A stretch of DNA of 64,000 nt from an uncultured Fodinibius sp. Its GTDB lineage: Bacteria > Bacteroidota > Rhodothermia > Balneolales > Balneolaceae. The DNA is taken from the NCBI GenBank assembly GCA_913056455.1, contig CAJXMJ010000001.1, forward strand, positions 1,426,001-1,490,000, given 5' to 3'. Below are positions 1-64,000 of the stretch, piece after piece. The notes under the pieces are model-generated. The model was not told the origin of the DNA and ran no database searches. It saw only the letters and a program-made list of their open reading frames with translations. Position numbers and translations under genes: made by a program. How positions within the stretch are numbered: the stretch's first letter is position 1; the number at the start of each line of letters is the position of its first letter.

Positions 1-1
1 G

Positions 2-127
2 GAATTTGCACCATATATCGGAATTAACTGGGAGCGTAAGCTAGGCAAAACTGCCGACATGGCACGCTCCGAAGGAGGACATGTCAGTAACTTTAGCATG
101 CTTGGCGGTGTTCGCATGTGGTTTTAG
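2..127 (+). CDS. copB: Copper resistance protein B, C-terminal end (partial)
   Basis: The window opens inside a reading frame that ends with TAG at 125-127. The last 41 residues (EFAPYIGINWERKLG, then KTADMARSEGG, ending GGVRMWF) match the C-terminal strands of the CopB outer-membrane beta-barrel, whose members typically end in a G-V-R-x-W-F signature. CopB binds copper at the outer membrane and is usually encoded beside the multicopper oxidase CopA; such an oxidase gene lies at 404. The terminal aromatic Phe is typical of a BAM-assembled barrel. The 5' part lies outside the window, so the N-terminal Met/His-rich region cannot be examined. The call rests on the C-terminal signature plus context. 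Confidence 0.75.
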   Translation, partial: EFAPYIGINWERKLGKTADMARSEGGHVSNFSMLGGVRMWF

Positions 128-176
128 CGGATTATTCTATTACTTTAACATCAATATCAATTAACGGGGGTAACAT

Positions 177-398
177 ATGCATGATTTTAATTTCTTTGGA
201 GGGGGATGGATGATGTTTGTCTGGTGGTTTTTAATTATCGCACTGGTCGTATTTGCCATTCGCGCAGTCATGAACTCTGGTCAATCCAGTCACAGTCAGC
301 GTAAAGAAACACCGATGGAAATCCTTAAACGCCGGTATGCAGAGGGCGAAATTGATGAAGAGGAATTCAAAAGGCGGAAACAAGAATTACAAAAGTAA
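177..398 (+). CDS. Small SHOCT-domain membrane protein
   Basis: This 73-residue protein has one hydrophobic helix at about residues 10-30 (WMMFVWWFLIIALVVFAIRA) after a Gly/Phe-rich start. A C-terminal SHOCT motif follows at about 45-72 (PMEILKRRYAEGEIDEEEF, then KRRKQEL). SHOCT segments are short helical modules thought to mediate oligomerisation. A GGGGG run about 8 bases before the ATG is a good ribosome binding site. The gene lies between copB and the multicopper oxidase, 5 bases before the latter's ATG, so the two are probably co-transcribed. Small SHOCT proteins of this kind are common in copper and silver resistance clusters, but their role is not established. Confidence 0.8.
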   Translation: MHDFNFFGGGWMMFVWWFLIIALVVFAIRAVMNSGQSSHSQRKETPMEILKRRYAEGEIDEEEFKRRKQELQK

Positions 399-403
399 CT
401 GAA

Positions 404-1873
404 ATGGATAGAAAAGCATTCTTAAAGTATACCGGTGCCGGTGCTGGTTTCTTATTGACCCCTTCTGTTATTACCTCCTGTATAAATGCCAGCAGTAATG
501 AATCAGATATCTATCGCTATCCCCTACGATTTCCCGATACCCTAGACAGTGATCAGCTTCGGGCTTCTCGCGACGACCTAACAATTGCTGAACAATATAC
601 ATTGGACTCCCTACAGTTTAATGGGAGCCTGCCGGGTCCGACTGTTCGCATAAAAAGAGGAGAACAATTCCAGGTTCAATTTCAAAATGACATTGGGCAG
701 GAAAGCATTATCCATTGGCATGGTATGATTGTACCTCCTGATATGGACGGTCATCCCAAAGACGTCATTTCGGAAGGCAGCTATTCCTATAATTTTACCA
801 TCAATCAGCGAGCCGGGACATATTGGTATCATCCGCATCCCCACAAAATTACAGGCCCACAGGTATATCGAGGATTAGCGGGATTTTTTATCGTAACGGA
901 CGAAGAAGAGCAGGCGTTGAACCTACCATCCGGGGATTATGAACTACCGCTGGTCATCCAGGACCGAAAAATAGATGACACTGGTAATATTTACTATAAT
1001 CCTACTATGCCGGAGCGCATGATGACCGGCTATTTGGGGGATCATATCTTGGTGAACGGTGTACCCAATCCATATCACGAAGTGCAGCCACGCCCCTACC
1101 GGCTGCGGTTGCTGAATGGTTCAAATGCCCGAATCTATAATATCGCTTTTCGCAACGAGCAATCGTTTACAGTAATTGGCTCCGATGGCGGACTATTACC
1201 GCAACCCGTTGAAACCACCGAACTCTTGCTGGCTCCTGGAGAGCGGGCGGATATACTGGTGGATTTTTCCAACGGATTTTCTGGCAGCTCTGCGGAATTA
1301 ATCAGCAAGGAATTCTCGGTCCCTTCAAACGGTGGCATGATGGGCAATATGTCGCAAATGATGGGAGGCGGCGGACCTGAGCAAGGCAGTGAATTTCCAC
1401 TAATGGAGTTTCGGATAGATAGTACCTCTGGCACGTCAAGTTCTATAAATCTGCCCCAACAACTTTCTGAGGTTAATTTCCCAACTGAAGATGACGCCGT
1501 ACGCACCCGAAGAATAGAATTAAACATGGAAATGATGACCGGCCATACTATAAATGGACGCCTTTTTGAAATGCTTCGGGTAGACGAAGAAGTAACCCAG
1601 GGAGATTCTGAAATATGGGAATTCGTAAACAACTCTGCTGTCCCTCATCCCATGCATATTCACGCGGTGCAATTTAAGGTACTAAGCCGAAGCGGTAGCC
1701 GGGGCCTGCTCCCTACCGAGACCGGGTGGAAAGATACCACCCTGGTTATGCCGGGTGAACGAGTTAGTGTCATTATGCGGTTTGATGCTCCCAAGGGATT
1801 GTATGTATTTCATTGTCACAATCTCGAACACGAAGATGCAGGAATGATGGCGAACCTGGAGATTGTACAGTAA
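404..1873 (+). CDS. Multicopper oxidase (CopA/CueO-like)
   Basis: This 489-residue periplasmic laccase-like oxidase probably converts Cu(I) to the less toxic Cu(II). All four copper motifs are intact: HWHG at 104-107, HPHPH at 143-147, HPMHIH at 415-420 and HCHNLEHEDAGM at 470-481. Type 1 copper ligands are therefore predicted as H415, C471, H476 and M481. A Met-rich loop near 308-322 (GGMMGNMSQMMGGGG) resembles the cuprous-ion-binding segment of CueO. The N-terminus (DRKAFLK, then a hydrophobic stretch and TSC at 24-26) looks like a Tat-type signal with one Arg replaced by Lys, possibly ending in a lipidation Cys. Its start lies 5 bases after the SHOCT gene, suggesting translational coupling. 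Copper as substrate is inferred from the family and from copB next door. Confidence 0.93.
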   Translation: MDRKAFLKYTGAGAGFLLTPSVITSCINASSNESDIYRYPLRFPDTLDSDQLRASRDDLTIAEQYTLDSLQFNGSLPGPTVRIKRGEQFQVQFQNDIGQESIIHWHGMIVPPDMDGHPKDVISEGSYSYNFTINQRAGTYWYHPHPHKITGPQVYRGLAGFFIVTDEEEQALNLPSGDYELPLVIQDRKIDDTGNIYYNPTMPERMMTGYLGDHILVNGVPNPYHEVQPRPYRLRLLNGSNARIYNIAFRNEQSFTVIGSDGGLLPQPVETTELLLAPGERADILVDFSNGFSGSSAELISKEFSVPSNGGMMGNMSQMMGGGGPEQGSEFPLMEFRIDSTSGTSSSINLPQQLSEVNFPTEDDAVRTRRIELNMEMMTGHTINGRLFEMLRVDEEVTQGDSEIWEFVNNSAVPHPMHIHAVQFKVLSRSGSRGLLPTETGWKDTTLVMPGERVSVIMRFDAPKGLYVFHCHNLEHEDAGMMANLEIVQ

Positions 1874-2002
1874 TAAGCTACTACTTTACATATTGCTTGA
1901 TAGCTATTCATTCTATATCCCTGTTGCTATTTTTAAAGCTTCTTATGGGTACACACTAATTATAATGTTTAGTTGACGTGGAGCAGAAAATTAATTGAAA
2001 CT

Positions 2003-2695
2003 ATGAATTTAGCTCTATTTGGCGCTACCGGTGGAACGGGAAGATGTATATTGAGACAGTCTCTACCCAATGGTGAACATAGTATCAAAGCCTTAGTCCG
2101 GAGTCCCGGAAAATTGCAAATTGAGGATCCGAATCTGAATATTATAAAAGGGAATATTCTGGACAGGGAGGATGTTCATAAAACCATTTCGGGTACGGAA
2201 GGGGTCTTGTGTGCATTAGGCAATTCCGGAAACAATCCGAATAATCTACATACCAAGGGTTCCCAACATCTAATATCAAGTATGAAAGATCTAAATGTGG
2301 ATCGAGTTGTTATTTTAACCTCGATGGGATTGGGCAGCAGTCGCAATCAAATTCCATGGTATGGAAGATGGTTCACCAATCTGTTTCTTCAGGACTTGAT
2401 GGCTGATAAAAGACGTCAGGAAGAATTAATCGAGGAGAGTAAGCTTGGTTGGACGATTATCCGCCCGGGCGGATTGATCGATGGAGAGAATACCGGAGAA
2501 GTTTACAAGGGAACTGATTCCGATATTATGGCCGGACCGATTGCACGGAGTGAGGTAGCTAGATTTATGTTGGATACGGTCACTTCGAACTCGTTTCTGC
2601 ATGAAAAACCGGTAATTACGACGAAAAAACGATTCGATATGAGATCTATGTATAGCCAGATTAAACAGTTATTTGAACGAATACGCACAAAGTAA
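2003..2695 (+). CDS. NAD(P)-binding Rossmann protein (NmrA/SDR-like)
   Basis: From the ATG at 2003 the protein is 230 residues. It begins MNLALFGATGGTGR, the glycine-rich dinucleotide-binding motif of atypical short-chain dehydrogenases of the NmrA/NAD(P)H-binding group. Later motifs fit that family: VVILTSMGLG near 105-115 and WTIIRPGGLIDG near 150-161. These proteins act as reductases or as redox-sensing regulators; the substrate cannot be read from the sequence. An upstream in-frame TTG at 1973 would add ten residues that are not part of the fold, so the ATG is preferred although no strong ribosome binding site is visible. The gene is 129 bases downstream of the oxidase, and its link to metal resistance is only positional. 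Confidence 0.8.
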   Translation: MNLALFGATGGTGRCILRQSLPNGEHSIKALVRSPGKLQIEDPNLNIIKGNILDREDVHKTISGTEGVLCALGNSGNNPNNLHTKGSQHLISSMKDLNVDRVVILTSMGLGSSRNQIPWYGRWFTNLFLQDLMADKRRQEELIEESKLGWTIIRPGGLIDGENTGEVYKGTDSDIMAGPIARSEVARFMLDTVTSNSFLHEKPVITTKKRFDMRSMYSQIKQLFERIRTK

Positions 2696-2761
2696 AGCTA
2701 ATATCGGAGGGGCAGCGGAAGAGAGTTAAAAACACATTCTCATTAAGTTATACTGACTGCT

Positions 2762-3970
2762 ATGATGGACTTTTTAAATCTTTACGGAGAATCAGCAAAA
2801 ACGGCCCTAGGGTTTTTCTGGAAATCCGGCTGGGCCTTTGTGCTCGGCTATTTTGTGAGCGGGATGATCCAGGCCTTTGTGCCCAAGAAGGAACTCACCA
2901 AATACATGGGGGACGCCGATTTCAAAAGTATTTCCCTGTCCACCTTCTTTGGCGCAGCCTCCTCGTCCTGCTCTTTTGCCGCTCTGGCGGCAGCCAGGTC
3001 ACTGGTCAAAAAGGGAGCGCACTTCATTGCGGCTGTCGCCTTTATGTTTGCCTCTACCAACCTTGTCATTGAGTTGGGCATTCTGATCCTCATTTTTCTG
3101 GGTTGGCAATTCCTGGCCGCCGAACTTATTGGCGGGCTGGTACTCATTGCGATAAGCAGTCTGCTCATCAAATGGACCTATCCCGAGAGCTGGCTTAAGG
3201 CAGCCCGTAAAAAAGTGCAACAGGATGACGACGGGCTGACCGAGGATTTCGACTGGAAAGATCGCATCACCAGCAAAGAAGGCTGGCAGCTAGTGGGACA
3301 TAAATTTGTCAACGACTGGAAGATGGCCTGGGAGGATATCCTTATTGGCTTTACCATTGCCGGATTCGTGGCTGTGCTGGTACCCGAATCGTTCTGGACG
3401 ACCCTCTTTCTGGCGGATGCCCAACACCTGCCCGACTGGCTGGTGGCCCTTGAAAATGCCGCCATTGCTCCTTTCGTGGCTGCCTCTACTTTTATTGGCT
3501 CAATGGGTAACATTCCATTGGCAACCGTACTTAATCAAAATGGGGTGCTATTTGCCGGTATCATGGGCTTTATCTACTCCGATCTGATGGTGCCCCCACT
3601 AGTACATATCAACGCTAAATACTACGGCTGGCGGGTCGCCCTGTATATTGCAGGAATCATGTTTGTCAGTATTGTGCTTACGGCTTTACTGCTAAATGGA
3701 CTATTCACCTTTCTCGACATCGTGCCTGAGAGCCGGCGGGTAGTATCAGAGATTACCCAGTTTAAAATCGATTATACCTTCTGGATGAATCTCGTCTTCG
3801 TATGGATTGCCGCCGGACTGGTATGGCTGCATAAAAAGTACCTACAGAGCCACAAAATGAAAATGATGGACATGGAAAGTGGCGGTAAAATCAAGAAAAT
3901 TGCTGTCTCTATATTTATTATCATTAATGTTTTAGGAATATCCGCATTCGCTTATACGCAACTGATATAA
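2762..3970 (+). CDS. YraQ/ArsP-type permease
   Basis: This 402-residue polytopic membrane protein belongs to the permease family that includes YraQ/UPF0718 and the organoarsenical exporter ArsP. The signature segment FFGAASSSCSFAALAAARSL (about 61-80) is the conserved small-residue and Cys motif of the first half. A second half follows after a cytoplasmic stretch rich in charges (about 145-180), with APFVAASTFIGSMGNIPLA near 238-256 as the counterpart. About 8-10 membrane segments are visible, the last at about 380-400. ATG codons at 2762 and 2765 are both possible starts. The gene is followed 18 bases later by a DUF2231 protein, probably in the same transcript. The transported solute is unknown; metal, metalloid or sulfur species are inferences from context. 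Confidence 0.82.
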   Translation: MMDFLNLYGESAKTALGFFWKSGWAFVLGYFVSGMIQAFVPKKELTKYMGDADFKSISLSTFFGAASSSCSFAALAAARSLVKKGAHFIAAVAFMFASTNLVIELGILILIFLGWQFLAAELIGGLVLIAISSLLIKWTYPESWLKAARKKVQQDDDGLTEDFDWKDRITSKEGWQLVGHKFVNDWKMAWEDILIGFTIAGFVAVLVPESFWTTLFLADAQHLPDWLVALENAAIAPFVAASTFIGSMGNIPLATVLNQNGVLFAGIMGFIYSDLMVPPLVHINAKYYGWRVALYIAGIMFVSIVLTALLLNGLFTFLDIVPESRRVVSEITQFKIDYTFWMNLVFVWIAAGLVWLHKKYLQSHKMKMMDMESGGKIKKIAVSIFIIINVLGISAFAYTQLI

Positions 3971-3988
3971 TCAATAGAAACTCTTGTT

Positions 3989-5071
3989 ATGGAACTTATT
4001 CCCGAATGGGCACCCAACATTCACCCGATCCTAGTTCACTTTCCCATTGCCATTATCTTGCTGGCGGTATTGATGGACTTGCTGGACTTTTTTCTGCCCG
4101 ACCAATGGTGGGATGAGCTTAAAACAACGATTCTATATGGGATTGGAGCCATTTCGACAATTGCTGCTTACTATACGGGGTCACTAGCGGCCGACACCGT
4201 GTTTTTGCCGTCGGGAGCGCAATCGGTTTTAAATGAACATGCTGACTGGGCTCTGTGGACCGTCTGGTTCTTTGGAATTTATGCCCTGCTAAGGATTCTG
4301 CTCCACTGGTATCAAAAAATGAATCAGCAGATCATTCGAATTGGCCTATTTGTCCTTGCCTTGCCCGGCATATTCTTCCTTTATGAAACCGGTGATCACG
4401 GTGCAGAGATGGTCTTCGGCTATGGTGCAGGTACCGGTCAACTGACTGAAAAACAAGAAACCATACCGGTAACCTCAGACAGTCTGCAAGAGAGCGGATC
4501 AACATTTACAGTCAGTGAAAATGGCAACTGGTCATGGAAAACCGGTCCCAATGGCGTTAGCACCTTGCTTTCCCAGTTCCGGTGGCTGGAAGGATCACCG
4601 TCTGACCTGCGACCAACCATTGTAGGAAGCGGCAATAATCACCTGCTTAAAATATCTGTGGACTCTACTACGAATTTCTTTGCGGGTAAAAAATCATTCC
4701 AAAATGTGCAGGTCGATTACTATCTGAATCTTTCTGATTTTGATGGAGAGGTCTCGCTTGTGAATCACGTGCAGGATGCCCAAAACTACGATTTTGTAAC
4801 GCTGTCTTCCGACGGCACAATATCCCAAGGTCGGGTTAGCGAGGGCAATAGAGAAGTCTTTGCCAAAGAATCCTACTCCGCCGCATCAGGCATGCTATTT
4901 ATTCGCACCGTCGCCAATGGGACTCATTTTCGCGGCTATATTAATAAAGAGATGGTGGTACATGGCCATGGTAATGCCCCTGAGGCCGGAAGTGTGGGAA
5001 TAAAACTAAATGGAACTGGAACAATACTTATTGATGTCATTAAATTCACAAATCTGTCTGAAAATGAATAG
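3989..5071 (+). CDS. DUF2231-type membrane protein with exported beta-rich domain
   Basis: The first ~135 residues carry four hydrophobic helices and the motif NIHPILVHFPIAI (10-22), characteristic of DUF2231 proteins; the two His residues may bind a metal or heme. After a linker, residues ~160-355 form a soluble domain with no long hydrophobic stretch. It is rich in beta-strand patterns (VDYYLNLSDFDGEVSLVN; GYINKEMVVHGHGNA; GSVGIKLNGTGT) resembling concanavalin/LamG-like or DUF1080-like folds, and is likely periplasmic. Its function is unknown. The gene follows the permease by 18 bases and its stop overlaps the next small gene by 8 bases, so permease, this protein and the Cys-rich protein look like one functional unit. 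Confidence 0.75.
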   Translation: MELIPEWAPNIHPILVHFPIAIILLAVLMDLLDFFLPDQWWDELKTTILYGIGAISTIAAYYTGSLAADTVFLPSGAQSVLNEHADWALWTVWFFGIYALLRILLHWYQKMNQQIIRIGLFVLALPGIFFLYETGDHGAEMVFGYGAGTGQLTEKQETIPVTSDSLQESGSTFTVSENGNWSWKTGPNGVSTLLSQFRWLEGSPSDLRPTIVGSGNNHLLKISVDSTTNFFAGKKSFQNVQVDYYLNLSDFDGEVSLVNHVQDAQNYDFVTLSSDGTISQGRVSEGNREVFAKESYSAASGMLFIRTVANGTHFRGYINKEMVVHGHGNAPEAGSVGIKLNGTGTILIDVIKFTNLSENE

Positions 5072-5285
5072 AACTGACAAAAAAATAAAATTCCGATCTA
5101 CAATAACTTGTCCCGAATGTGGAAGAGAATCTACAGAAACAATGCCAACTGACTCTTGCCAGTATTTTTGGGAGTGTCCAAATTGCCAAGAGGTATTAAA
5201 ACCTAACCAAGGAGACTGTTGCGTGTTTTGCTCATATGGAGACATCCCCTGCCCACCCATTCAGAAAGAACAAGCCTGTTGCTAA
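5064..5285 (+). CDS. Cys-rich small protein with GDCCVFCSYG motif
   Basis: This 73-residue protein begins at the ATG at 5064, inside the end of the preceding gene (8-base overlap, typical of translational coupling). It carries two CPxC pairs (TCPECGRES and ECPNCQEVL) that look like a zinc ribbon. The strongly patterned tail GDCCVFCSYGDIPCPPIQ is followed by a terminal CC. I recognise this tail as recurring in uncharacterised small proteins near mercury/metal transport genes, but no function is established. Eleven cysteines in 73 residues suggest a thiol-based metal carrier or chaperone for the permease two genes upstream; that is inference. A longer in-frame start at 5010 would read through the neighbour's coding sequence and is not favoured. 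Confidence 0.75.
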   Translation: MNRTDKKIKFRSTITCPECGRESTETMPTDSCQYFWECPNCQEVLKPNQGDCCVFCSYGDIPCPPIQKEQACC

Positions 5286-5458
5286 TAGTGGAATTTATAG
5301 CTTTTTAACCGCCAACTTTTTACTTGTTCTATCCTAAAGAATCACCTAATCAAGGGTGTTATTATTATGAGTATAGGATAAACAATTCCTCCTTTGGATC
5401 TGAGATGGATGTTAGTTTATACAATAGTATATACATAGCCTATTAATGCTGTTAACCC

Positions 5459-8400
5459 CTAAGTTGCGATTTTGGTTTTACTGTTCTCAAATTGTGCCAG
5501 CAATGCCGGTATCACAATCATGTTAAGCAAAGTAGAGCTAATCAATCCTCCCAGGATTACCTGTGCCATTGGCGACTGTATCTCATTGCCAGGCTCACCG
5601 GCAGCCAGTGCCAGTGGAATGAGAGCCAGCCCAGCAGTAAGAGCCGTCATCAGGATCGGATTGAGACGCTCCATTGCGCCCTGCCGAATGGCGTCCATAA
5701 AGGATTTACCTTCCTCCCACCGCAGGTACTGGTAGTGGGACACGATTAAGATTCCGTTTCGGGTAGCAATACCAAACAGTGTTATAAACCCAACGAGGGA
5801 AGCAATTGAAACAATACCGCTGGTGAACCATACGATGAAGATACCGCCGATCAGCGCAAACGGCAGGTTCACCATTACGAGGAGTGCTGTTTTCAGGGAG
5901 CTGAACTCCAGGTACAGCAGCATGTAAATGAGCAGGATGGCAACGATACTCAGCAGCGAAATAGTACGGGTCGCCTGCGCCTGACTTTCAAACTGTCCGC
6001 CGTATTCCACAAAATAGCCTTGTGGAAAGTTGACGTTTTCAGAAATATTGTCACTGATCGCATTAACGGTACCACGCAAATCACGCCCTGCAACATTGGC
6101 CGAAACGACTATTTTACGCTGCACGTTCTCGCGGCTGATGGTGTTGGGACCACTGCGCGACTTAATGCTGGCCAGCTCCGAAAGGGGAACTACCGTCCCA
6201 TCTTCAAGCGTTAATTCCGCATTTTTTACAGCCTGGATACTCCCCCTGTGTTCTTCGTCGTAGCGAACCATCAGATCAAACAACCGGTCCCCTTCGATAA
6301 TCTGTGAGACCGTCTCACCAGCAAAAGCCACATCTACCTTCTCCGACAAATCACCAATATTCATGCCATAACGCGCCAGAGCTCGGCGGTCGGGACGAAT
6401 CTGGATTTGTGGGACGTTCTGCTGCTGTTCAACCGAGAGATCCACAACACCTTCGACACCCTCCATCTGGCCTCGAACCTCCTCGGCCAGAGTCCGCAGG
6501 CGGTACAAGTCGGGACCAAAGATCTTCACGGCGATGTTGGCTCGCGTTCCCGAGAGCATATGGTCAATACGGTGACCGAGGGGCTGACCAATCGTGATAT
6601 TGGTTCCGGAGACTACACTTAAATCAGAACGTAGTTCTTCCAAAACCTGCTCCTTGGTCGTTCCTTCCGGGATATCTAAATCGGCATTTATTTCTGATGC
6701 ATTGACCCCCTGGGCATGTTCGGACATTTCCGCGCGACCCGTCCTGCGAGCTGTACTAGTAACCGCCGGGTGGTCCAACAATATATTCTCTGCCCGTTGA
6801 CCTATTTCGTTGGATTCATCCAGTCCGGTGCCTGGAATAGTGACGGCGCTGATCACCAGCGTACCTTCATTAAACTCGGGCAAAAATGAGCTTCCGAGGT
6901 ACGGTACTATGAGCAACGTACCCAAAAACAAAACCAGCGTGCCAGCCAGCACACTTTTCCTAAAGCGTAGGACGCTATCCAATATCCGGTCGTAGCCTGA
7001 TTTAAGCTTTTTCGTAAACCAGCTTTCTTCCAGCTTGCCTTTCGCTGCTTGTGCCGGCAGCAGATAGTAACAAAGTACGGGGGTTACAGTCATGGCGATA
7101 ACCAGAGAGGCTCCGATGGATACTATGTAGGAGAGCCCAAGTGGCTGAAGCATGCGTCCCTGCAGTCCGCTCAAAAAGAAGAGCGGGATAAAGACGATCA
7201 TGATAATCAGCGTAGCGTTGATGATGGAAGTTCGTATTTCCTTGGATCCTTCAAACACTACCTGCATCGCCGATTTCTGCTCCGACTCCGGGAGCTTCGC
7301 ATTCTCCCGAAGCCGCCTGAATACGTTCTCCACATCGATGATCGCATCATCTACAATCACCCCGATGGCAATAGCCATCCCACCTAAAGTCATGGTGTTG
7401 ATGGTAATATCAAAGAATTCCAGTACGAACACTGATGTAATGAGCGCAAGTGGTATGGCCGTGAGGGAAATCATCGTGGTTCGGATATTAGCCAGAAAAA
7501 GCAGTAGAATAATCACCACCAGTATAGCTCCATCACGGAGGGCTTCAATCACGTTGTCAATAGCAAGATCAATAAAGTCGGCCTGACGAAAAATATGGCT
7601 GTTGATGCTAAACCCTTCGGGCAAATTTTGTTCAATCTGCGCCAGCGTTTCATCGACTCTTTCCGTGAGCTCAAGAGTATTGGTATCCGGTTGTTTTTTA
7701 ATAGAGATTATTACGGCTTGATCTCCGTTGACGGAAGCGTCCCCAATTTTCTGAGCAGCATCAATGGTAATGTTGGCAACATCACCAATGGTAATAGGCT
7801 GGTTATTGCGTTCGGCCACTACCGATTGCCTGATATCCTCCAGCGAATTAGCCCGCCCAATCCCGCGAATGGTATACTGCTGGCTGTACTCTTGGAAGAA
7901 TCCTCCCGAAAAGTTCTCATTGGAGGATTCAGTAGCCTCCATCACTTGATCCAAAGTTATATCGTAGGCTTTCAGCCGATCGGGGTCCACGCGGACCTGA
8001 TACTGTTTTACCCCTCCACCGATAGGTACGACCTGTGCTACGCCGGGAATCGCAAGCAGACGTCGCCGGATCTCCCAATCGGCAGCGGTACGTATTTCCA
8101 ATTCCGAATGCCGGTCACTTTCTACACTCACCAACATAATTTCGCCCATGATAGAAGTGATAGGCGCCATCACGGGTGGTGGAACTTCCTCAGGTAGGCG
8201 GTTACTGACCATTGAGAGCTTCTCGTTTACAATTTGGCGGGCCTGGTAGATATCAGTACCCCATTCGAATTCTACCCAGACAATGGAGAATCCTTTCGAA
8301 GTCGCAGAACGCACTCGTCGCACGCCACTGGCACCATTAGTAGCTGTTTCAATCGGCAGCGTAACAAGCTGTTCGACTTCTTCGGGGGCCATACCGTGTG

Positions 8401-8557
8401 CTTCCGTCATCACCGTAACAGTTGGGGCTGTAAGATCGGGAAACACATCCACAGGCATATTGATGACCACATACGCCCCGGCAAAGAATAGCACGATGGA
8501 GGTGACAACAACAACGAGTCGCTGCCTCAGTGATCCTTTAATAATTGCATCTAACAT
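5459..8557 (-). CDS. Heavy-metal efflux RND pump (CusA/CzcA family)
   Basis: This 1032-residue inner-membrane pump is the usual length for the HME-RND family. It has a first membrane helix at 13-31, a large periplasmic domain (about 32-335), a central bundle of helices (about 336-530) and a second periplasmic/membrane half that repeats the pattern. The segment AIGVIVDDAIIDVENVFRRL near residue 400 is the conserved TM4 region with acidic residues that carry protons. It exports metal from periplasm and cytosol together with the adaptor and channel encoded just upstream (8596-10251 and 10597-11835). Cu(I)/Ag(I) is the likely substrate because copB and a multicopper oxidase lie nearby, but Zn/Co/Cd (CzcA-like) cannot be excluded. 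It is the last gene of the minus-strand operon. Confidence 0.93.
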   Translation of the reverse strand: MLDAIIKGSLRQRLVVVVTSIVLFFAGAYVVINMPVDVFPDLTAPTVTVMTEAHGMAPEEVEQLVTLPIETATNGASGVRRVRSATSKGFSIVWVEFEWGTDIYQARQIVNEKLSMVSNRLPEEVPPPVMAPITSIMGEIMLVSVESDRHSELEIRTAADWEIRRRLLAIPGVAQVVPIGGGVKQYQVRVDPDRLKAYDITLDQVMEATESSNENFSGGFFQEYSQQYTIRGIGRANSLEDIRQSVVAERNNQPITIGDVANITIDAAQKIGDASVNGDQAVIISIKKQPDTNTLELTERVDETLAQIEQNLPEGFSINSHIFRQADFIDLAIDNVIEALRDGAILVVIILLLFLANIRTTMISLTAIPLALITSVFVLEFFDITINTMTLGGMAIAIGVIVDDAIIDVENVFRRLRENAKLPESEQKSAMQVVFEGSKEIRTSIINATLIIMIVFIPLFFLSGLQGRMLQPLGLSYIVSIGASLVIAMTVTPVLCYYLLPAQAAKGKLEESWFTKKLKSGYDRILDSVLRFRKSVLAGTLVLFLGTLLIVPYLGSSFLPEFNEGTLVISAVTIPGTGLDESNEIGQRAENILLDHPAVTSTARRTGRAEMSEHAQGVNASEINADLDIPEGTTKEQVLEELRSDLSVVSGTNITIGQPLGHRIDHMLSGTRANIAVKIFGPDLYRLRTLAEEVRGQMEGVEGVVDLSVEQQQNVPQIQIRPDRRALARYGMNIGDLSEKVDVAFAGETVSQIIEGDRLFDLMVRYDEEHRGSIQAVKNAELTLEDGTVVPLSELASIKSRSGPNTISRENVQRKIVVSANVAGRDLRGTVNAISDNISENVNFPQGYFVEYGGQFESQAQATRTISLLSIVAILLIYMLLYLEFSSLKTALLVMVNLPFALIGGIFIVWFTSGIVSIASLVGFITLFGIATRNGILIVSHYQYLRWEEGKSFMDAIRQGAMERLNPILMTALTAGLALIPLALAAGEPGNEIQSPMAQVILGGLISSTLLNMIVIPALLAQFENSKTKIAT

Positions 8558-8595
8558 ATCAGTACGATTTAACTAATTGGAATTTCTTAGCGTAT

Positions 8596-10251
8596 TTAGT
8601 GCGTATGCCCGTGGGAAGGCGCCTCGGAGGAGAGCGATGCCAATTTTACCTGGTAGGCATTTTCGGTCACTACGTGTTCTCCACCTTGCAGGCCGGAGGT
8701 AATCTCTACCCATCCCCGATGTTCAATGCCAGTTGTGACCCGCTGCTTCCGGAAGGATTCGCCGGAGACATGTACATAGACATTGTAATTGCCTTCTTCC
8801 TCAATTAACGCCGACTGTGGGATCGCCAGCACATTCTCTTTGGTATCCGTATTAATATGTACTGTGGAGAACATCCCCAATGGCAACCCCTTTTGGGGGT
8901 TATCGAGCTCATAAATCAACGGTAGTGTTCGGGTTTGTGGATCAATGCTGTTGGCACGACTGATTAACCGTCCACCCAGCTCACTAACTTCATACAGGCG
9001 ATCGTCACCCTGCACCCGAAATGCAGCCTGTCCGGCGTTGGCAATGCGGCTCTGTTTGGCGGCCGGAACGTTTGCCTTGAGCCACACCTTGGAGGCATCC
9101 GCTATGCGGTACAATGGCTGTCCGGCTTCAACCTGCATCCCTGGCGTGACAAAAGATTCAACGATCGTACCATTCATAGGAGCTTTAAGAGCAAATCTAT
9201 AAGATTCTGCTGTTTTCCCGTACCCATCAATAGTTGTAGTGTCCACTTGGATTACTTCGTTGATCGTCTGGTAGCGCGTCAATGCCTGTCGGTACTCAAT
9301 GCGAGATTTCTGTAGCTCCGTCTGGGGAATGGCCTCTTTTTGGTACAAACGTTTGGACCGCTCCAGGTTGGCTTTGGCCAGCTCAAGCTCAGACTGCGCA
9401 TTGATAAATTGCTGGGCATAGTTATCGCCGCCCCCCGATTGGATAGCAGGATTCAATACCGCCATAGATGTTCCTTTTGACAGCTGCTGTCCAACGACCG
9501 GAAGGTTGCTGTTTTGACTGGAGAGGATAATTCCTGAAAAAGGAGCGGAAACAACAGCCTGGCTATTTTGCGCGGCCATAATTTCCCCGGTAGCATCGAC
9601 GGTTTGCGTAAGCGTTCGCTGCTGCACCTCTTGGGTGGCGAAGGCAATATCCCACTGCTGCTCTTTTAGAAAGGTAATCAGGTTGGGATCTTCCTCCTCG
9701 TGAGTAGCAGGTATATCTTCTGCAGAATCATAAACGGGAATGCCATTGACCTGTAACGTATCATCTACCATTCCCTGAATGATGATCGTAAGGTCGTACC
9801 GTCCTGCCCGATCAAAGATGACATCAGGGCCATAAATTCCAGGAGTTTGTACTTCTGTTTCGGTGAGGGATCCTTCGTTGCCCCGCTCTGAGCTAAACAC
9901 AAACTGCACTTCAGATTCAGAAATGGGCTGAAAATCGGAAAGTCGGGTCAGATGAACGGCAAAGGTAGTTTCCTGTCCTACAACCAGTTCAGGGTACTCC
10001 ATGAACAGTTCGGTCTTATCCGTCCATTGCGTAATGACACCGGCTCCTTCCAGATGAGGTTCTCCTTCCTGGTGCTCGTGGTCCGATTCTCCATCATGGG
10101 AATGAGCTTGATCTTCCTGGGCTTGCTGTGCAGGCTGCTCATGAGTATGATCACCTTCTTCACCATGCGTATGACCTTCATCACTGGCCCCTCCGCATCC
10201 CATCATTACCAGGGATGTACAAAGTATGATTAACGTTACAAGTTGTTTCAT
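8596..10251 (-). CDS. Efflux RND periplasmic adaptor (CusB-like lipoprotein)
   Basis: This 551-residue membrane-fusion protein has a lipoprotein signal whose lipobox ends MMGC (Cys at 19), so it is anchored in the inner membrane. Residues ~25-70 are a His/Glu/Asp-rich stretch (HTHGEEGDHTHEQ and similar) likely to bind metal. An additional beta domain (about 70-180) precedes the usual adaptor order of barrel-sandwich, helical hairpin, lipoyl half-motif (APMNGTIVESFVTPGMQVEAG) and beta-barrel. The C-terminus is again His-containing (APSHGHTH). It links the RND pump (38 bases downstream) to the TolC-like channel. The long N-terminal metal-binding region makes it larger than E. coli CusB (about 400 residues). 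Confidence 0.9.
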   Translation of the reverse strand: MKQLVTLIILCTSLVMMGCGGASDEGHTHGEEGDHTHEQPAQQAQEDQAHSHDGESDHEHQEGEPHLEGAGVITQWTDKTELFMEYPELVVGQETTFAVHLTRLSDFQPISESEVQFVFSSERGNEGSLTETEVQTPGIYGPDVIFDRAGRYDLTIIIQGMVDDTLQVNGIPVYDSAEDIPATHEEEDPNLITFLKEQQWDIAFATQEVQQRTLTQTVDATGEIMAAQNSQAVVSAPFSGIILSSQNSNLPVVGQQLSKGTSMAVLNPAIQSGGGDNYAQQFINAQSELELAKANLERSKRLYQKEAIPQTELQKSRIEYRQALTRYQTINEVIQVDTTTIDGYGKTAESYRFALKAPMNGTIVESFVTPGMQVEAGQPLYRIADASKVWLKANVPAAKQSRIANAGQAAFRVQGDDRLYEVSELGGRLISRANSIDPQTRTLPLIYELDNPQKGLPLGMFSTVHINTDTKENVLAIPQSALIEEEGNYNVYVHVSGESFRKQRVTTGIEHRGWVEITSGLQGGEHVVTENAYQVKLASLSSEAPSHGHTH

Positions 10252-10295
10252 TGCATCAAAATTTGTTCGTGATAAGATTATTAGATGTAATAGAA

Positions 10296-10592
10296 TTAAT
10301 GACTGTGTTCCTCATCTCCATGTGAATGCGTATCCTCTTCATGGGTATGATCCCCATCTTCTTCGTGGCTGTGGTCACCTTTTTCATCATGGGTATGAGT
10401 GGAATCATGATCTGTTTCATGGTCACCACCTCCAATACGGACGGCGTCACTGTCATCTGTATTTGATTGTTGAGCAGGAGCTTCATGTGTATGATCCCCA
10501 TCTTCACCGTGGTTGTGTCCGGAATCATCTGATCCACATCCTGTTATGGTTAATCCTACTGCGATTGAAAAAATAATAAGTAAGCGTTTCAT
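10296..10592 (-). CDS. Histidine-rich lipoprotein
   Basis: Starting at the ATG at 10592 the product is 98 residues: a lipoprotein signal (MKRLLIIFSIAVGLTITGC, Cys at 19) followed by an extremely His/Asp/Glu-rich mature part. That part has repeated HNHGEDGDHTHE-like units (GDHTHE, GDHSHE, DTHSHGDEEHSH) and no other domain. It sits between the TolC-like and CusB-like genes, 4 bases after the TolC-like stop, in the same operon. The His-repeat composition closely mirrors the N-terminal stretch of the neighbouring CusB-like adaptor, so it may be a detached copy of that metal-capturing segment. A longer frame start at 10640 would lie inside the tolC-like gene and lacks a signal peptide at its N-terminus, so it is not preferred. 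Confidence 0.8.
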   Translation of the reverse strand: MKRLLIIFSIAVGLTITGCGSDDSGHNHGEDGDHTHEAPAQQSNTDDSDAVRIGGGDHETDHDSTHTHDEKGDHSHEEDGDHTHEEDTHSHGDEEHSH

Positions 10593-10596
10593 GGTA

Positions 10597-11835
10597 TTAG
10601 TTGTTTTGAGAGTTAGAAATTCGTCCTGCAGATTGTACATTCAGTTCAAAAAGTGCCAGATTATAGTCAGCTATGGTTTCGTAGATCATCGTCTGCCCAT
10701 CGACATAAGCCTGGGTGGCATCCAGTAGCTCAACAAGCGAGTACCGCCCTTCTTGATAAGCAGCTTGAGCCGCTTCCAGCATTGATTGATCCATCCCGTC
10801 CTGCTGCATCGACTTCCACTGCTCCAACACGAGCTCGACTCGCTCGTAGGCCGTTGAGACCTGGTTGCGTACCGCCTGCTGCTTTAAAGTCAGTTCGGTC
10901 TGGCGCGAACGAGTTTGTGCTTGAGTAATCGTTACATTCCCCCGATTCTGGTTAAATATGGGAAGTTTGATGGAGCCTCCGATGACAAATCCCTCAGCGC
11001 CATCCGATTGATTTTTATAGCCGAAATTAACGTTCAGGTCGGGTAGGCGATCTCGCTTTTCAACCTTGTATTGCAGCTCCGAGGCATCAACAAGCTGCTT
11101 CAAAGCAAGAAGATCCGCCCGATTCGCAAGGGCATATTGAACGAGAGCCTGCTCTTGCATATTGATGGGATCGACCGTCAGACTATCTGATAGCTCGATT
11201 TCAGTATCCAGCTCTTGTCCAGAAAACAAATAGGTGGCTAGCCGATCCCCAGTCTGTTTTAGGTTTAGTTGAACCTGGTCACGCTGTTTTCGGTATCGGC
11301 TGAGCTCCACGTTAAATCTTTGCACCTGCAGGCCAGAGAAACTGCCTTCAACCTGTCGTGCTTTTGCAGAAGAGCGTGCTTTGCGAATGACTTCCAGCGC
11401 CCGATTATAGATTTCCAGTTTCTCCGAGAGCTGCCAGTATTCAGCATATAAAGATTTTACTTGCTGGATTAACTGTAACCGATCATATTCAAATTGTAGT
11501 TCCACTGCCTTTTGTGTTTTCGAAGCACTTCGACTACGCAGAAAGGGTTGCCCCAATAGTTCAATAGGTTGCGACAGCATATAAGTCGTTTCCTGGTAAT
11601 CGACTGTGCCAGCATTTAGCTGTTCTCGATTGACGCTGACCTCGGGATTGGGATACGATTTGTACTGAATCGACTCTCCCTGCTTGCGCAGTCGATCATA
11701 TCGGGCCAGCTCCTGCTGGAGGCTGTTCTGTTTAAAAAGCTCAACGGCTTCATCAAGTGAAATAGAGGTTGATTGTGCATGGACCAACGCCGGAAATAAT
11801 ACCAGCAAAAGGGTCCACCAGATATACCTTGTCAT
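10597..11835 (-). CDS. TolC-family outer-membrane efflux channel (CusC/CzcC-like)
   Basis: This 412-residue protein has a cleavable signal peptide (MTRYIWWTLLLVLFPALVHA) followed by the coiled-coil-rich TolC pattern in two repeats. Long heptad helices lie at about 110-185 and 300-370, with strand motifs of the NPEVSVNREQL and LPDLNVNFGYKNQ type typical of heavy-metal channels. It forms the outer-membrane exit duct for the RND pump and adaptor encoded downstream. It is the second gene of the minus-strand operon, after the small His-rich exported protein. The length is normal for CzcC-like members. Confidence 0.9.
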   Translation of the reverse strand: MTRYIWWTLLLVLFPALVHAQSTSISLDEAVELFKQNSLQQELARYDRLRKQGESIQYKSYPNPEVSVNREQLNAGTVDYQETTYMLSQPIELLGQPFLRSRSASKTQKAVELQFEYDRLQLIQQVKSLYAEYWQLSEKLEIYNRALEVIRKARSSAKARQVEGSFSGLQVQRFNVELSRYRKQRDQVQLNLKQTGDRLATYLFSGQELDTEIELSDSLTVDPINMQEQALVQYALANRADLLALKQLVDASELQYKVEKRDRLPDLNVNFGYKNQSDGAEGFVIGGSIKLPIFNQNRGNVTITQAQTRSRQTELTLKQQAVRNQVSTAYERVELVLEQWKSMQQDGMDQSMLEAAQAAYQEGRYSLVELLDATQAYVDGQTMIYETIADYNLALFELNVQSAGRISNSQNN

Positions 11836-11893
11836 GGTGGTTGAATTGTAATTAATGGATACGGTTAGGAAAGAATGTCCCTAAAAAGGAAAA

Positions 11894-12334
11894 TTAAGCT
11901 ATAGGAGGGCCACGACGAGAAAAAGAAGAGAGGTGATATTGATTGCCTGCCGGCCTTGGGGGCGGCAGATCAAAAAGTGTCGGCGACAGCCGAAGAGTTA
12001 CATTGACAGCATCAGATCCAGCATCCAAACAAAGAACCATAAATGACTGTATGTCTGGGCTTACCTGATATGGGGAAGTTAATGTCCCAATGATATCATT
12101 GGCCGTGCTCACCTCATGCTGATGAGTATCGTCTTCTTCGTTATGATCAGCTTGGGTTTGCTCATCATGGCTTTCATGGGCATGAAAATGAGCATGAACG
12201 TCCAGATGACTGCTAATATGAATATCTAAATCATGAAGGTGAGCTCCTTGTCCAAAGAGTACACAGAAAAGGGTTGCTGCTACGATCAGCAGACCGGTAG
12301 TAATTTTGACGATATGTTTATTGTTTTTAAACAC
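11894..12334 (-). CDS. Histidine-rich exported protein at head of efflux operon
   Basis: This 146-residue protein has an N-terminal hydrophobic segment (about 12-30) and then a His-rich region at about 31-75 (HLHDLDIHISSHLDVHAHFH, then HESHDEQ and HQHE). The C-terminal third is neutral, with a Pro-rich segment (FDLPPPRPAG) and the ending SRRGPPIA. I know of similar short His-rich proteins ending in RGPP at the head of RND metal-efflux operons in Bacteroidota, but they have no assigned function. A periplasmic metal-sensing or metal-binding role is inferred from composition and position. It precedes the TolC-like gene by 58 bases on the same strand and would be the first gene transcribed. Confidence 0.7.
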   Translation of the reverse strand: MFKNNKHIVKITTGLLIVAATLFCVLFGQGAHLHDLDIHISSHLDVHAHFHAHESHDEQTQADHNEEDDTHQHEVSTANDIIGTLTSPYQVSPDIQSFMVLCLDAGSDAVNVTLRLSPTLFDLPPPRPAGNQYHLSSFSRRGPPIA

Positions 12335-12520
12335 CCTAAAGAATAGGTAGAAAGGGTGTTAATATCAAAATAGGAAATCAGCATTCTTTCAACTTATCAC
12401 TACACCAATATTTGGTTTCTCCAAATATGCTAGACAACCTAAAATAGAAGATTTTTGAGATTGAAAGTACTTGGTCTTCCACACATAACCAATAGGAAAC
12501 TGGAAGCAGAATGGACTGAA

Positions 12521-12561
12521 ATAAAAAAGGCTTCATCCATAAAGATGAAGCCTTTTGCTCC
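12521..12561. repeat. Hairpin repeat, copy 1 (tRNA-Asn terminator-like)
   Basis: Stem GGCTTCATC (12529-12537), 6-base loop and GATGAAGCC (12544-12552) are flanked by an A-run and a T-run and followed by GCTCC. Copies 2 (18428-18474) and 3 (24471-24516) are almost the same. Copy 1 differs from them by one loop base (A for G) and one T fewer. Copy 3 is the tRNA-Asn terminator, and its CTCC is the tRNA 3' end. Copies 1 and 2 each sit directly before a small HTH gene. Confidence 0.85.
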
Positions 12562-12564
12562 ACG

Positions 12565-12882
12565 TTGCGGAAAGTCTTTCCTCTACAATGGCCTATCAGA
12601 GTCCTAAGACGGGGTCCTAAAGGAAATGAGTACAAAATTGACTACCAAAAACTGCTCAATTTGCACCCAAATTTTTATCACGCGAACCAAAAATTTTACA
12701 CAAATTTTATTAACTCAGAATCATCAAAAAAGAAGAAAAAGAAACGGAAAAGTCGGGCTGAGCAACGTAAAGTTTATCAAGAACTGCTCAACTCAGGAAA
12801 GGTAAAAAATCAAGCTGAGATTGCCCGAAAGTTCGGTTTGTCTCGTGCTTGGGTTTCTAAGGTGTTGTCATCATCAACCTAA
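12565..12882 (+). CDS. Small Lys-rich helix-turn-helix protein, copy 1
   Basis: This 105-residue protein would start at a TTG (12565) that aligns with the ATG of copy 2 at 18490. The N-terminal part (MRKVFPLQWPIRVLRRGPKG) is identical to copy 2. The middle has a run of basic residues (about 53-60). Residues ~62-102 form a helix-turn-helix (QRKVYQELLNSGKVKNQAEI, then ARKFGLSRAWVSKVL) like those of Hin/resolvase-type or transposase DNA-binding domains. It begins 3 bases after the hairpin repeat. Compared with copy 2 it lacks about 13 bases just before the start, including the ATG region, so it may be poorly expressed or decaying. Function is unknown; DNA binding is inferred from the HTH alone. 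Confidence 0.65.
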   Translation: MRKVFPLQWPIRVLRRGPKGNEYKIDYQKLLNLHPNFYHANQKFYTNFINSESSKKKKKKRKSRAEQRKVYQELLNSGKVKNQAEIARKFGLSRAWVSKVLSSST

Positions 12883-13123
12883 TAATACCAATCGGTACAA
12901 ACAGTGATCACTGCAATTGCGAGAATCTAATATTAACCCAAAGCCCAGCCAAGACTTATATCTAAAGCTCTATTTCATTTCCTCAAAAAGGCGAAGCTAA
13001 AATAAGACTTTTAAGTTGACCTGCCTGTAATTTTTAAAGGGCTGAGTATAGAACTGTTGGGCTTTTTTAATTTTCAATAACCTAAAGCTCACCCGTTCTC
13101 TTGTGCATTTTTAGCCGCATTTA

Positions 13124-13426
13124 TTAGATATATTTCTCTCCTCGTACTACTTCCGCATCTTGTACATACACGATGACCGCATAGTGCTCAAAAAGATTTT
13201 CCGCAATATATTCTACTATGGCATCTGCCACTTCCTTACTGACCAAACTTTGAATACGGGTATCGGGGCCTTCCCACTCGCTGGCTCGCACCCCTCGTGA
13301 TCCTTTCCCGGTAGCCTGAGTCAATGTATATCCTTTGGCCCCCAGCTCTTGTACTTTGCGAAGTAGTCGATCTTCCAATATTCGTTCTGTAACAATTGTT
13401 ACAAGCTTAAGAGTCGTCGTTTTCAT
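13124..13426 (-). CDS. sbtB: PII-like bicarbonate-transport regulator SbtB
   Basis: This 100-residue protein follows the PII-like fold: LKLVTIVTERILEDRLLRKV at the start, a T-loop region ATGKGSRGVRASEWEGPDTR, and YAVIVYVQDAEVVRGEKY at the end. It matches SbtB, which binds adenine nucleotides (including cAMP in cyanobacteria) and controls the bicarbonate transporter SbtA. The partner gene sbtA lies 55 bases upstream on the same strand, which strongly supports the call. The protein ends shortly after VRGEKYI and lacks the C-terminal Cys-containing extension found in some cyanobacterial SbtB proteins, so redox control of that type is not expected. Confidence 0.88.
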   Translation of the reverse strand: MKTTTLKLVTIVTERILEDRLLRKVQELGAKGYTLTQATGKGSRGVRASEWEGPDTRIQSLVSKEVADAIVEYIAENLFEHYAVIVYVQDAEVVRGEKYI

Positions 13427-13481
13427 AACAGTGTTGATTTAGAAAATGATTGTTTAAAGTGCAATATAAATATTTAGCCCA

Positions 13482-14444
13482 TTACATTATCCACTCGGCG
13501 AAAGCATAATAAAGCGGTATCCCAAGGGTGATATTAAAGGGAAATGTTATCCCCAACGAAGCCGTCAAATAAAAAGTGGGATTAGCCTCGGGTAATGCAA
13601 TGCGAACGGCTGCGGGGGCAGCAATATAAGAGGCACTTGATACCATAGCCCCAAGAACAGCACTACCTGCTATTGAAAGTCCTACCAATCCGCCAAGCCA
13701 TACAGCGAGTAATCCATGAAAGATTGGAACCAGAATTCCAAAGCCGATTAAGAATCCCCCCACTTCTTTAAGTCCCTCCAGTCGACGAGCCGTTATAACA
13801 CCCATCTCGAGCAAAAATAATCCCAATGCTCCTTTAAATCCCGCCTCAAAAAATGGAGCAATAGGTTCGAACTCCGTTGGCCCCGCGATCCATCCGATAA
13901 TTAATCCTCCTGCCAACAATAAAATGCTTCGGCCGGCAAGTACTTCATGAAGCGCCTCTTGCCAAGAACCGGCTCGCTTTTCGCGCGTAAATGCGATCAT
14001 CAATCCTACCACAATTGCCGGAACTTCCAAAATTGCTACAAGGGCCGGCATAAATCCCTCTGACATCCGTCCGGTCATCGTACCAAAAGCTATAGCCACA
14101 ATAAATGTTACCGCCGATACCGAGCCATAATGGGCTGCAATGGCGGAAGCATTAATTCGGTCAAACTTACCCAAGCGTCGCAAAACGTTATATGCAATAA
14201 TAGGCGTCAGTATGCCTAAAAACAATGTGATCAGAGCCGGGCCGATAAATTCGCTGATAGGGGTCTGGTTTAATTCTACTCCCCCTTTCAAACCAATAGC
14301 CAACAGTAAATAAATGGCAAGTCCGTTATACAGGGGTTCAGGTAATTTCAAGTCACTGCGTACCAGTGAAGCGATTACTCCCAAAACAAACATGAGAATA
14401 ATGGGAGAAAGTAAGTTAGACGCCAGCGTTATAATGTGCTCCAT
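13482..14444 (-). CDS. sbtA: Sodium-dependent bicarbonate transporter SbtA
   Basis: This 320-residue membrane protein has about ten hydrophobic segments arranged as two inverted halves. Typical SbtA features are visible: LLSPIILMFVLGVIASLVRS at the N-terminus, LAIGLKGGVELNQTP near 48-62, HYGSVSAVTFIVA near 106-118, and GAMVSSASYIAAPAAVRIAL near 265-284. The family imports HCO3- with Na+. A PII-like gene follows directly (sbtB), as in cyanobacteria, and a divergent LysR gene of CbbR type lies at 15002. In a probable heterotroph the bicarbonate would feed carboxylases rather than Rubisco; that is inference. Confidence 0.9.
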   Translation of the reverse strand: MEHIITLASNLLSPIILMFVLGVIASLVRSDLKLPEPLYNGLAIYLLLAIGLKGGVELNQTPISEFIGPALITLFLGILTPIIAYNVLRRLGKFDRINASAIAAHYGSVSAVTFIVAIAFGTMTGRMSEGFMPALVAILEVPAIVVGLMIAFTREKRAGSWQEALHEVLAGRSILLLAGGLIIGWIAGPTEFEPIAPFFEAGFKGALGLFLLEMGVITARRLEGLKEVGGFLIGFGILVPIFHGLLAVWLGGLVGLSIAGSAVLGAMVSSASYIAAPAAVRIALPEANPTFYLTASLGITFPFNITLGIPLYYAFAEWIM

Positions 14445-14540
14445 AATGATTTTTTAATGCTTAGTGGGATATTGATATTTTGCAATTTGTGTTTGGGGTC
14501 CGCTCAGAATAGAGATAGATATTTCATCAACTTAGTTGAT

Positions 14541-14822
14541 CTACTTGCTTTTAGCGGTAACTTTGACTTCCGCATTTATCTCAATAGATAGATCTTTCTC
14601 CTCAACGCCGTTAAGCATCTCCAGAATATTTTCTCGGAGTTTGATCAATTCTTTAACTCGTTTCTCAGAGGTTTGGTCTTTCTCACCAGTTCGCTCCCAT
14701 GTCCGTAAATTATTTAGACTGTAAAAACGAGTAGTTCCGGTCAATAGACTCATCAGCAATTCCCGCGCCTCTTCCAGCGGATAGGCTTCCTTTACAAGTG
14801 AAAATTTGTTATTTGATTCCAT
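14541..14822 (-). CDS. Hypothetical protein upstream of sbtA
   Basis: From the ATG at 14822 the product is 93 residues: MESNNKFSLVKEAYPLEEAR at the start, then a mostly helical charged body (KDQTSEKRVKELIKLREN) and a Lys-rich end. It has no signal peptide or membrane segment. It resembles a group of short uncharacterised proteins with a F/Y-x-P-E-E-A-R-E-L-L start that I have seen beside transporters in Bacteroidota, but no function is known. Starts at 14837 or 14900 are also in frame; the latter has a GGTGG-type binding site but lies inside an inverted repeat. It is 96 bases upstream of sbtA on the same strand, so it is likely the first gene of the sbtA-sbtB transcript. Confidence 0.6.
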   Translation of the reverse strand: MESNNKFSLVKEAYPLEEARELLMSLLTGTTRFYSLNNLRTWERTGEKDQTSEKRVKELIKLRENILEMLNGVEEKDLSIEINAEVKVTAKSK

Positions 14823-14885
14823 AGATTGAGCTGTCATGTCTAAATGATTTTCAAGTTTAAGCTGTAAGTGTAGATATGCTTTTAG

Positions 14886-14917
14886 TCTTGGTGAGGGCAT
14901 GTATCAGCCCACCAAGA
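14886..14917. promoter_or_regulatory. Inverted repeat upstream of the sbtA operon
   Basis: TCTTGGTG (14886-14893) is complementary to CACCAAGA (14910-14917), with a 16-base spacer that itself contains GGGC. It lies between the LysR gene and the start of the small gene that leads the sbtAB transcript. A transcription-factor site or leader stem-loop is possible. Confidence 0.4.
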
Positions 14918-14983
14918 ATTTTAAAACGCCCTATGATACAGCACTTGATTTATAAGTAATAATTAATACTTTTAATATTTAGC

Positions 14984-14999
14984 ATAAACTATAGTTTAT
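14984..14999. promoter_or_regulatory. Palindromic LysR-type operator candidate
   Basis: ATAAACTATAGTTTAT is a perfect 16-bp palindrome ending 2 bases before the LysR ATG at 15002. It contains TAA-N8-TTA, which fits the TNA-N7/8-TNA pattern described for CbbR-type regulators. It would suit autoregulation of the LysR gene and control of the divergent sbtA operon. No Shine-Dalgarno sequence is visible in front of the LysR ATG. Confidence 0.45.
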
Positions 15000-15001
15000 A
15001 T

Positions 15002-15904
15002 ATGAATTTCACCCTGCATCAGATTGAGGTATTTGGAGCGGTAGCCCGGCACCATAGCATGACGAAGGCGGCCAATGAACTGCATATGACACAACCAGCC
15101 GTTTCTATACAGATAAAACAACTGCAGGAGGCATTAGGTATTCCGCTTATTGAGGTGATAGGCCGACAGGTATACCTGACAGAGGCGGGCCGGCACCTTT
15201 ATCAAATGCAGCAATCCATCCAGAATGAAATTGAGTCATTTTCTTCCACTATTTCACAGCTCAAGGGGGGATTGGAGGGTACTCTCACTGTTTCAGCAGC
15301 CTCCACCACCAAATATTTTTTACCCTATTTATTGGGAGAGTTCCAGCGAAGATATCCCCAGATACAAGCTTCCCTAAAGGTCACAAATAGAAATGAAGTA
15401 CTGGGTCACCTTAAGGACAACAAATATGATCTCGCAGTCTTAACCCAAGTACCGGATGACAAGTCTATAACAGCAATTCCTTTTCTTGGCAATCCCCTGG
15501 TTATGTGTGGTGCTCCCGACCATCCTCTTAGAAATGAGAATGATATAAGTATTCAACAACTAAAAAATGAACCCTTTGTATACAGAGAACCGGGTTCAGG
15601 TACGCGTATGGTATTGGAGCGTTATCTAACCGAGAATTCTATCAACGTAAACCCAATTATGGAATTGGGGACAAATGAAGCAGTTAAGCAGGCAATCATG
15701 GGAGGAATCGGCATCTCGCTAATTTCGAAGCTAAGCCTTGAAAACGAGCTTATACTCAATAAAATATCTATTCTCGACGTGCAAGAGCTACCTATTATGA
15801 CCAACTGGCATGCCCTATACAAAAAGGAGAAGAACCTATCTCCGGTCACCGAGAACTTTTTGTTGTTTTTACAGGAAAAAAATCTTGACGAACTACTCCC
15901 TTAA
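15002..15904 (+). CDS. LysR-family regulator (CbbR/CmpR-like)
   Basis: This 300-residue protein has the LysR winged HTH at residues 1-60 (TLHQIEVFGAVARHHSMTKA, then ANELHMTQPAVSIQIKQL). The periplasmic-binding-like effector domain follows at about 90-295 (GTLTVSAASTTKYFLPYLLG; GSGTRMVLERYL). The pattern, including the start at TLHQIEVF, is closest to CbbR/CmpR/RbcR regulators of carbon assimilation. It is divergent from the sbtA-sbtB operon, with a palindrome directly in front, so control of bicarbonate uptake is the likely role. Effector and target are inferred, not visible. Confidence 0.85.
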   Translation: MNFTLHQIEVFGAVARHHSMTKAANELHMTQPAVSIQIKQLQEALGIPLIEVIGRQVYLTEAGRHLYQMQQSIQNEIESFSSTISQLKGGLEGTLTVSAASTTKYFLPYLLGEFQRRYPQIQASLKVTNRNEVLGHLKDNKYDLAVLTQVPDDKSITAIPFLGNPLVMCGAPDHPLRNENDISIQQLKNEPFVYREPGSGTRMVLERYLTENSINVNPIMELGTNEAVKQAIMGGIGISLISKLSLENELILNKISILDVQELPIMTNWHALYKKEKNLSPVTENFLLFLQEKNLDELLP

Positions 15905-15955
15905 GTTTCATTTTAATGATATAAGAGAAGTGTCTTCCATAAACGAATAGGAAAA

Positions 15956-15977
15956 GAGGAAGCTTTTTTGCTTCCTC
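15956..15977. terminator. Stem-loop terminator after the LysR gene
   Basis: GAGGAAGC (15956-15963), a TTTTTT loop and GCTTCCTC (15970-15977) form a perfect 8-bp stem 51 bases after the LysR stop. The stem is not followed by a T-run on the plus strand; on the minus strand it is followed by TTTTCC. Confidence 0.5.
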
Positions 15978-16510
15978 AAACCATTGGATACGAGTCTTGT
16001 AAAGAGAGTAGAAAGCAGCAAGAAAATACCTACATGTAGAATTGAACCCAGATAAAAACTAAGGGTGCCAAGATTCCAAACAATATTTAGCTGCATTCTT
16101 TCATCATTCACAGGAAAACAAATAGTAACCAACTATTCTTTTTCCAATCTCTTGCCCCACTTTTCCAGATCCCCCTCCATCACACCACTTTCACGTCTTA
16201 TTTCTGCCTCCAACGACTAACAACAATGAAATAATATCAGATTGTAATCAAATATGTGATCAATACTGAAATTCTGAGATAAACTTTCTTCCTCGGACAG
16301 TAGCTAGAGTTAAGGGTCTATTCACCCTGATTGGCTGGCCTACCAATCAGATTCTTACGTTATGCTCCTGAATTATAAATAAATGAGACTTCTTTGCTTA
16401 ATTATATACATATGCTTAAGTATGTATATAATTATTTTCATTGGCCAAATTAGTCAAGTGATCGGAAAAGCTTTAAGAAGAATAACCTCAAATAATGTTC
16501 GGAGTCTAAT
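15978..16510. other. Gene-poor stretch between LysR and the next gene
   Basis: No convincing gene is visible. A second stem-loop, CTGATTGG / CCAATCAG (16327-16334 and 16343-16350), is followed by ATTCTT. The region is AT-rich towards its right end and presumably holds the promoter of the gene at 16511. A 74-codon minus-strand frame at 15908-16132 has no recognisable features and is not called. Confidence 0.5.
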
Positions 16511-16954
16511 ATGAAAACAATACGCCTTATAATATCGTCAATACTTTTACTTTTTGCTGTTCAATCGATGGCTCAAGCACAATCAACAGATATTACAGAA
16601 ACGTTTAAGAAACACTTCAACAAAACTGTTCAACAGGTTGAGGAAACAGAAAGTGCAGATCAAAAACGAATACTTCTTAATGAATCATTTGCCAAAATGC
16701 TCGAAGCTGTTGACCGTATCGAATCACGGGCCAATTTATCCAAAGATGAAATAGCCCAATTAAACTCTTTTGAAAATGGGATACTAGAAAAAAAGAATGA
16801 GTTAAACGGCTCAGACGGATTTGATAAGGTTGCAGACGAAGACCTTGATGACTTCTCAGAATACTCTCAAGATTTCATGGAACAGGCTGATAAGACCTTA
16901 ACCATTGGTCTTACGACTGCCCTTTTGATTGTTATCATACTTCTGTTGCTATAA
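16511..16954 (+). CDS. Exported protein with C-terminal membrane anchor
   Basis: This 147-residue protein has a signal peptide (IISSILLLFAVQSMAQAQ; likely cleavage after AQA). The mature part is short, acidic and helical (about 25-125), with heptad-like spacing (FKKHFNKTVQQVEETESADQ). A C-terminal hydrophobic helix (LTTALLIVIILLLL) anchors it to the membrane, leaving the body in the periplasm. I do not recognise a family. It is 9 bases upstream of the C11-peptidase-like lipoprotein gene, so the two are probably one operon and may act together at the envelope. Confidence 0.7.
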   Translation: MKTIRLIISSILLLFAVQSMAQAQSTDITETFKKHFNKTVQQVEETESADQKRILLNESFAKMLEAVDRIESRANLSKDEIAQLNSFENGILEKKNELNGSDGFDKVADEDLDDFSEYSQDFMEQADKTLTIGLTTALLIVIILLLL

Positions 16955-16963
16955 TTATTTAAT

Positions 16964-18052
16964 ATGCTCCGTTCATTTTCGGTATTTAAAGTCCTTATTG
17001 GGCTGACCCTGCTAGCGGGATTTATTTTATCGGGGTGTAGTCATACTTCTGAATTATTCAGGGATGACGCTATTGATAAAAATGAAAACGTAGCCTATTC
17101 TGTAATTTATTATATTCACGCCGACGCTGACTATTTGTATCACAATACTGCCGGGAAACCGGTCCGGGCAAATCGGCAAGTACTTGATGAAGCGCTAAAA
17201 GTGGCGGAAGAAGCAGAATCGGGAGAAGTCTTTATCTTTTATCAGCGTCCGGAAAAAAAATTCTTGGGCCTGTTTCCGCGAAAAAGTAACCGCTTTTATC
17301 ACTATACAAACGGAGAGAAAACCAGCCAAGTAAATTATCGCCATTCTGATAGCAATGAAGAATTTCTGGCAACGGAAGCCAAGTTATATAATCAATACCA
17401 AACCTATTCCGAGGATGAAAAAAAACGAAATTTCTTTCTTTATTTCGGACACGAAATACCTGATGACGGAGGGAATAAATACCACCAAACATTGCCGGAT
17501 ATTGAAGTAAATATCGCAACTTTTTCTTCGGGCATTCAGAAGTTTCTGAACAAAGATAATCACTGGTATGACCTTATAGTGCTCTCAACTTGTAATAATG
17601 GGACACCCGAAATGGCAGCTGACCTTATGCCATTTTCCCATGTTATGCTTGCTTCCCCGCAAAATCTCCACCTTTCTCATATCGATTCACAGAAGTTGGA
17701 CTTACTGGAGAGCAATCCTGATGAGATCACTAATTTCCAATTAGCCAACTCGATGGCCAAACAGACCTACCAACGTCTTGAAAAAGAGATCCACACTGCG
17801 ATTACTCTTAGCGTATATGAGCTTGACGTGGTGAAAGAATACCAAAACGAACTTCGCACCTTTACTACAGCATATGATACCCTAGATCAAAAGCAATCCT
17901 TTTCGAATAACATTGATTGCAAACACGCTTCGTTTTTTGATGAGGCCACCTTCGATAAAGGAGTGAAAACATGGTACAAACCGGCAAGTTTTGGAAGAAA
18001 ATCGTACAGTTCTACTCATTCGGGCTGGGGCTGTGTACCAGTTATAGAATAA
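16964..18052 (+). CDS. C11 (clostripain/caspase-like) peptidase-type lipoprotein
   Basis: This 362-residue protein has a lipoprotein signal (lipobox LSGC, Cys at 25). Residues ~40-260 follow the caspase-hemoglobinase fold of family C11. VAYSVIYYIHADADYLYHN is the first strand, FFLYFGHEIPDDGG presents a candidate catalytic His163, and WYDLIVLSTCNNGTPEMAAD presents candidate Cys210. The 47-residue His-Cys spacing fits family C11, and the context around Cys resembles the D-x-C-x-M-G-x-x-E motif of clostripain with changes (N-N-G-T-P-E). Whether it is active, and what it cleaves, cannot be judged from sequence. A membrane-tethered envelope location is predicted. It follows the tail-anchored gene by 9 bases. 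Confidence 0.7.
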   Translation: MLRSFSVFKVLIGLTLLAGFILSGCSHTSELFRDDAIDKNENVAYSVIYYIHADADYLYHNTAGKPVRANRQVLDEALKVAEEAESGEVFIFYQRPEKKFLGLFPRKSNRFYHYTNGEKTSQVNYRHSDSNEEFLATEAKLYNQYQTYSEDEKKRNFFLYFGHEIPDDGGNKYHQTLPDIEVNIATFSSGIQKFLNKDNHWYDLIVLSTCNNGTPEMAADLMPFSHVMLASPQNLHLSHIDSQKLDLLESNPDEITNFQLANSMAKQTYQRLEKEIHTAITLSVYELDVVKEYQNELRTFTTAYDTLDQKQSFSNNIDCKHASFFDEATFDKGVKTWYKPASFGRKSYSSTHSGWGCVPVIE

Positions 18053-18427
18053 TGAGAGAAATTAGTACTCATCCTTTCTTTATTCCCAAGCCTATTTCAA
18101 AATTTGCAAATTAAACTAGTCCTTGAAATAGCTCAATAAGCAAAAACGCCATAAAATGGGCTTCAGTGAGCAGACACATCATATTTCTTGCTTTTCCAGT
18201 CTTTAAATTCGATCACCGCTAAAAGACATTAAGTTTCGTGGAAAACCCTATCTTTTATGCTATCTACTAGGTCCTATCTCTGAAATAAACTTCTTTTTTC
18301 TAAGTTCTTGTATAAAAACTAGCGTTCAGGATCATTCCATTAGATACTCCAATATATACATCTTTCGGTAGATCGAAATAAGGAGATATAAATAATAGCT
18401 CACAGCTCTATTCTCGATAAAAACTCT
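18053..18427. other. Non-coding stretch at the block A/B junction
   Basis: No gene, clear promoter or strong structure is visible in this AT-rich stretch between the C11-like gene and the second hairpin repeat. Being at the junction of two accessory blocks, it could hold remnants, but none was recognised. Confidence 0.4.
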
Positions 18428-18474
18428 CAAAATAAAAAAAGGCTTCATCCGTAAAGATGAAGCCTTTTTGCTCC
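18428..18474. repeat. Hairpin repeat, copy 2
   Basis: A 40-base stretch from the A-run through the stem GGCTTCATC / GATGAAGCC, the T-run and GCTCC is identical to copy 3 at the tRNA-Asn gene. The preceding CAAAAT is also shared but offset by one extra A. It ends 15 bases before the ATG of HTH copy 2. The stem with flanking A and T runs would act as an intrinsic terminator in either direction. Confidence 0.88.
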
Positions 18475-18489
18475 TCGTATACAGACAAT

Positions 18490-18798
18490 ATGCGGAAAGT
18501 CTTTCCCCTACAATGGCCTATCAGAGTCCTAAGACGGGGTCCTAAAGGAAATGAGTACAAAATTGACTACCTAAAACTGCTCAATTTGTACCCAAATTTT
18601 AATGATGCGAACCAAAAATTTTACACAAAAGTTGTTAACTCGGAGACTAAAAAGAAGAAGAAAAAGAAACCAAAAAGCCGGGCAGAACAACGTAAAATTT
18701 ATCAAGAGTTGCTTGATTCTGGAGAGGTCAAAAATCAAGCTGAAATTGCCCGAAAGTTTGGTGTTAGTCGGGCTTGGATATCAAAAGTACTTTCTTAA
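18490..18798 (+). CDS. Small Lys-rich helix-turn-helix protein, copy 2
   Basis: This 102-residue protein starts at an ATG (18490) that follows the hairpin repeat. It is a paralogue of the product at 12565-12882. Roughly the first 110 bases are almost unchanged (a few substitutions), while the later part, including the basic run (about 54-61) and the HTH (QRKIYQELLDSGEVKNQAEI, then ARKFGVSRAWISKVL), differs more but keeps the protein motif. The HTH resembles recombinase or transposase DNA-binding domains; no catalytic domain is present. It could be a DNA-binding accessory protein (for example excisionase-like) of the element that carries it; this is inference from position beside a tRNA-derived repeat. 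Confidence 0.72.
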   Translation: MRKVFPLQWPIRVLRRGPKGNEYKIDYLKLLNLYPNFNDANQKFYTKVVNSETKKKKKKKPKSRAEQRKIYQELLDSGEVKNQAEIARKFGVSRAWISKVLS

Positions 18799-19044
18799 CT
18801 ACTATGACACAAAACGAGTTCTTCCTATTGTTTCGTCTACTTTTTTATAATGTAAAAACAGTATAGGAAGTGCCCTAATAAATCGGTGCTCCTGTGACAG
18901 CTTTAAGGGTCTCAGCTCCTCGTGCTAATCGCTGAGGACTAGGTAGATGTAGGTCTCGGTGTATTGGACTTATACCTATATGCCGCCTTCCCCGAGCTCT
19001 CTGTATGGGTATAGTGGGATTTGAGGCTTTCTACTCAATCCTAA

Positions 19045-21561
19045 TTACTCCTTATGTTCAATATTTCTTTGGACAATTCGCTGAACCTCCCGACCTGCCA
19101 AGGTATCAGTTTCCGTCTCGATTCCGGCCTCCTTAAATTGACGATTAAGATTCGGAGTGTTCGCCAAGTCAAAGGGGATATGGCTACCTAATTGCCAGAT
19201 TAAACTTGACAGTTTATTAGACCCCATAAATTGATCGTCAATCTTTTGTGCTAACTGATTGGTAATATCGGGAAAACCGGCTGCAAAAGACACAAAAACG
19301 GTCTCTTTTGCAGTATCCTGACGTTTGATATACGTATTCAGCTCCTCTCTGTTCATCTTGTCTACCCCGGCGATTAATCTCCATCCTTTAGCAAATCCAG
19401 GAAAATTGGTCTCTGATGGAGTAATGTTCGCCCAAAAATCCCGTTGTTTTTTTGTAATGTTTTTATGTGCTAACGAAGACCAATGTTCAATAGAACCAGG
19501 TTGGAACGTTGATATTGACTCTAAAATACGCTGCGCTTGGGCGTTTTTTTCTAAGCTTATTAAAGCCAATGCACTAAACAATTTTGTTAAATCATTTAAC
19601 GGATCCTGTTTGATTCTTGCCTCCTGCAATTGATGAAAAAATGCGGCATACCCAAATGCAGGTAACATTTCAATCCAGGCTGCCCCTCGGCGGGCGTAGA
19701 TCTCGTGAGCTTCAGTATTGTTCTGAATTTGCGAAATCAAGCTCGGGAGTTGATTCCAGCTTGGGGATAGATACTCGAGGACAAATCGGTAAAAGAGTTG
19801 AACTTCTGGATTTTCTTCGTGCTGAATAGCGCTATTTAGATCGCTTCGCATTTGCTCGTAGGCCTTCTTTAAAGAGAGCGTATCAGCAGTATTCTGTAAA
19901 TCACCGGTAAGTATATGGACGTATGGGTCAGAATGATCAAAATAAGGAGCCGCAAAGGTTGAATCTAACTGAGAGGCCCGTTCAAACCACTTATTGGCAT
20001 CCCATAGTTGTTTAAGCTGCCAATTGTCATGGGCGTTATAATATATTTTTAACCCCTTAAGATAGGCTTCATATGCTTTCACATTACGGGTCCCAATAGC
20101 GAACATTTGCTTTCGTTGTTCTTCATCAAGGTATATATCCAATGTTGATACAATCTGCTTGGCAATGTCCAGCTGGACTTTAAAGACTGAGTCCGTGCTG
20201 GCATTATACGTGTCAGACCAGATGTGACTACCATCTTTAGCACGTATCAGCTGAGCCGTGATCCGCATTTGGTTATTTACTCTGCGCACTGATCCCTCCA
20301 CAAGATGAGTTACATTCAGGCTATCAGCAATTTGGGTCGCCGGTAGCTTCGTATCCCTGAATAAAAAAGTGGAAGATCGCGCCGGTACGCGCAGTTCGGA
20401 TATGTGGGCCAGACTGTTAAGAATTTCTGCGGTTAGCCCGTCAGAAAACCATTGCTGGTCGCCTTTTGGCGAGATATCCTCAAAGGGCAGTACGGCGACC
20501 GACGTTTCCGTTGTTTTTTGAGGAGCTGCTTCGTAAATCTGGTTTGCATTTCCCTCGATAAGCCACCAGCCGACAAACAATATCAATGTCAGTACTGCAA
20601 TGACTAAAAGACTACTCTTACCACCAAATTTGTTCCCAAAACCAAAATTGGGTCCTGTAATACTCAACGTAGTTGAACTGCTGCTGGTATTTTGCGCTGC
20701 GGCCTCACTCTCAGTTTGAGCTTGTGAAGACTGCTTCGAAAGCTTGGCTGATAAATCTCGTATATTTTCCAATTGCTTCTTCGCTTCTGTCGCACTTTCA
20801 AGGCGATCCTTAGGCGCTTTCGCCAACAGCTGGTCAAAGATTTGGATAAGCTCTTCCGGTGCATCTGGCAGATACGTCTTTAGGGGAGTAGGCTCTTCGT
20901 TCGCAATAGAATATGTAATCGCCGCTAGGTGCTCCCCCTGGAAAGGTTTGTTACTGGTAAGCATTTCATAGAGAACAATGCCCAAGGAAAAGATGTCCGA
21001 CCGATGATCGACCTGTTGGCCTCTAATCTGCTCCGGTGACATATAAGCAAGGGTACCAACCATGTCACCTGTTTTAGTGATATCACGGTCCTGCTTGAGT
21101 TTGGCAAGCCCGAAGTCCATCACTTTGATATGCCCATCCTCATCAATCATAATGTTTTCGGGTTTGATGTCCCGATGAATAATATTATTCTGGTGGGCTT
21201 TAGCAAGCGCGTTTGCAATCTGTGTGCCATAGTCCAGGGCACTTTTCAGACTCATTTCGCCAGCGTCAACTTTCGCCCGAAGGGTTTCTCCATTGATGTA
21301 TTCCATCGAAATAAACTGCCGATCTTCATACTCATCCACACTGTATATTGTGCAGATATTGGGATGCTTTAGGGCGGCCGCGGACTTAGCCTCACGAATA
21401 AAGCGCTGGCGGTCTTTCTCAGTAGGCGTCAGCGAATCAGGCAAAAATTTCAGCGCCACGGTGCGGTCGAGCTTAGTGTCCTGAGCTTTGTAAACCACGC
21501 CCATTCCACCTTCGCCGAGTTTTTCAAGAATTTTATAATGTAATACTGTTTGGCCAATCAT
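19045..21561 (-). CDS. Transmembrane Ser/Thr kinase with TolB-like and TPR-type sensor region
   Basis: This 838-residue protein has a PknB-type kinase domain at 1-270 with intact motifs: glycine loop GEGGMGVVYKA (16-26), Lys38 in VALKFLP, HRDIKPEN (129-136) and DFG (149-151), with MSPEQIRG after the activation loop. A Ser/Thr/Gln-rich linker leads to one membrane helix (about 317-336). The extracytoplasmic half starts with a FlgO/TolB-like domain (SVAVLPFEDISPKGDQQWFS, about 352-475) and continues with TPR-like helices (about 480-740). It probably senses an envelope signal and phosphorylates cytoplasmic targets. It is transcribed together with the downstream-oriented ABM and RsbU-like genes or adjacent to them (26 bases from the ABM gene), forming a signalling block. 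Confidence 0.9.
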   Translation of the reverse strand: MIGQTVLHYKILEKLGEGGMGVVYKAQDTKLDRTVALKFLPDSLTPTEKDRQRFIREAKSAAALKHPNICTIYSVDEYEDRQFISMEYINGETLRAKVDAGEMSLKSALDYGTQIANALAKAHQNNIIHRDIKPENIMIDEDGHIKVMDFGLAKLKQDRDITKTGDMVGTLAYMSPEQIRGQQVDHRSDIFSLGIVLYEMLTSNKPFQGEHLAAITYSIANEEPTPLKTYLPDAPEELIQIFDQLLAKAPKDRLESATEAKKQLENIRDLSAKLSKQSSQAQTESEAAAQNTSSSSTTLSITGPNFGFGNKFGGKSSLLVIAVLTLILFVGWWLIEGNANQIYEAAPQKTTETSVAVLPFEDISPKGDQQWFSDGLTAEILNSLAHISELRVPARSSTFLFRDTKLPATQIADSLNVTHLVEGSVRRVNNQMRITAQLIRAKDGSHIWSDTYNASTDSVFKVQLDIAKQIVSTLDIYLDEEQRKQMFAIGTRNVKAYEAYLKGLKIYYNAHDNWQLKQLWDANKWFERASQLDSTFAAPYFDHSDPYVHILTGDLQNTADTLSLKKAYEQMRSDLNSAIQHEENPEVQLFYRFVLEYLSPSWNQLPSLISQIQNNTEAHEIYARRGAAWIEMLPAFGYAAFFHQLQEARIKQDPLNDLTKLFSALALISLEKNAQAQRILESISTFQPGSIEHWSSLAHKNITKKQRDFWANITPSETNFPGFAKGWRLIAGVDKMNREELNTYIKRQDTAKETVFVSFAAGFPDITNQLAQKIDDQFMGSNKLSSLIWQLGSHIPFDLANTPNLNRQFKEAGIETETDTLAGREVQRIVQRNIEHKE

Positions 21562-21587
21562 TTTTTGTCTCCAAATAAATAATAAAC

Positions 21588-22361
21588 CTAAAAGAATTCT
21601 TTCGGCTTAAATTTCTTTCCTGTAACTACGGCCAATTTGCTGACATCTATATCACGACTAGTTACAGAAATTGCAGATCCCTCTTTACTTTCTAATGACA
21701 TCTTCCACTGGTAGAGTTCTGCCAATGTATGCTGAACTTTTTCGAGTAATGATTTAAACATACCTTGTTGTTCATATAATTCAACCGATTGAAGATCATC
21801 CCAAATCGTAAAAGAAATCATTTCCTTATTTTCCTCATAATTATCAATTAAAAAAGCGTAACGACATCCATTTACCTTTTTTAGTTCCTTTTGAATCTCG
21901 TCATGATATATTTCTTTGAATTCCGCCTCCATCCCCTGCATTAAGTTTAGAGAGAGTATGCGCAAATATTTTCTATTAGTCGGTATTTCTTGTGTAACAG
22001 TTTGCATATCTACTTTTACGGGATAACTCTTTATAGTAAGTTCCTGCTTGACAGGTTCATAACTCAGAACATCATCTTTGGTAAGTTGAATTTTCCATTC
22101 TGAACTTTCCTCCATGAATGGGGTCACCAAATCTAGATTTTTCTGAAAAATTCCTGATTCGACATAATCCCGAACTTGCTTTTCACTTTCCCAGAGGGTA
22201 AGAGATACTAATTGATTGGTTTCTTTGATGTCCTGTAATAAACCAGCAAATACACAACCTGGAATTTGTTCCAGTTGGGGCATGATTTTATCTCGATATA
22301 TCGATTCTAACCCATCCAAAATTTTGGGTTTTAATCTTGCTTCTACTAAACGCATCAACAT
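21588..22361 (-). CDS. Tandem ABM (antibiotic biosynthesis monooxygenase-like) domain protein
   Basis: Starting at the ATG at 22361 the protein is 257 residues and contains two related ferredoxin-like alpha/beta domains. The first (about 1-90) has MLMRLVEARLKPKILDGLES and LVSLTLWESEKQVRDYVESG; the second (about 130-225) has YLRILSLNLMQGMEAEFKEI and MISFTIWDDLQSVELYEQQG. The pattern is that of the ABM superfamily, which includes heme-degrading and quinol oxidases as well as non-catalytic sensors. No catalytic residues can be assigned. The ATG lies 13 bases after the RsbU-like stop, so they form one transcript. A sensor or adaptor role in this signalling block is inferred from position. Confidence 0.6.
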   Translation of the reverse strand: MLMRLVEARLKPKILDGLESIYRDKIMPQLEQIPGCVFAGLLQDIKETNQLVSLTLWESEKQVRDYVESGIFQKNLDLVTPFMEESSEWKIQLTKDDVLSYEPVKQELTIKSYPVKVDMQTVTQEIPTNRKYLRILSLNLMQGMEAEFKEIYHDEIQKELKKVNGCRYAFLIDNYEENKEMISFTIWDDLQSVELYEQQGMFKSLLEKVQHTLAELYQWKMSLESKEGSAISVTSRDIDVSKLAVVTGKKFKPKEFF

Positions 22362-22374
22362 ATAACGCCTTCTT

Positions 22375-23715
22375 TTAGGGATGTCGGGAAATAACAACCA
22401 TCGTCATATCATCAAATAGCTGGCATTCCTCACCGTGTTCAAGACTAGCATTAAAAATGCTATCCATTATTTCTTGGGCAGATTTATTACAATGTTCAAT
22501 CAACAACTTCTTCAACCTCGCTTCACCAAAATCTCGGTCCTCACTGTTCCGACAGTCAATAATACCATCCGAATAGATCACCAGTTTATCTCCCGGTTTA
22601 AATTCCACAGTCTCCTCCTCGTATTCCTGACTTTCAATCACACCTAATGGTATTCCGCCGGTTTTTAATCGCTTATTACTTTCATCCGAATGAATTAAAA
22701 AAGGATATTCATGCCCCCCGCTTGAATACTGCAAGGTGTGAGAATTGACATCCAGAATACCCAGAAAAAGAGTAACGAATTTTTCCATATTCGTACTCTG
22801 GAACAGTTGCCTGTTAGCATGTTTTAACAACGTCCCCGGAGAAGGCTGGTAAATTACTTGCCCTCTTAATATAGCCTGCAAATTAGACATCAGCAGCGAA
22901 GCAGGCAGCCCCTTTCCGCTTACATCGCCCAGGCATATAGCCCATCTATTGTCGTCTAGTTGAATAAAATCATAATAATCTCCACCGACGGAATGGGCCG
23001 TAACATTTCTTCCACAGAAACTGTATTGTTTAACATCTGGCTGTTCTTTAGGTAATAACTGCTTCTGGATTATACCGGCCAGTTCTATTTCTCGCCTCAT
23101 CTTTTTCAACTCCTGCTCTTCCTCATGCAGACGAGCATTCTCAACCACTTGTGCTGATTGAGAAGCAATTATAGAAAGCAGGCGCTCGTCATCCTTAGTA
23201 AACGCCTTCTCCTCTTTCTTGTTATACAGTGTCAGAATTCCAATGAGCTTAGAGCGGTTCATTAATGGAGCTGATAATATTGAATGTATTGATTCTTCCC
23301 ACTCTACATTTTGAAAGCGGGAATCATTGGTAGGATCATTAATAAGCAAGGGCTTCTTATTGATTTGCATCCATCCCAGCAAGTTCTGATTGAGGTGCAG
23401 CGGAGAGTGATTCTTCCAGCTTACCATGCTGCGAACCAGCGTTTTCCCGAGATTTTCCTTGTTTTCATCAACTAGGTTAATATCACCCTGTTCCGCTTTG
23501 ATAGAACGAATAGAACGATGAATGATAGTACGCATAATTTTCTCACTATCTACGCTACCGCTGATGGCAAGTGAAAGATCATTTAGCGTGGCCAGCTCAT
23601 CGAGTGCACTCCGAAGTCTTTTATTCTTTTCAGATAGCTTTTGTACTTCTCTCTTAAGATCGACAACCTGTTCCTTATTTGTTTTATTCAAACTCACTAG
23701 ATCCCTCTCATTCAA
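22375..23715 (-). CDS. GAF-PP2C (RsbU/SpoIIE-like) serine phosphatase
   Basis: This 446-residue protein has an N-terminal coiled coil (about 10-45), a GAF domain (about 45-195, with LVRSMVSWKNHSPLHLNQNL and ILSAPLMNRSKLIGILTLYN) and a SpoIIE-type PP2C phosphatase domain (about 215-445). The phosphatase motifs are present: SVGGDYYDF, CLGDVSGKGLPASLLMS, YSSGGHEYP and YSDGI, with DDMTMVV at the end, supplying metal-binding Asp residues. Such proteins dephosphorylate STAS antagonists to release sigma factors or other partners. A STAS gene (23966-24304) lies divergently 250 bases away, so it is the likely substrate. The GAF ligand is unknown. Confidence 0.9.
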   Translation of the reverse strand: MNERDLVSLNKTNKEQVVDLKREVQKLSEKNKRLRSALDELATLNDLSLAISGSVDSEKIMRTIIHRSIRSIKAEQGDINLVDENKENLGKTLVRSMVSWKNHSPLHLNQNLLGWMQINKKPLLINDPTNDSRFQNVEWEESIHSILSAPLMNRSKLIGILTLYNKKEEKAFTKDDERLLSIIASQSAQVVENARLHEEEQELKKMRREIELAGIIQKQLLPKEQPDVKQYSFCGRNVTAHSVGGDYYDFIQLDDNRWAICLGDVSGKGLPASLLMSNLQAILRGQVIYQPSPGTLLKHANRQLFQSTNMEKFVTLFLGILDVNSHTLQYSSGGHEYPFLIHSDESNKRLKTGGIPLGVIESQEYEEETVEFKPGDKLVIYSDGIIDCRNSEDRDFGEARLKKLLIEHCNKSAQEIMDSIFNASLEHGEECQLFDDMTMVVISRHP

Positions 23716-23965
23716 TACAATTTTATCAATAGGATAATAGTATAGTGGACATTAATCCTCTCAGATACAACTATTCATTTGCTCTTTTTAACCTCAAACC
23801 AAGATAATTTATTTGTAACGGATATGGTTTTTAGCGATTATGCTATTATCGGTTAGAGAAATGCACCAATACTTGGAGAGAAAAAGCTAACAAAGAGATA
23901 TATAAGCTACTGTTTTAACAAAGCTGGCACTCATTCAAACATCCTTAAAATAACGAGGGAGTATT

Positions 23966-24304
23966 ATGAACTATGGCATCAATGAAAAATACAATTGCAT
24001 TGTAATCAAACTTAACGGCAAAGTAATGGGAGGACCTGATGCTAAAACATTTAGAAATGATTTGGCCAAACTGATAGAAGAGGAAAAGAAAAACGTAGTT
24101 GTGGATTTAAGCAATGTAAAGTTCATGAACTCCTCAGGATTGGGAATTTTAATAGGAGGACTAAAAAAGATGAATGAAGCAGGCGGTGATTTAAAAATAT
24201 GTGGGGCCACAGATAGAATAAAGAGCCTCCTTATGGTTTCACAGCTGACGAAAATTTTTGATACACATGAAACACTTGATGAGGCGTTGGCTGCATATAA
24301 ATAA
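23966..24304 (+). CDS. STAS-domain anti-sigma factor antagonist (RsbV/SpoIIAA-like)
   Basis: This 112-residue single STAS domain has the conserved core VVVDLSNVKFMNSSGLGILI (44-63), in which Ser56/Ser57 is the usual phosphorylation site. It would be phosphorylated by an RsbW-like anti-sigma kinase and reactivated by the divergent RsbU-like phosphatase. A GAGGGAG ribosome binding site lies just before the ATG. No RsbW-like kinase is in this window, so the switch partner must lie elsewhere, or the STAS protein is a target of the Ser/Thr kinase at 19045; the second option is inference. Confidence 0.9.
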   Translation: MNYGINEKYNCIVIKLNGKVMGGPDAKTFRNDLAKLIEEEKKNVVVDLSNVKFMNSSGLGILIGGLKKMNEAGGDLKICGATDRIKSLLMVSQLTKIFDTHETLDEALAAYK

Positions 24305-24470
24305 CTTATAGAGAGTCATTGTTCATACTATAAAGGCACAGAAGTGTTGGTTTATCCATCAAATGATATCCTTAAAATAGCCGGAGGGAACAGATTCACA
24401 CTATGTCTTAAGAAAGGAAAGGACTCTTGTTTTCTTATGCTTGCTACCAATACTTTAAAGCAAAATGGTA

Positions 24471-24516
24471 CAAAATAAAAAAGGCTTCATCCGTAAAGAT
24501 GAAGCCTTTTTGCTCC
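24471..24516 (-). terminator. tRNA-Asn terminator; hairpin repeat, copy 3
   Basis: Read on the minus strand, the tRNA 3' end is followed at once by AAAAAGGCTTCATC, a 6-base loop, GATGAAGCCTTTTT and more T, an intrinsic terminator. Forty bases are identical to copy 2 and closely match copy 1. The shared block includes the last four bases of the tRNA (24513-24516). Confidence 0.9.
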
Positions 24517-24584
24517 CCGGGTAGGATTCGAACCTACGACCCATCGGTTAACAGCCGATTGCTCTGCCGCTGAGCTACCGAGGA
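24513..24584 (-). tRNA. tRNA-Asn (GTT)
   Basis: The minus strand folds as a 72-base cloverleaf. The acceptor stem is TCCTCGG with CCGGGGA, the D arm GCTCAGCGGCAGAGC, the anticodon arm ATCGG-CTGTTAA-CCGAT with anticodon GTT, and the T arm GTAGG-TTCGAAT-CCTAC, ending in discriminator G. The CCA end is not encoded. The terminator overlaps the 3' end directly. The gene marks the boundary between accessory DNA (left) and core genes (right). Confidence 0.97.
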
Positions 24585-24668
24585 ATGTAACTCGTTTGAA
24601 AAATCTTTCAACCGTTTCAAAGAGAGGACAAATATAATAGATTCAGGCAACTCAAGTCAAGAATTTTT

Positions 24669-25406
24669 TTAGCTTTTTTCATACTTAACTTTTTCCAAGA
24701 TAAGTCCCTGTGCAGCAGCACCGTGACCGTTCTTTTGTTTACTGGGTTTATCAATCATACCATCAAACTCTTTAACACTGCGCTTGCCTTTCCCTACCTC
24801 TACCATTGTCCCTACCAACCTGCGTACCATATGGCGTACAAAACGGTTGGCCTCAATATGATAAGAGAGTAGATAATCCTCCTCAGTATATGACGAAAGC
24901 ATAACCTCACAAACCGAATCGGGGTTTTCATTATCAGGTTTAGTAAAACTGTCAAAGTTGTGTATTCCCTTCACCTTTTGTGCGCAGTGACGCATCGCAT
25001 CCAGATCCAGCTCATCGAGTACCATTTCGGAAACTGACCTTAGCAGTGGTGACGGCCGGCGTATTATTTGGTACCGGTAACAACGTGTCGCAGCATCAAA
25101 ACGGGCATGGAAATCGTCAGATACCTGCTGCAAATCCCAAACTGCAATATCATGTGGTAGTACCCCTAATAGCGCATACAAAACACTGTCCGCATCAAGT
25201 TCATCGGGATAGTCAAAATGAGCCACCTGTCCCTCGGCATGTACCCCGCTGTCGGTACGCCCCTGTCCAATTACATCGATGGGCTGAGTTAAAATTCTGG
25301 ACAATGCCGATTCAATCTCCTCTTCAACGGTATTGCTATTCGGCTGCTTTTGCCAACCGCTGTACCGGGTCCCATCAAATTCTATTGAAATCTTATATCG
25401 GGGCAT
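24669..25406 (-). CDS. truA: tRNA pseudouridine(38-40) synthase TruA
   Basis: This 245-residue protein has the TruA signature GQGRTDSGVHAEGQVAHFD (48-66), with the catalytic Asp52. The start YKISIEFDGTRYSGWQKQP and the later FVRHMVRRLVGTMVEVGKGK (about 185-204) are family motifs. It modifies uridines 38-40 in the anticodon arm of tRNAs. Length is typical. It lies downstream of ccmF on the same strand with a 72-base gap, and a tRNA gene follows. Confidence 0.97.
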   Translation of the reverse strand: MPRYKISIEFDGTRYSGWQKQPNSNTVEEEIESALSRILTQPIDVIGQGRTDSGVHAEGQVAHFDYPDELDADSVLYALLGVLPHDIAVWDLQQVSDDFHARFDAATRCYRYQIIRRPSPLLRSVSEMVLDELDLDAMRHCAQKVKGIHNFDSFTKPDNENPDSVCEVMLSSYTEEDYLLSYHIEANRFVRHMVRRLVGTMVEVGKGKRSVKEFDGMIDKPSKQKNGHGAAAQGLILEKVKYEKS

Positions 25407-25478
25407 TCGCTAAAATTTTAGCCTCAGATTGGCAATCTATCCGTACGGTATCCGCTCAGTTGCTGCGATCCTGTGAAC

Positions 25479-27977
25479 TTATCCTTTTTTTCGTTCTCTA
25501 TCCCAATGTCGGAAAATAGAAATGCTAAATCCAGCCATCAGCAAAAAAGTGCCCAGCCAAACTACAGAAATAAACGGCTTTTCTTCGGCAACGAGCAGCA
25601 CCCATTGCTCCTCAACTTTGGTATCAATACCGCGAATTTTAAGGTCAATACCACCATTCGAGGGATCTACGCTGGTAAATTGAATACTTGCATCATCATA
25701 GCCGGGGATAGGTACTGGCGGTGCATACGTCCAGTTTTCATTTTCCTTCACATAAATTGAAAATAGAGGTCTGATAGGAACGGATGAGTCACTGCCACGC
25801 TGGGTCAACTTTAGATTAGCCCGAATCGCCACAATGGTACTGTCTTTCAATTGCTGATTATCTACCTCTTGAAAATCGTTAAATGTAAGATCAAACTCTC
25901 CCACTTTAATGGTTTCTCCGCGGGCGATACTTATTTCCTGCACCTGCACAGAATCCTCTTTTGTAGCCGATGCATTACTCTCTCCCCTTCGCTCTGCTGC
26001 GGCTTCTTTGGCCTCTTCATTTCTTCGCTCAACAAATGAACTGCCTGCCACATACAAGTAAATATCACTCATCATTCCGGTGCGTACATCCGGATCGACT
26101 GACCACTGGATATTAGATTGCGAAGATGATGACAACATCGGATACACCTGGGGATTTAACACAAATTGTTCTCCATTTCCATCGGCAGGCTCAAACTTAA
26201 TACGATATTCCTGTTGTCCCGGCCGCTCCTGGTTTTTAAGCGTATATCCTTCGTACGTAACTTTATACCGGTCATCTATAATCTTTGGCTGGTTTAGTTT
26301 TAGCTCCAGAAAATCCACCTTCTGGGTTTTCTGAAACCCCTGCTCATCGGTTATTTCTCCCCGTTCAATGGCAGCATTATACTTTTTAACGGATTCATCC
26401 AATAACATTTCGTTATAGGCCGAAGAGGCCAATATTCCGAGCAGTAGCACCCCAAAACCAACATGGCTCAACGTACCTCCAATAAGGATAGGTTTTTGGC
26501 GAATGAGCCGATACATAATTACCGAATTACCAATCACAGCAAACCAAGCTGCCAAGAGATATACCATATAATAGATATCACGAACATCTCCTATTATGAT
26601 GGTAGCCAGTGTTGCAACACAGGTTATCGCAACCGGCCACAATAGATCAGCGGCCAAAGATTCTGCATCCTGGCGTTTCCAAAACAAAAACTGTCCCAAT
26701 ACGGTCATGAGAGCCGCAATAATCGCCAGAGGCATCGTCCATTCGTTATAAAAGCTGACTTCGGGAGGCGTGGGATTCTCTACAAACAAACGCCCGATGA
26801 TCGGAGAACTGGTCCCCAGAATTATGACAAGTCCAATCAGAAACAGCATCATCGCCCCTGCAAAAGTCATAAACTCACGGCTCAGAAGTTTGGACTCATT
26901 CTCTTGAGAGGGCAACTCTTTATATCGGTAGAAAAACAGCCCCAGACCAATAATTGTAACAGCCCCCATAAATACTACGAGCTGATTGTAAAGTCCCAGA
27001 TCCACAAAGCTGTGTACTGAAGAATCGGATAGTATACCTGACCGTGTTAAAAAGGTTTCGTAAACAATGGCTACGTAAGCCAGTATCGCAAAAATGATGG
27101 AAGCTTTTTGAGAAGTTGAGCTTTTGCGCTGGATAATCATGGTGTGGATGCCTGCTGTACCCAAGAGCCATGGTACAAAGGAGGCGTTTTCAACAGGATC
27201 CCAAGCCCAATACCCACCGAAGGAAAGGGTAACGTAGGCCCAATACCCCCCTAAGAAAATTGCAGTTAATAATGCAACATTAGCCCCCAGTGTCCACGGC
27301 AGTGCGGGATTTACCCATTCGTTATACTTGCGTTTCCAGAGGGCCGCCATAGCGAAACAGTACGGTACGGTCATCATGGCAAAACCCACAAATAAGATAG
27401 GCGGATGAATCATCATCCAAGGACTTTTGAGGAGGTCGTTCAACCCCTTGCCATCCTGTGGTACAAAGTCGGGATTTGATTGTAAAAATGGCGCATTGGG
27501 CATAGCTTCGGCCAGCGAACGAAATGGAGAAGCCCCCAGCTGGAAATCACCAATAGAAATACCCGATACCATGGAAAGTAAGAAAACCTGTGTAAGAGTC
27601 AGGAAGAAGAGCACAGGACCACGATACGGCTCACGGGTCCATTTCATCAAGCCAAGTCCGATTATTATGGAAAATAAAATCCAGACCATAAAGCTGCCTT
27701 CCTGTCCGCCCCAAAAGGCAGATATCAGGTATTTCAGCTGGAGGTCACTGCTGGTGTAATTGTAGACATAATAGAAATTGAATTGGTGGGTAAGGATGAT
27801 ATACAACAGCAACGCTGATGCAATCACCAGGAAAAATCCCTGCAACCCAAATAGCCAATTCGAAATTTTAAAATGCTTATACGTATCGTTCTGAGCGTAT
27901 ATAAAATATCCAATAGCCGCCAAAATCGCGCTTACGAATGCGGCGTTAATAAATAGGTCTCCTAAAAATCCAATCAT
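25479..27977 (-). CDS. ccmF: Cytochrome c heme lyase CcmF
   Basis: This 832-residue polytopic membrane protein carries the tryptophan-rich heme-handling motif near 240-270 (FGGYWAWDPVENASFVPWLL). Early motifs such as SAFWGGQEGSFMVWIL and HPPILFVGFAMM are also typical of CcmF. About 14 hydrophobic segments are visible, with a large periplasmic part before the last one (about 530-800). The C-terminal periplasmic domain is longer and more charged than in E. coli CcmF. CcmF attaches heme, delivered by CcmE, to apocytochromes c. It is the last ccm gene, 6 bases after ccmE. Confidence 0.95.
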   Translation of the reverse strand: MIGFLGDLFINAAFVSAILAAIGYFIYAQNDTYKHFKISNWLFGLQGFFLVIASALLLYIILTHQFNFYYVYNYTSSDLQLKYLISAFWGGQEGSFMVWILFSIIIGLGLMKWTREPYRGPVLFFLTLTQVFLLSMVSGISIGDFQLGASPFRSLAEAMPNAPFLQSNPDFVPQDGKGLNDLLKSPWMMIHPPILFVGFAMMTVPYCFAMAALWKRKYNEWVNPALPWTLGANVALLTAIFLGGYWAYVTLSFGGYWAWDPVENASFVPWLLGTAGIHTMIIQRKSSTSQKASIIFAILAYVAIVYETFLTRSGILSDSSVHSFVDLGLYNQLVVFMGAVTIIGLGLFFYRYKELPSQENESKLLSREFMTFAGAMMLFLIGLVIILGTSSPIIGRLFVENPTPPEVSFYNEWTMPLAIIAALMTVLGQFLFWKRQDAESLAADLLWPVAITCVATLATIIIGDVRDIYYMVYLLAAWFAVIGNSVIMYRLIRQKPILIGGTLSHVGFGVLLLGILASSAYNEMLLDESVKKYNAAIERGEITDEQGFQKTQKVDFLELKLNQPKIIDDRYKVTYEGYTLKNQERPGQQEYRIKFEPADGNGEQFVLNPQVYPMLSSSSQSNIQWSVDPDVRTGMMSDIYLYVAGSSFVERRNEEAKEAAAERRGESNASATKEDSVQVQEISIARGETIKVGEFDLTFNDFQEVDNQQLKDSTIVAIRANLKLTQRGSDSSVPIRPLFSIYVKENENWTYAPPVPIPGYDDASIQFTSVDPSNGGIDLKIRGIDTKVEEQWVLLVAEEKPFISVVWLGTFLLMAGFSISIFRHWDRERKKG

Positions 27978-27983
27978 GAAATG

Positions 27984-28385
27984 TTAACTCTTTGAGGGCA
28001 TTGCTCTTTTAAATTCCGCTTCATCGGCATTGTTATACTTGGAGGGACATTTCATTAGCATGTCGTTAGCATAAAACACGTCGTTTTTCATCTCCCCGAT
28101 AACAACCAGCTGATCGGCCTCTTCGAAATTATTGGGCTTGGGCTTTGGATAAACCACCCGACGGACATTACCATCCTCATCTTCCATGTAAAAGGAAAAC
28201 TGTTTGGTCTCCATAGAAAACCCGTACTCTTGCGAGTCATCCCATTGTCCTACTACATGGGCCCCCTCCATTCCGGCAGCCTGTTCAAAATTTACGTATG
28301 TGCTAATGCTGTTTCCGAAGTTATACATCAGCAATGATGTAAACCCGACAATAGCGATAATTCCAATGATCAGTTTAGGTTTCAT
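27984..28385 (-). CDS. ccmE: Heme chaperone CcmE (CxxxY type)
   Basis: This 133-residue protein has an N-terminal membrane anchor (about 4-22) and the OB-fold body typical of CcmE (AHVVGQWDDSQEYGFSMETK, VVIGEMKNDVFYANDML). The heme-binding site reads MLMKCPSKY: Cys113 replaces the usual His of the HxxxY motif and Tyr117 is kept. Cys-type CcmE proteins are known from some Deltaproteobacteria and archaea, where heme is bound through Cys. The ATG overlaps the upstream ccmD-like stop (ATGA), so they are translationally coupled. It carries heme from CcmC to CcmF. Confidence 0.93.
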   Translation of the reverse strand: MKPKLIIGIIAIVGFTSLLMYNFGNSISTYVNFEQAAGMEGAHVVGQWDDSQEYGFSMETKQFSFYMEDEDGNVRRVVYPKPKPNNFEEADQLVVIGEMKNDVFYANDMLMKCPSKYNNADEAEFKRAMPSKS

Positions 28386-28654
28386 GAGTTTCTTTCTGCG
28401 TTAGCTTTTTCAATTTCTCCTTCCAGTTTACTTACTTTCTTATCTACCCGAATGATAAAAAACAGGAGTACAAACCATATAATAAGGCTCACACCCAGTA
28501 CAATAAAAATGAGGTCGTATGAGGCCGCTGTTTGAATCAGCGGACTTGCCTGGTCCAATCCGGCAGTGCCATCCCACTTTGGAGAGTAACTTTCCGTCAA
28601 TGTATCAGCGGCAGCAACCGTATCTTCTTGTGCCTGTATTGGTATAAATCTCAT
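28382..28654 (-). CDS. CcmD-like small membrane protein
   Basis: This 90-residue protein has one strong membrane helix (about 48-70, LIFIVLGVSLIIWFVLLFFI), an N-terminal signal-like start (MRFIPIQAQEDTVAAADT) and a charged coiled-coil end (VDKKVSKLEGEIEKANAERN). CcmD proteins are short single-helix proteins that release holo-CcmE from CcmC. Position between ccmC and ccmE, with 4-base stop/start overlaps on both sides, supports the call. Sequence similarity to CcmD cannot be proven by eye, and the protein is a little longer than usual. Confidence 0.8.
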   Translation of the reverse strand: MRFIPIQAQEDTVAAADTLTESYSPKWDGTAGLDQASPLIQTAASYDLIFIVLGVSLIIWFVLLFFIIRVDKKVSKLEGEIEKANAERNS

Positions 28655-29319
28655 GTTCGTTGTTGATCAGTTAAATGCTTAACAGTTTTGTAGCGATTTA
28701 GAATATCATTCAGCCACACGGCCAGTCCAATAAATCCGATTACTGCAGGGTAAAATATATATCGCAGTTCGGGCGCCGTAATTTCACTGAACGCGGGATT
28801 TCCATCCGCCCCCGGGTGCAGGCTTGGCAGCTGCCGCGGGATGATATACAATAAAAACGGGATGGTAGTTGCAGCAAATACGTTAAATACGGCCGCAATC
28901 TTGGCTCTTTTTTCAGGATTATTAAAAGCAGTACGCAGTACAAAATATGCTACATAAATCATCATTCCCAACGCCGATAGGTTCATGCGCGGCTCTGCAA
29001 AAGTCCACCAGGTTCCCCAGGTAAAACGCGCCCAGATGGATCCGGTTAATAATCCGCAAATTCCAAAAATAAGTCCTATCTGTGTTGCAGTTTCCGCTTT
29101 GCGATCAAACTTCATTATGGGATTATTCAAATAACGAATACTATAATAGAGTCCTGCCGCAAAACAAACCGACATGGTAAACCACATGGGCACATGCAAA
29201 AACAGGTTGCGCGCCGACTCTTTAAGAATAGGAATATCAGGTATGGGAATAAGAAAACCGACACTGATAACGACCGTCATCCATATAGCGACAATATATT
29301 TCCAGGGTTTTAGTCTCAT
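28651..29319 (-). CDS. ccmC: Heme exporter/handling protein CcmC (CcsA-like)
   Basis: This 222-residue membrane protein has six predicted membrane segments and the WWD-type motif WARFTWGTWWTFAEPRMNLS (about 101-120). The upstream FLHVPMWFTMSVCFA holds a conserved His near 41, and LHPGADGNP presents another His in the last periplasmic loop. Together these ligate heme for transfer to CcmE. It is the first gene of the ccmC-D-E-F run; ccmA and ccmB, the usual ABC exporter genes, are not next to it (the preceding gene is a divergent PH-domain protein). Confidence 0.93.
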   Translation of the reverse strand: MRLKPWKYIVAIWMTVVISVGFLIPIPDIPILKESARNLFLHVPMWFTMSVCFAAGLYYSIRYLNNPIMKFDRKAETATQIGLIFGICGLLTGSIWARFTWGTWWTFAEPRMNLSALGMMIYVAYFVLRTAFNNPEKRAKIAAVFNVFAATTIPFLLYIIPRQLPSLHPGADGNPAFSEITAPELRYIFYPAVIGFIGLAVWLNDILNRYKTVKHLTDQQRT

Positions 29320-29476
29320 GAATTAATACATCTTACCTCAAAATGAGGCGGGTGATTGTGAAAGCCTGATAATATACGAAATCTGTTTTGGAAAAATTAG
29401 TCTTTTCGCCTTAGTCTTTCCCGAATTTTACCTAAGTTTACAACAGATTAATAAACTGCTATTAAGCTCAACTATT

Positions 29477-30004
29477 ATGGCCGATCAAACTTCAGATAAA
29501 ACCATTACACTGCAACCCAGCTGGAAAAATCATTTACTCGGATATACCCTGTCGGTTTTATTTATCCCTCTTTTTGGAGTTGGTCTGATAGGTCTCTATT
29601 GGGTTTATAAACGACAAAAGAAATACGAGTATACCTTTAGCGACACGCAAATCTCTTCACGAGATGACAAATACCAACGCAATATTGATCTGGTAAATAT
29701 CGAAGGTGTCTCGGTGCAACAAAGTTGGCTGCAAAAGAAAACTTCTGTCGGAGATATTGAGCTTGAAACCACAGCTACGTCAATGACCCTCCGCGGTATA
29801 GCAGATCCGTTCGGCTTAAAGGATATGCTTGAAAAAGCTATTTCCATTCAAAAAGAACGACGAAAGAAGAAAGAGAGTACAAAACCGGAACAGCCCGACC
29901 GAGAGCCGGGAACAATGGAACGCATGGATTACCTGACGGGGTTGTGGCAACAAGGGCTCGTGTCAGACGAAGATTTTGAAAAGGAAAAAAAGCATTTCGA
30001 GTAA
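29477..30004 (+). CDS. Bacterial PH-domain membrane protein with SHOCT-like end
   Basis: This 175-residue protein has two adjacent hydrophobic segments (about 18-46, LLGYTLSVLFIPLFGVGLIG). A PH-like domain follows (about 50-120, with YEYTFSDTQISSRDDKYQRN and SVGDIELETTATSMTLRGIA, ending in ADPFGLKDMLEKAI). The C-terminus (YLTGLWQQGLVSDEDFEKEK) is SHOCT-like. This is the usual order in membrane bPH2 proteins of unknown role. It is divergent from ccmC and convergent with the MFS gene, 9 bases apart. Confidence 0.78.
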   Translation: MADQTSDKTITLQPSWKNHLLGYTLSVLFIPLFGVGLIGLYWVYKRQKKYEYTFSDTQISSRDDKYQRNIDLVNIEGVSVQQSWLQKKTSVGDIELETTATSMTLRGIADPFGLKDMLEKAISIQKERRKKKESTKPEQPDREPGTMERMDYLTGLWQQGLVSDEDFEKEKKHFE

Positions 30005-30013
30005 CCTTATTTA

Positions 30014-31294
30014 CTACTTCATTGCCCGAGCAACAGATTCCTTAGCATCTTTTTCCTGGTATAATTGCTCCTGCTGGGTAATCGTAGAGTGCCAAATCAT
30101 CCCCACAACTGACAATCCCAGCGCAAATACTACCATCGCTTGCTGAATAGTTAGCCATTCATTTTCCAAAATCCATGAGGCCATCATTACCGATGCTGAT
30201 TGGGCCAGCGTAAATAGCAACCACTCAGTGCTAAAAATACGTCCGCGAAACGTATCAGGAGTGCGACGCTGCAACAATACCGTACTCATCACCCAATTGG
30301 CTCCGGATGCAGCATGTGCTATAAAGACAAAAAGTAACATAAGACCTAAGCTGGTCGTCAGTCCAACTACAGAATACATCAATCCGGCAAAAATCATACA
30401 AAATCCCATTGCTCGCACCCAGTCACTTTCCTGATTGAAAATGCGTCGTCCGATGACAGGTCCAATGCCGGTACCAACGCCCCGAGCCGAATAAAGCAGT
30501 CCAAGTCCGATACTGCCCATCATCAATACATCCTCAGAAACCAGAATAAGCATATAGGTTAACGCTCCCAGAAACATGGTAAAACATCCTTTGGCCAACG
30601 TGGGACGCAATACTTTATGCGTGTGAAACAGGTACCGAAACCCCTCTTTTATTCCTGTTAATGGATTTCGGGTTCGTTTGCGCTCGGCCGCATCCATTTT
30701 CTTTTGCGGAATAACAGCTCGGTAGATAAACCACGCAGATAACACATAACTAATAGCATTGATAATAAAGACCAGATCGGTACCCAAGCCCGCTGTTGCC
30801 AATCCGCCAATACCCATACCAATGGTAAAAATGATGCTCCAGCTTGCCGCTGATAACACATTCGCATCCACGAGTTCTTTTTCTGTAGTAACATTTGGGA
30901 TAGACGAAGTTTTGGCGGGCTCAAAGATAGCCGAAAGCATCATTTGCAAGGCAGTTAATACATACGCCAGCCAAAGCGTTTCGTAGGATACGACCAGCAA
31001 CAATCCCAGAACAATCATACCCCGCAGAAGATCGCAAAGAATCATTAAATGCCGGCGATCAAAACGATCTGTAATATAACCGGCAAAGGGAGAAAAGCTG
31101 GCCAGACTCATCATCTTCACTACTATAATCAGTCCCAGTAAAAATTCAGAATCAGAATATTTTGTGATTAGTGCATAAACGGCCAAGATGCCAAACCAAT
31201 CACCAAAATTGGATATAATCTGGCTAAGCCACAACCTGCGGTAATCCTGATTTTGAGATACCAGATCTATGTATGGTTGTATTTTATCAAACAT
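30014..31294 (-). CDS. MFS transporter (EntS/multidrug-like)
   Basis: This 426-residue protein has 12 predicted membrane helices. It starts with an MFS_3-like N-terminus (YRRLWLSQIISNFGDWFGIL, 18-37) and has the loop GYITDRFDRRHLMILCD (about 73-89), the conserved motif A between helices 2 and 3. A second-half counterpart sits near VVLMSTVLLQRRTPDTFRGR. The N-terminal pattern resembles the enterobactin exporter EntS and related drug exporters. The substrate is unknown. No partner gene is nearby. Confidence 0.88.
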   Translation of the reverse strand: MFDKIQPYIDLVSQNQDYRRLWLSQIISNFGDWFGILAVYALITKYSDSEFLLGLIIVVKMMSLASFSPFAGYITDRFDRRHLMILCDLLRGMIVLGLLLVVSYETLWLAYVLTALQMMLSAIFEPAKTSSIPNVTTEKELVDANVLSAASWSIIFTIGMGIGGLATAGLGTDLVFIINAISYVLSAWFIYRAVIPQKKMDAAERKRTRNPLTGIKEGFRYLFHTHKVLRPTLAKGCFTMFLGALTYMLILVSEDVLMMGSIGLGLLYSARGVGTGIGPVIGRRIFNQESDWVRAMGFCMIFAGLMYSVVGLTTSLGLMLLFVFIAHAASGANWVMSTVLLQRRTPDTFRGRIFSTEWLLFTLAQSASVMMASWILENEWLTIQQAMVVFALGLSVVGMIWHSTITQQEQLYQEKDAKESVARAMK

Positions 31295-31369
31295 AACTCA
31301 TTTCTTTTAGCCACGGATTACAACTGATCTAAACAGACGTATCCATAATAATCTGTGTAGTTCTGCGGC

Positions 31370-31813
31370 CTAATTAACCCCCGTACTTCCAAAACCGCCA
31401 TCACCGCGCTCCGTTGCGGAAAGGGTTTCCACTTCATTGACTTCGGCTTGAATTACAGGTGCTATCACCATCTGGGCGATACGGTCGCCATGGTTGATAG
31501 TAAATTTTTCATTCCCCAAGTTTACCGCCAGCATTTTAAGCTCTCCGCGATAATCGGCGTCAATAGTACCCGGTGTATTTAACATAGTGATACCGTGCCG
31601 ATAGGCCAGTCCGCTACGGGGGCGTATCTGTGCTTCATACCCTTGCGGCATAGCCATTTTCAAGCCCGATGGAATAAGTTGTCGTTCACCGGGCTGCAGG
31701 ATTACTGGATTTTCAAGAGCAGCACGAATATCCATCCCCGCTGCAAATTCCGATTCGTATGAAGGAAGTGGTAAATCCTCGGCATGAGGTAATTTCTTAA
31801 ACTGTATCTTCAT
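31370..31813 (-). CDS. dut: Deoxyuridine triphosphatase
   Basis: This 147-residue protein contains all five dUTPase motifs: [41 protein letters not shown] and the flexible C-terminal [10 protein letters not shown] that closes the active site. It hydrolyses dUTP to dUMP and PPi, keeping uracil out of DNA and supplying thymidylate synthesis. It works as a trimer. Length is standard. It lies 3 bases after a DUF3108 gene on the same strand, so they share a transcript without an obvious functional link. Confidence 0.97.
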
Positions 31814-31816
31814 GGG

Positions 31817-32644
31817 TTATCTGCGTTCTTTTTTATAATCAATAAGTTGCACTTTAACATTACCCAGCCAAACTTTAGCATGGGCCTCGGCGGGAACCCG
31901 CAAATCGTCGGCGATATACCACGCCTTAAATTTTCCTCGAAATCCAAACGGTCCATCGATATCGGCATCTCCTTCACTGAAGTACGTTTTTACCGGCTCC
32001 TCAAAAGCATCGTAATTTCGCATCTCACCTTTGGTACTATTTGTAGCATCGATGTATCCTTTTTCACGTTCTAAATATACCGGCAGGCGATAATCTTGAT
32101 TGGTACCTGCAAACAAGCGGGAATAATAGAAAATTAGCTGACCAGAACTTGAGGGCTCCGTTAACGAAAGGGTATCAACGGGACTCATATTCTCTGATAT
32201 GTATACCTTCTCTTTTTCATAATCAAACTCGTACACCTCTGCCTCAAACTCATCTTCATCCAAATTATCACGCCAATAGAGTTTTGTATAAGGCGTACTG
32301 TCGGTTTCCACCATATAAGTGTTGTAATGATTTTCTTCTTCACCGACAAAAGGGATGCCCGAATTTGATGTTATAACTGTGCGTAACCACCATATTTTTT
32401 GTCCCTGATAAGTAGTATCTCTAATAATTGTGGTTTTCACCTCTCCGAGCTTAAAGAATCCGAACTTTACTTTGTAGGTAAACACCTCTTTCCACTCCAG
32501 CAACTCTTCCATCGTGGGCGGCCTGTCTGGATGTTCATAAGTCAACAACGAATCTTGGGCATGTACCGCTGAGGGAAATGCTAAACCTCCTAAGATAGAG
32601 ATTACTATAAAACCGGTGATTCCCAACTGCTTCAATAGTTTCAA
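31817..32644 (-). CDS. DUF3108 exported protein
   Basis: This 275-residue protein has a signal peptide (about 1-29, ending SAVHAQ). The body has a beta-rich pattern of the DUF3108 family: EVFTYKVKFGFFKLGEVKTT, then IRDTTYQGQKIWWLRT and a C-terminal GFRGKFKAWYIADDLRVPAE. Proteins of this family are found in the envelope of many Gram-negatives, with no firm function. A periplasmic or outer-membrane-associated location is predicted. It immediately precedes dut. Confidence 0.8.
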   Translation of the reverse strand: MKLLKQLGITGFIVISILGGLAFPSAVHAQDSLLTYEHPDRPPTMEELLEWKEVFTYKVKFGFFKLGEVKTTIIRDTTYQGQKIWWLRTVITSNSGIPFVGEEENHYNTYMVETDSTPYTKLYWRDNLDEDEFEAEVYEFDYEKEKVYISENMSPVDTLSLTEPSSSGQLIFYYSRLFAGTNQDYRLPVYLEREKGYIDATNSTKGEMRNYDAFEEPVKTYFSEGDADIDGPFGFRGKFKAWYIADDLRVPAEAHAKVWLGNVKVQLIDYKKERR

Positions 32645-32742
32645 AATAATGTCTTAAATTTGTTTTAAATAAGCGTCCAAAGTTCCCTATTATATAGGTG
32701 AAATTGAAATATTATTGAAAAGAACTTTCAGGAATTTCGTTC

Positions 32743-33288
32743 ATGATTTCCAACAACTTTTATCCATATGTAATTATTTTCTTTTTAGCGGGATTCCTGC
32801 TTGTCGCGGGATGTTCAAAAAGCGATGACCAGCGCGAGTTTGAGAATCAGTCTCTCTCAGCTCCAAACGATTATACGGAGACTCCAACCGAAGGAGAAAT
32901 TATTAACAATGATCCCGATGACTGGCGCGTAAGTCCTATGTACCAAAGTCGCATTTATATTGGAACTGGAATATCCAGCTTTGAACCGCCCTATCCCAAT
33001 CCTCTAAACTATAATCAAGATTTAAATATTTTTATCTACGTAAGTAATGTTGACAATCTCGATGAAATAAGGGTCTACTCTTTTGAAACAAATCCTAATA
33101 CTTCTGAACAGTTTGTCACCCTTGAGGATAATATTTCATCTCCATCATTGGTATCAATTAGATTAAGCGGACAAGAAATATCCGGTCAACCAGGTGGATC
33201 AGAAGCCAACGGGCTCTACAGAATCCGCATCCTCGACGGGAACTTGAATGTTATTACTTATGGAGATATAAAAATTGGCACAGAGTAA
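32743..33288 (+). CDS. Hypothetical lipoprotein
   Basis: This 181-residue protein has a lipoprotein signal with lipobox VAGC (Cys at 24). The mature part starts with an acidic, low-complexity linker (about 25-65) followed by a beta-sandwich-like region (IYIGTGISSFEPPYPNPLNY; LRIRILDGNLNV-type strands at the end). I do not recognise a family; the last 100 residues could be an Ig-like fold. It is divergent from the DUF3108 gene and 56 bases ahead of a small winged-helix-like gene. Confidence 0.65.
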   Translation: MISNNFYPYVIIFFLAGFLLVAGCSKSDDQREFENQSLSAPNDYTETPTEGEIINNDPDDWRVSPMYQSRIYIGTGISSFEPPYPNPLNYNQDLNIFIYVSNVDNLDEIRVYSFETNPNTSEQFVTLEDNISSPSLVSIRLSGQEISGQPGGSEANGLYRIRILDGNLNVITYGDIKIGTE

Positions 33289-33344
33289 GTTGTTAAAAAG
33301 CAATCTCCCTCCTATTTTCAAGCTCTCTCAAAAAAAGAAGTACC

Positions 33345-33614
33345 ATGGGCAAGCACAAAATAACAAAAACCGAAAAAAGAGTTCTCGAGCGTCTCATTTT
33401 TCCCGAAAAGTTCCAAGACATCATGGAAGAAACAGGATTGCTACAAGGAGAACTACGCGATGACCTAATAAACCTATTAAGTTTCGGTTTTGTCGAGGCC
33501 TATGAACGAAGTGGGAATAAAATTACCCTCACCAGTTTTTATGATACTGACAACCTACAGGATTTTACTTTTCAAGCTACAAGCAAGGGACTTGCAGAAA
33601 TTAAATCGCGCTAA
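33345..33614 (+). CDS. Small winged-helix-like protein
   Basis: This 89-residue soluble protein has a helical start (KITKTEKRVLERLIFPEKFQ), a second helix-turn-helix-like stretch (DIMEETGLLQGELRDDLINL) and two strands at the end that look like a wing (YERSGNKITLTSFYD; FTFQATSKGLAEI). This is the layout of a small winged helix, but no DNA target can be named. It starts 57 bases after the lipoprotein stop and ends 2 bases before the BCCP-like gene, so it is part of that transcript. Confidence 0.6.
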   Translation: MGKHKITKTEKRVLERLIFPEKFQDIMEETGLLQGELRDDLINLLSFGFVEAYERSGNKITLTSFYDTDNLQDFTFQATSKGLAEIKSR

Positions 33615-33616
33615 TT

Positions 33617-34126
33617 ATGAAATTTGAAGCTGTATTTGACGATACCACTACCGAACTCGAAATAGCGGAAGATGCTAACGAGGTTGTTTTTGATGATGAT
33701 TCTCAAACCTACGAGTTTCATCGTCAGGAAAACGGACGCTATCTGCTCCGGATAGGAACAAAACTCTATAAAATTGATAATGTATCATACGACAAGCATA
33801 CTGTAACTTTTACCCTGAATGGCAACTGGCACTCGGTAGACGTACGCAATGAGCAAGACCTGTTGTTGGACCATATGGGCTTTAAAACAGCCGGCGAAAT
33901 TGGCGAAGGCGAACTTAACGCTCCCATGCCCGGGAAAATATTGGAAGTCCTGGTCGAAGAAGGTGACGAAGTCGAACTCGGCGATCCTGTTGCTATTCTC
34001 GAAGCCATGAAAATGGAAAATGAACTTAAAGCTCCCATCAAAGGCGTAATATCATCTATAGCTGTCGAACAGGGAGACTCACTCGAAAAAGACGCTCTAA
34101 TTTTAGAAATCGAAGCAAGTGGATAA
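33617..34126 (+). CDS. Biotin-carrier-like protein
   Basis: This 169-residue protein ends in a biotinyl/lipoyl domain (about 98-168) with the biotin acceptor motif EAMKMEN (Lys132) and the hairpin APMPGKILEVLVEEGDEVEL before it. The first ~95 residues are a beta-rich region like the N-terminal part of the small acyl-CoA carboxylase biotin subunits (DUF2118-like or AccB-like). It would be biotinylated and carry CO2 between a biotin carboxylase and a carboxyltransferase, but neither of these is encoded nearby. The 8-base overlap with murA suggests coupled translation. Confidence 0.85.
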   Translation: MKFEAVFDDTTTELEIAEDANEVVFDDDSQTYEFHRQENGRYLLRIGTKLYKIDNVSYDKHTVTFTLNGNWHSVDVRNEQDLLLDHMGFKTAGEIGEGELNAPMPGKILEVLVEEGDEVELGDPVAILEAMKMENELKAPIKGVISSIAVEQGDSLEKDALILEIEASG

Positions 34127-35390
34127 ATTTGTAATTGAAGGACCTACTCCTCTCCAAGGCACTATCCCCATCAGCGGATCAAAAAATGCGGCGTTGCCCC
34201 TAATGGCCGCGGCTATTTTAGGCGATTCGCCTACAACCATTACCAACGTTCCCAAACTGCGCGATATTTACACTTTTAACAATGTAATACGTGTAACTGG
34301 CTGCCGCGTGGATTTTGATGAGGATGAGGGCGTGCTAACCATCGATCCCAAAAACCTAACGCATTACGAAGCGCCCTATGAGCTCGTCCGAAAAATGCGG
34401 GCTTCCTTTTATATGCTCGGTGCCCTGTTGGGAAAATACGGCGAAGCCAAAGTATCCCTACCCGGCGGCTGTGCGTGGGGACCGCGACCCGTTGACTTGC
34501 ATCTTGATGGCATGCGCGAAATGGGTGCTGATATCAAGCTCAACGAAGGATATGTCATAGCCAGCGCACCTGAAGAACTCGATGGGGGCACCTTTACCCT
34601 CGAACCCAGCAGCGTTGGAGCGACCGTAAATTTGGTATTGGCAGCGGTGCTTCGTGCTAAAGAATTCACCATTAAAAATGCTGCCAAAGAACCTGATGTC
34701 GTATTACTGTGTAAGAAGTTAACAGAAATGGGCGCTGACATTGATGGAATTGGTACGCGTACTTTGACCATCCGAAAAGTAGACAGCCTACAGGGTATTA
34801 CTGCCCGCAACGCTTCCGACCGTATTGAAACCGGTACGTTTATGATCGCCGCAGCTATGCATCCACAATCCAATGTAACATTGACTAATGTGGACGTGGA
34901 TGATCTCGGCCACTTTCCGGAAATTTTTCGAGAAACGGGAGCAGATATTACGATTAATGACAGCACCATACATATTAAAGCACCTAAGCAGATCAACCCT
35001 ACCTCAATAAAAACGAAGGTCTATCCCGGCTTTCCTACTGACCTGCAAGCCCAATGGGCTACCATGATGACACAGGCGAACGGAACATCAAAAGTGACGG
35101 ATACCATTTATGATGACAGGTTCAGCTATGTGCCCGAATTAGTGAGATTGGGTGCTGATATCGACGTCAACAAAAATACAGCCCATATTGAGGGAAAAAC
35201 CGAACTTAAAGGTGCTTCGGTGATGAGCACCGATCTACGCGCCAGCGTAAGTTTAGTTCTGGCCGGTATGGTAGCCAAAGGGAAAACCGATGTCTTGCGT
35301 ATTTATCACCTTGATCGGGGCTACGAAGATCTGGAAGAGAAGCTTACCACTGTTGGTGCTCGTATAACACGAACGCAACAAGAAGAGTAA
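34119..35390 (+). CDS. murA: UDP-N-acetylglucosamine 1-carboxyvinyltransferase MurA
   Basis: This 423-residue protein starts at a GTG (34119) inside the end of the carrier gene. It contains the EPSP-synthase-type repeats and the catalytic loop SLPGGCAWGPRPVDLHL (113-129) with Cys118, the residue attacked by fosfomycin. Lys22 (SGSKNAALP) and the DRIETGTFMIAA segment are conserved. It catalyses the first committed step of peptidoglycan synthesis. Length fits the family. Its codon use matches the surrounding core genes. Confidence 0.97.
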   Translation: MDKFVIEGPTPLQGTIPISGSKNAALPLMAAAILGDSPTTITNVPKLRDIYTFNNVIRVTGCRVDFDEDEGVLTIDPKNLTHYEAPYELVRKMRASFYMLGALLGKYGEAKVSLPGGCAWGPRPVDLHLDGMREMGADIKLNEGYVIASAPEELDGGTFTLEPSSVGATVNLVLAAVLRAKEFTIKNAAKEPDVVLLCKKLTEMGADIDGIGTRTLTIRKVDSLQGITARNASDRIETGTFMIAAAMHPQSNVTLTNVDVDDLGHFPEIFRETGADITINDSTIHIKAPKQINPTSIKTKVYPGFPTDLQAQWATMMTQANGTSKVTDTIYDDRFSYVPELVRLGADIDVNKNTAHIEGKTELKGASVMSTDLRASVSLVLAGMVAKGKTDVLRIYHLDRGYEDLEEKLTTVGARITRTQQEE

Positions 35391-35408
35391 AGCTCCTGCA
35401 TAAATATT

Positions 35409-35433
35409 GGTTGCACAGCAGAGCTGCACAACC
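35409..35433. terminator. Imperfect stem-loop between convergent genes
   Basis: GGTTG with CAACC, and CAGC with GCTG, form a stem interrupted by a 2x2 mismatch. It lies 19 bases after the murA stop, between murA and the convergent DUF5694 gene. It has no good T-run, so termination is uncertain. Confidence 0.35.
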
Positions 35434-35453
35434 AGGTTTCATATTTTCTGTCC

Positions 35454-36317
35454 TTACTCCAGGTAATCCATCGGGTCAACGAACTCGATGCGTGGAGAAT
35501 CTTTTAGCAGTGGACGTATGAAGGGGGAATGTCCGGCCCCAAACATCATAAATATGCGATCGCCCGGCTCGGCAATTTTCATAAGGTTTGCAAAAATGCG
35601 CAGATTTCTCCTGTAATAATCAGCCGTCACATCCGCTCCGACAAATGAGGTGTCATTTGACAACGAAAGTGATCGCACATAAGGTTCGTGGTATTTCTTC
35701 ACGCTCTGTTCGGTATTCATATATTGGTAGAGCTCAAGCAAGGTGCCATTTTGCAACAAACTGTCTTTTATCATGATATGGCGACTACTTTTGTACTCTT
35801 TGAAATATTCTAAGAATTCAGGCTGATGTTTTTTGGCGAACCTCATCATCTTGCCCATGTTCATCGGGATATAGTGATCCACGGCATACACGTGATTGTG
35901 ATTTAACCGGTTCGCCAGCTTAAAGCCAATCTGATACTGCTCACTGCGTTTCGATACAAAGTCACCGGTCGAAAAAGTATCAATTTGACCTGCACGAAAT
36001 TTTTGATATAACGAATCAAAAGCTGACTGATACTTCCTTTGAACTTCCAGTGCAACTTTATTGGGATTAAATTCAGCTAATACATCTCGAATATCCTTCA
36101 ATTCTTTTTGCTTTTGATCGGTAAGTACATCCGGAACCTCCATATTTATAGCATCTCTACCGGGGTTATCGAGGTGGGTAGTTCCCAAAAACATCACTTT
36201 GATCGGTTCCCGATCTTGCGCCTGCATCGGCAATGCAAAGATACTAAGCAGCAATATGACAAGAGCAGTTAACTTCGATTTACTAAGCACAGTCAGTAAT
36301 TTCATCATTGAAATCAT
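35454..36317 (-). CDS. DUF5694/TraB-like exported protein
   Basis: This 287-residue protein has a signal peptide (cleavage after ALPMQA, about residue 33). The body begins with IKVMFLGTTHLDNPGRDAIN and ends with IFMMFGAGHSPFIRPLL. These His- and Gly-containing motifs at both ends are typical of the DUF5694 and TraB/PrgY-like group, whose members are proposed metal-dependent hydrolases on the basis of fold only. It is convergent with murA. Confidence 0.75.
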   Translation of the reverse strand: MISMMKLLTVLSKSKLTALVILLLSIFALPMQAQDREPIKVMFLGTTHLDNPGRDAINMEVPDVLTDQKQKELKDIRDVLAEFNPNKVALEVQRKYQSAFDSLYQKFRAGQIDTFSTGDFVSKRSEQYQIGFKLANRLNHNHVYAVDHYIPMNMGKMMRFAKKHQPEFLEYFKEYKSSRHIMIKDSLLQNGTLLELYQYMNTEQSVKKYHEPYVRSLSLSNDTSFVGADVTADYYRRNLRIFANLMKIAEPGDRIFMMFGAGHSPFIRPLLKDSPRIEFVDPMDYLE

Positions 36318-36875
36318 TCTGTATGAGGTTTCTTTTTTTTAAAAGGTGTGTTATCCGTACGAATGAAAACCAAAAATGTTAACAATATCCCAATTGCAGC
36401 CATTTGATCCTCCCTTTGCATACCTCCCAAATATGACCGCTTCGCGAACTCCATCAAAAAATTTACCGTTTACATAATAGCAAAACTACTTGTATATTAA
36501 TGTGATACTTTGTACCAAGTATTCAGAGATTTTAAATAATTTAGGTTTACCTTTTGCAGCATATTATTTACTCACAAGCACTACTTAAGGTTTTATTCAC
36601 TTTTTGGAAGCATTTGAACTTCTTTTTGAAGAATGCGGCGAAGTTTATGAACTCGCTGATTTCTTGTGATCGTTTCCTGCAAGACATACCCTCCTCTGAA
36701 TACGACCTTATTACACAAACAAATTTTTCTCCTAACAGGAATTTTAATTTAGCGGTTGCTGAAATCCCGCTAAGACGAACGAACTGTAAGACTGTTGTTA
36801 TTATGAAAGCTATTGATTTACTGATCAGGATTATACGTCCGGAGGACAGCAACTGCGTGAAAGAAGAATATTTCA
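36318..36875. other. Long leader region before rng, no gene seen
   Basis: No convincing gene is seen. A 139-codon plus-strand frame (36554-36970) runs into the start of rng in another phase and has no recognisable features, so it is rejected. The region probably holds the promoters of the divergent DUF5694 gene and of rng. A leader of up to about 300-500 bases would be unusual but is known for E. coli rne, where the RNase controls its own mRNA. Confidence 0.4.
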
Positions 36876-38648
36876 ATGAAAAATCAAATCATTATTCACG
36901 CTTCGGGAAAGCAGACCCGGATAGCTCTGCTGGAAAACGGCGAACTGGCCCAACTTTTTATAGAATCTGATGAAAACCAGCGCACGGTAGGTAATATCTA
37001 CCTGGCGAAAGTTCACAAAGTGATGAGCGGTATCCGTGCAGCCTTTATTGACATGGGTACCCCTAAAGATGCTTTTCTGCACTTTTCTGACGCAGGCGAC
37101 CATCTGAAAGAGTATGTTCAAATGCTTAACGGGCGCGATGCCATTCATAAGAATGTGCGCGAGGAGCTCAAAAAGACGGACTTCAACCAGATATCCAATT
37201 ACGAGAAGCAGAACTGGGCGGGTAAAATTCTCAATCCCGGTCAAAAGCTATTGGTTCAAATCGTTAAAGAGCCTATTGGCTCTAAGGGACCGCGTATCTC
37301 TACGGATATTACCGTTGCGGGACGTTTTCTTGTGCTCATTCCCATGGGTGATTATGTAGCCGTATCCCGCAAAATAAATAACTACAAAGAGCGTCGGCGT
37401 CTCAAAAGCATTGTAAGCTCAATGGTTCCCGATGGATTTGGGGTTATCATCCGAACGGTTGCTAAAGGACAAGATGAGCAATCTATTGAGGATGATATGC
37501 GCGATGTTCTCAAGAAGTGGGAACGTATTCTGGAGCGCCTTGAAACAGCTGAACCCCCGGAGCTTCTTTATAAAGATCTTGATATGACCGAGAGCTTGGT
37601 TCGTGACCTTTTTGCCAAGCAATACGACCGCGTGTTGGTTGACGATCCCGAAATGCACAAAAAGATTAAATCCTATGTCAGCCAGGTTGCGCCACAGATG
37701 CTCCCGAATGTAGAGCTCTATAAAGGACGTGAGCATATCTTTGATTTCATGAAGGTTGCCAAAGATGTGGATTCCATCTTTAGTCCGCGTGTGCGTATGC
37801 CATCTGGCGGGTACCTTATTTTTGAGCAGACTGAAGCCATGTATGTGGTAGATGTAAACTCCGGCCCCTACGCCGCCAAAGAGAAACAAGAAGATAATTC
37901 ACTGAAAACAAATCTTGAGGCAGCGCGCGAAGTAGCGAAGCAACTGCGCCTGCGAGATATCGGGGGAATTATTGTCGTTGACTTTATTGATCTGCGCAAT
38001 GATAAAAATCGCAAGAAAATTTACGACGAGCTCAAAAAAGAATTCAAGAAAGACCCCGCCAAGACCAATGTTATTGGCATGAGTGATTTTGGGCTGGTTC
38101 AAATTACGCGTCAGCGTATCCGGCCGAGTGTGGTCAACTCTGTCTCAAAAGTATGCCCAACATGCGGTGGATCAGGTAGCGTAGTCACCAAAAACACTAT
38201 TATTGCCGACCTTGACGCTTGGCTCAGCAAATTCCGCACTACTACCGATTATCGCGCCGTTGATATTTATATCAACCCATATCTAAAGGCGTATCTGGAA
38301 AAAGGCTTACTTAGCATTCGTCGAAAATGGATGTTCCGCTACTGGCTCAAAATCACACTTGTCGCTGATGATTCTATTTCGTTGAACGAGTATAAAGCTA
38401 CCATCGCCGGTTCTGATATCGATATTACGGATGTGGTTATGCAGGAAAATAACATCGATGAGCTTATTGAAAATGAAACAAGTGATTTGGACGATCTCGA
38501 TGACCGTCCGGGAAGAGGCGACCTGGATTATTACAAGAAAGATAATGGATCCGGTTCGGGCGGACGTCAAAAACGAGACAAGCGAAAGCCGCGTCCAAGT
38601 CGATCAGGAGACAGCTCAAAGTCGAAGTACTACAAGTCTGACTCCTAA
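36876..38648 (+). CDS. rng: Ribonuclease E/G family protein
   Basis: This 590-residue endoribonuclease has an S1-like RNA-binding domain near 40-120 (NIYLAKVHKVMSGIRAAFID) and a catalytic RNase E/G core (about 130-410). The core includes GSKGPRISTDITVAGRFLVL and the metal-binding DVNSGPYAAKE and IVVDFIDLRNDKNR. The zinc-link motif CPTCGGSG (near 427-434) allows dimer formation. It lacks the long RNase E scaffold tail, having only a short basic-acidic end (about 545-590) with KRDKRKPRPSRSG. A GAAAGAAGAA purine run serves as ribosome binding site. It matures rRNA and starts mRNA decay. Confidence 0.95.
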   Translation: MKNQIIIHASGKQTRIALLENGELAQLFIESDENQRTVGNIYLAKVHKVMSGIRAAFIDMGTPKDAFLHFSDAGDHLKEYVQMLNGRDAIHKNVREELKKTDFNQISNYEKQNWAGKILNPGQKLLVQIVKEPIGSKGPRISTDITVAGRFLVLIPMGDYVAVSRKINNYKERRRLKSIVSSMVPDGFGVIIRTVAKGQDEQSIEDDMRDVLKKWERILERLETAEPPELLYKDLDMTESLVRDLFAKQYDRVLVDDPEMHKKIKSYVSQVAPQMLPNVELYKGREHIFDFMKVAKDVDSIFSPRVRMPSGGYLIFEQTEAMYVVDVNSGPYAAKEKQEDNSLKTNLEAAREVAKQLRLRDIGGIIVVDFIDLRNDKNRKKIYDELKKEFKKDPAKTNVIGMSDFGLVQITRQRIRPSVVNSVSKVCPTCGGSGSVVTKNTIIADLDAWLSKFRTTTDYRAVDIYINPYLKAYLEKGLLSIRRKWMFRYWLKITLVADDSISLNEYKATIAGSDIDITDVVMQENNIDELIENETSDLDDLDDRPGRGDLDYYKKDNGSGSGGRQKRDKRKPRPSRSGDSSKSKYYKSDS

Positions 38649-38692
38649 CCAATACTTTTAATCCCAAAAGAATTGAAACAGAATAGAATTCG

Positions 38693-39241
38693 ATGAGTTT
38701 ACCTGAGATAAAAGCAACAACTGTATTAGGCATTATTCACAACGGAGAGGCTGCCCTTGGCGGCGACGGACAGGCAACAATGGAAAATACAGTGATGAAG
38801 GCTACCGTTAATAAAGTGCGTCGCCTGTACGAAGGAAAAATTGCTGCCGGTTTTGCCGGCTCTACAGCCGATGCCTTTACCCTCTTTGAGAAATATGAAG
38901 AAAAACTAAAACAGTATAATGGAAATTTAAAACGCGCCGCCGTTGAGATGGCCAAAGAGTGGCGGCAAGACAAATTTTTACGAAAACTTGAGGCTCTTTT
39001 GGTCGTAATGAGTAAAGATCAGGCTCTGCTGATTTCGGGTCAGGGAGATGTTATCGAACCCGATGATCAGATTTTAGCCATCGGCAGTGGCGGACATTAT
39101 GCGCTTGCCGCTGCACGGGCATTAAAGGAGAATGCTCCCGATTTATCAGCCCGTGAGATGGTGCATAAAGCACTCGATATTGCAGCAGACATCTGTATCT
39201 ATACGAATCATAACCTGAGCATATTAGAAATTGAAGATTGA
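38693..39241 (+). CDS. hslV: ATP-dependent protease subunit HslV
   Basis: This 182-residue peptidase is related to proteasome beta subunits. The active N-terminal Thr is within [20 protein letters not shown]; it becomes residue 1 after removal of an 8-residue leader (MSLPEIKA), longer than the single Met of E. coli HslV. Other conserved motifs are [20 protein letters not shown] and [13 protein letters not shown]. It forms a double hexamer with HslU. The stop overlaps the hslU ATG by one base (TGATG), so the two are coupled. Confidence 0.96.
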
Positions 39242-40692
39242 TGAGTACTTTACAAAAGACAGTTACACAAAAAAATCTTACGCCGCAACAAGTTGTAGCG
39301 GAATTAAACAAGTATATTGTTGGACAGGATGATGCAAAGCGATCGGTTTCCATTGCTCTGCGTAACCGATGGCGTCGCATGAATGCCGACGAAGAAATCA
39401 GAGATGAAATTTTACCAAATAATATTCTTTTAATCGGTCCTACCGGGGTCGGTAAAACCGAAATTGCTCGACGCTTGGCTAAGCTTGCGGAAGCCCCTTT
39501 CATTAAGGTTGAAGCAAGCAAATTTACGGAAGTTGGCTATGTGGGCCGCGATGTGGAGTCAATGATTCGTGACCTCACGGATATCGCCATTAATATGGTC
39601 AAAACGGAGATGCGCGATCGTGTGGAAGAAGAAGCCCGTGAGATCGTCGAAGAACGCATTTTAGATATCCTCATCCCTCCTGTAAAGAAAAACCAAGGTA
39701 ATAGTAATAACAGTTCACCCGGGTTTGATGCCAATTCAGGTGATCAGGATTTTAATCCCCAAAGCGCTTCTGATCAGGAGTTGAATGAACGCACGCGCAA
39801 GAAATTTCGCGAGAAACTCCGCAACGGAGAACTTGATGAGCGAGAAATAGAAATTGAAGTGCAAAAATCCGGTCGTTCCCCCATGATGCAGGTCTTTGGT
39901 CCCCAGGGCGGCATGGAAGAAATGGGTATCAACCTACAGGATATGCTGGGCAATTTAGGTGGACAAAAGAAAACCAAACGTAAGGTTACCATTGAGGAAG
40001 CCCGCGAAATTCTATTAGAAGAAGAAGCCGAAAAGCTTATTGATCACGAATCGGCCGTTCAAGAAGGGTTGGAACGTGTTCAGAAGCAAGGCATTATCTT
40101 TATTGATGAAATTGACAAGGTGGCCGAGTCATCCAATAACAGCAAAGGCGGTGGCGGCGGTGGACCCGATGTAAGTCGACAGGGCGTACAGCGTGATATG
40201 CTTCCTATTGTAGAAGGCAGCAATGTTTCTACAAAACACGGCATGGTGAAAACCGATCATATGCTTTTTATTGGCTCAGGAGCTTTTCACGTCTCCAAAC
40301 CTTCGGATCTTATTCCGGAATTGCAGGGTCGCTTCCCTATTCGCGTAGAGCTTAACTCTCTTACTGAAGAGGATTTCTTTGACATCTTAACGCAACCCAA
40401 AAATGCGTTAACCAAACAGTATCAAGCGATGTTAAAGTCTGAGGGCGTGGATATTGAATTTACGGAAAATGCTCTAAAGGAAGTGGCCTCAATTGCTGCT
40501 CAGGTAAACGACCGCGTAGAAAATATCGGGGCCCGAAGACTGCATACCATCTTATCATCACTGCTGGATGAGCTGTTATTTGCTGTCCCCGATGATATTA
40601 GCTCCGGCGATATCACTATTGATAAAGATTATGTGAACAAACAGCTGGATGATCTTGTTAAAGACAAAGATTTAAGTCAATATATTCTGTAA
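39241..40692 (+). CDS. hslU: ATP-dependent protease ATPase subunit HslU
   Basis: From the ATG at 39241 the protein is 483 residues. It contains the AAA+ motifs: GPTGVGKT (66-73, Walker A), [11 protein letters not shown] (Walker B, about 281-291) and the C-terminal sensor-2 region [19 protein letters not shown]. The intermediate domain (about 110-275) is rich in charged and Gly/Asn segments ([20 protein letters not shown]). It unfolds substrates for HslV. An in-frame TTG one codon upstream is unlikely to be used. Confidence 0.96.
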
Positions 40693-40836
40693 TTCTACGT
40701 TGACAAACATCAAATTAATCAACTACTTACAGATTAACACAGCAGGTACTCATTTGCTTACGTTAATACGTTATTTCTGTAGCGGTACGTTTAGGAAGTA
40801 ACTACTGCAATATAATCACCAATACCTTTTTGCACT

Positions 40837-42723
40837 ATGAGCATGAAAAAGTTTATCATCCCCAATATTGTAACCCTTTTTGTACTGTCTTCTTTCTGGC
40901 TTGCCGGCGTTGAAACCGTCGTTCCCGGAAATGACACATTACAAAAAAACATCAAAAAATACGTTCAGACACAACGACGTATAATCGACAATTATGTTGA
41001 TAAAGTTGAGGTCACAGAACTGTATAAAAACAGTGTCAAAGGACTGGTCAAAAATCTATCAGACAGTACCGCAAATCTTAAAAACACCCCGGCCGATACT
41101 ACTTTTGAGGATTTAAAAATTAAAAATCTTGGCGAATCGGTCGATAAATTTGAACAAGCATATCTTTATATCACCAATAACTATCCTGATGAAGATATGA
41201 CAGAGCGCACCGAAGATGCGCTTCAATCTATGTTTAAGGGGTTAGATCCACACTCGGTTTATATTGAACCTTCACTGAGTGATGACATCGACGATGAGTT
41301 CTCGGGCAAATTTCAGGGTATTGGCGTACAATTTAATGTCATTCAAGACACCATTACGGTAATTACAGCCATTGCGGGCGGTCCCAGTGATGCACTTGGC
41401 ATTCGATCCGGAGATCGCATCATTAAAATTGACGGTAAAAGTGCAATAGGATTTACGAATGAGGATGTTCGTAATACGCTACGTGGGCCCAAAGGTTCTG
41501 AGGTCGATGTAACCATTAAGCGACCAAATGTAAAAGATCCCATTGAGTTTACCATTGTCCGTGATGATATACCCCTCTACTCTATTGGAGCCGCTTACAT
41601 GATGGATGAAAAGACCGGCTATATCAAAATGGATAAGTTTATCCAAACCACCCATGAAGAGTTTATGGAGGCTATGAAAAACCTCCAAGACAAAGGTATG
41701 GAACGCCTGCTGTTGGACTTGAGAGGTAATCCGGGCGGTTATCTGAGCCAAGCTGTTGCTATTACCGAAGAGTTCTTCCCCAGAGGCACAAAAATTGTTT
41801 CTACCAAAAGCCGGCATACCCGATTTACCTCGGCCTATTACTCACGGCGTGACGGATTCTTCAAAGATAAACCACTCATGATTCTCGTTGATGAGGGATC
41901 AGCCTCCGCAAGTGAAATTGTAAGCGGTGCTGTTCAGGATCACGATCGCGGATGGATTGTAGGACGACGTACATTCGGTAAAGGGCTGGTACAGCAGCAA
42001 TACGAATTGGTTGACTCCAGCAAAATTCGCGTTACGATCTCCAAGTATTATACGCCCTCGGGCCGATTGATACAGAAACCCTACAACAAAAAGGGCGGTG
42101 AGGAATATGCCTACGAAATCTATCAGCGCGGTGTTGATGCCAAGGGCGATGCCATGGAATTTGTATCCCATGTCCCTGACTCATTGAAATATTCTACTGA
42201 TGCCGGGCGAACGGTTTACGGTGGCGGCGGAATTGTCCCCGACCATATTGTACAGCCTGATACAGCCCAATCAAAGATTGTAGCTAATTATATGCTCCGC
42301 AATCGGGTCGGCTTTAATTTCGTTCGTGATTATCTGGATGAAAACGGAGATGCCTTCCGCAAAAGATGGGAGAACAACTTTGATCAGTTCAACAAAGAAT
42401 TTGAGTGGTCGGAAGAGCAGATAAATGAAGTTTTTAGCCGCCTCAAAGAAAACAATATGATAGTAACCGATACACTATCAAAACCTGATTTTAAATCTGA
42501 TACTCTCTTTGTTCCTGAGGGACATTTTGAGGAAATTGAATGGATGCCTCGTGGACTTATCAAAGCAGAATTGGCGCGACAGGTTTGGGGACTCAAAAAA
42601 TATTATCCCGTCAGAAATAAACTTGATGAAACCATCGATGAAGCAATGAATATGTGGGATGAGGTAGCAAAGCTGGAAGAGTACGCTGCTACGCACACCA
42701 CCCCATCGACTAATCGGTACTAA
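40837..42723 (+). CDS. S41 family C-terminal processing peptidase (CtpA/Prc-like)
   Basis: This 628-residue protein has an N-terminal signal/anchor (about 5-30), a helical pre-domain, a PDZ domain (about 160-240, with GKFQGIGVQFNVIQDTITVI and GIRSGDRIIKIDGKSAIGF) and the S41 protease core. The catalytic Ser357-Lys382 dyad is in GSASASEIVSGAVQD and RTFGKGLVQQ. A C-terminal helical tail (about 500-628) makes it longer than CtpA (about 400). It cleaves periplasmic proteins at their C-terminus. Position 144 bases after hslU suggests its own promoter; TTGACA is visible at 40700. Confidence 0.93.
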   Translation: MSMKKFIIPNIVTLFVLSSFWLAGVETVVPGNDTLQKNIKKYVQTQRRIIDNYVDKVEVTELYKNSVKGLVKNLSDSTANLKNTPADTTFEDLKIKNLGESVDKFEQAYLYITNNYPDEDMTERTEDALQSMFKGLDPHSVYIEPSLSDDIDDEFSGKFQGIGVQFNVIQDTITVITAIAGGPSDALGIRSGDRIIKIDGKSAIGFTNEDVRNTLRGPKGSEVDVTIKRPNVKDPIEFTIVRDDIPLYSIGAAYMMDEKTGYIKMDKFIQTTHEEFMEAMKNLQDKGMERLLLDLRGNPGGYLSQAVAITEEFFPRGTKIVSTKSRHTRFTSAYYSRRDGFFKDKPLMILVDEGSASASEIVSGAVQDHDRGWIVGRRTFGKGLVQQQYELVDSSKIRVTISKYYTPSGRLIQKPYNKKGGEEYAYEIYQRGVDAKGDAMEFVSHVPDSLKYSTDAGRTVYGGGGIVPDHIVQPDTAQSKIVANYMLRNRVGFNFVRDYLDENGDAFRKRWENNFDQFNKEFEWSEEQINEVFSRLKENNMIVTDTLSKPDFKSDTLFVPEGHFEEIEWMPRGLIKAELARQVWGLKKYYPVRNKLDETIDEAMNMWDEVAKLEEYAATHTTPSTNRY

Positions 42724-42746
42724 GCATTTTTAAACGACGACTTAAC

Positions 42747-42776
42747 AAGCCCGGCTCCAAGAGTCGGGCTTTCTTA
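42747..42776. terminator. Terminator between the S41 and rsmE genes
   Basis: AAGCCCG (42747-42753) pairs with CGGGCTT (42765-42771), followed by TCTTATTT. It lies between convergent genes and can serve both. Confidence 0.85.
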
Positions 42777-42777
42777 T

Positions 42778-43476
42778 TTATAGGAACTGACTCATAAAGG
42801 CTATTGCAGCCGTTTCTGCACGCAATCGATTAGGTCCCAATGAAACTAACTCCGCTCCCTCATCTGTAAGGTCACTAATTTCAGATTCCGAGAACCCTCC
42901 TTCTGGACCTACCAATAAAAGTGTTCTATCAGAATCATGAATGCTTTTGGAGTCAATACGTGTCTTAGTTTCACCTACTTTTTCGTGGGCAACCAAAATA
43001 GTATCCGCTGAAATAGCCTCCAGCATCATATCCAACGAGCGGTAAATATTCACATTACAAAGATGTGATTGCAAACTCTGTTTCATCGCCGAAATTGCAA
43101 TCGATTCCAGACGATCCATGCGCACATTTTCTTTGATCGTACGTTCACTTCGAAATAGACCTATTTGAGATGCCCCCAACTCTATAGCCTTTTCCACAGC
43201 AAATTCCAGCCGATCTCTTTTCTTGATGATTCCCATCCCTAAAATAAGGTGTGGTTTTGAACGGGACTGATGTTGCACATCTTCAATTTCTACTTGCACG
43301 GATTTTTTTGTAATCCGGCGAATTACTCCCTTGTAGCGGCCACCTTCCCCATCTACAATCACCAACTTGTCCCCTTCCCGGGCTCTCATCACCTTGGAGG
43401 CATGGACGGCCTCCTGATCTAAAAGCTCAGCAAACCCATTGTTTATCTGTGATGGAGGAGCATAAAAAATATTCAT
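42778..43476 (-). CDS. rsmE: 16S rRNA m3U1498 methyltransferase RsmE
   Basis: This 232-residue protein (ATG at 43476; a GTG one codon earlier is possible) has the RsmE layout of a PUA-like N-terminal domain (about 1-70) followed by a SPOUT methyltransferase domain. The motifs LLVGPEGGFSESEISDL and LVSLGPNRLRAETAAIAF near the end form the knotted AdoMet site. It methylates U1498 of 16S rRNA in the 30S subunit. It directly follows the BFD-like ferredoxin gene. Confidence 0.95.
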   Translation of the reverse strand: MNIFYAPPSQINNGFAELLDQEAVHASKVMRAREGDKLVIVDGEGGRYKGVIRRITKKSVQVEIEDVQHQSRSKPHLILGMGIIKKRDRLEFAVEKAIELGASQIGLFRSERTIKENVRMDRLESIAISAMKQSLQSHLCNVNIYRSLDMMLEAISADTILVAHEKVGETKTRIDSKSIHDSDRTLLLVGPEGGFSESEISDLTDEGAELVSLGPNRLRAETAAIAFMSQFL

Positions 43477-43479
43477 CAC

Positions 43480-43698
43480 TTATCGTTTTTTTCGAAATGG
43501 TTCACCGGGAACAAACTCCGTCTGTCCGGTTTCCAAAACAATTTCAACATACGGAGCACATAGCCCACAGTTGTTGCTGCAATAATTCTGGTTTTGAAGC
43601 TCATCAAGTGAGCTAACATTATTTTGATTGGCGTACTGTTTTATTTCGACAAACGCCCGATCGTGACAAATACATTCTGTTACATTATTTGGAGCCAT
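43480..43698 (-). CDS. BFD-like [2Fe-2S] small protein
   Basis: This 72-residue protein has the Cys pattern ECICHD near 8-13 and YCSNNCGLCAPYVE near 39-52, i.e. C-x-C and C-x3-C-x2-C. It fits the bacterioferritin-associated ferredoxin (BFD) [2Fe-2S] fold, where four cysteines bind the cluster. BFD releases iron from bacterioferritin; no ferritin gene is nearby, so another redox role is possible. Its stop touches the start of rsmE. It is preceded by the dCTP-deaminase-like gene with a 20-base gap. Confidence 0.8.
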   Translation of the reverse strand: MAPNNVTECICHDRAFVEIKQYANQNNVSSLDELQNQNYCSNNCGLCAPYVEIVLETGQTEFVPGEPFRKKR

Positions 43699-43718
43699 AA
43701 TAATTCAGCTCTTATCTA

Positions 43719-44927
43719 CTATTGTTTAAAATGCTTTCCTAATCGAAGTTCTTGTCCCTGATAATTACTCTCAATATCATCGCCATACACAAATTCAGGA
43801 ACTTCGGTGTTTGGTTCAAATTTCATACTGCAAAACGTTTGTCCGTCTTCTATTAAAAAAGGTACATCGTGCGAACGGACTTCAAGCACAGCGCGTGCTC
43901 CTTTGTCCTCCACTCGGCCGCCAAAACCACTGTCAAAAAAGCCGGCATAATGGGTTCGCAGCTCACCCGATCCCGTATCATAAGCAATCATTTCAGCAGC
44001 TAAATATTCCGGAATGCGACAACGCTCTTTAGAGGCAAAAATATAAAATGCTTCCGGTTCTAAAATAAGATGATCATCCGGCTGATGATAAATAGGCTCC
44101 CAAAATTCCGAAACCTCATAATGGTTAATATTGTCAAGATCGATATAGTCGCGATGCTTTTTAGCCTTGTATCCTACAATTTTACCTTCTGAGGCGTGTA
44201 AATTTACGCTCAAAAAGAGTCCGTTATTAACTTTCAGTTCGTCTACATCCACAGGATTCCCGCCCTCGGTAAAAAGCATCGGATCGGAACTGTGTGTGCG
44301 CAAAATATCCTGATCGGAAAGCACGGTATACCCATGCCGAATGCGTAACTGATTCAATCTATGTCCCGTTTTAACTTTTATGGGGAACGACTTGGGAACA
44401 ACTTCTAAGTACATTTTCCCTTTATAGCCTGATCTTATTTCTTCAAAACGGTGCGAATAATCTGTGATTACCCGCGTAAAGACATCGAGGCGCCCGGTGG
44501 TACTCTTGGGGTTGGCCTTCGCAGAAAGGTGCTCTCCGGATACAATCTGGTAATCCACTCCGTTTTCGTTACCATTAAATAATGTTTTCTGCGGTGAGAT
44601 GTGCGACGGTAAATGCAGCTCTTCGAGCAGCGGAATGATGTATACGCAATTGGGTTCTAAAATAGCTCCATCAGTTATTGAAAAATCATACTGACTGAGC
44701 TTTTCCAGCTTCTGATCAACCGATTCATCTTCGGGCAGAAAACTGCATCGTACCCTATAGGCCTTTTCCCCTAAACGCAGATCTATTGAATTAGGCTGAA
44801 ACTGATCATCCTGCAATGGATATCCATCAGCATGAGAAATTATGCCTGCATTTGCCAATACACGCAATTTTTGAACGGGAAGTATCCCCTTAGTTCGCAG
44901 ATGTACTTTTTGAATCTCGCTGCTCAT
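43719..44927 (-). CDS. dCTP deaminase-family protein (double-domain type)
   Basis: This 402-residue protein (ATG at 44927; the codon before is an in-frame TTG) is about twice the size of standard Dcd. It shows two related dUTPase/Dcd-like beta regions: QPNSIDLRLGEKAYRVRCSF in the first half and GSGELRTHYAGFFDSGFGGR in the second. The two-domain family is known as 2'-deoxycytidine 5'-triphosphate deaminase (DCD N-terminal domain family). It would make dUTP from dCTP, to be handled by the Dut at 31370. Catalytic Glu and Ser/Arg residues cannot be assigned with certainty by eye. Confidence 0.78.
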   Translation of the reverse strand: MSSEIQKVHLRTKGILPVQKLRVLANAGIISHADGYPLQDDQFQPNSIDLRLGEKAYRVRCSFLPEDESVDQKLEKLSQYDFSITDGAILEPNCVYIIPLLEELHLPSHISPQKTLFNGNENGVDYQIVSGEHLSAKANPKSTTGRLDVFTRVITDYSHRFEEIRSGYKGKMYLEVVPKSFPIKVKTGHRLNQLRIRHGYTVLSDQDILRTHSSDPMLFTEGGNPVDVDELKVNNGLFLSVNLHASEGKIVGYKAKKHRDYIDLDNINHYEVSEFWEPIYHQPDDHLILEPEAFYIFASKERCRIPEYLAAEMIAYDTGSGELRTHYAGFFDSGFGGRVEDKGARAVLEVRSHDVPFLIEDGQTFCSMKFEPNTEVPEFVYGDDIESNYQGQELRLGKHFKQ

Positions 44928-45072
44928 CAAAACCTATCTTAAATTAAAACGTTAATGAATATTTTTATCTTATAGAATCTGAACTTGCGCCCTAATATAG
45001 GAATTCAGTAATCAGAATTCAGAATCGATCTTCTATAATTACATACCGATTTCCTAACTAACTTCTCGTACC

Positions 45073-45693
45073 ATGCATATTCTTTTTTGGAGCGGCGGCA
45101 AGGATGCCTATTTAGCGCTTCATTTTTTCAGAGAATCGCATCCGAAGGCGGATTTAAAACTGCTCACAACCTATGATGAGTCCAATGATGTTGTTCCTCA
45201 TCAAAATATCCCGCTATCTGAAATAAAGGAACAGGCAGATCATCTTAACTTGGATCTTATTTCCGTCCCCCTACCCTCCAACTGTCCTAATGATATTTAT
45301 CTGGAACGGATTGAAAATGCCCTGAATAAATTAGAAGAACCCATCGATAATCTCATATTTGGTGATTGGTATTTGGAAGACATTCGACAATGGCGCGAAA
45401 ACGTGTTTAACGAAATGGGATATTCATGCCTATTCCCTATATGGAAAAAAGATCTAAACGAACTGCTTCCTATATTACTTCTAAAGTCGATAGAGATAAA
45501 AATAAGCGCAGTTGAAGAAGACTTCCAATCACTATTAAAAACAGGAGAATCCTATGATCAAAAGTTAGTGATGCAGCTTCGGCGGCTTAATGAGATCGAT
45601 CCCATGGGAGAAAACGGGGAATTTCATACCAAGGTAATATTCAAAGATCCTGATACACTCGATGATCAACCATTAATACCAGGTAGTCGATAG
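45073..45693 (+). CDS. Diphthine-ammonia-ligase-like ATP pyrophosphatase (DUF71)
   Basis: This 206-residue protein starts with LFWSGGKDAYLALHFF, the PP-loop SGGKD motif of N-type ATP pyrophosphatases, and ends with GENGEFHTKVIF, the second conserved motif (GENGEFHT) of the MJ0570/DUF71 family. In eukaryotes and archaea this family makes diphthamide on EF2; bacteria lack that modification, so the bacterial substrate is unknown. It is convergent with the PPIase gene, and the two ends overlap by 21 bases. Confidence 0.85.
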   Translation: MHILFWSGGKDAYLALHFFRESHPKADLKLLTTYDESNDVVPHQNIPLSEIKEQADHLNLDLISVPLPSNCPNDIYLERIENALNKLEEPIDNLIFGDWYLEDIRQWRENVFNEMGYSCLFPIWKKDLNELLPILLLKSIEIKISAVEEDFQSLLKTGESYDQKLVMQLRRLNEIDPMGENGEFHTKVIFKDPDTLDDQPLIPGSR

Positions 45694-47736
45694 TACTTTA
45701 TCTCCTTTCACAATCCTATCCACTACATCCATTCCGTCAGTGACTTTTCCAAATCGTGTATAATTTCCGTTTAGATGTGGCTTCCACTGATGCATTATAA
45801 AATATTGGCTACCCTCGGTATCAGGACCTGCACTGGCAGTACCAACTGCCCCACGCACAAATTCCTCTTCTGATGCTTCGGTGGGAACCACAAAGTCGGG
45901 GCCACCAAAACCATCCTCACGTTCAATATCTCCGCCCTGTACTACAAAGTTGGGAACTACGCGGTGGAACGGCACATCATCATAATGTTCCGCACTATTC
46001 AAGCTGTCGATCATTGCCACCGTGGCGGGAGCACTGAGTGTATTCATCTCAATATGGATTCTACCTTTTTCAGTTTCCAAAAGTAACGTCGGCTTGGGCC
46101 CGAGTTCCCAAAGGCGATCCCAATCGGGCAACCGAAAATCCGTTTGGGATTCTTCCGGTACCTCAACATCCCATCCGGCATCTGCCAGTGAACGATTCAG
46201 CGGCACATAACTTTTAGAAGCAAGCGAGTCGATAACCGGCCTGGCCTGCTCCTCAAATCGCTCTTTATACAGCGAACCAAAGTTCTGATAAACTTCGATA
46301 TCGCCGGGAAGTAAAAAAACTGACAGGCTCCCGTTTATGCGATCAAAATCTTGTGCTCCAAAAAGTGATTCATTCTCCAATAACGATGTCGCTGTATAAG
46401 TCACGCCACGATCTCCGAGATCCAATGCACTAAAAACAATATTTCGTATTTGCTGCCTATGCTTTTTAACTATATCTACATCGTACTGCACCATACTTGC
46501 TAAACTTTGCAGCGCGTACATTGCAGGCAACGACTCACCTTCACTAATTAAATCTCCAATGCGCTGCAAGTAGTTTTCTTCGGACTCGTACTGCTGATAA
46601 ATCCCCAATACCTCAGGCCATAAATAAGGATTTTCATCAGGAATGCTTGCAAGTCGGTCTTGATGGTTATCAACAATCTGCTCATTTACCTGTTGCATTG
46701 TCGCTACGGCCTGTAGCCAAACAGCATCAGCTAAACGTTCATCGGATAGCATTTCATCCTCAATATATTGATAAAGGTCATTATCCTTTTCGATACTACC
46801 ATCCAAACTCCTAAGCGTTTGAATCTGGACATGAGGATTTTCATTCGTCAATAAAATTTTGGCTGCTAACGAATTTTTATCATTCAAGGGCACTTTGCCA
46901 ATAGACATAGCCAACTCATATGCCAGCTGAGCTTCATGATCGAGCATTTGTTCACCATTGTAGAAAATAGTCAAGGTATGAGTCGTACGATCGGGGAGAA
47001 TCTTATTTATGTATTGATCCACATCCCGACTCATTCCCGTTCCCATCAATTGCCATCGATTAAATAAGGTATCTTGGGCAGCAGCAGTTAATCGAGACTC
47101 ATCACTACGATACCAACCATACAAATAAGCCCGAGTAGCCTTATAATTTTCGGTACTAAATGCCTTTTGAATAATCCGAACTTGTTTATTATAAGCTATA
47201 TCAAATTGCTCCACCAGCCGCCCCACTGCCAGTGCCATGGGGTATTCACTTTTCCCTAAATTTTTATTCAACTGATCGACCAAAAAAGCAAGTGTTTGCT
47301 GATCTCCCTGTTGGCCAAGCGCTCTCGAAATTCCCGAACGTAATTCAGGACGTTTGACCCAGCTTTGTTCGAGCTCTCTAATCTCACTTGCAGTAATAGC
47401 ATGTTTACTTATTCCAAGCCAAGAGGCCTCAGAATTCTGCTCCTTGGCAAGTTCAATAAATTGATCAATCGAATTGACAGGGGTATTGGCAAATGCCCGC
47501 CATGCTTGCTCTCGTACTTTGGGGTGTTGGTGAGATAAAAAAGGTTCTAGGAGCTCTATATTTCGCTGGGTAACAGCTTCATATAAGTCCGTATAAGTTG
47601 CAGTAAGCAGCGAATCCGTAACGGGATTCGCACTTTTATACGGTCCCGACCCACCGGCAGAATAGTTAAGTAGAACGATGACACCGACTACCAAAGTTAT
47701 CAAAACTATCCAAGATCGAAGCCGGACGTATTTCAT
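45673..47736 (-). CDS. HEAT-repeat protein fused to cyclophilin-type PPIase
   Basis: This 687-residue protein has an N-terminal signal anchor (about 10-25), then a long helical region (about 35-510) with HEAT-like repeat signs (FLSHQHPKVREQAWRAFANT; LAFLVDQLNKNLGKSEYPMA). A C-terminal cyclophilin domain (about 530-687) follows: LLLETEKGRIHIEMNTLSAP, DDVPFHRVVPNFVVQGGDIE and GTASAGPDTEGSQYFIMHQW. The PPIase core keeps the FHRV and QGGD motifs. It would fold proline-rich substrates in the periplasm, with HEAT repeats as a binding scaffold. The fusion is unusual in length. Confidence 0.9.
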   Translation of the reverse strand: MKYVRLRSWIVLITLVVGVIVLLNYSAGGSGPYKSANPVTDSLLTATYTDLYEAVTQRNIELLEPFLSHQHPKVREQAWRAFANTPVNSIDQFIELAKEQNSEASWLGISKHAITASEIRELEQSWVKRPELRSGISRALGQQGDQQTLAFLVDQLNKNLGKSEYPMALAVGRLVEQFDIAYNKQVRIIQKAFSTENYKATRAYLYGWYRSDESRLTAAAQDTLFNRWQLMGTGMSRDVDQYINKILPDRTTHTLTIFYNGEQMLDHEAQLAYELAMSIGKVPLNDKNSLAAKILLTNENPHVQIQTLRSLDGSIEKDNDLYQYIEDEMLSDERLADAVWLQAVATMQQVNEQIVDNHQDRLASIPDENPYLWPEVLGIYQQYESEENYLQRIGDLISEGESLPAMYALQSLASMVQYDVDIVKKHRQQIRNIVFSALDLGDRGVTYTATSLLENESLFGAQDFDRINGSLSVFLLPGDIEVYQNFGSLYKERFEEQARPVIDSLASKSYVPLNRSLADAGWDVEVPEESQTDFRLPDWDRLWELGPKPTLLLETEKGRIHIEMNTLSAPATVAMIDSLNSAEHYDDVPFHRVVPNFVVQGGDIEREDGFGGPDFVVPTEASEEEFVRGAVGTASAGPDTEGSQYFIMHQWKPHLNGNYTRFGKVTDGMDVVDRIVKGDKVLSTTWY

Positions 47737-47760
47737 TATAGATAAATAGGTTGCAAATAA

Positions 47761-47967
47761 TTAGAGAGAGGGTTTGTGATCCTGGGCTTCTTCAACGCGG
47801 TCAGCATCCTTTTTTTGATGTACGGTCTTCAATTTACCATTTCCATCTTTACGAGCCTCATAAAGCTGGGAATCCTTAATCCATGCTCGTCCCCCGTCGT
47901 GTTGTAAACGTTTCCCATTTTTAAACATAAAAGCTTGTTCATGCAAATCAGGCAAATTCTTCTCCAT
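47761..47967 (-). CDS. Hypothetical small protein
   Basis: This 68-residue basic, hydrophilic protein has no membrane segment: MEKNLPDLHEQAFMFKNGKR, then LQHDGGRAWIKDSQLYEARK, ending in DRVEEAQDHKPSL. I do not recognise it. It lies 24 bases upstream of the PPIase gene on the same strand, with AT-rich DNA in front and a purine-rich AGAAAA stretch before the ATG. Coding is likely but not certain. Confidence 0.5.
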   Translation of the reverse strand: MEKNLPDLHEQAFMFKNGKRLQHDGGRAWIKDSQLYEARKDGNGKLKTVHQKKDADRVEEAQDHKPSL

Positions 47968-48120
47968 AGCAATTTCTTTTTTGTTTGATGTAATTCATTC
48001 CAATAATACAATTTTAACAACTATAATTCATAAGATTTTTAGCTTTGCTTTGAGCTTCGAAAAGCTTATATTTGGCATTCTCTAGCCAAAAGAATTTACA
48101 ACACAAAATTAGACAATTAG

Positions 48121-48636
48121 ATGTACGCAGTAGTAAAAATAGGTGGACATCAATATCGCGTTTCAGAAGGCGATGTCCTATTTGTTGACAAGCAAAGTGA
48201 CGAAACCGATCAAAAGCTTACTTTTGACGAAGTATTATTAACAAATGATGACGGTAATGTAACAGTAGGTCAGCCTGTTGTTGAAGGTGCTGCTGTTGAA
48301 GCAACTTTGCTTGATAATGTAAAATCAGACAAAGTTATTGTCTTCAAAAAGAAACGTCGCAAGGGATATCAAGTTAAACGCGGACACCGTCAACCGATGT
48401 CCCAAATAGAGATCAACAGCATTTCTACTTCCGGCAGTGGAAGTAAGAAAAAAGCTGAGAAAGCAAAAGATACTTCTGATTCTGAAGACACAGGACAAAT
48501 ATCTACTGATATGACAGCAAAAGAGGCTATCAGTCATATCAGAAATACTGATCTTGAAGATCTCAAAGGATTTGTTCCCGATGATGAAGAACGGGTTACC
48601 GTTTTGGATGCATGGAACAGTAAGCAAGAAGGATAA
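48121..48636 (+). CDS. rplU: Ribosomal protein L21 with C-terminal extension
   Basis: Residues 1-103 are a normal L21 (YAVVKIGGHQYRVSEGDVLF at the start; VFKKKRRKGYQVKRGHRQPM near 75-94). About 68 additional residues follow: a Ser/Lys/Asp linker (SGSGSKKKAEKAKDTSDSED) and a short predicted helical domain (AKEAISHIRNTDLEDLKGFV, then DDEERVTVLDAW). L21 binds 23S rRNA near L20. The role of the additional domain is unknown. The gene is followed 20 bases later by rpmA, the usual pair. Confidence 0.95.
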   Translation: MYAVVKIGGHQYRVSEGDVLFVDKQSDETDQKLTFDEVLLTNDDGNVTVGQPVVEGAAVEATLLDNVKSDKVIVFKKKRRKGYQVKRGHRQPMSQIEINSISTSGSGSKKKAEKAKDTSDSEDTGQISTDMTAKEAISHIRNTDLEDLKGFVPDDEERVTVLDAWNSKQEG

Positions 48637-48656
48637 TTCAGAAATTTTAGATTGTT

Positions 48657-48914
48657 ATGGCGCATAAGAAAGGACAAGGATCTACAAAAAACGGTCGTGA
48701 TTCGATTTCGAAACGACTTGGAGTTAAAAAATATGGCGGAGAAGTTGTTAAAGCCGGACATATTATCGTACGTCAGCGTGGTACTAAATTCCACCCCGGC
48801 GATAATGTGGGCCGTGGCGGCGACGACACCCTTTTTGCCAAAGCTGACGGACAGGTTACCTTCCGCGTTCGCTCCGGTGGACGTAAATATGTAAGTGTTG
48901 AGCCTGTTTCATAA
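48657..48914 (+). CDS. rpmA: Ribosomal protein L27
   Basis: This 85-residue protein has the standard start [20 protein letters not shown] and the family motif [20 protein letters not shown]. The N-terminal tail is short and starts directly with AHKKGQGS, so no cleaved extension of the Firmicutes type is present. It reaches the peptidyl-transferase centre of the 50S subunit. A strong terminator follows at 48937. Confidence 0.97.
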
Positions 48915-48936
48915 CAGTACTTTTTTACCAGATTTT

Positions 48937-48973
48937 AAAGCCTTGGTTTCTTAACAGACCAAGGCTTTTTTTA
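48937..48973 (+). terminator. Terminator of rplU-rpmA
   Basis: AAAGCCTTGGT (48937-48947) pairs over 11 bp with ACCAAGGCTTT (48958-48968), followed by further T residues: a classic intrinsic terminator 22 bases after the rpmA stop. Confidence 0.93.
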
Positions 48974-48984
48974 TATTACCTTCT

Positions 48985-49641
48985 ATGGAAAAGAAAAATA
49001 TACCGGGTCTGCCCCACCTACAATTTCGCAACCTTTTTTGTATTGGTCGTAACTATGTTGAGCACGCCCAAGAACTCAACAATGAAGTTCCAAGCCAGCC
49101 GCTTGTTTTTCTAAAACCGACCAGCACCATCATTTTTGATAGTGAGAGCATTCAGATTCCTCCCCAAAGTAAAAATGTGCATCATGAGGTAGAATTAGCC
49201 GTTGCTATTGATAAGGGTGGTACGAATATCCCAAAAGAAAAAGCCTTGGAACATGTTGGGGGTTACGGCATTGGGATTGATGTTACCGCTCGCGATATTC
49301 AGCAAAAGGCTAAAGAAAAAGGGCATCCATGGACCGTAGCTAAAGGATTTGATACCTTTGCTCCTCTCAGTACTTTTATCAAAAAGGATCAGGTCGAAGA
49401 TCCCCAAAATCTTAATTTACAGATATCAGTAAATGGCGAAATTCGCCAATCAGACAGTACTAAGCTGATGATTCACACCGTAACTGACCTCATTCACTAT
49501 TTGTCAACCATTTTTACCCTCCAACCTGGTGATGTTATCTTAACCGGCACCCCTAAAGGAGTCTCAGCTATAACCCAAGGAGACAAAATTGAGGCTTCTT
49601 TAGATAATGGACTGACAACAATTTCTGTAACTGTGGATTAA
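48985..49641 (+). CDS. Fumarylacetoacetate hydrolase family protein
   Basis: This 218-residue single-domain protein has the FAH motifs: FCIGRNYVEHAQELNNEVPS, KNVHHEVELAVAIDKGG (metal-binding Glu pair), GYGIGIDVTARDIQ and VILTGTPKGVSAI. Small family members include acylpyruvases and oxaloacetate decarboxylases; which reaction applies cannot be told. A divalent metal site is expected. It begins 12 bases after the L27 terminator and is followed 3 bases later by the M23 peptidase gene. Confidence 0.88.
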   Translation: MEKKNIPGLPHLQFRNLFCIGRNYVEHAQELNNEVPSQPLVFLKPTSTIIFDSESIQIPPQSKNVHHEVELAVAIDKGGTNIPKEKALEHVGGYGIGIDVTARDIQQKAKEKGHPWTVAKGFDTFAPLSTFIKKDQVEDPQNLNLQISVNGEIRQSDSTKLMIHTVTDLIHYLSTIFTLQPGDVILTGTPKGVSAITQGDKIEASLDNGLTTISVTVD

Positions 49642-49644
49642 CCG

Positions 49645-51573
49645 ATGAACATTCGCCTTCTCCTTTTTACTCTTTTTATTGGGATTTTTGCTCACCCATC
49701 ATCAGCCCAAGAGTCGAATTCCTTTGATCCAACACAAGGCTACTATCTATGGCCAACAGAAGCCAGCCATTACCTTTCTTCTACTTTTGGCGAAACAAGA
49801 GCGGCACACTTTCACGCTGCTTTAGATATTAAAACCTGGGGACGGAAGGGATATGAAGTTTACGCTACGCGAGATGGCATCGTCGATCGCGTTGCTATTG
49901 GCCCACGAGGCTATGGCAAAGTGATCTACTTAAAACACAACGATGGCTCTTATTCAATATATGCACACCTACTATCTTTCAACGATGAACTTCAGCAACT
50001 GGCTGATTCTGTTCGTTTTGCTGAAAACTATCAGTTTGAAATAGAGAAATTCTGGGGTTGGCGTAATATTAAGGTCAAGCAGGGTGACCTCATCGGATAC
50101 AGTGGCGCATCCGGCATCGGTCCACCCCACCTTCATTTTGAGCTTCGAACACCCACTCACAAACCATTTAATCCCCTGCTGACAAATTTATCAGTTAAAG
50201 ATAACATTCCCCCACAAATTCGCGGACTTTCTATTGAACCGCTCAGTTTTAAATCAACTATTGAAGGGAATAATGCCATCTACACAAAAAGACCAAAAGT
50301 TAGTAATGGAACATATAGCTTTGGAACAATCACAGTAAACGGGCCGGTAGGGTTGGGCGTTAATGCTTTTGATCAATCTAATAATGTCCACAACACATAT
50401 GCTGTTTATGAGCTTAATCTTAAAGTAAATGGAAAGCAGCTTTTTAGTTCTAAAGTTGACAGTTTCTCGTATAATGAAACGCACCAGATGTTTATTGACC
50501 GCGTCTATCCCCTTCTAAAAGATACAGACAAGGGATTCCAGCGACTATATGTAACAGATGGAAACTCCCTCCCATTTTATAACACAAACCGTCATAATGA
50601 AGGCTTAAATCTACCCTCGGGAACGCATAATGTTACTATCACGGCAAAAGATTATTATGGCAATAATTCTACAGCCAAACTCACTTTGAAAGTTTCCGAT
50701 ACCTCACCTCAACAAGAGAATCGATTATTTACAAATCGTAATTCAACCCTAAGTAATATATCCCCCGAGCATTGGAACTGGTTTTCAGATTGGGTGATCA
50801 TTCCATACAATCAATATGAGTACACGACAATTGATTTAGGTAATAAAAATCAACTTGTTGAACATGCCAACGGCATATCGGTAAATTTAACGGGTCAAAA
50901 ATATCGCTTTGTTCATACCCCGGAATCAGGACCACTTCAACTCTACCGAATCACTCCTAATTCCACCTCTTTCATTTCTGCCGCAGACCAAAACCATTTT
51001 GCAGTATTTCCTGACCAAGCATTTACTGATACGGTTTCGGTGGGCATGTCTGTTAATAGCTTTAACAAAGATTCCTTAACCGTAGATTTAATTCCGAATG
51101 CCTACCCGGTTAACGAAGAGTTTTCATTTTATACCACCCGTAATAGAGCTTTAACCGATACGTCTAAGCTCTCATTCTATAGTTTTGATCAAGAAGATGA
51201 GGACTGGGAATTAATTCCTACATGCTTTACAAGCTCTCATATTATCGGCAAAGCTAAAACGATGGGACATTTTTCTTTGATAAGAGATCTAACAGCACCT
51301 AAAATATCTAACCCATACATACGGCAGCGTGCCGATGACAAATGGGTCATATATATCGATGCTATCGATAATCTTTCTGGTATTGATTATTCCAGATCTA
51401 AGATATTCGTCAATAACAACCAGGGCATTGCCGAATTTGAACCTGAAAATGATCGCTTTGTTTATTATCATCCTAATTTCGTGCCCGCCGCCTCTATGAA
51501 CGTTAAGGTTATTGCCTATGATAAAATGGGAAACAAAACAGAACAGGTTTTTGAATTAAAAAGGAAGAAATAA
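49645..51573 (+). CDS. M23 family (LytM-type) metallopeptidase
   Basis: This 642-residue exported protein has a signal peptide (cleavage after PSSAQ, about 21). An M23 domain lies at about 40-185 with zinc ligands in HFHAALD (His57, Asp61) and HLHFE (His162, His164), and His108 in YAHLLS. The ~450 residues after it are beta-rich Ig-like repeats of unknown role. It probably cuts peptidoglycan cross-bridges or helps amidases. The TAA stop lies inside the first bases of a large palindromic terminator. Confidence 0.92.
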   Translation: MNIRLLLFTLFIGIFAHPSSAQESNSFDPTQGYYLWPTEASHYLSSTFGETRAAHFHAALDIKTWGRKGYEVYATRDGIVDRVAIGPRGYGKVIYLKHNDGSYSIYAHLLSFNDELQQLADSVRFAENYQFEIEKFWGWRNIKVKQGDLIGYSGASGIGPPHLHFELRTPTHKPFNPLLTNLSVKDNIPPQIRGLSIEPLSFKSTIEGNNAIYTKRPKVSNGTYSFGTITVNGPVGLGVNAFDQSNNVHNTYAVYELNLKVNGKQLFSSKVDSFSYNETHQMFIDRVYPLLKDTDKGFQRLYVTDGNSLPFYNTNRHNEGLNLPSGTHNVTITAKDYYGNNSTAKLTLKVSDTSPQQENRLFTNRNSTLSNISPEHWNWFSDWVIIPYNQYEYTTIDLGNKNQLVEHANGISVNLTGQKYRFVHTPESGPLQLYRITPNSTSFISAADQNHFAVFPDQAFTDTVSVGMSVNSFNKDSLTVDLIPNAYPVNEEFSFYTTRNRALTDTSKLSFYSFDQEDEDWELIPTCFTSSHIIGKAKTMGHFSLIRDLTAPKISNPYIRQRADDKWVIYIDAIDNLSGIDYSRSKIFVNNNQGIAEFEPENDRFVYYHPNFVPAASMNVKVIAYDKMGNKTEQVFELKRKK

Positions 51574-51613
51574 AAAATAGGGAGAAACTGCGCGCAGTTT
51601 CTCCCTATTTTTT
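51572..51613. terminator. 42-bp perfect palindrome, bidirectional terminator
   Basis: The arms are exact complements of 21 bases each, starting with AAAAAATAGGG and ending in CCCTATTTTTT, with the centre CGCG. It lies between the convergent M23 and RidA genes and gives a GC-containing stem with T-tails in both directions. It overlaps the last two bases of the M23 stop codon. Confidence 0.93.
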
Positions 51614-51632
51614 ACAAAAACTGTCTTACTGT

Positions 51633-52010
51633 TTAAAGATGTGCAGTACAGCCAATCTCGACCTTGCAGTTTTTCGGTAGCGTTTTTACTGCAACCGTTT
51701 CTCGAGCAGGCGGTTCATTTTCGAAATACTTACCATAAATCTCATTAACGGTCCCAAAGTTATCCATATCATCCAGAAAAATGCTACACTTGATAACTTT
51801 ATCAAAACCGGAGCCGGCCTCGTCCAAAACAGCCTTTAAATTTTGCATAACTTGTTCTGCCTGAGAACTAACATCATCTCCCACAAACTCCATGCTGTCG
51901 GGATCTAATCCTATTTGTCCCGAGCAATACACTATGTCGTCATGGACAACTGCCTGACTATAAGGACCAATAGCTTCTGGTGCACTTGATGTATGAATAA
52001 TCTTCTTCAT
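51633..52010 (-). CDS. ridA: RidA family enamine/imine deaminase
   Basis: This 125-residue protein matches RidA: IIHTSSAPEAIGPYSQAVVH at the start, YCSGQIGLDPDSMEFVG, and the end ARETVAVKTLPKNCKVEIGC with the catalytic Arg in PPARETV. It forms a trimer that hydrolyses reactive 2-aminoacrylate from PLP enzymes, such as the metB-like enzyme at 55578. It follows the alpha/beta hydrolase gene by 13 bases. Confidence 0.95.
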   Translation of the reverse strand: MKKIIHTSSAPEAIGPYSQAVVHDDIVYCSGQIGLDPDSMEFVGDDVSSQAEQVMQNLKAVLDEAGSGFDKVIKCSIFLDDMDNFGTVNEIYGKYFENEPPARETVAVKTLPKNCKVEIGCTAHL

Positions 52011-52023
52011 GATCTATAATATA

Positions 52024-52827
52024 TTATTTAATTGAAGTTGCATTTTTATTTTTTAATTCCAGTAAAAACTCATTCAGATAAAAGGCGAATTTCTCGGGAT
52101 GTTCCATCATAGGAGCATGCCCACATTGATCTATCCATTTAAGACGAGAATTGGGCAAATCTTGCTGAAACTGTTCGGCAACTTCGGGAGGCGTAATCTC
52201 ATCCTGCTTACCCCAAATCAACAACACTTCTTGATCGATATCAGCCAGATAATCTTCCATGCTGTACTCGTGTGTTTCCCGGGCAATGGCCAACACGTTC
52301 AACAAGTTCGATCGATCATTAATCACTTCCATTATTTCATCCATGAGTTCTTCCGTAACAAAATCATCATCATAAAATGTAATTGCTGCTTGTTTACGCA
52401 CATAATCACGATCGTTGCGACGAGGAAAAGTGGATCCAAAATCTCGTTCTTGCAGCCCAGAACTTCCAGTTAAAATCAATGCCTGAACATTCTCCGGATG
52501 TTGCACCGTGTACTCAAGGGCCAAGTGTCCTCCCATGGAATTACCCAATAAGATAGGATTTGTGATTTCCAATGCCTCCATGAAAGAATGCAGCCATTTC
52601 GCCAAATTCGTAAAGGTCAGCTTTCGGGCCTTAAACTCATAGAGCGGGATAGATGGAACATAAATATTATAGTCATCTATATATTCAACTAATGCATCAT
52701 AATTACTTAATCCCCCAAACATACCATGCAAAAAAACTAGACTGGCAGAATCTTCTGTTCCTTTTGAAATGTTGAGATATTCATAACCGTTGTAGTGATG
52801 ACTTTCGAAATGACTGCTGCCGAACAT
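52024..52827 (-). CDS. Alpha/beta hydrolase
   Basis: This 267-residue protein has the nucleophile elbow GNSMGG (95-100, Ser97), oxyanion segment LVFLHGMFGGLSNY, Asp in LIWGKQDEITPPEV and His in QCGHAPMMEHPE. All members of the catalytic triad are therefore present. The family covers many esterases and C-C hydrolases; the substrate cannot be inferred. It is the first gene of a pair with ridA. Confidence 0.9.
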   Translation of the reverse strand: MFGSSHFESHHYNGYEYLNISKGTEDSASLVFLHGMFGGLSNYDALVEYIDDYNIYVPSIPLYEFKARKLTFTNLAKWLHSFMEALEITNPILLGNSMGGHLALEYTVQHPENVQALILTGSSGLQERDFGSTFPRRNDRDYVRKQAAITFYDDDFVTEELMDEIMEVINDRSNLLNVLAIARETHEYSMEDYLADIDQEVLLIWGKQDEITPPEVAEQFQQDLPNSRLKWIDQCGHAPMMEHPEKFAFYLNEFLLELKNKNATSIK

Positions 52828-52978
52828 ATATTGATACCTGGGTTAATAGACTGTTATTTTTTATGTACGTAATATAATAAAATTATGCATTAATATTGCA
52901 GAAAGGACTATATATGATTACTTTCTGCACTTACGAATGGATATTCTAATAACATTGAATTTATAGCAATCAGAAACC

Positions 52979-54307
52979 ATGTTTATTAAAAAATTACCAC
53001 ATCTACTTGTAACATTGCTCGCGGCGATATTAATAGGTTGCGGAACTTCAAACCCATTAGCCGACGAAGCGCAAAACAATCTTAAAAATCAGGATTTCGA
53101 AGCCGCAATTTCTTCAGCTGAAAAATCCATTGAAAAGTATCCCGGTGATCCTTTAGGATATTATTACAAAGCCGTTGCACTTGGTGAACTCGGTCGTTCT
53201 AAGGAAGACCCTACCGAGCGAACTGAATATTATAAACAAATGAACAATGCTTTTGAAACCGCAAAAAGTGTTGCTGACACTTCTGAAAACGTACCCGGCG
53301 AAATAAATAATATTTCCGGAGTTAAGGTCGCCATTTGGCAAACTGAATTTCGACGCGGTGTTGATCTTGCTACAAATGACAGTGTGAGGAGCTCCGTAGA
53401 GAACCCAATGGAGCAGTCATTGCATCATCTGCGCAATGCTACTAAAGTTCAACCAGATAGCGCCAGCTCTTGGAATGTTCTTGCCCAAATTGCAGCAAGA
53501 AACAATGAATTTGAAGAAGCTGTCTCTTCCAAAGAGAAGTACATGAAGATAATCCCTGAGTCAAAAATTGATACGGTAGATTATCTACACTTGGGCAACT
53601 ACTATTATAATTTAGACAAACATGACAAAGTAGTAGAAGTTTTCGAAGATGGACAAGAACGGTATCCCGGGAGTGAACGCATTGCTTCTGCTCTTGCTGA
53701 CGCCTACGGAAGAGTTGGAAAAGATCAAAAAGCAATTTCTACTCTTGAAAAACTTGTTGAGCAGGACCCTGAAAATCCACAATACCGATTGGTCATGGGT
53801 ACCAAGATCTATCAACAAGCAATGCGGATCAGAGATACCTTGGGTACCAATTCGCAAGAAATCATGAAACTGCAAAAGAAGTTCAACCAGGCAGATCAAT
53901 CTAAAAAGGATGAAATAAAGAGTAAGATTGAATCTCTCAGCAGTGAAAATGAACAGCTGATGGACGAAATGGTTGAGCTAACTGACAGAGCGGAAAAAGA
54001 AATAAAAGTTGCTCTTGAGCATCGTCCTAATGATCCTGCAGCCTATGAAACGCTGGGTGTTATTTATCAAAATAAAGCTAAAACCTATTTTGACCGACGT
54101 AACCGCACAGCAGATAACGAAGAAGCAGCAAGGCTTGACAAAATCGGAAAAGAAAATATTCGTCAAGCCATGAAGTATTACGAAAAAGCTGTTGAGCTTG
54201 ATCCGGACAACGAAAGCTACTGGAGAAGCTTATTCCAGATTTACACCTTCTTAGGTATGGATGAAAAGGCACAAGAAGCGATGGAAAAAGCGGGAATGGA
54301 GGAATAA
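52979..54307 (+). CDS. TPR lipoprotein 1
   Basis: This 442-residue protein has a lipoprotein signal (lipobox LIGC, Cys at 22) and tetratricopeptide repeats in two sets. The first covers about 35-80 (NQDFEAAISSAEKSIEKYPG) and continues to 275 (AISTLEKLVEQDPENPQYRL). After a coiled coil (about 285-340) more repeats follow to the C-terminus (AMKYYEKAVELDPDNESYWR). It would act as an envelope scaffold. It is a paralogue of the next gene in the same orientation. Confidence 0.8.
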   Translation: MFIKKLPHLLVTLLAAILIGCGTSNPLADEAQNNLKNQDFEAAISSAEKSIEKYPGDPLGYYYKAVALGELGRSKEDPTERTEYYKQMNNAFETAKSVADTSENVPGEINNISGVKVAIWQTEFRRGVDLATNDSVRSSVENPMEQSLHHLRNATKVQPDSASSWNVLAQIAARNNEFEEAVSSKEKYMKIIPESKIDTVDYLHLGNYYYNLDKHDKVVEVFEDGQERYPGSERIASALADAYGRVGKDQKAISTLEKLVEQDPENPQYRLVMGTKIYQQAMRIRDTLGTNSQEIMKLQKKFNQADQSKKDEIKSKIESLSSENEQLMDEMVELTDRAEKEIKVALEHRPNDPAAYETLGVIYQNKAKTYFDRRNRTADNEEAARLDKIGKENIRQAMKYYEKAVELDPDNESYWRSLFQIYTFLGMDEKAQEAMEKAGMEE

Positions 54308-54344
54308 TAAACCCCCTATAATTTAACAACCTACCAATTTCTTT

Positions 54345-55565
54345 ATGATTCATTATTACACCCGAATTGCAAGCTTAGTGCTTGCATTCGGGTTCTTTAT
54401 TAGTTGCTCTACACTACAATCCTCAAATCAAAAATCTGCTTCCTCTGAAAACCTTTCTGAACAGCAGATTCAACGGCAAATAAAATCTCTGGATGAGAAT
54501 ATTTCCTCAAATCCTGAGCAAGCTGATTTATATTTCCAAAAGGGTAAGCTCCTTACAAAACTTGCTCAAAAGAAAGGAAACCCTTCTGAACGTGTCTCTC
54601 CGTATACCAGTGCTCGTCAGGTTTTAGACCGGGCCTCGGCACTATATGGTGATGCTACAAACTCAAAAGATAAGGTCAACGATTTACTCAATGTAACTTG
54701 GAGCTTAGAACATAATCAGGGCGTTAAATTACTGCAGGGAGAAAACAAAGAACAGCCCAATTATGACGGGGCTGCTGCTCATTTCAACAATGCAACTGTC
54801 ATTATTCCTGATAGCTCCATCTCTTACACAATGAAGGCACGTGCCTTATACAGAGGACAACATCCACAAGAAGCGATTCAAACGTTAGAAAAGGCCCAGC
54901 GAACCATTGATAACCCGCCTGCTCTCCTTTTAGAACAGTTGGCGTATTTATACCTGAAAAATGACACTCCCAAAAAAGCTATAAGGGTTTATGAACAAGC
55001 TGAATCCTTTTCAAATAACAACCTGAATTTACTTCATGGACTTTCGAATGCTTATATTAATGCAGGAAAGCATCAGAAAGCAATAGACATATTAAAACAG
55101 CTGATTAAGAATGAACCGCAGAATATAATTTATGGCCAATCCTTGGCTACTGAATTATATTTTTTAGGGAAATCAAAACTGGACTCTGTTGCTAATACAC
55201 TGAAAAATGGCAATGCATTTGATAAAACAGCACTTGACAGTGCGAGCACCCTATTGACCAAGGCCGAAGAACAATTTAATCAGATTTCTAACGTGAATCC
55301 GGGGAATCTTGAGATTCAAGAACGCACTGCTACTTTTTACTATAATAGTGCTTCGCAATATCAAAAGATTATGCCATTAGTATCGGAGGAACATCAACCC
55401 CGACTGCGAGAAAAAATAAAGCAATATTTATCAGCTTCGATTCCCCTTTTTGAAAACCTTGTCGAACAAGATCAGAAGAACCAAAAGGTCTGGGAAAAAC
55501 TTTTTCGGGCTTACTCTATTTTGGGAATGGAGCAGGAAGCAGAAAATGCAAAGGCTAATTTATAA
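54345..55565 (+). CDS. TPR lipoprotein 2
   Basis: This 406-residue protein has a lipoprotein-type signal (FFISC, Cys at 21) and TPR-like repeats with the same layout as the preceding protein: QADLYFQKGKLLTKLAQKKG, then AIQTLEKAQRTIDNPP and AIDILKQLIKNEPQNIIYG. The C-termini are alike (WRSLFQIYTFLGMDEKAQEA in one, WEKLFRAYSILGMEQEAENA here), which shows ancient tandem duplication. It starts 37 bases after its paralogue. Function unknown. Confidence 0.8.
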   Translation: MIHYYTRIASLVLAFGFFISCSTLQSSNQKSASSENLSEQQIQRQIKSLDENISSNPEQADLYFQKGKLLTKLAQKKGNPSERVSPYTSARQVLDRASALYGDATNSKDKVNDLLNVTWSLEHNQGVKLLQGENKEQPNYDGAAAHFNNATVIIPDSSISYTMKARALYRGQHPQEAIQTLEKAQRTIDNPPALLLEQLAYLYLKNDTPKKAIRVYEQAESFSNNNLNLLHGLSNAYINAGKHQKAIDILKQLIKNEPQNIIYGQSLATELYFLGKSKLDSVANTLKNGNAFDKTALDSASTLLTKAEEQFNQISNVNPGNLEIQERTATFYYNSASQYQKIMPLVSEEHQPRLREKIKQYLSASIPLFENLVEQDQKNQKVWEKLFRAYSILGMEQEAENAKANL

Positions 55566-55577
55566 TACTTTCCAGCA

Positions 55578-56717
55578 ATGAAATTCAACACCAAAGCGAT
55601 TCACGCAGGACAAGAACCGGAAGAAACTTCTGGAGCTGTTATGCCTCCAATCTTCCAAACGTCAACATACGCTCAAGAAGCACCCAATGTGCACAAGGGA
55701 TACGATTATGCCCGAGTAGGCAATCCCACTCGCACGGCTCTTGAAAAACTCATAGCCGGACTGGAAAATGCTGATGAATGTGCTTGTTTTGCCAGCGGTT
55801 GCGCTGCAATGGATGCGGTTCTTAAGATGTTCCGACCCGGAGATCAAATTATTGCCTCAAATGATCTTTATGGGGGTACGTATCGATTGTTTACAAAAGT
55901 ATTTGCTCCATACGGTATCGATTTCACATTTGTGGATATGACTGATATCAACAATGTCAAAGATGCTGCCACCGAGAATGCAAAACTTCTCTGGATTGAA
56001 ACCCCAACGAATCCATTACTGCGGGTTGTAGATATTGAAGAGCTTACAAACTTTGCTCAAAAGCAGGATATTTTATCACTCGTTGATAACACATTTGCAT
56101 CCCCCTACTTGCAACAACCTCTTGAGCTGGGGGCTGACATGGTACTTCACTCGACCACTAAATATTTAGGCGGTCATTCCGATGTTATCGGAGGAGCTGT
56201 AGCCACTTCAAATGAAGCAATTATGGAACAGCTTCGATTTCAAGTAAAAACAACAGGAGCCGTTCCCGGTCCAATGGATTGCTATCTAACTTTGCGAGGA
56301 ATAAAAACATTGTCAGTTCGCGTACAACAATCCGTAGATAATGCAAAAAAAGTTGCATCATTTTTAGATGATCATCCCGATGTTGACGAAGTTATTTATC
56401 CCGGACTGAAAAGTCACCAACAACACGACATTGCAAAAAAGCAGATGAGCGATTTTGGTGGTATGGTTTCATTCTCTTTAAAGAATGATTCCATGGAAAA
56501 GGCTCAGGAATTTATGAGTAGAACAACGATTTTTACCTTAGCTGAAAGCCTTGGGGGCGTTGAGTCACTAATCAGCCATCCCGCTTCAATGACGCATGGA
56601 TCAATCCCCAAAGAAGTTCGAGAAAAAGCGGGACTCAAAGATTCGTTAATCCGACTTTCGGTTGGTATTGAAGATGCCGACGATCTTGTAGAAGATCTGG
56701 AACAGGCTTTTGAATAA
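55578..56717 (+). CDS. PLP-dependent trans-sulfuration enzyme (cystathionine gamma-synthase/lyase-like)
   Basis: This 379-residue protein has the Cys/Met-metabolism fold: TKAIHAGQEPEETSGAVMPP at the start, YDYARVGNPTRTALEKLIAG, and the PLP Lys195 in STTKYLGGHSD. The C-terminal SLGGVESLISHPASMTH is typical of cystathionine gamma-synthase (MetB) and gamma-lyase. The two cannot be separated by eye, so no symbol is assigned. It starts 12 bases after the TPR lipoprotein stop. Confidence 0.9.
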   Translation: MKFNTKAIHAGQEPEETSGAVMPPIFQTSTYAQEAPNVHKGYDYARVGNPTRTALEKLIAGLENADECACFASGCAAMDAVLKMFRPGDQIIASNDLYGGTYRLFTKVFAPYGIDFTFVDMTDINNVKDAATENAKLLWIETPTNPLLRVVDIEELTNFAQKQDILSLVDNTFASPYLQQPLELGADMVLHSTTKYLGGHSDVIGGAVATSNEAIMEQLRFQVKTTGAVPGPMDCYLTLRGIKTLSVRVQQSVDNAKKVASFLDDHPDVDEVIYPGLKSHQQHDIAKKQMSDFGGMVSFSLKNDSMEKAQEFMSRTTIFTLAESLGGVESLISHPASMTHGSIPKEVREKAGLKDSLIRLSVGIEDADDLVEDLEQAFE

Positions 56718-56763
56718 ATTCCAGGTCACCAACAAATTCATAACCTAAAAAGTAGATTAAATT

Positions 56764-57945
56764 ATGCGTAATGTAGTTATTGTTGATGCCAAACGGACGC
56801 CAGTAGGTTCTTTCGGTGGAAGCTTATCCTCATTCTCGGCACCAGAATTAGGAGCGGCGACTATTACTGAATTGATGAAATCATCCGGGGTTAGCCCCGA
56901 ACAGATTCAAGAAGTGGTTTTTGGAAATGTACTCACAGCCGGTGTTGGACAAGCTCCTGCACGTCAGGCGGCATTAAAGGCCGGACTTTCTGAGCTTACT
57001 CCCGCAACAGCAGTCAATAAAGTATGTGCTTCGGGCATGAAAGCTATTATGATTGCCGCCAATCAAATTCAGCTCGAAGAAGCCGATGTTATTGTTGCCG
57101 GAGGAATGGAAAGCATGAGCAATGTCCCCTACTATCTGAATAAACATCGTTTTGGATCTAAATTGGGGCATTCCGAAGCTCAAGACGGGATCATCAGAGA
57201 TGGTCTGTGGGATGTCTATAATGATTTCCACATGGGTAATGCAGCGGAAATTTGTGCCCGTGAATGCAATATCAGCCGTGAGGAACAAGATGAGTTTGCC
57301 ATCACCTCTTACAAACGAGCTATTAAGGCCCATGAAGAGGGTTATTTTGATGATGAAATCATCGAGATGAAAGTAAAAGATCGGAAGGGCAATGTATCTA
57401 AAGTTACAATGGATGAGGAGCTCAAGCGAATTAACTACGACAAAGTACCTAAGCTGAATCCTGTATTTGAAAAGGATGGAACCGTAACTCCTGCTAACGC
57501 GAGCAGTATCAATGACGGCGCTGCAGCTGTGCTTTTAATGAGCGAAGAAAAAGCTGAAGAACTTGGATTTACACCACTGGCTCGCATAGTAAGTCAGGCA
57601 AGTGCAGCAAAACAACCGGAATGGTTTACCACTGCTCCTGCCGATGCCATGCCCAAAGCAATGAAAAGAGCCAATATTGAGAAGGATGAAATCAACCTTT
57701 TTGAAATTAATGAAGCTTTTTCTGTGGTCTCTCTTGCTAATGAGCAAATTTTAGAGCTCAATCCGGAAAAAGTAAATATTCATGGTGGAGCAGTTAGTAT
57801 TGGTCACCCAATCGGCTGTTCGGGAGCACGAATTATTGTAACGCTACTTCACGCTCTCAAACGTACAGAAGGACGTTATGGATGTGCCGGTATTTGTAAC
57901 GGCGGCGGTGGAGCCTCAGCAATGGTTCTTGAGATGCTTAATTAA
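56764..57945 (+). CDS. Acetyl-CoA acetyltransferase (thiolase)
   Basis: This 393-residue thiolase has the complete catalytic set: Cys88 in NKVCASGMK, His348 in SIGHPIGCSGARI and Cys378 in GCAGICNGGGG. The start VVIVDAKRTPVGSFGGSLSS and length are those of biosynthetic thiolases (AtoB/PhaA type). It condenses two acetyl-CoA or works in reverse in fatty-acid or ketone-body use. A terminator follows at 57963. Confidence 0.95.
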   Translation: MRNVVIVDAKRTPVGSFGGSLSSFSAPELGAATITELMKSSGVSPEQIQEVVFGNVLTAGVGQAPARQAALKAGLSELTPATAVNKVCASGMKAIMIAANQIQLEEADVIVAGGMESMSNVPYYLNKHRFGSKLGHSEAQDGIIRDGLWDVYNDFHMGNAAEICARECNISREEQDEFAITSYKRAIKAHEEGYFDDEIIEMKVKDRKGNVSKVTMDEELKRINYDKVPKLNPVFEKDGTVTPANASSINDGAAAVLLMSEEKAEELGFTPLARIVSQASAAKQPEWFTTAPADAMPKAMKRANIEKDEINLFEINEAFSVVSLANEQILELNPEKVNIHGGAVSIGHPIGCSGARIIVTLLHALKRTEGRYGCAGICNGGGGASAMVLEMLN

Positions 57946-57962
57946 AATCCATTAAGAAACCC

Positions 57963-57997
57963 AAAGCAGGATGAACTATTTCATCCTGCTTTTTTAT
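57963..57997 (+). terminator. Terminator of the thiolase gene
   Basis: AAAGCAGGATGAA (57963-57975), a 4-base loop and TTCATCCTGCTTT (57980-57992) make a 13-bp stem followed by a T-run. It lies 17 bases after the thiolase stop. Confidence 0.93.
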
Positions 57998-58103
57998 TTT
58001 TCATTTATTCTGATAACTTTATATCAGGAATTGTAGTCTTACAACATATATATTGCTATTTTCTGTTTAAATCCTGAATGTACTTCTATCAACCGATTTT
58101 GTT

Positions 58104-59207
58104 ATGATTAAGAAAGCATTACCCACTTTTGCCCTTCTACTGCTCTTGACAGGTTTATCACATGCCCAGGTAGGTATTACTTCGGTGCCATTTTTACAAA
58201 TCGAACCCGATTCTCGGGCCGCCGGAATGGGCAATACCGGTGTCGCTATAGCCGATAATGCCTCCGCAATCTTCTGGAACCCTGCCGGACTTGGATTTCA
58301 AAAGGGAAATCAAATCAATTTTACCCACAGTGAATGGCTTCCCCAGTTTAATGCTGATTTATTTTATGATTACCTGGGCGGTAAGTATCACGTAGAAGGT
58401 ATTGGTACCTTTGGCGGACATGTTACCTTTTTAAACTTGGGCGAACAGGAAAGACGGGGAGATGAAGGGCAACCACTTGGTAGGTTTAACAGTCATGAAT
58501 TAGCAGCCGGTTTGTCTTATGGTCTCAAGCTGAACGAGAATTGGTCCGTCGGTTCTGGAGTCAGATTCATATATAGCAGTCTTGCAGATGGGCAAGTTAG
58601 CCAACAATCCATAAATCCGGGATCCAGTGTGGGCGTTGATCTTGCCGCCATGTACAAATCAAACAGTTTTAAGTTTATCGGTAACGACGCCAATATTAAT
58701 GCTGGATTAAATATCTCAAATATTGGTCCAGGTGTAAACTATACTGATAATGCCCAAAAAGATCCTCTGCCAACCATGTTCCGTATTGGATGGGCATTTA
58801 ATACCAATCTTGATGAGAACGGTATCCACAAATTGACGATTGCTAATGATATTTCGAAGGTCATGGCCCGTCTCGACTCTGAGGGAAAACCCAAAGGAGT
58901 TGTTAATTCTCTCTTTTCATCCTGGGGAAGCTTTACTCGTAATACCGGAACCGGAGAGGTTACCCTTTCCCTTCCCGAACAACTTATGTACGCAGTAGGT
59001 ACAGAATATTGGTATAATGACCTTTTTGCGATACGTGGCGGGTACTATTATGAGGATCCCAATAATGGAGATCGACAATACATGACATTAGGTGCTGGAA
59101 TCCGATACAAATTCGTAGGAGTGGATTTTAGCTATATTAATACACTCGGCGCTGAAAACCACCCTCTTGCTAATACAACCCGTTTTGGTTTGCTCTTAAA
59201 CTTCTAA
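58104..59207 (+). CDS. PorV/PorQ family outer-membrane beta-barrel protein
   Basis: This 367-residue protein has a signal peptide (cleavage after LSHAQ, about 22) and the family start SVPFLQIEPDSRAAGMGNTG and VAIADNASAIFWNPAGLGFQ. The rest is a 14-stranded FadL-like barrel pattern ending with TTRFGLLLNF. Members include PorV, the outer-membrane component that shuttles cargo of the type IX secretion system, and PorQ-like proteins in genomes without T9SS. Whether this organism has T9SS cannot be told from the window. Confidence 0.85.
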   Translation: MIKKALPTFALLLLLTGLSHAQVGITSVPFLQIEPDSRAAGMGNTGVAIADNASAIFWNPAGLGFQKGNQINFTHSEWLPQFNADLFYDYLGGKYHVEGIGTFGGHVTFLNLGEQERRGDEGQPLGRFNSHELAAGLSYGLKLNENWSVGSGVRFIYSSLADGQVSQQSINPGSSVGVDLAAMYKSNSFKFIGNDANINAGLNISNIGPGVNYTDNAQKDPLPTMFRIGWAFNTNLDENGIHKLTIANDISKVMARLDSEGKPKGVVNSLFSSWGSFTRNTGTGEVTLSLPEQLMYAVGTEYWYNDLFAIRGGYYYEDPNNGDRQYMTLGAGIRYKFVGVDFSYINTLGAENHPLANTTRFGLLLNF

Positions 59208-59257
59208 TCTGAGCAACTGTGAGGACAGACTTTTTACAGACTAACTACCTTTTTGAT

Positions 59258-59291
59258 AAAAGCATGCTATTTGTAAGCATGCTTTTGTTTT
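59258..59291 (+). terminator. Stem-loop after the porV-like gene
   Basis: AAAAGCATGC (59258-59267) pairs with GCATGCTTTT (59277-59286) over 10 bp, followed by GTTTTT. It lies 51 bases after the PorV-type stop. Confidence 0.75.
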
Positions 59292-59382
59292 TGGGCCTCG
59301 TATCATTTTACGCAACCCGAGAACCCTTTAATAATATAGAATCTGTCAGTTTAGACCGCGAAACCTATTTTGGTTAAATATC

Positions 59383-59604
59383 TTGAACAACTCAAACAAT
59401 AGTCATAATTACGATCTTGAGTGCATCCAACGTAAAACCGCCGAATACAATCCCGACAGCAACTGGCCAAAAGTAGGTGTTAAGCTTCTGCGCAATGTGG
59501 AACGCAATACCCTATTTATATACCCGTAACATATCAGAAGTAATTTTTCGGACGTTATGCCTGATTACGGTTCTCAGCAATATTATGCGTTCAACACAAA
59601 CTAA
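59383..59604 (+). pseudogene. Degenerate short-chain dehydrogenase remnant (candidate)
   Basis: In one frame this stretch reads EYNPDSNWPKVGVKLLRNVE, then RNTLFIYP, a stop (59527), and HIRSNFSDVMPDYGSQ before another stop (59602). The pattern VG-x2-LL-x2-V-x-RN-x-L-x-I, then H and an F, matches the C-terminal segment of many SDR dehydrogenases (VG-x3-L-x-G-I-x-R-N-D-x-Y-I-x-T-H-P-E). No start or Rossmann fold precedes it, so it looks like a decayed gene end. The match is by eye on a short stretch and is only suggestive. The rest of 59292-59863 holds no visible gene. Confidence 0.4.
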
Positions 59605-59863
59605 ACTGGAACAAAGGTAGAATGCCGAATAACTCTCAATTTGCGTCAAGGATCACTACAGATTTTAATAACAGATACCACCTATTAGGGAACATGGTTT
59701 CGTTTCTATTATTAAACCACATAGCATAAACTTTTAATACTTGTTTAAGGGCAACATTACAAACAACGCATGCCGGAAACAGTAACAAAATGCTTAACCT
59801 ACATTACACCTTTGTACTAAAATTCATTTTTAAGTAATACCCAAAGAATCATATTTTTAGCAT

Positions 59864-60685
59864 ATGTGGACACAAATAAAATCATTACTCACAAATAAAA
59901 TATTTTACCTAGGATTGGGAGGTTTAATTGCGGCCGGAGCCCTGTTTCTCACCCTACTGGATTTTGTAATTATGCCGGCCTACACCAATTACAATGAAGG
60001 GGTTACTGTTCCCGACATTACAGAAGTTTCATTAGAAGAAGCTCAGGAACGCCTTACTTCTTACGGATTACGATACGAAGTTTCAGAACGTCGATCGAAC
60101 TCCGCTTATCCAGCTGATTATGTGATCGATCAAATGCCGGCAGCTGCAGAAATTGTGAAGCCGAATCGAAAAGTATATCTCACTGTTAATACAGAAACGA
60201 ATCCCACCGTTCAAGTCCCAAAAGTAGTAGACTTATCACTCCGTAACGCTCGGATCCAGCTCGAAAATTACGGGCTGCGCGTAGGTACTATAAGCTATGA
60301 ATCATCCCGCTTTAAGAATGTTGTGCTACGACAGTCGGTACCGGCCAACAATGTTGTACCTAAGGGTACCATGGTAGATTTAGCGGTAAGCGACGGTCTT
60401 GGTGAAAAAATGGTAGATATCCCCAATATTAAGGGATTACGTCTATCTGAGGCACAACAGAAATTACAAAAAGTAGGTTTACGTATTGGTGAGATCCGAT
60501 TTCAACCGAGTAAAGAATTTGATCCTAACGTCATCATCAATTACGAACCACAAAAGGACCAAATTACAGAGGGAGAAACACTAAAGCTTATTGTCTCTGA
60601 ACGATTTGAAGTAAAAGAAGAAGATGAATCCGGAGCCGTCATTGACACCTCCAACGTATCCTCACCAGAAGATAACAACAATTAA
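59864..60685 (+). CDS. PASTA-domain membrane protein
   Basis: This 273-residue protein has one N-terminal membrane helix (about 16-38) and then three PASTA repeats: VPDITEVSLEEAQERLTSYG, VPKVVDLSLRNARIQLENYG and IPNIKGLRLSEAQQKLQKVG, each about 70 residues. A short acidic end follows. PASTA domains recognise peptidoglycan fragments and occur in PBPs and Ser/Thr kinases. Here no kinase or transpeptidase is attached, so it could be a stand-alone cell-wall sensor or scaffold. It is followed 5 bases later by rpe. Confidence 0.9.
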   Translation: MWTQIKSLLTNKIFYLGLGGLIAAGALFLTLLDFVIMPAYTNYNEGVTVPDITEVSLEEAQERLTSYGLRYEVSERRSNSAYPADYVIDQMPAAAEIVKPNRKVYLTVNTETNPTVQVPKVVDLSLRNARIQLENYGLRVGTISYESSRFKNVVLRQSVPANNVVPKGTMVDLAVSDGLGEKMVDIPNIKGLRLSEAQQKLQKVGLRIGEIRFQPSKEFDPNVIINYEPQKDQITEGETLKLIVSERFEVKEEDESGAVIDTSNVSSPEDNNN

Positions 60686-60690
60686 TTGAT

Positions 60691-61377
60691 ATGGATTTTA
60701 CGCTACCTATTTTAGCCCCTTCAATTTTAGCATCCGACTATACACGCCTTGGCGAAGAAATCGATAAATGTAATCAAGCTGATATACAATGGCTACACTG
60801 CGATATCATGGATGGTCATTTTGTTCCCAACATCAGCTATGGGCCTAAATTTGTTGAATCAGCAGGAAGTTGTACAGAAGCTTTTTTAGATGTTCACTTA
60901 ATGATCGAAAATCCCGATCAATATATCGAGCGGTTTGTGGATGCCGGGGCTGATCAAATTACGGTACACCAAGAGACTTGCCCCCACTTGCATCGCACTA
61001 TCCAAAGTATCCATAATTATGGGGTTACCGCTGGAGTTGCTATAAATCCGGCGACCTCCCTTCAGACAATTGAACCTGTAATTAACGAAATAGACTTGGT
61101 TCTTCTAATGAGTGTAAATCCCGGATTTGGGGGGCAATCCTTTATTGAAAACACCTATCAGCGATTACAAAAACTAAGTGCCATGAGGGATGAATACGGT
61201 GCCGGTTTTCTTATTGAAGTGGATGGAGGCGTAAATCTCGATAATATCCAAAAAGTCACCCAATGCGGGGCGGATGTTCTTGTAGCTGGTAGCGCTGTGT
61301 TTAAAGCTAAAAACATCCCAAAGAGAATTGAAAATCTGACAGAAAAAGCAAAAATGGGAAAAGGAACAATTGCTTAA
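60691..61377 (+). CDS. rpe: Ribulose-phosphate 3-epimerase
   Basis: This 228-residue TIM-barrel enzyme has the motifs APSILASDYTRLGEEIDKC, WLHCDIMDGHFVPNISYGP, DVHLMIENPDQYI, MSVNPGFGGQSFI and EVDGGVNLDNI. These provide the metal-binding His and Asp residues for interconversion of ribulose- and xylulose-5-phosphate in the pentose phosphate pathway. Length is standard. Confidence 0.97.
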   Translation: MDFTLPILAPSILASDYTRLGEEIDKCNQADIQWLHCDIMDGHFVPNISYGPKFVESAGSCTEAFLDVHLMIENPDQYIERFVDAGADQITVHQETCPHLHRTIQSIHNYGVTAGVAINPATSLQTIEPVINEIDLVLLMSVNPGFGGQSFIENTYQRLQKLSAMRDEYGAGFLIEVDGGVNLDNIQKVTQCGADVLVAGSAVFKAKNIPKRIENLTEKAKMGKGTIA

Positions 61378-61460
61378 AGCACTTTCTGACGATTTACAAT
61401 AAATTCATACTATTTCCTTATTTTAGGGGTTCAGATTTCTAATTAAAGTAGAGGCCATTT

Positions 61461-62465
61461 ATCGCAGATCAATCGACCGTTAACGAAGAAACCTACCAAA
61501 TAAATGATGTTGAACCCGTCCTTATTTTAGGTTTTCAGGACGAGTATCTTAAAAAAATTGATGAGGCGTATCCCGATTCTAAAATTACGGCGCGGGGTAA
61601 TACCATAAAAATTTCGGGTTCCGAAGAAGACTGTGAAGAACTCTTGGAAGTTTTTAGCGAACTCGAACGTATGGCCGCACGTAATGAAGATCTTACAGAA
61701 GGTGACCTCGAAACCGTTCTCGCTCTGAAACATAGCGACCGAGAAAGCCAAAAGCCCAATCCACTTCGTGACACCCGTATATCAGGCGATTTTATTCTCA
61801 ATACCCATACCGGGGAAGCCGTTACGGCCAAAACGCCCGGACAAAAGGAGATCGTCGAAGCTGCCAACAAAAATGATATTGTATTCACAATCGGTCCTGC
61901 GGGAACGGGAAAAACGTATACCTCTGTGGCCTTGGCCGTAAGAGCACTAAAAGAACGAAAAGTCAAAAAAATTGTCTTGGCCCGACCTGCTGTTGAAGCT
62001 GGTGAAACTCTAGGATTTTTACCCGGAGATTTACGCGAAAAAATCGATCCTTACCTCCGGCCTTTGTATGATGCGCTGGAAGATATGATTGAATATGACC
62101 GATTGGAGCTTCATTTAGCCAAAAACAGTATTGAAATTGCCCCGCTGGCGTATATGCGGGGGCGAACGCTCAACAATGCTTTTGTAATTTTAGATGAAGC
62201 TCAAAACACTACCAATATGCAGATGAAGATGTTCTTGACGCGTATTGGATTTAACAGTAAAGCCATTATCACTGGAGATATCACTCAAACCGATCTTCCC
62301 CATAAACAAAAATCGGGACTTATTTCCATCCAAAAAATCCTTAAGGATATTGATGGCATTTCATTTGTTTACCTGGATGAGAACGACGTGGTTCGCCATA
62401 AATTAGTGCGTGATATTATCGAAGCCTACGACAAGTACGAAAATAAAAAGAATAAGAAATCGTAA
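61461..62465 (+). CDS. PhoH family ATPase, apparent ATC start
   Basis: The frame is open from 61452 and contains no ATG, GTG or TTG until a TTG at 61644. The N-terminal KH-like region (LILGFQDEYLKKIDEAYPDS, then KITARGNTIKISGSEEDCEE) is conserved in PhoH proteins and lies before that TTG, so the true start must be upstream. The best candidate is ATC at 61461, six bases after TAGAGG, giving 334 residues (ADQSTVNEETYQ after the first residue), the usual family length. The ATPase core has GPAGTGKTYTS (Walker A) and VILDEAQNTT (Walker B). PhoH proteins are RNA-linked ATPases. Confidence 0.85.
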   Translation: MADQSTVNEETYQINDVEPVLILGFQDEYLKKIDEAYPDSKITARGNTIKISGSEEDCEELLEVFSELERMAARNEDLTEGDLETVLALKHSDRESQKPNPLRDTRISGDFILNTHTGEAVTAKTPGQKEIVEAANKNDIVFTIGPAGTGKTYTSVALAVRALKERKVKKIVLARPAVEAGETLGFLPGDLREKIDPYLRPLYDALEDMIEYDRLELHLAKNSIEIAPLAYMRGRTLNNAFVILDEAQNTTNMQMKMFLTRIGFNSKAIITGDITQTDLPHKQKSGLISIQKILKDIDGISFVYLDENDVVRHKLVRDIIEAYDKYENKKNKKS

Positions 62466-62466
62466 C

Positions 62467-63258
62467 ATGGCGACAAAGGAAGTAACTGCCCACCCTCTCT
62501 ACGAAGGAACGTTTAGCGTTGGTCTGGATAAAAAATTTAATCGCATTGATCGGGATGATCCTCCTGCCAAAGGAGCGCTGAAAATTTCCCTTAATCCCTT
62601 CTTAATCCAATCGGGTGACAAAAATATCCTTTTTGATGTAGGAATCGGTGATTTCGGAGAAGATACCAGTACCGATCATATAAAGAGTAATCTCGAAGCA
62701 TTTGGACTAACCGAATATGATATCACCGATATTTTCGCCAGTCACCTTCATTATGATCATATAGGCGGACTGGCAGGGCAGTCGTCGGGATATTGGGAAC
62801 TCACTTTTCCCGATGCAAATGTATGGGTTTCCCAAAAAGGATGGGAAAAGGTAAAAGATATGGATGAGTATTATGATGAAGAAAAAACAGAGTTTATTCA
62901 TTTTATAGATGCCAAAGCGAACCTCCAATTCGTGAATGAAGAGGATCATCCATATCCCGAGATACAAATCAAAAAGATCGGTGGACACACTGAATTTTCG
63001 CAAGCTTTGTTTTTTAATGACGGTAGTCAAAAGTATTTGATGGCCGGGGATGTCTTAGCCACCCGCGGGGAAGTCAATCGGAAATTCGCGGCAAAATATG
63101 ACTTTGATGCCGATCAAAGTATGGAAGTGCGAAAAGAACTAACACAACAAGCCTACGAAGAACAATACACTATTATGGGCTATCACGATTCGCACCATCC
63201 CCTATTTAACCTAACTGATTTCGACGAACAACAGGGATACAAAATTGAAGCTATTTAA
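62467..63258 (+). CDS. MBL-fold metallo-hydrolase
   Basis: From the ATG at 62467 (one base after the phoH stop) the protein is 263 residues. It has the metallo-beta-lactamase motif SHLHYDHIGG (HxHxDH) and a later His in KIGGHTEFSQAL, plus Asp in LMAGDVLAT, which bind the two metals. The family includes lactonases, glyoxalase II and other hydrolases; the substrate is unknown. The preceding gene ends only 1 base before, so the two are coupled. Confidence 0.88.
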   Translation: MATKEVTAHPLYEGTFSVGLDKKFNRIDRDDPPAKGALKISLNPFLIQSGDKNILFDVGIGDFGEDTSTDHIKSNLEAFGLTEYDITDIFASHLHYDHIGGLAGQSSGYWELTFPDANVWVSQKGWEKVKDMDEYYDEEKTEFIHFIDAKANLQFVNEEDHPYPEIQIKKIGGHTEFSQALFFNDGSQKYLMAGDVLATRGEVNRKFAAKYDFDADQSMEVRKELTQQAYEEQYTIMGYHDSHHPLFNLTDFDEQQGYKIEAI

Positions 63259-63260
63259 TA

Positions 63261-64000
63261 ATGTCATTACCAAATTTCACTAACGATATTTTTAGTTTTC
63301 TTGATGAACAAGATCTTCCCAATGATATTGAAGCAGCCATTATTCTGGGATCAGGCCTGGGGGGATTCGTCGATCAAATAAAGCATCCTAACGTTATCCC
63401 TTACGAAGATATTCCGGGTATGCCCGTTTCATCAGTACAGGGACATGCCGGGGAATTGATTATCGGAAAGATAAACGAACGCTCAGTAATTGCCTTTTCC
63501 GGGCGATTTCACCATTACGAAGGATTCTCTTTCGAGGAAACCGCTACCCCCGTTTACATTGCAAACTATCTGGCTGCTGATAAACTAATTATTTCCAATG
63601 CTGCCGGAGCCATCAACACCTCCTTCTCGGTTGGGGATCTGATGGTCATCGAAAGCATCATACGCAATAATTTAGCGATATCACCGCTGGGTCATCAAAA
63701 ACATCGGTACCAACATCATCAGTGGGTACCAAAAGTCAGAAAAATTGCCGCAGAACTCGGGCTTGTCACACAGCTGGGTAATTATATGTACGTAACCGGC
63801 CCTAATTACGAAACTAAAGCAGAAATCAGATCCTTTCGAAAAATGGGTGCTGATGCCGTGGGGATGTCCACAGCCACCGAGCTTTTCGAGGCCGCCCGCC
63901 TTAACTTAAAAAGCACCGCGATCTCGCTCATTACCAACATGTCAACCGGTGTAACGGGTGAAAAGCTCGACCACGAAGAAGTAAAAGCTGCGGCCGATGC
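63261..64000 (+). CDS. Purine-nucleoside phosphorylase (partial, runs off the window)
   Basis: The ATG at 63261 begins a frame open to the end of the window (246 codons). Motifs of the trimeric PNP family are present: AIILGSGLGGFVDQI (phosphate loop), GRFHHYEGFSFEE, NAAGAINTSF, TGPNYETKAEIRSFRKMGAD and VGMSTATE. It cleaves inosine and guanosine with phosphate to free base and ribose-1-phosphate. It follows the MBL gene by 2 bases. The final ~25 residues are missing. Confidence 0.95.
   Translation, partial: MSLPNFTNDIFSFLDEQDLPNDIEAAIILGSGLGGFVDQIKHPNVIPYEDIPGMPVSSVQGHAGELIIGKINERSVIAFSGRFHHYEGFSFEETATPVYIANYLAADKLIISNAAGAINTSFSVGDLMVIESIIRNNLAISPLGHQKHRYQHHQWVPKVRKIAAELGLVTQLGNYMYVTGPNYETKAEIRSFRKMGADAVGMSTATELFEAARLNLKSTAISLITNMSTGVTGEKLDHEEVKAAAD

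Follow-up and report, generated by a model that had tools for sequence, protein, structure and literature searches.

The GPI transamidase is a caspase-like enzyme of clan CD whose client carries a hydrophobic tail flush with its C-terminus, and the PA2778/PA2779 pair of proteobacteria combines a cysteine peptidase lipoprotein with a small exported protein bearing a C-terminal membrane segment. The C11 peptidases include iotapain (6nag/6n9j), clostripain (9cip) and the Parabacteroides merdae enzyme 3uws, which we take to be PmC11. In the excerpted text of the PmC11 study (PMC4850288) the catalytic dyad is given as His133 and Cys179, and Asp177, located two residues before the cysteine, is the primary S1 residue and is conserved throughout C11. 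The excerpted text of a study on Bacteroides and Phocaeicola (PMC9308784) describes fragipain, a C11 protease whose arrival at the cell surface has been demonstrated, which cuts after Arg (in a QTR site), sheds many proteins from the surface and is needed for the activation of an enterotoxin, as well as doripains, which are C11 proteases with SpII lipoprotein sites; no dedicated tail-anchored partner gene is mentioned for either in that excerpt.

We analyzed a pair of genes, termed A and B here, located in a 64,000-nucleotide stretch (the window) of the 3.28 Mb genome of an uncultured Fodinibius sp. of the Balneolaceae. The two genes lie on the same strand (+), and the ORF coordinates checked in the window place 9 bases between them (Table 1). 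In a scan of public genomes, the nearest named relatives of the window B are Balneolaceae and Balneolales assemblies with 65% identity. The immediate neighbors of the pair in the window, as identified by a Pfam scan, are a LysR gene, an SbtA transporter and a protein kinase. The last of these is a Ser/Thr kinase with a long C-terminal extension, which is convergent to A-B (19045-21561). The transporter (Pfam: Sbt_1, E 1.7e-113) adjoins a small ORF that presumably resembles the PII-type SbtB, and the two (13124-14444) could possibly constitute an inorganic-carbon uptake module. A 298-nt direct repeat with 86% identity (12566-12863 and 18491-18788), each copy with a small HTH-like ORF, flanks a 5.9 kb segment containing A-B, the LysR gene and the SbtA bicarbonate transporter. 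This HTH-like ORF has no Pfam match and just these two copies genome-wide at E<=1e-5.

Table 1. Positions of the A-B features in the window, with the loci carrying the 31-nt upstream element in the last row
Feature	Position	Strand	Basis
Gene A, 147-aa exported protein (predicted), helical domain and C-terminal hydrophobic segment	16511..16954	+	ORF, alignment, model
Gene B, 362-aa predicted lipoprotein, divergent C11/clostripain-like peptidase (putative)	16964..18052	+	ORF, alignment, model, fold match
A residues 1-22, signal-peptide-like N-terminus (cleavage point by eye)	16511..16576	+	sequence, alignment
A residues 98-100 (LNG), end of predicted helix 3, judged distant from membrane	16802..16810	+	model, alignment
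A residues 124-126 (EQA), directly before hydrophobic end; candidate recognition/cleavage site	16880..16888	+	model, alignment
A hydrophobic C-terminus	16901..16951	+	sequence, alignment
B Cys25 of lipobox	17036..17038	+	Cys aligned in 67/68
B His163, predicted catalytic	17450..17452	+	68/68; follows model strand 156-161
B Ser208 (Cys minus 2), position of C11 S1 Asp	17585..17587	+	alignment; PmC11 Asp177 (PMC4850288, excerpt)
B Cys210, predicted nucleophile	17591..17593	+	68/68; end of model strand 204-210; hhalign to C11 Cys
B C-terminal tail, conserved Cys319 and HSGWGC357, putative disulfide	17918..18034	+	alignment
31-nt element	L139, L194-L197 (G431:C6, ~9-77 kb), L107, L112, L118-L120, L124-L127, L130, L133, L140		

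Structural modeling of B with AlphaFold, using 19 homologues, yielded a model with a pLDDT of 81 and a pTM of 0.82. A Foldseek search with this model recovered nine matches at E<=0.001, comprising eight C11/clostripain entries and 5dyn, which is titled 'B. fragilis cysteine protease'. In VIA-align comparisons the model scored highest with iotapain (Z 21.4 over 281 residues, 3.7 A), followed by clostripain (Z 19.8), SAVED-CHAT (10.8) and caspase-7 (8.8), but TM-scores normalized by B reached only 0.43 to 0.48 for the six full-length C11 matches. The top C11 structures align over model residues 41-362: both the caspase-like core, which the first-pass annotation had left to be looked for, and the C11 C-terminal domain are present in the model. 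Thus, the predicted overall fold of B is that of iotapain, clostripain and the P. merdae enzyme. In sequence searches the window B has no match at E<=10 either to Pfam, including Peptidase_C11 (PF03415), or to NCBIfam; among its homologs, 10 of 19 aligned B proteins match Peptidase_C11 at E<=1, and four B-family loci exceed its cut-off of 25.8 bits (L149, 32.8; L151, 29.9; and narrowly L152, 25.9, and L153, 26). An hhalign comparison of the B family with five C11 proteins gave a modest match (probability 58%, 102 columns), in which the two cysteines are aligned. The four matches from a PDB sequence profile search with B were dismissed as chance (best E 0.13). A 466-residue C11-type protein with a D-S-C motif, encoded at locus L150 (1153-2550, - strand), matches Peptidase_C11 and, weakly, the B profile, and is a possible bridge between the C11 and B groups.

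A multiple alignment of 68 B proteins from several phyla showed His163 and Cys210 to be invariant (68/68), at a distance of 47 residues in the window B as against 46 in PmC11 going by the excerpt; the dyad that the first-pass annotation had read from the single protein is conserved in every aligned member of the family. B also shares with the C11 peptidases an [A/G]-D motif after the first strand, recognized by eye. The altered cysteine motif noted in the same annotation is likewise borne out: B has S-T-C where C11 enzymes have D-x-C, and the residue two positions before the cysteine is Ser in 64, Ala in 3 and Gly in 1 of the 68 proteins and Asp in none. Given the loss of the S1 Asp throughout the family, an Arg/Lys specificity is unlikely, which sets B apart from fragipain as well. 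The residue after the histidine is Glu in 67 of the 68, in contrast to Gly134 in the excerpted account of PmC11 (PMC4850288). Lys or Arg reaches 41% in the best column of the loop comprising residues 165-200, and 68% at position 201; with no well-conserved Lys/Arg between His163 and the Cys210 strand, and hence no clear conserved activation site as in C11, the C11-style activation by self-cleavage may be missing. Cys319 occurs in 66 and Cys357 in 64 of the 68 proteins, the remainder being alignment gaps, and these residues could form a disulfide in the C-terminal tail. In light of the changed S1 residue, the His-Glu sequence, the lack of a Pfam match for the window B and the modest hhalign result, we designate B a divergent C11-like enzyme, whose specificity is probably changed, rather than a standard C11 peptidase. 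The absence of the S1 Asp, along with His-Glu in place of the His-Gly of the PmC11 excerpt, could also be read as B having kept the fold while serving as a binding protein or as another kind of enzyme; against this, both dyad residues are retained without exception across several phyla, and we regard such a role as very improbable.

The N-terminus of B is a predicted signal peptide with a predicted lipobox (LSG-Cys25), whose cysteine is aligned in 67 of 68 B proteins; the exception, L084, is truncated by a contig edge. The first-pass annotation had considered a lipid-anchored C11 peptidase with a membrane partner to be non-standard. The reading of B as an envelope C11-like peptidase with a genuine partner holds, while lipid anchoring as such is not new in C11, given the SpII sites of doripains and the surface location of fragipain described in the excerpted text of PMC9308784. 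Fragipain, itself an envelope C11-type protease, would by analogy be the closest functional precedent for B, from which B differs in having a near-obligate partner gene.

The AlphaFold model of A, built from a 49-sequence alignment (pLDDT 82), comprises a signal segment followed by four helices, a linker and a terminal hydrophobic helix. Residues 23-130 are acidic, with 26 Asp/Glu versus 13 Lys/Arg. These features, together with the 9-base gap, agree with the earlier description of the upstream gene product as short, acidic and helical. The hydrophobic C-terminus reaches the final residue, and since the last 15 residues are uncharged in 60 of 64 homologs it resembles an anchor or a processing signal that leaves no tail in the cytoplasm; both the signal peptide and the membrane anchoring of A are predictions. 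Five residues (L98, G100, L112, Q125 and A126) are invariant in all 64 aligned A proteins. The conserved residues sit near both ends of the predicted bundle, a pattern that would fit a binding partner no less than a substrate. The conservation of the B dyad (68/68), of the lipobox cysteine (67/68) and of Gln125-Ala126 in A (64/64) is not attributable to chance.

A could not be unified with a known family: a Foldseek search with its model gave no match at E<=0.001, only helical bundles and receptors lying below that threshold, and Pfam/NCBIfam searches with the 49-member alignment gave no convincing family but scattered weak matches. NagJ_C was the commonest of these, in 19 of 49 members with E down to 0.00012, and MscK matched 11 of the 49 (E down to 0.00046); all were taken as helical noise. 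The window A and B match neither of the NCBIfam models for PA2778/PA2779 (NF033920, C39_PA2778_fam, and NF033919, PA2779_fam) at E<=10, the window A matching just two other NCBIfam families at that threshold. PA2779_fam is also not among the best 25 of 65 families for the 49-member A alignment, and it has no match in the window's genome or in the control genomes. Given that C39 is a different peptidase family and that the B fold is C11-like, not C39, homology between the two systems was rejected and PA2778/PA2779 is regarded as a functional parallel only. Searches of the open-access literature yielded nothing useful on PA2778/PA2779 among the matches listed and, for such a protease-partner pair, no paper among the matches listed, some of which concern Bacteroidales toxins.

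Comparative genomics shows that A and B are tightly linked. A profile search detected B in 20 of 58 close-set genomes, including that of the window, and A in 21 of them. Twenty B loci were fetched in addition to that of the window, and an adjacent A was called at 18 of them; in the remaining pair of loci A is found directly upstream (G052) or on another contig (G005). The public-genome scan yielded 67 B loci in assemblies titled as Balneolota groups, Ignavibacteria, Calditrichaeota, Zixibacteria, KSB1, Krumholzibacteriota, Aminicenantes, Fibrobacteria and others; 63 of the 67 have A upstream on the same strand, and in the remaining four (L080, L084, L090 and L122) ~0-305 bases of contig precede B. 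An ORF-filtered search had found 56 pairs among 65 loci, with A-B gaps of -26 to 455 bases, and an unfiltered six-frame search added seven (L086, L087, L110, L115, L136, L137 and L143); the contig edge truncates A in L087, L115 and L116, and a B fragment at a contig edge (G013:C78) was left out of the locus count. A survey of 395 genomes of the phylum found each gene in 35, the two together in 34 and at least one of them in 36 (hypergeometric P ~8e-47, a value that ignores shared ancestry). The single A-only genome is G339; in the B-only genome, G099, the match is weak and concerns a different C11 protein. These genomes contain 37 B places, and at 34 of them A lies no more than 600 bases upstream, the exceptions being 1) G005, with the genes on different contigs; 2) G129, with 1062 bases and an intervening ORF; and 3) G099. 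These counts are not independent because many of the genomes are related; many loci come from related or near-identical metagenome assemblies (e.g. L086/L087 and L088/L089), and such assemblies predominate outside the cultured Balneolota. The order is constant, with A upstream of B in every pair found. Among viral contigs, four pattern matches to close relatives of B were obtained, none of which was confirmed. Thus, co-occurrence elsewhere, which the first-pass annotation had named as a check on its pairing, is found at 63 of 67 loci and in 34 of 36 genomes.

The genes around the pair point to a stress context in part of the family. In 94 fetched loci, partly from the same genomes, relatives of YtxH (13), an AraC-type regulator (14), OmpA/Gly-zipper proteins (14), cupins (8) and fatty-acid desaturases (6) occur in the stretch. 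In the 58 close genomes, 4 of the 25 A loci have YtxH no farther than 6 kb away versus ~0.2 expected (from 124 hits in 199.6 Mb), and a Pfam scan showed CsbD, dodecin, DUF5670, DUF4398, OmpA and M48 as single neighbors at other loci. No YtxH-type gene is present among the immediate neighbors of the window's own pair, for which a stress link would be drawn solely through orthology.

Of 28 loci outside the Balneolota, 8 carry a directional 31-nt element (consensus GTAGTTCCTTTTTCATCCCTTTGCCCGATTG) in the 400 nt that precede A, with zero occurrences on the reverse strand or in shuffles; the denominator was corrected from 30 loci in respect of L115 and L116, which had been scanned over the whole locus, and L122, which has no A. 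The element PWM was built partly from the loci scanned, and a later scan excluded each locus's own sites. In several phyla the element is mostly located ~70-200 nt before start codons and clustered on one strand, and the genes behind it include CsbD, YtxH, DUF5670, KaiC, MlaE, GH94 and M48; in the same non-Balneolota loci as A it also precedes other genes, including stress genes. One Ignavibacteriales genome has 20 sites on a single strand over ~67 kb that include A-B along with genes for KaiC, a PAS histidine kinase, a LuxR-type regulator, MlaE, GH94, YtxH, CsbD and DUF5670. Among 296 genomes of the phylum, 11 contain the element, and for these the reversed-pattern control gave zero; it is independent of the pair, given that some of the genomes possessing it (G263 and G304) show no A or B. 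Neither the Balneolota loci nor the genome of the window has it, and G228, from the window's family, has a single match with 3 mismatches. A looser 19-nt pattern is clearly above its control in most of 14 non-Balneolota genomes (57 vs 10 in G431) but barely so elsewhere (35 vs 23 in G436; 12 vs 8 in the window's genome, G000). An Rfam search of five loci, covering part of the element-rich island, gave three sub-threshold hits and no family, and a text search of the open-access literature for the element's letters and gene set found no paper. In 57 upstream regions of A, sigma-54 and the Bacteroidota -7 and -10 motifs did not exceed shuffles, and GTAAC occurred 13 times versus 11.9 in shuffles. 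A loose GG-N10-GC pattern (22 versus 13.3, reached by 0 of 100 shuffles) was set aside as too unspecific. A 25-nt motif upstream of A in five Balneolota loci (L024 and L077 being the same place), used as its own seed, had few matches elsewhere (11 hits, against 2 in shuffles) and was also dropped.

The stress genes near some loci and the upstream element shared with them outside the Balneolota raise the alternative that A and B are merely co-inherited parts of a stress operon, whose products do not act on each other. Yet the neighbors change from locus to locus while A-B stays constant, and we consider simple co-inheritance quite improbable.

The exceptions to strict pairing are asymmetric. 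Copies of A without a neighboring B are present in G030, G049, G005 and G013; a further copy, in G048, reaches the edge of its contig. Two genomes have an open A directly before a damaged B, which lacks residues ~68-329 in frame in G212 and the first ~170 residues in G021; each of these genomes carries another full B. At locus L202 (4200-4529) the remnant B keeps its signal and tail while the catalytic part is gone in frame, with an open A adjacent. The orphan copies of A, and its persistence beside a dead B, favor A as a client, which could be served by a B encoded elsewhere in the cell. An inhibitor or immunity-type partner restraining B until needed would account for A lying upstream in every pair and for the lack of any B without A in the 395 genomes other than the weak, different C11 match of G099, but such a partner would hardly be kept next to inactivated B copies, and it is chiefly by this indirect argument that we prefer a client. 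The Pfam-scanned neighbors, moreover, include stress and envelope genes, with no competition genes standing out. We accordingly judge an inhibitor to be improbable, and the toxin/inhibitor-like pair suggested in the first-pass annotation is not favored by the data, while the proteolytic switch that it also suggested is possible.

A could also function as an activator or docking platform, by which B is kept at the membrane or turned on, with other envelope proteins as the substrates of B. Such a role would fit the near-obligate presence of A, the conserved R53, L98 and G100, which were judged to be distant from the membrane, and the loop of B, in which the missing well-conserved Lys/Arg suggests that self-cleavage of the kind described in the excerpt on PmC11 (PMC4850288) may be lacking. 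It is less easily reconciled with A being kept beside wrecked B copies and with the extra A copies that have no neighboring B; hence, we view it as unlikely, though the most serious of the alternatives.

We therefore tentatively favor, at slightly less than even odds, the proposal that B is a lipid-anchored, catalytically intact C11-like peptidase of the envelope, with A as a dedicated partner anchored in the membrane and most likely serving as its client. Tethered by its lipid, B would act in the cell envelope, where A, exported and held in the membrane by its tail, could come into contact with it. B might then act on A, probably by cutting near the invariant Gln-Ala at the membrane edge, and the cut would release or trim the exported helical domain of A under envelope or general stress, a role that in the window's own group we infer from its relatives. 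In a more specific and improbable version of this proposal, B would be a caspase-fold sorting enzyme, which reads the 'EQA - short spacer - hydrophobic tail' of A, cuts at Gln-Ala and frees or transfers A. Its mode of operation would resemble that of the GPI transamidase or of exosortase, although the enzyme would be of the C11 type, the client essentially a single one and the setting envelope stress. The analogy to the GPI transamidase lies in the combination of a caspase-like enzyme with a client possessing a C-terminal hydrophobic tail; that system differs in being eukaryotic, and its transfer to a lipid is without sign for A-B.

The novelty lies not in the lipid anchoring of a C11 enzyme but in a partner that is near-obligate, an S1 residue that has changed and a distribution across phyla. 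The pair would represent a conserved module of a putative protease and its partner across Balneolota, Ignavibacteria, Calditrichaeota, Zixibacteria and other groups, and would add to the C11-like peptidases a branch with altered specificity. It would offer a two-gene system suited to probing the proteolytic control of envelope stress, and the common upstream 31-nt element would make a multi-phylum stress regulon testable. If the sorting reading were true, B would represent a new class of bacterial protein-sorting enzyme.
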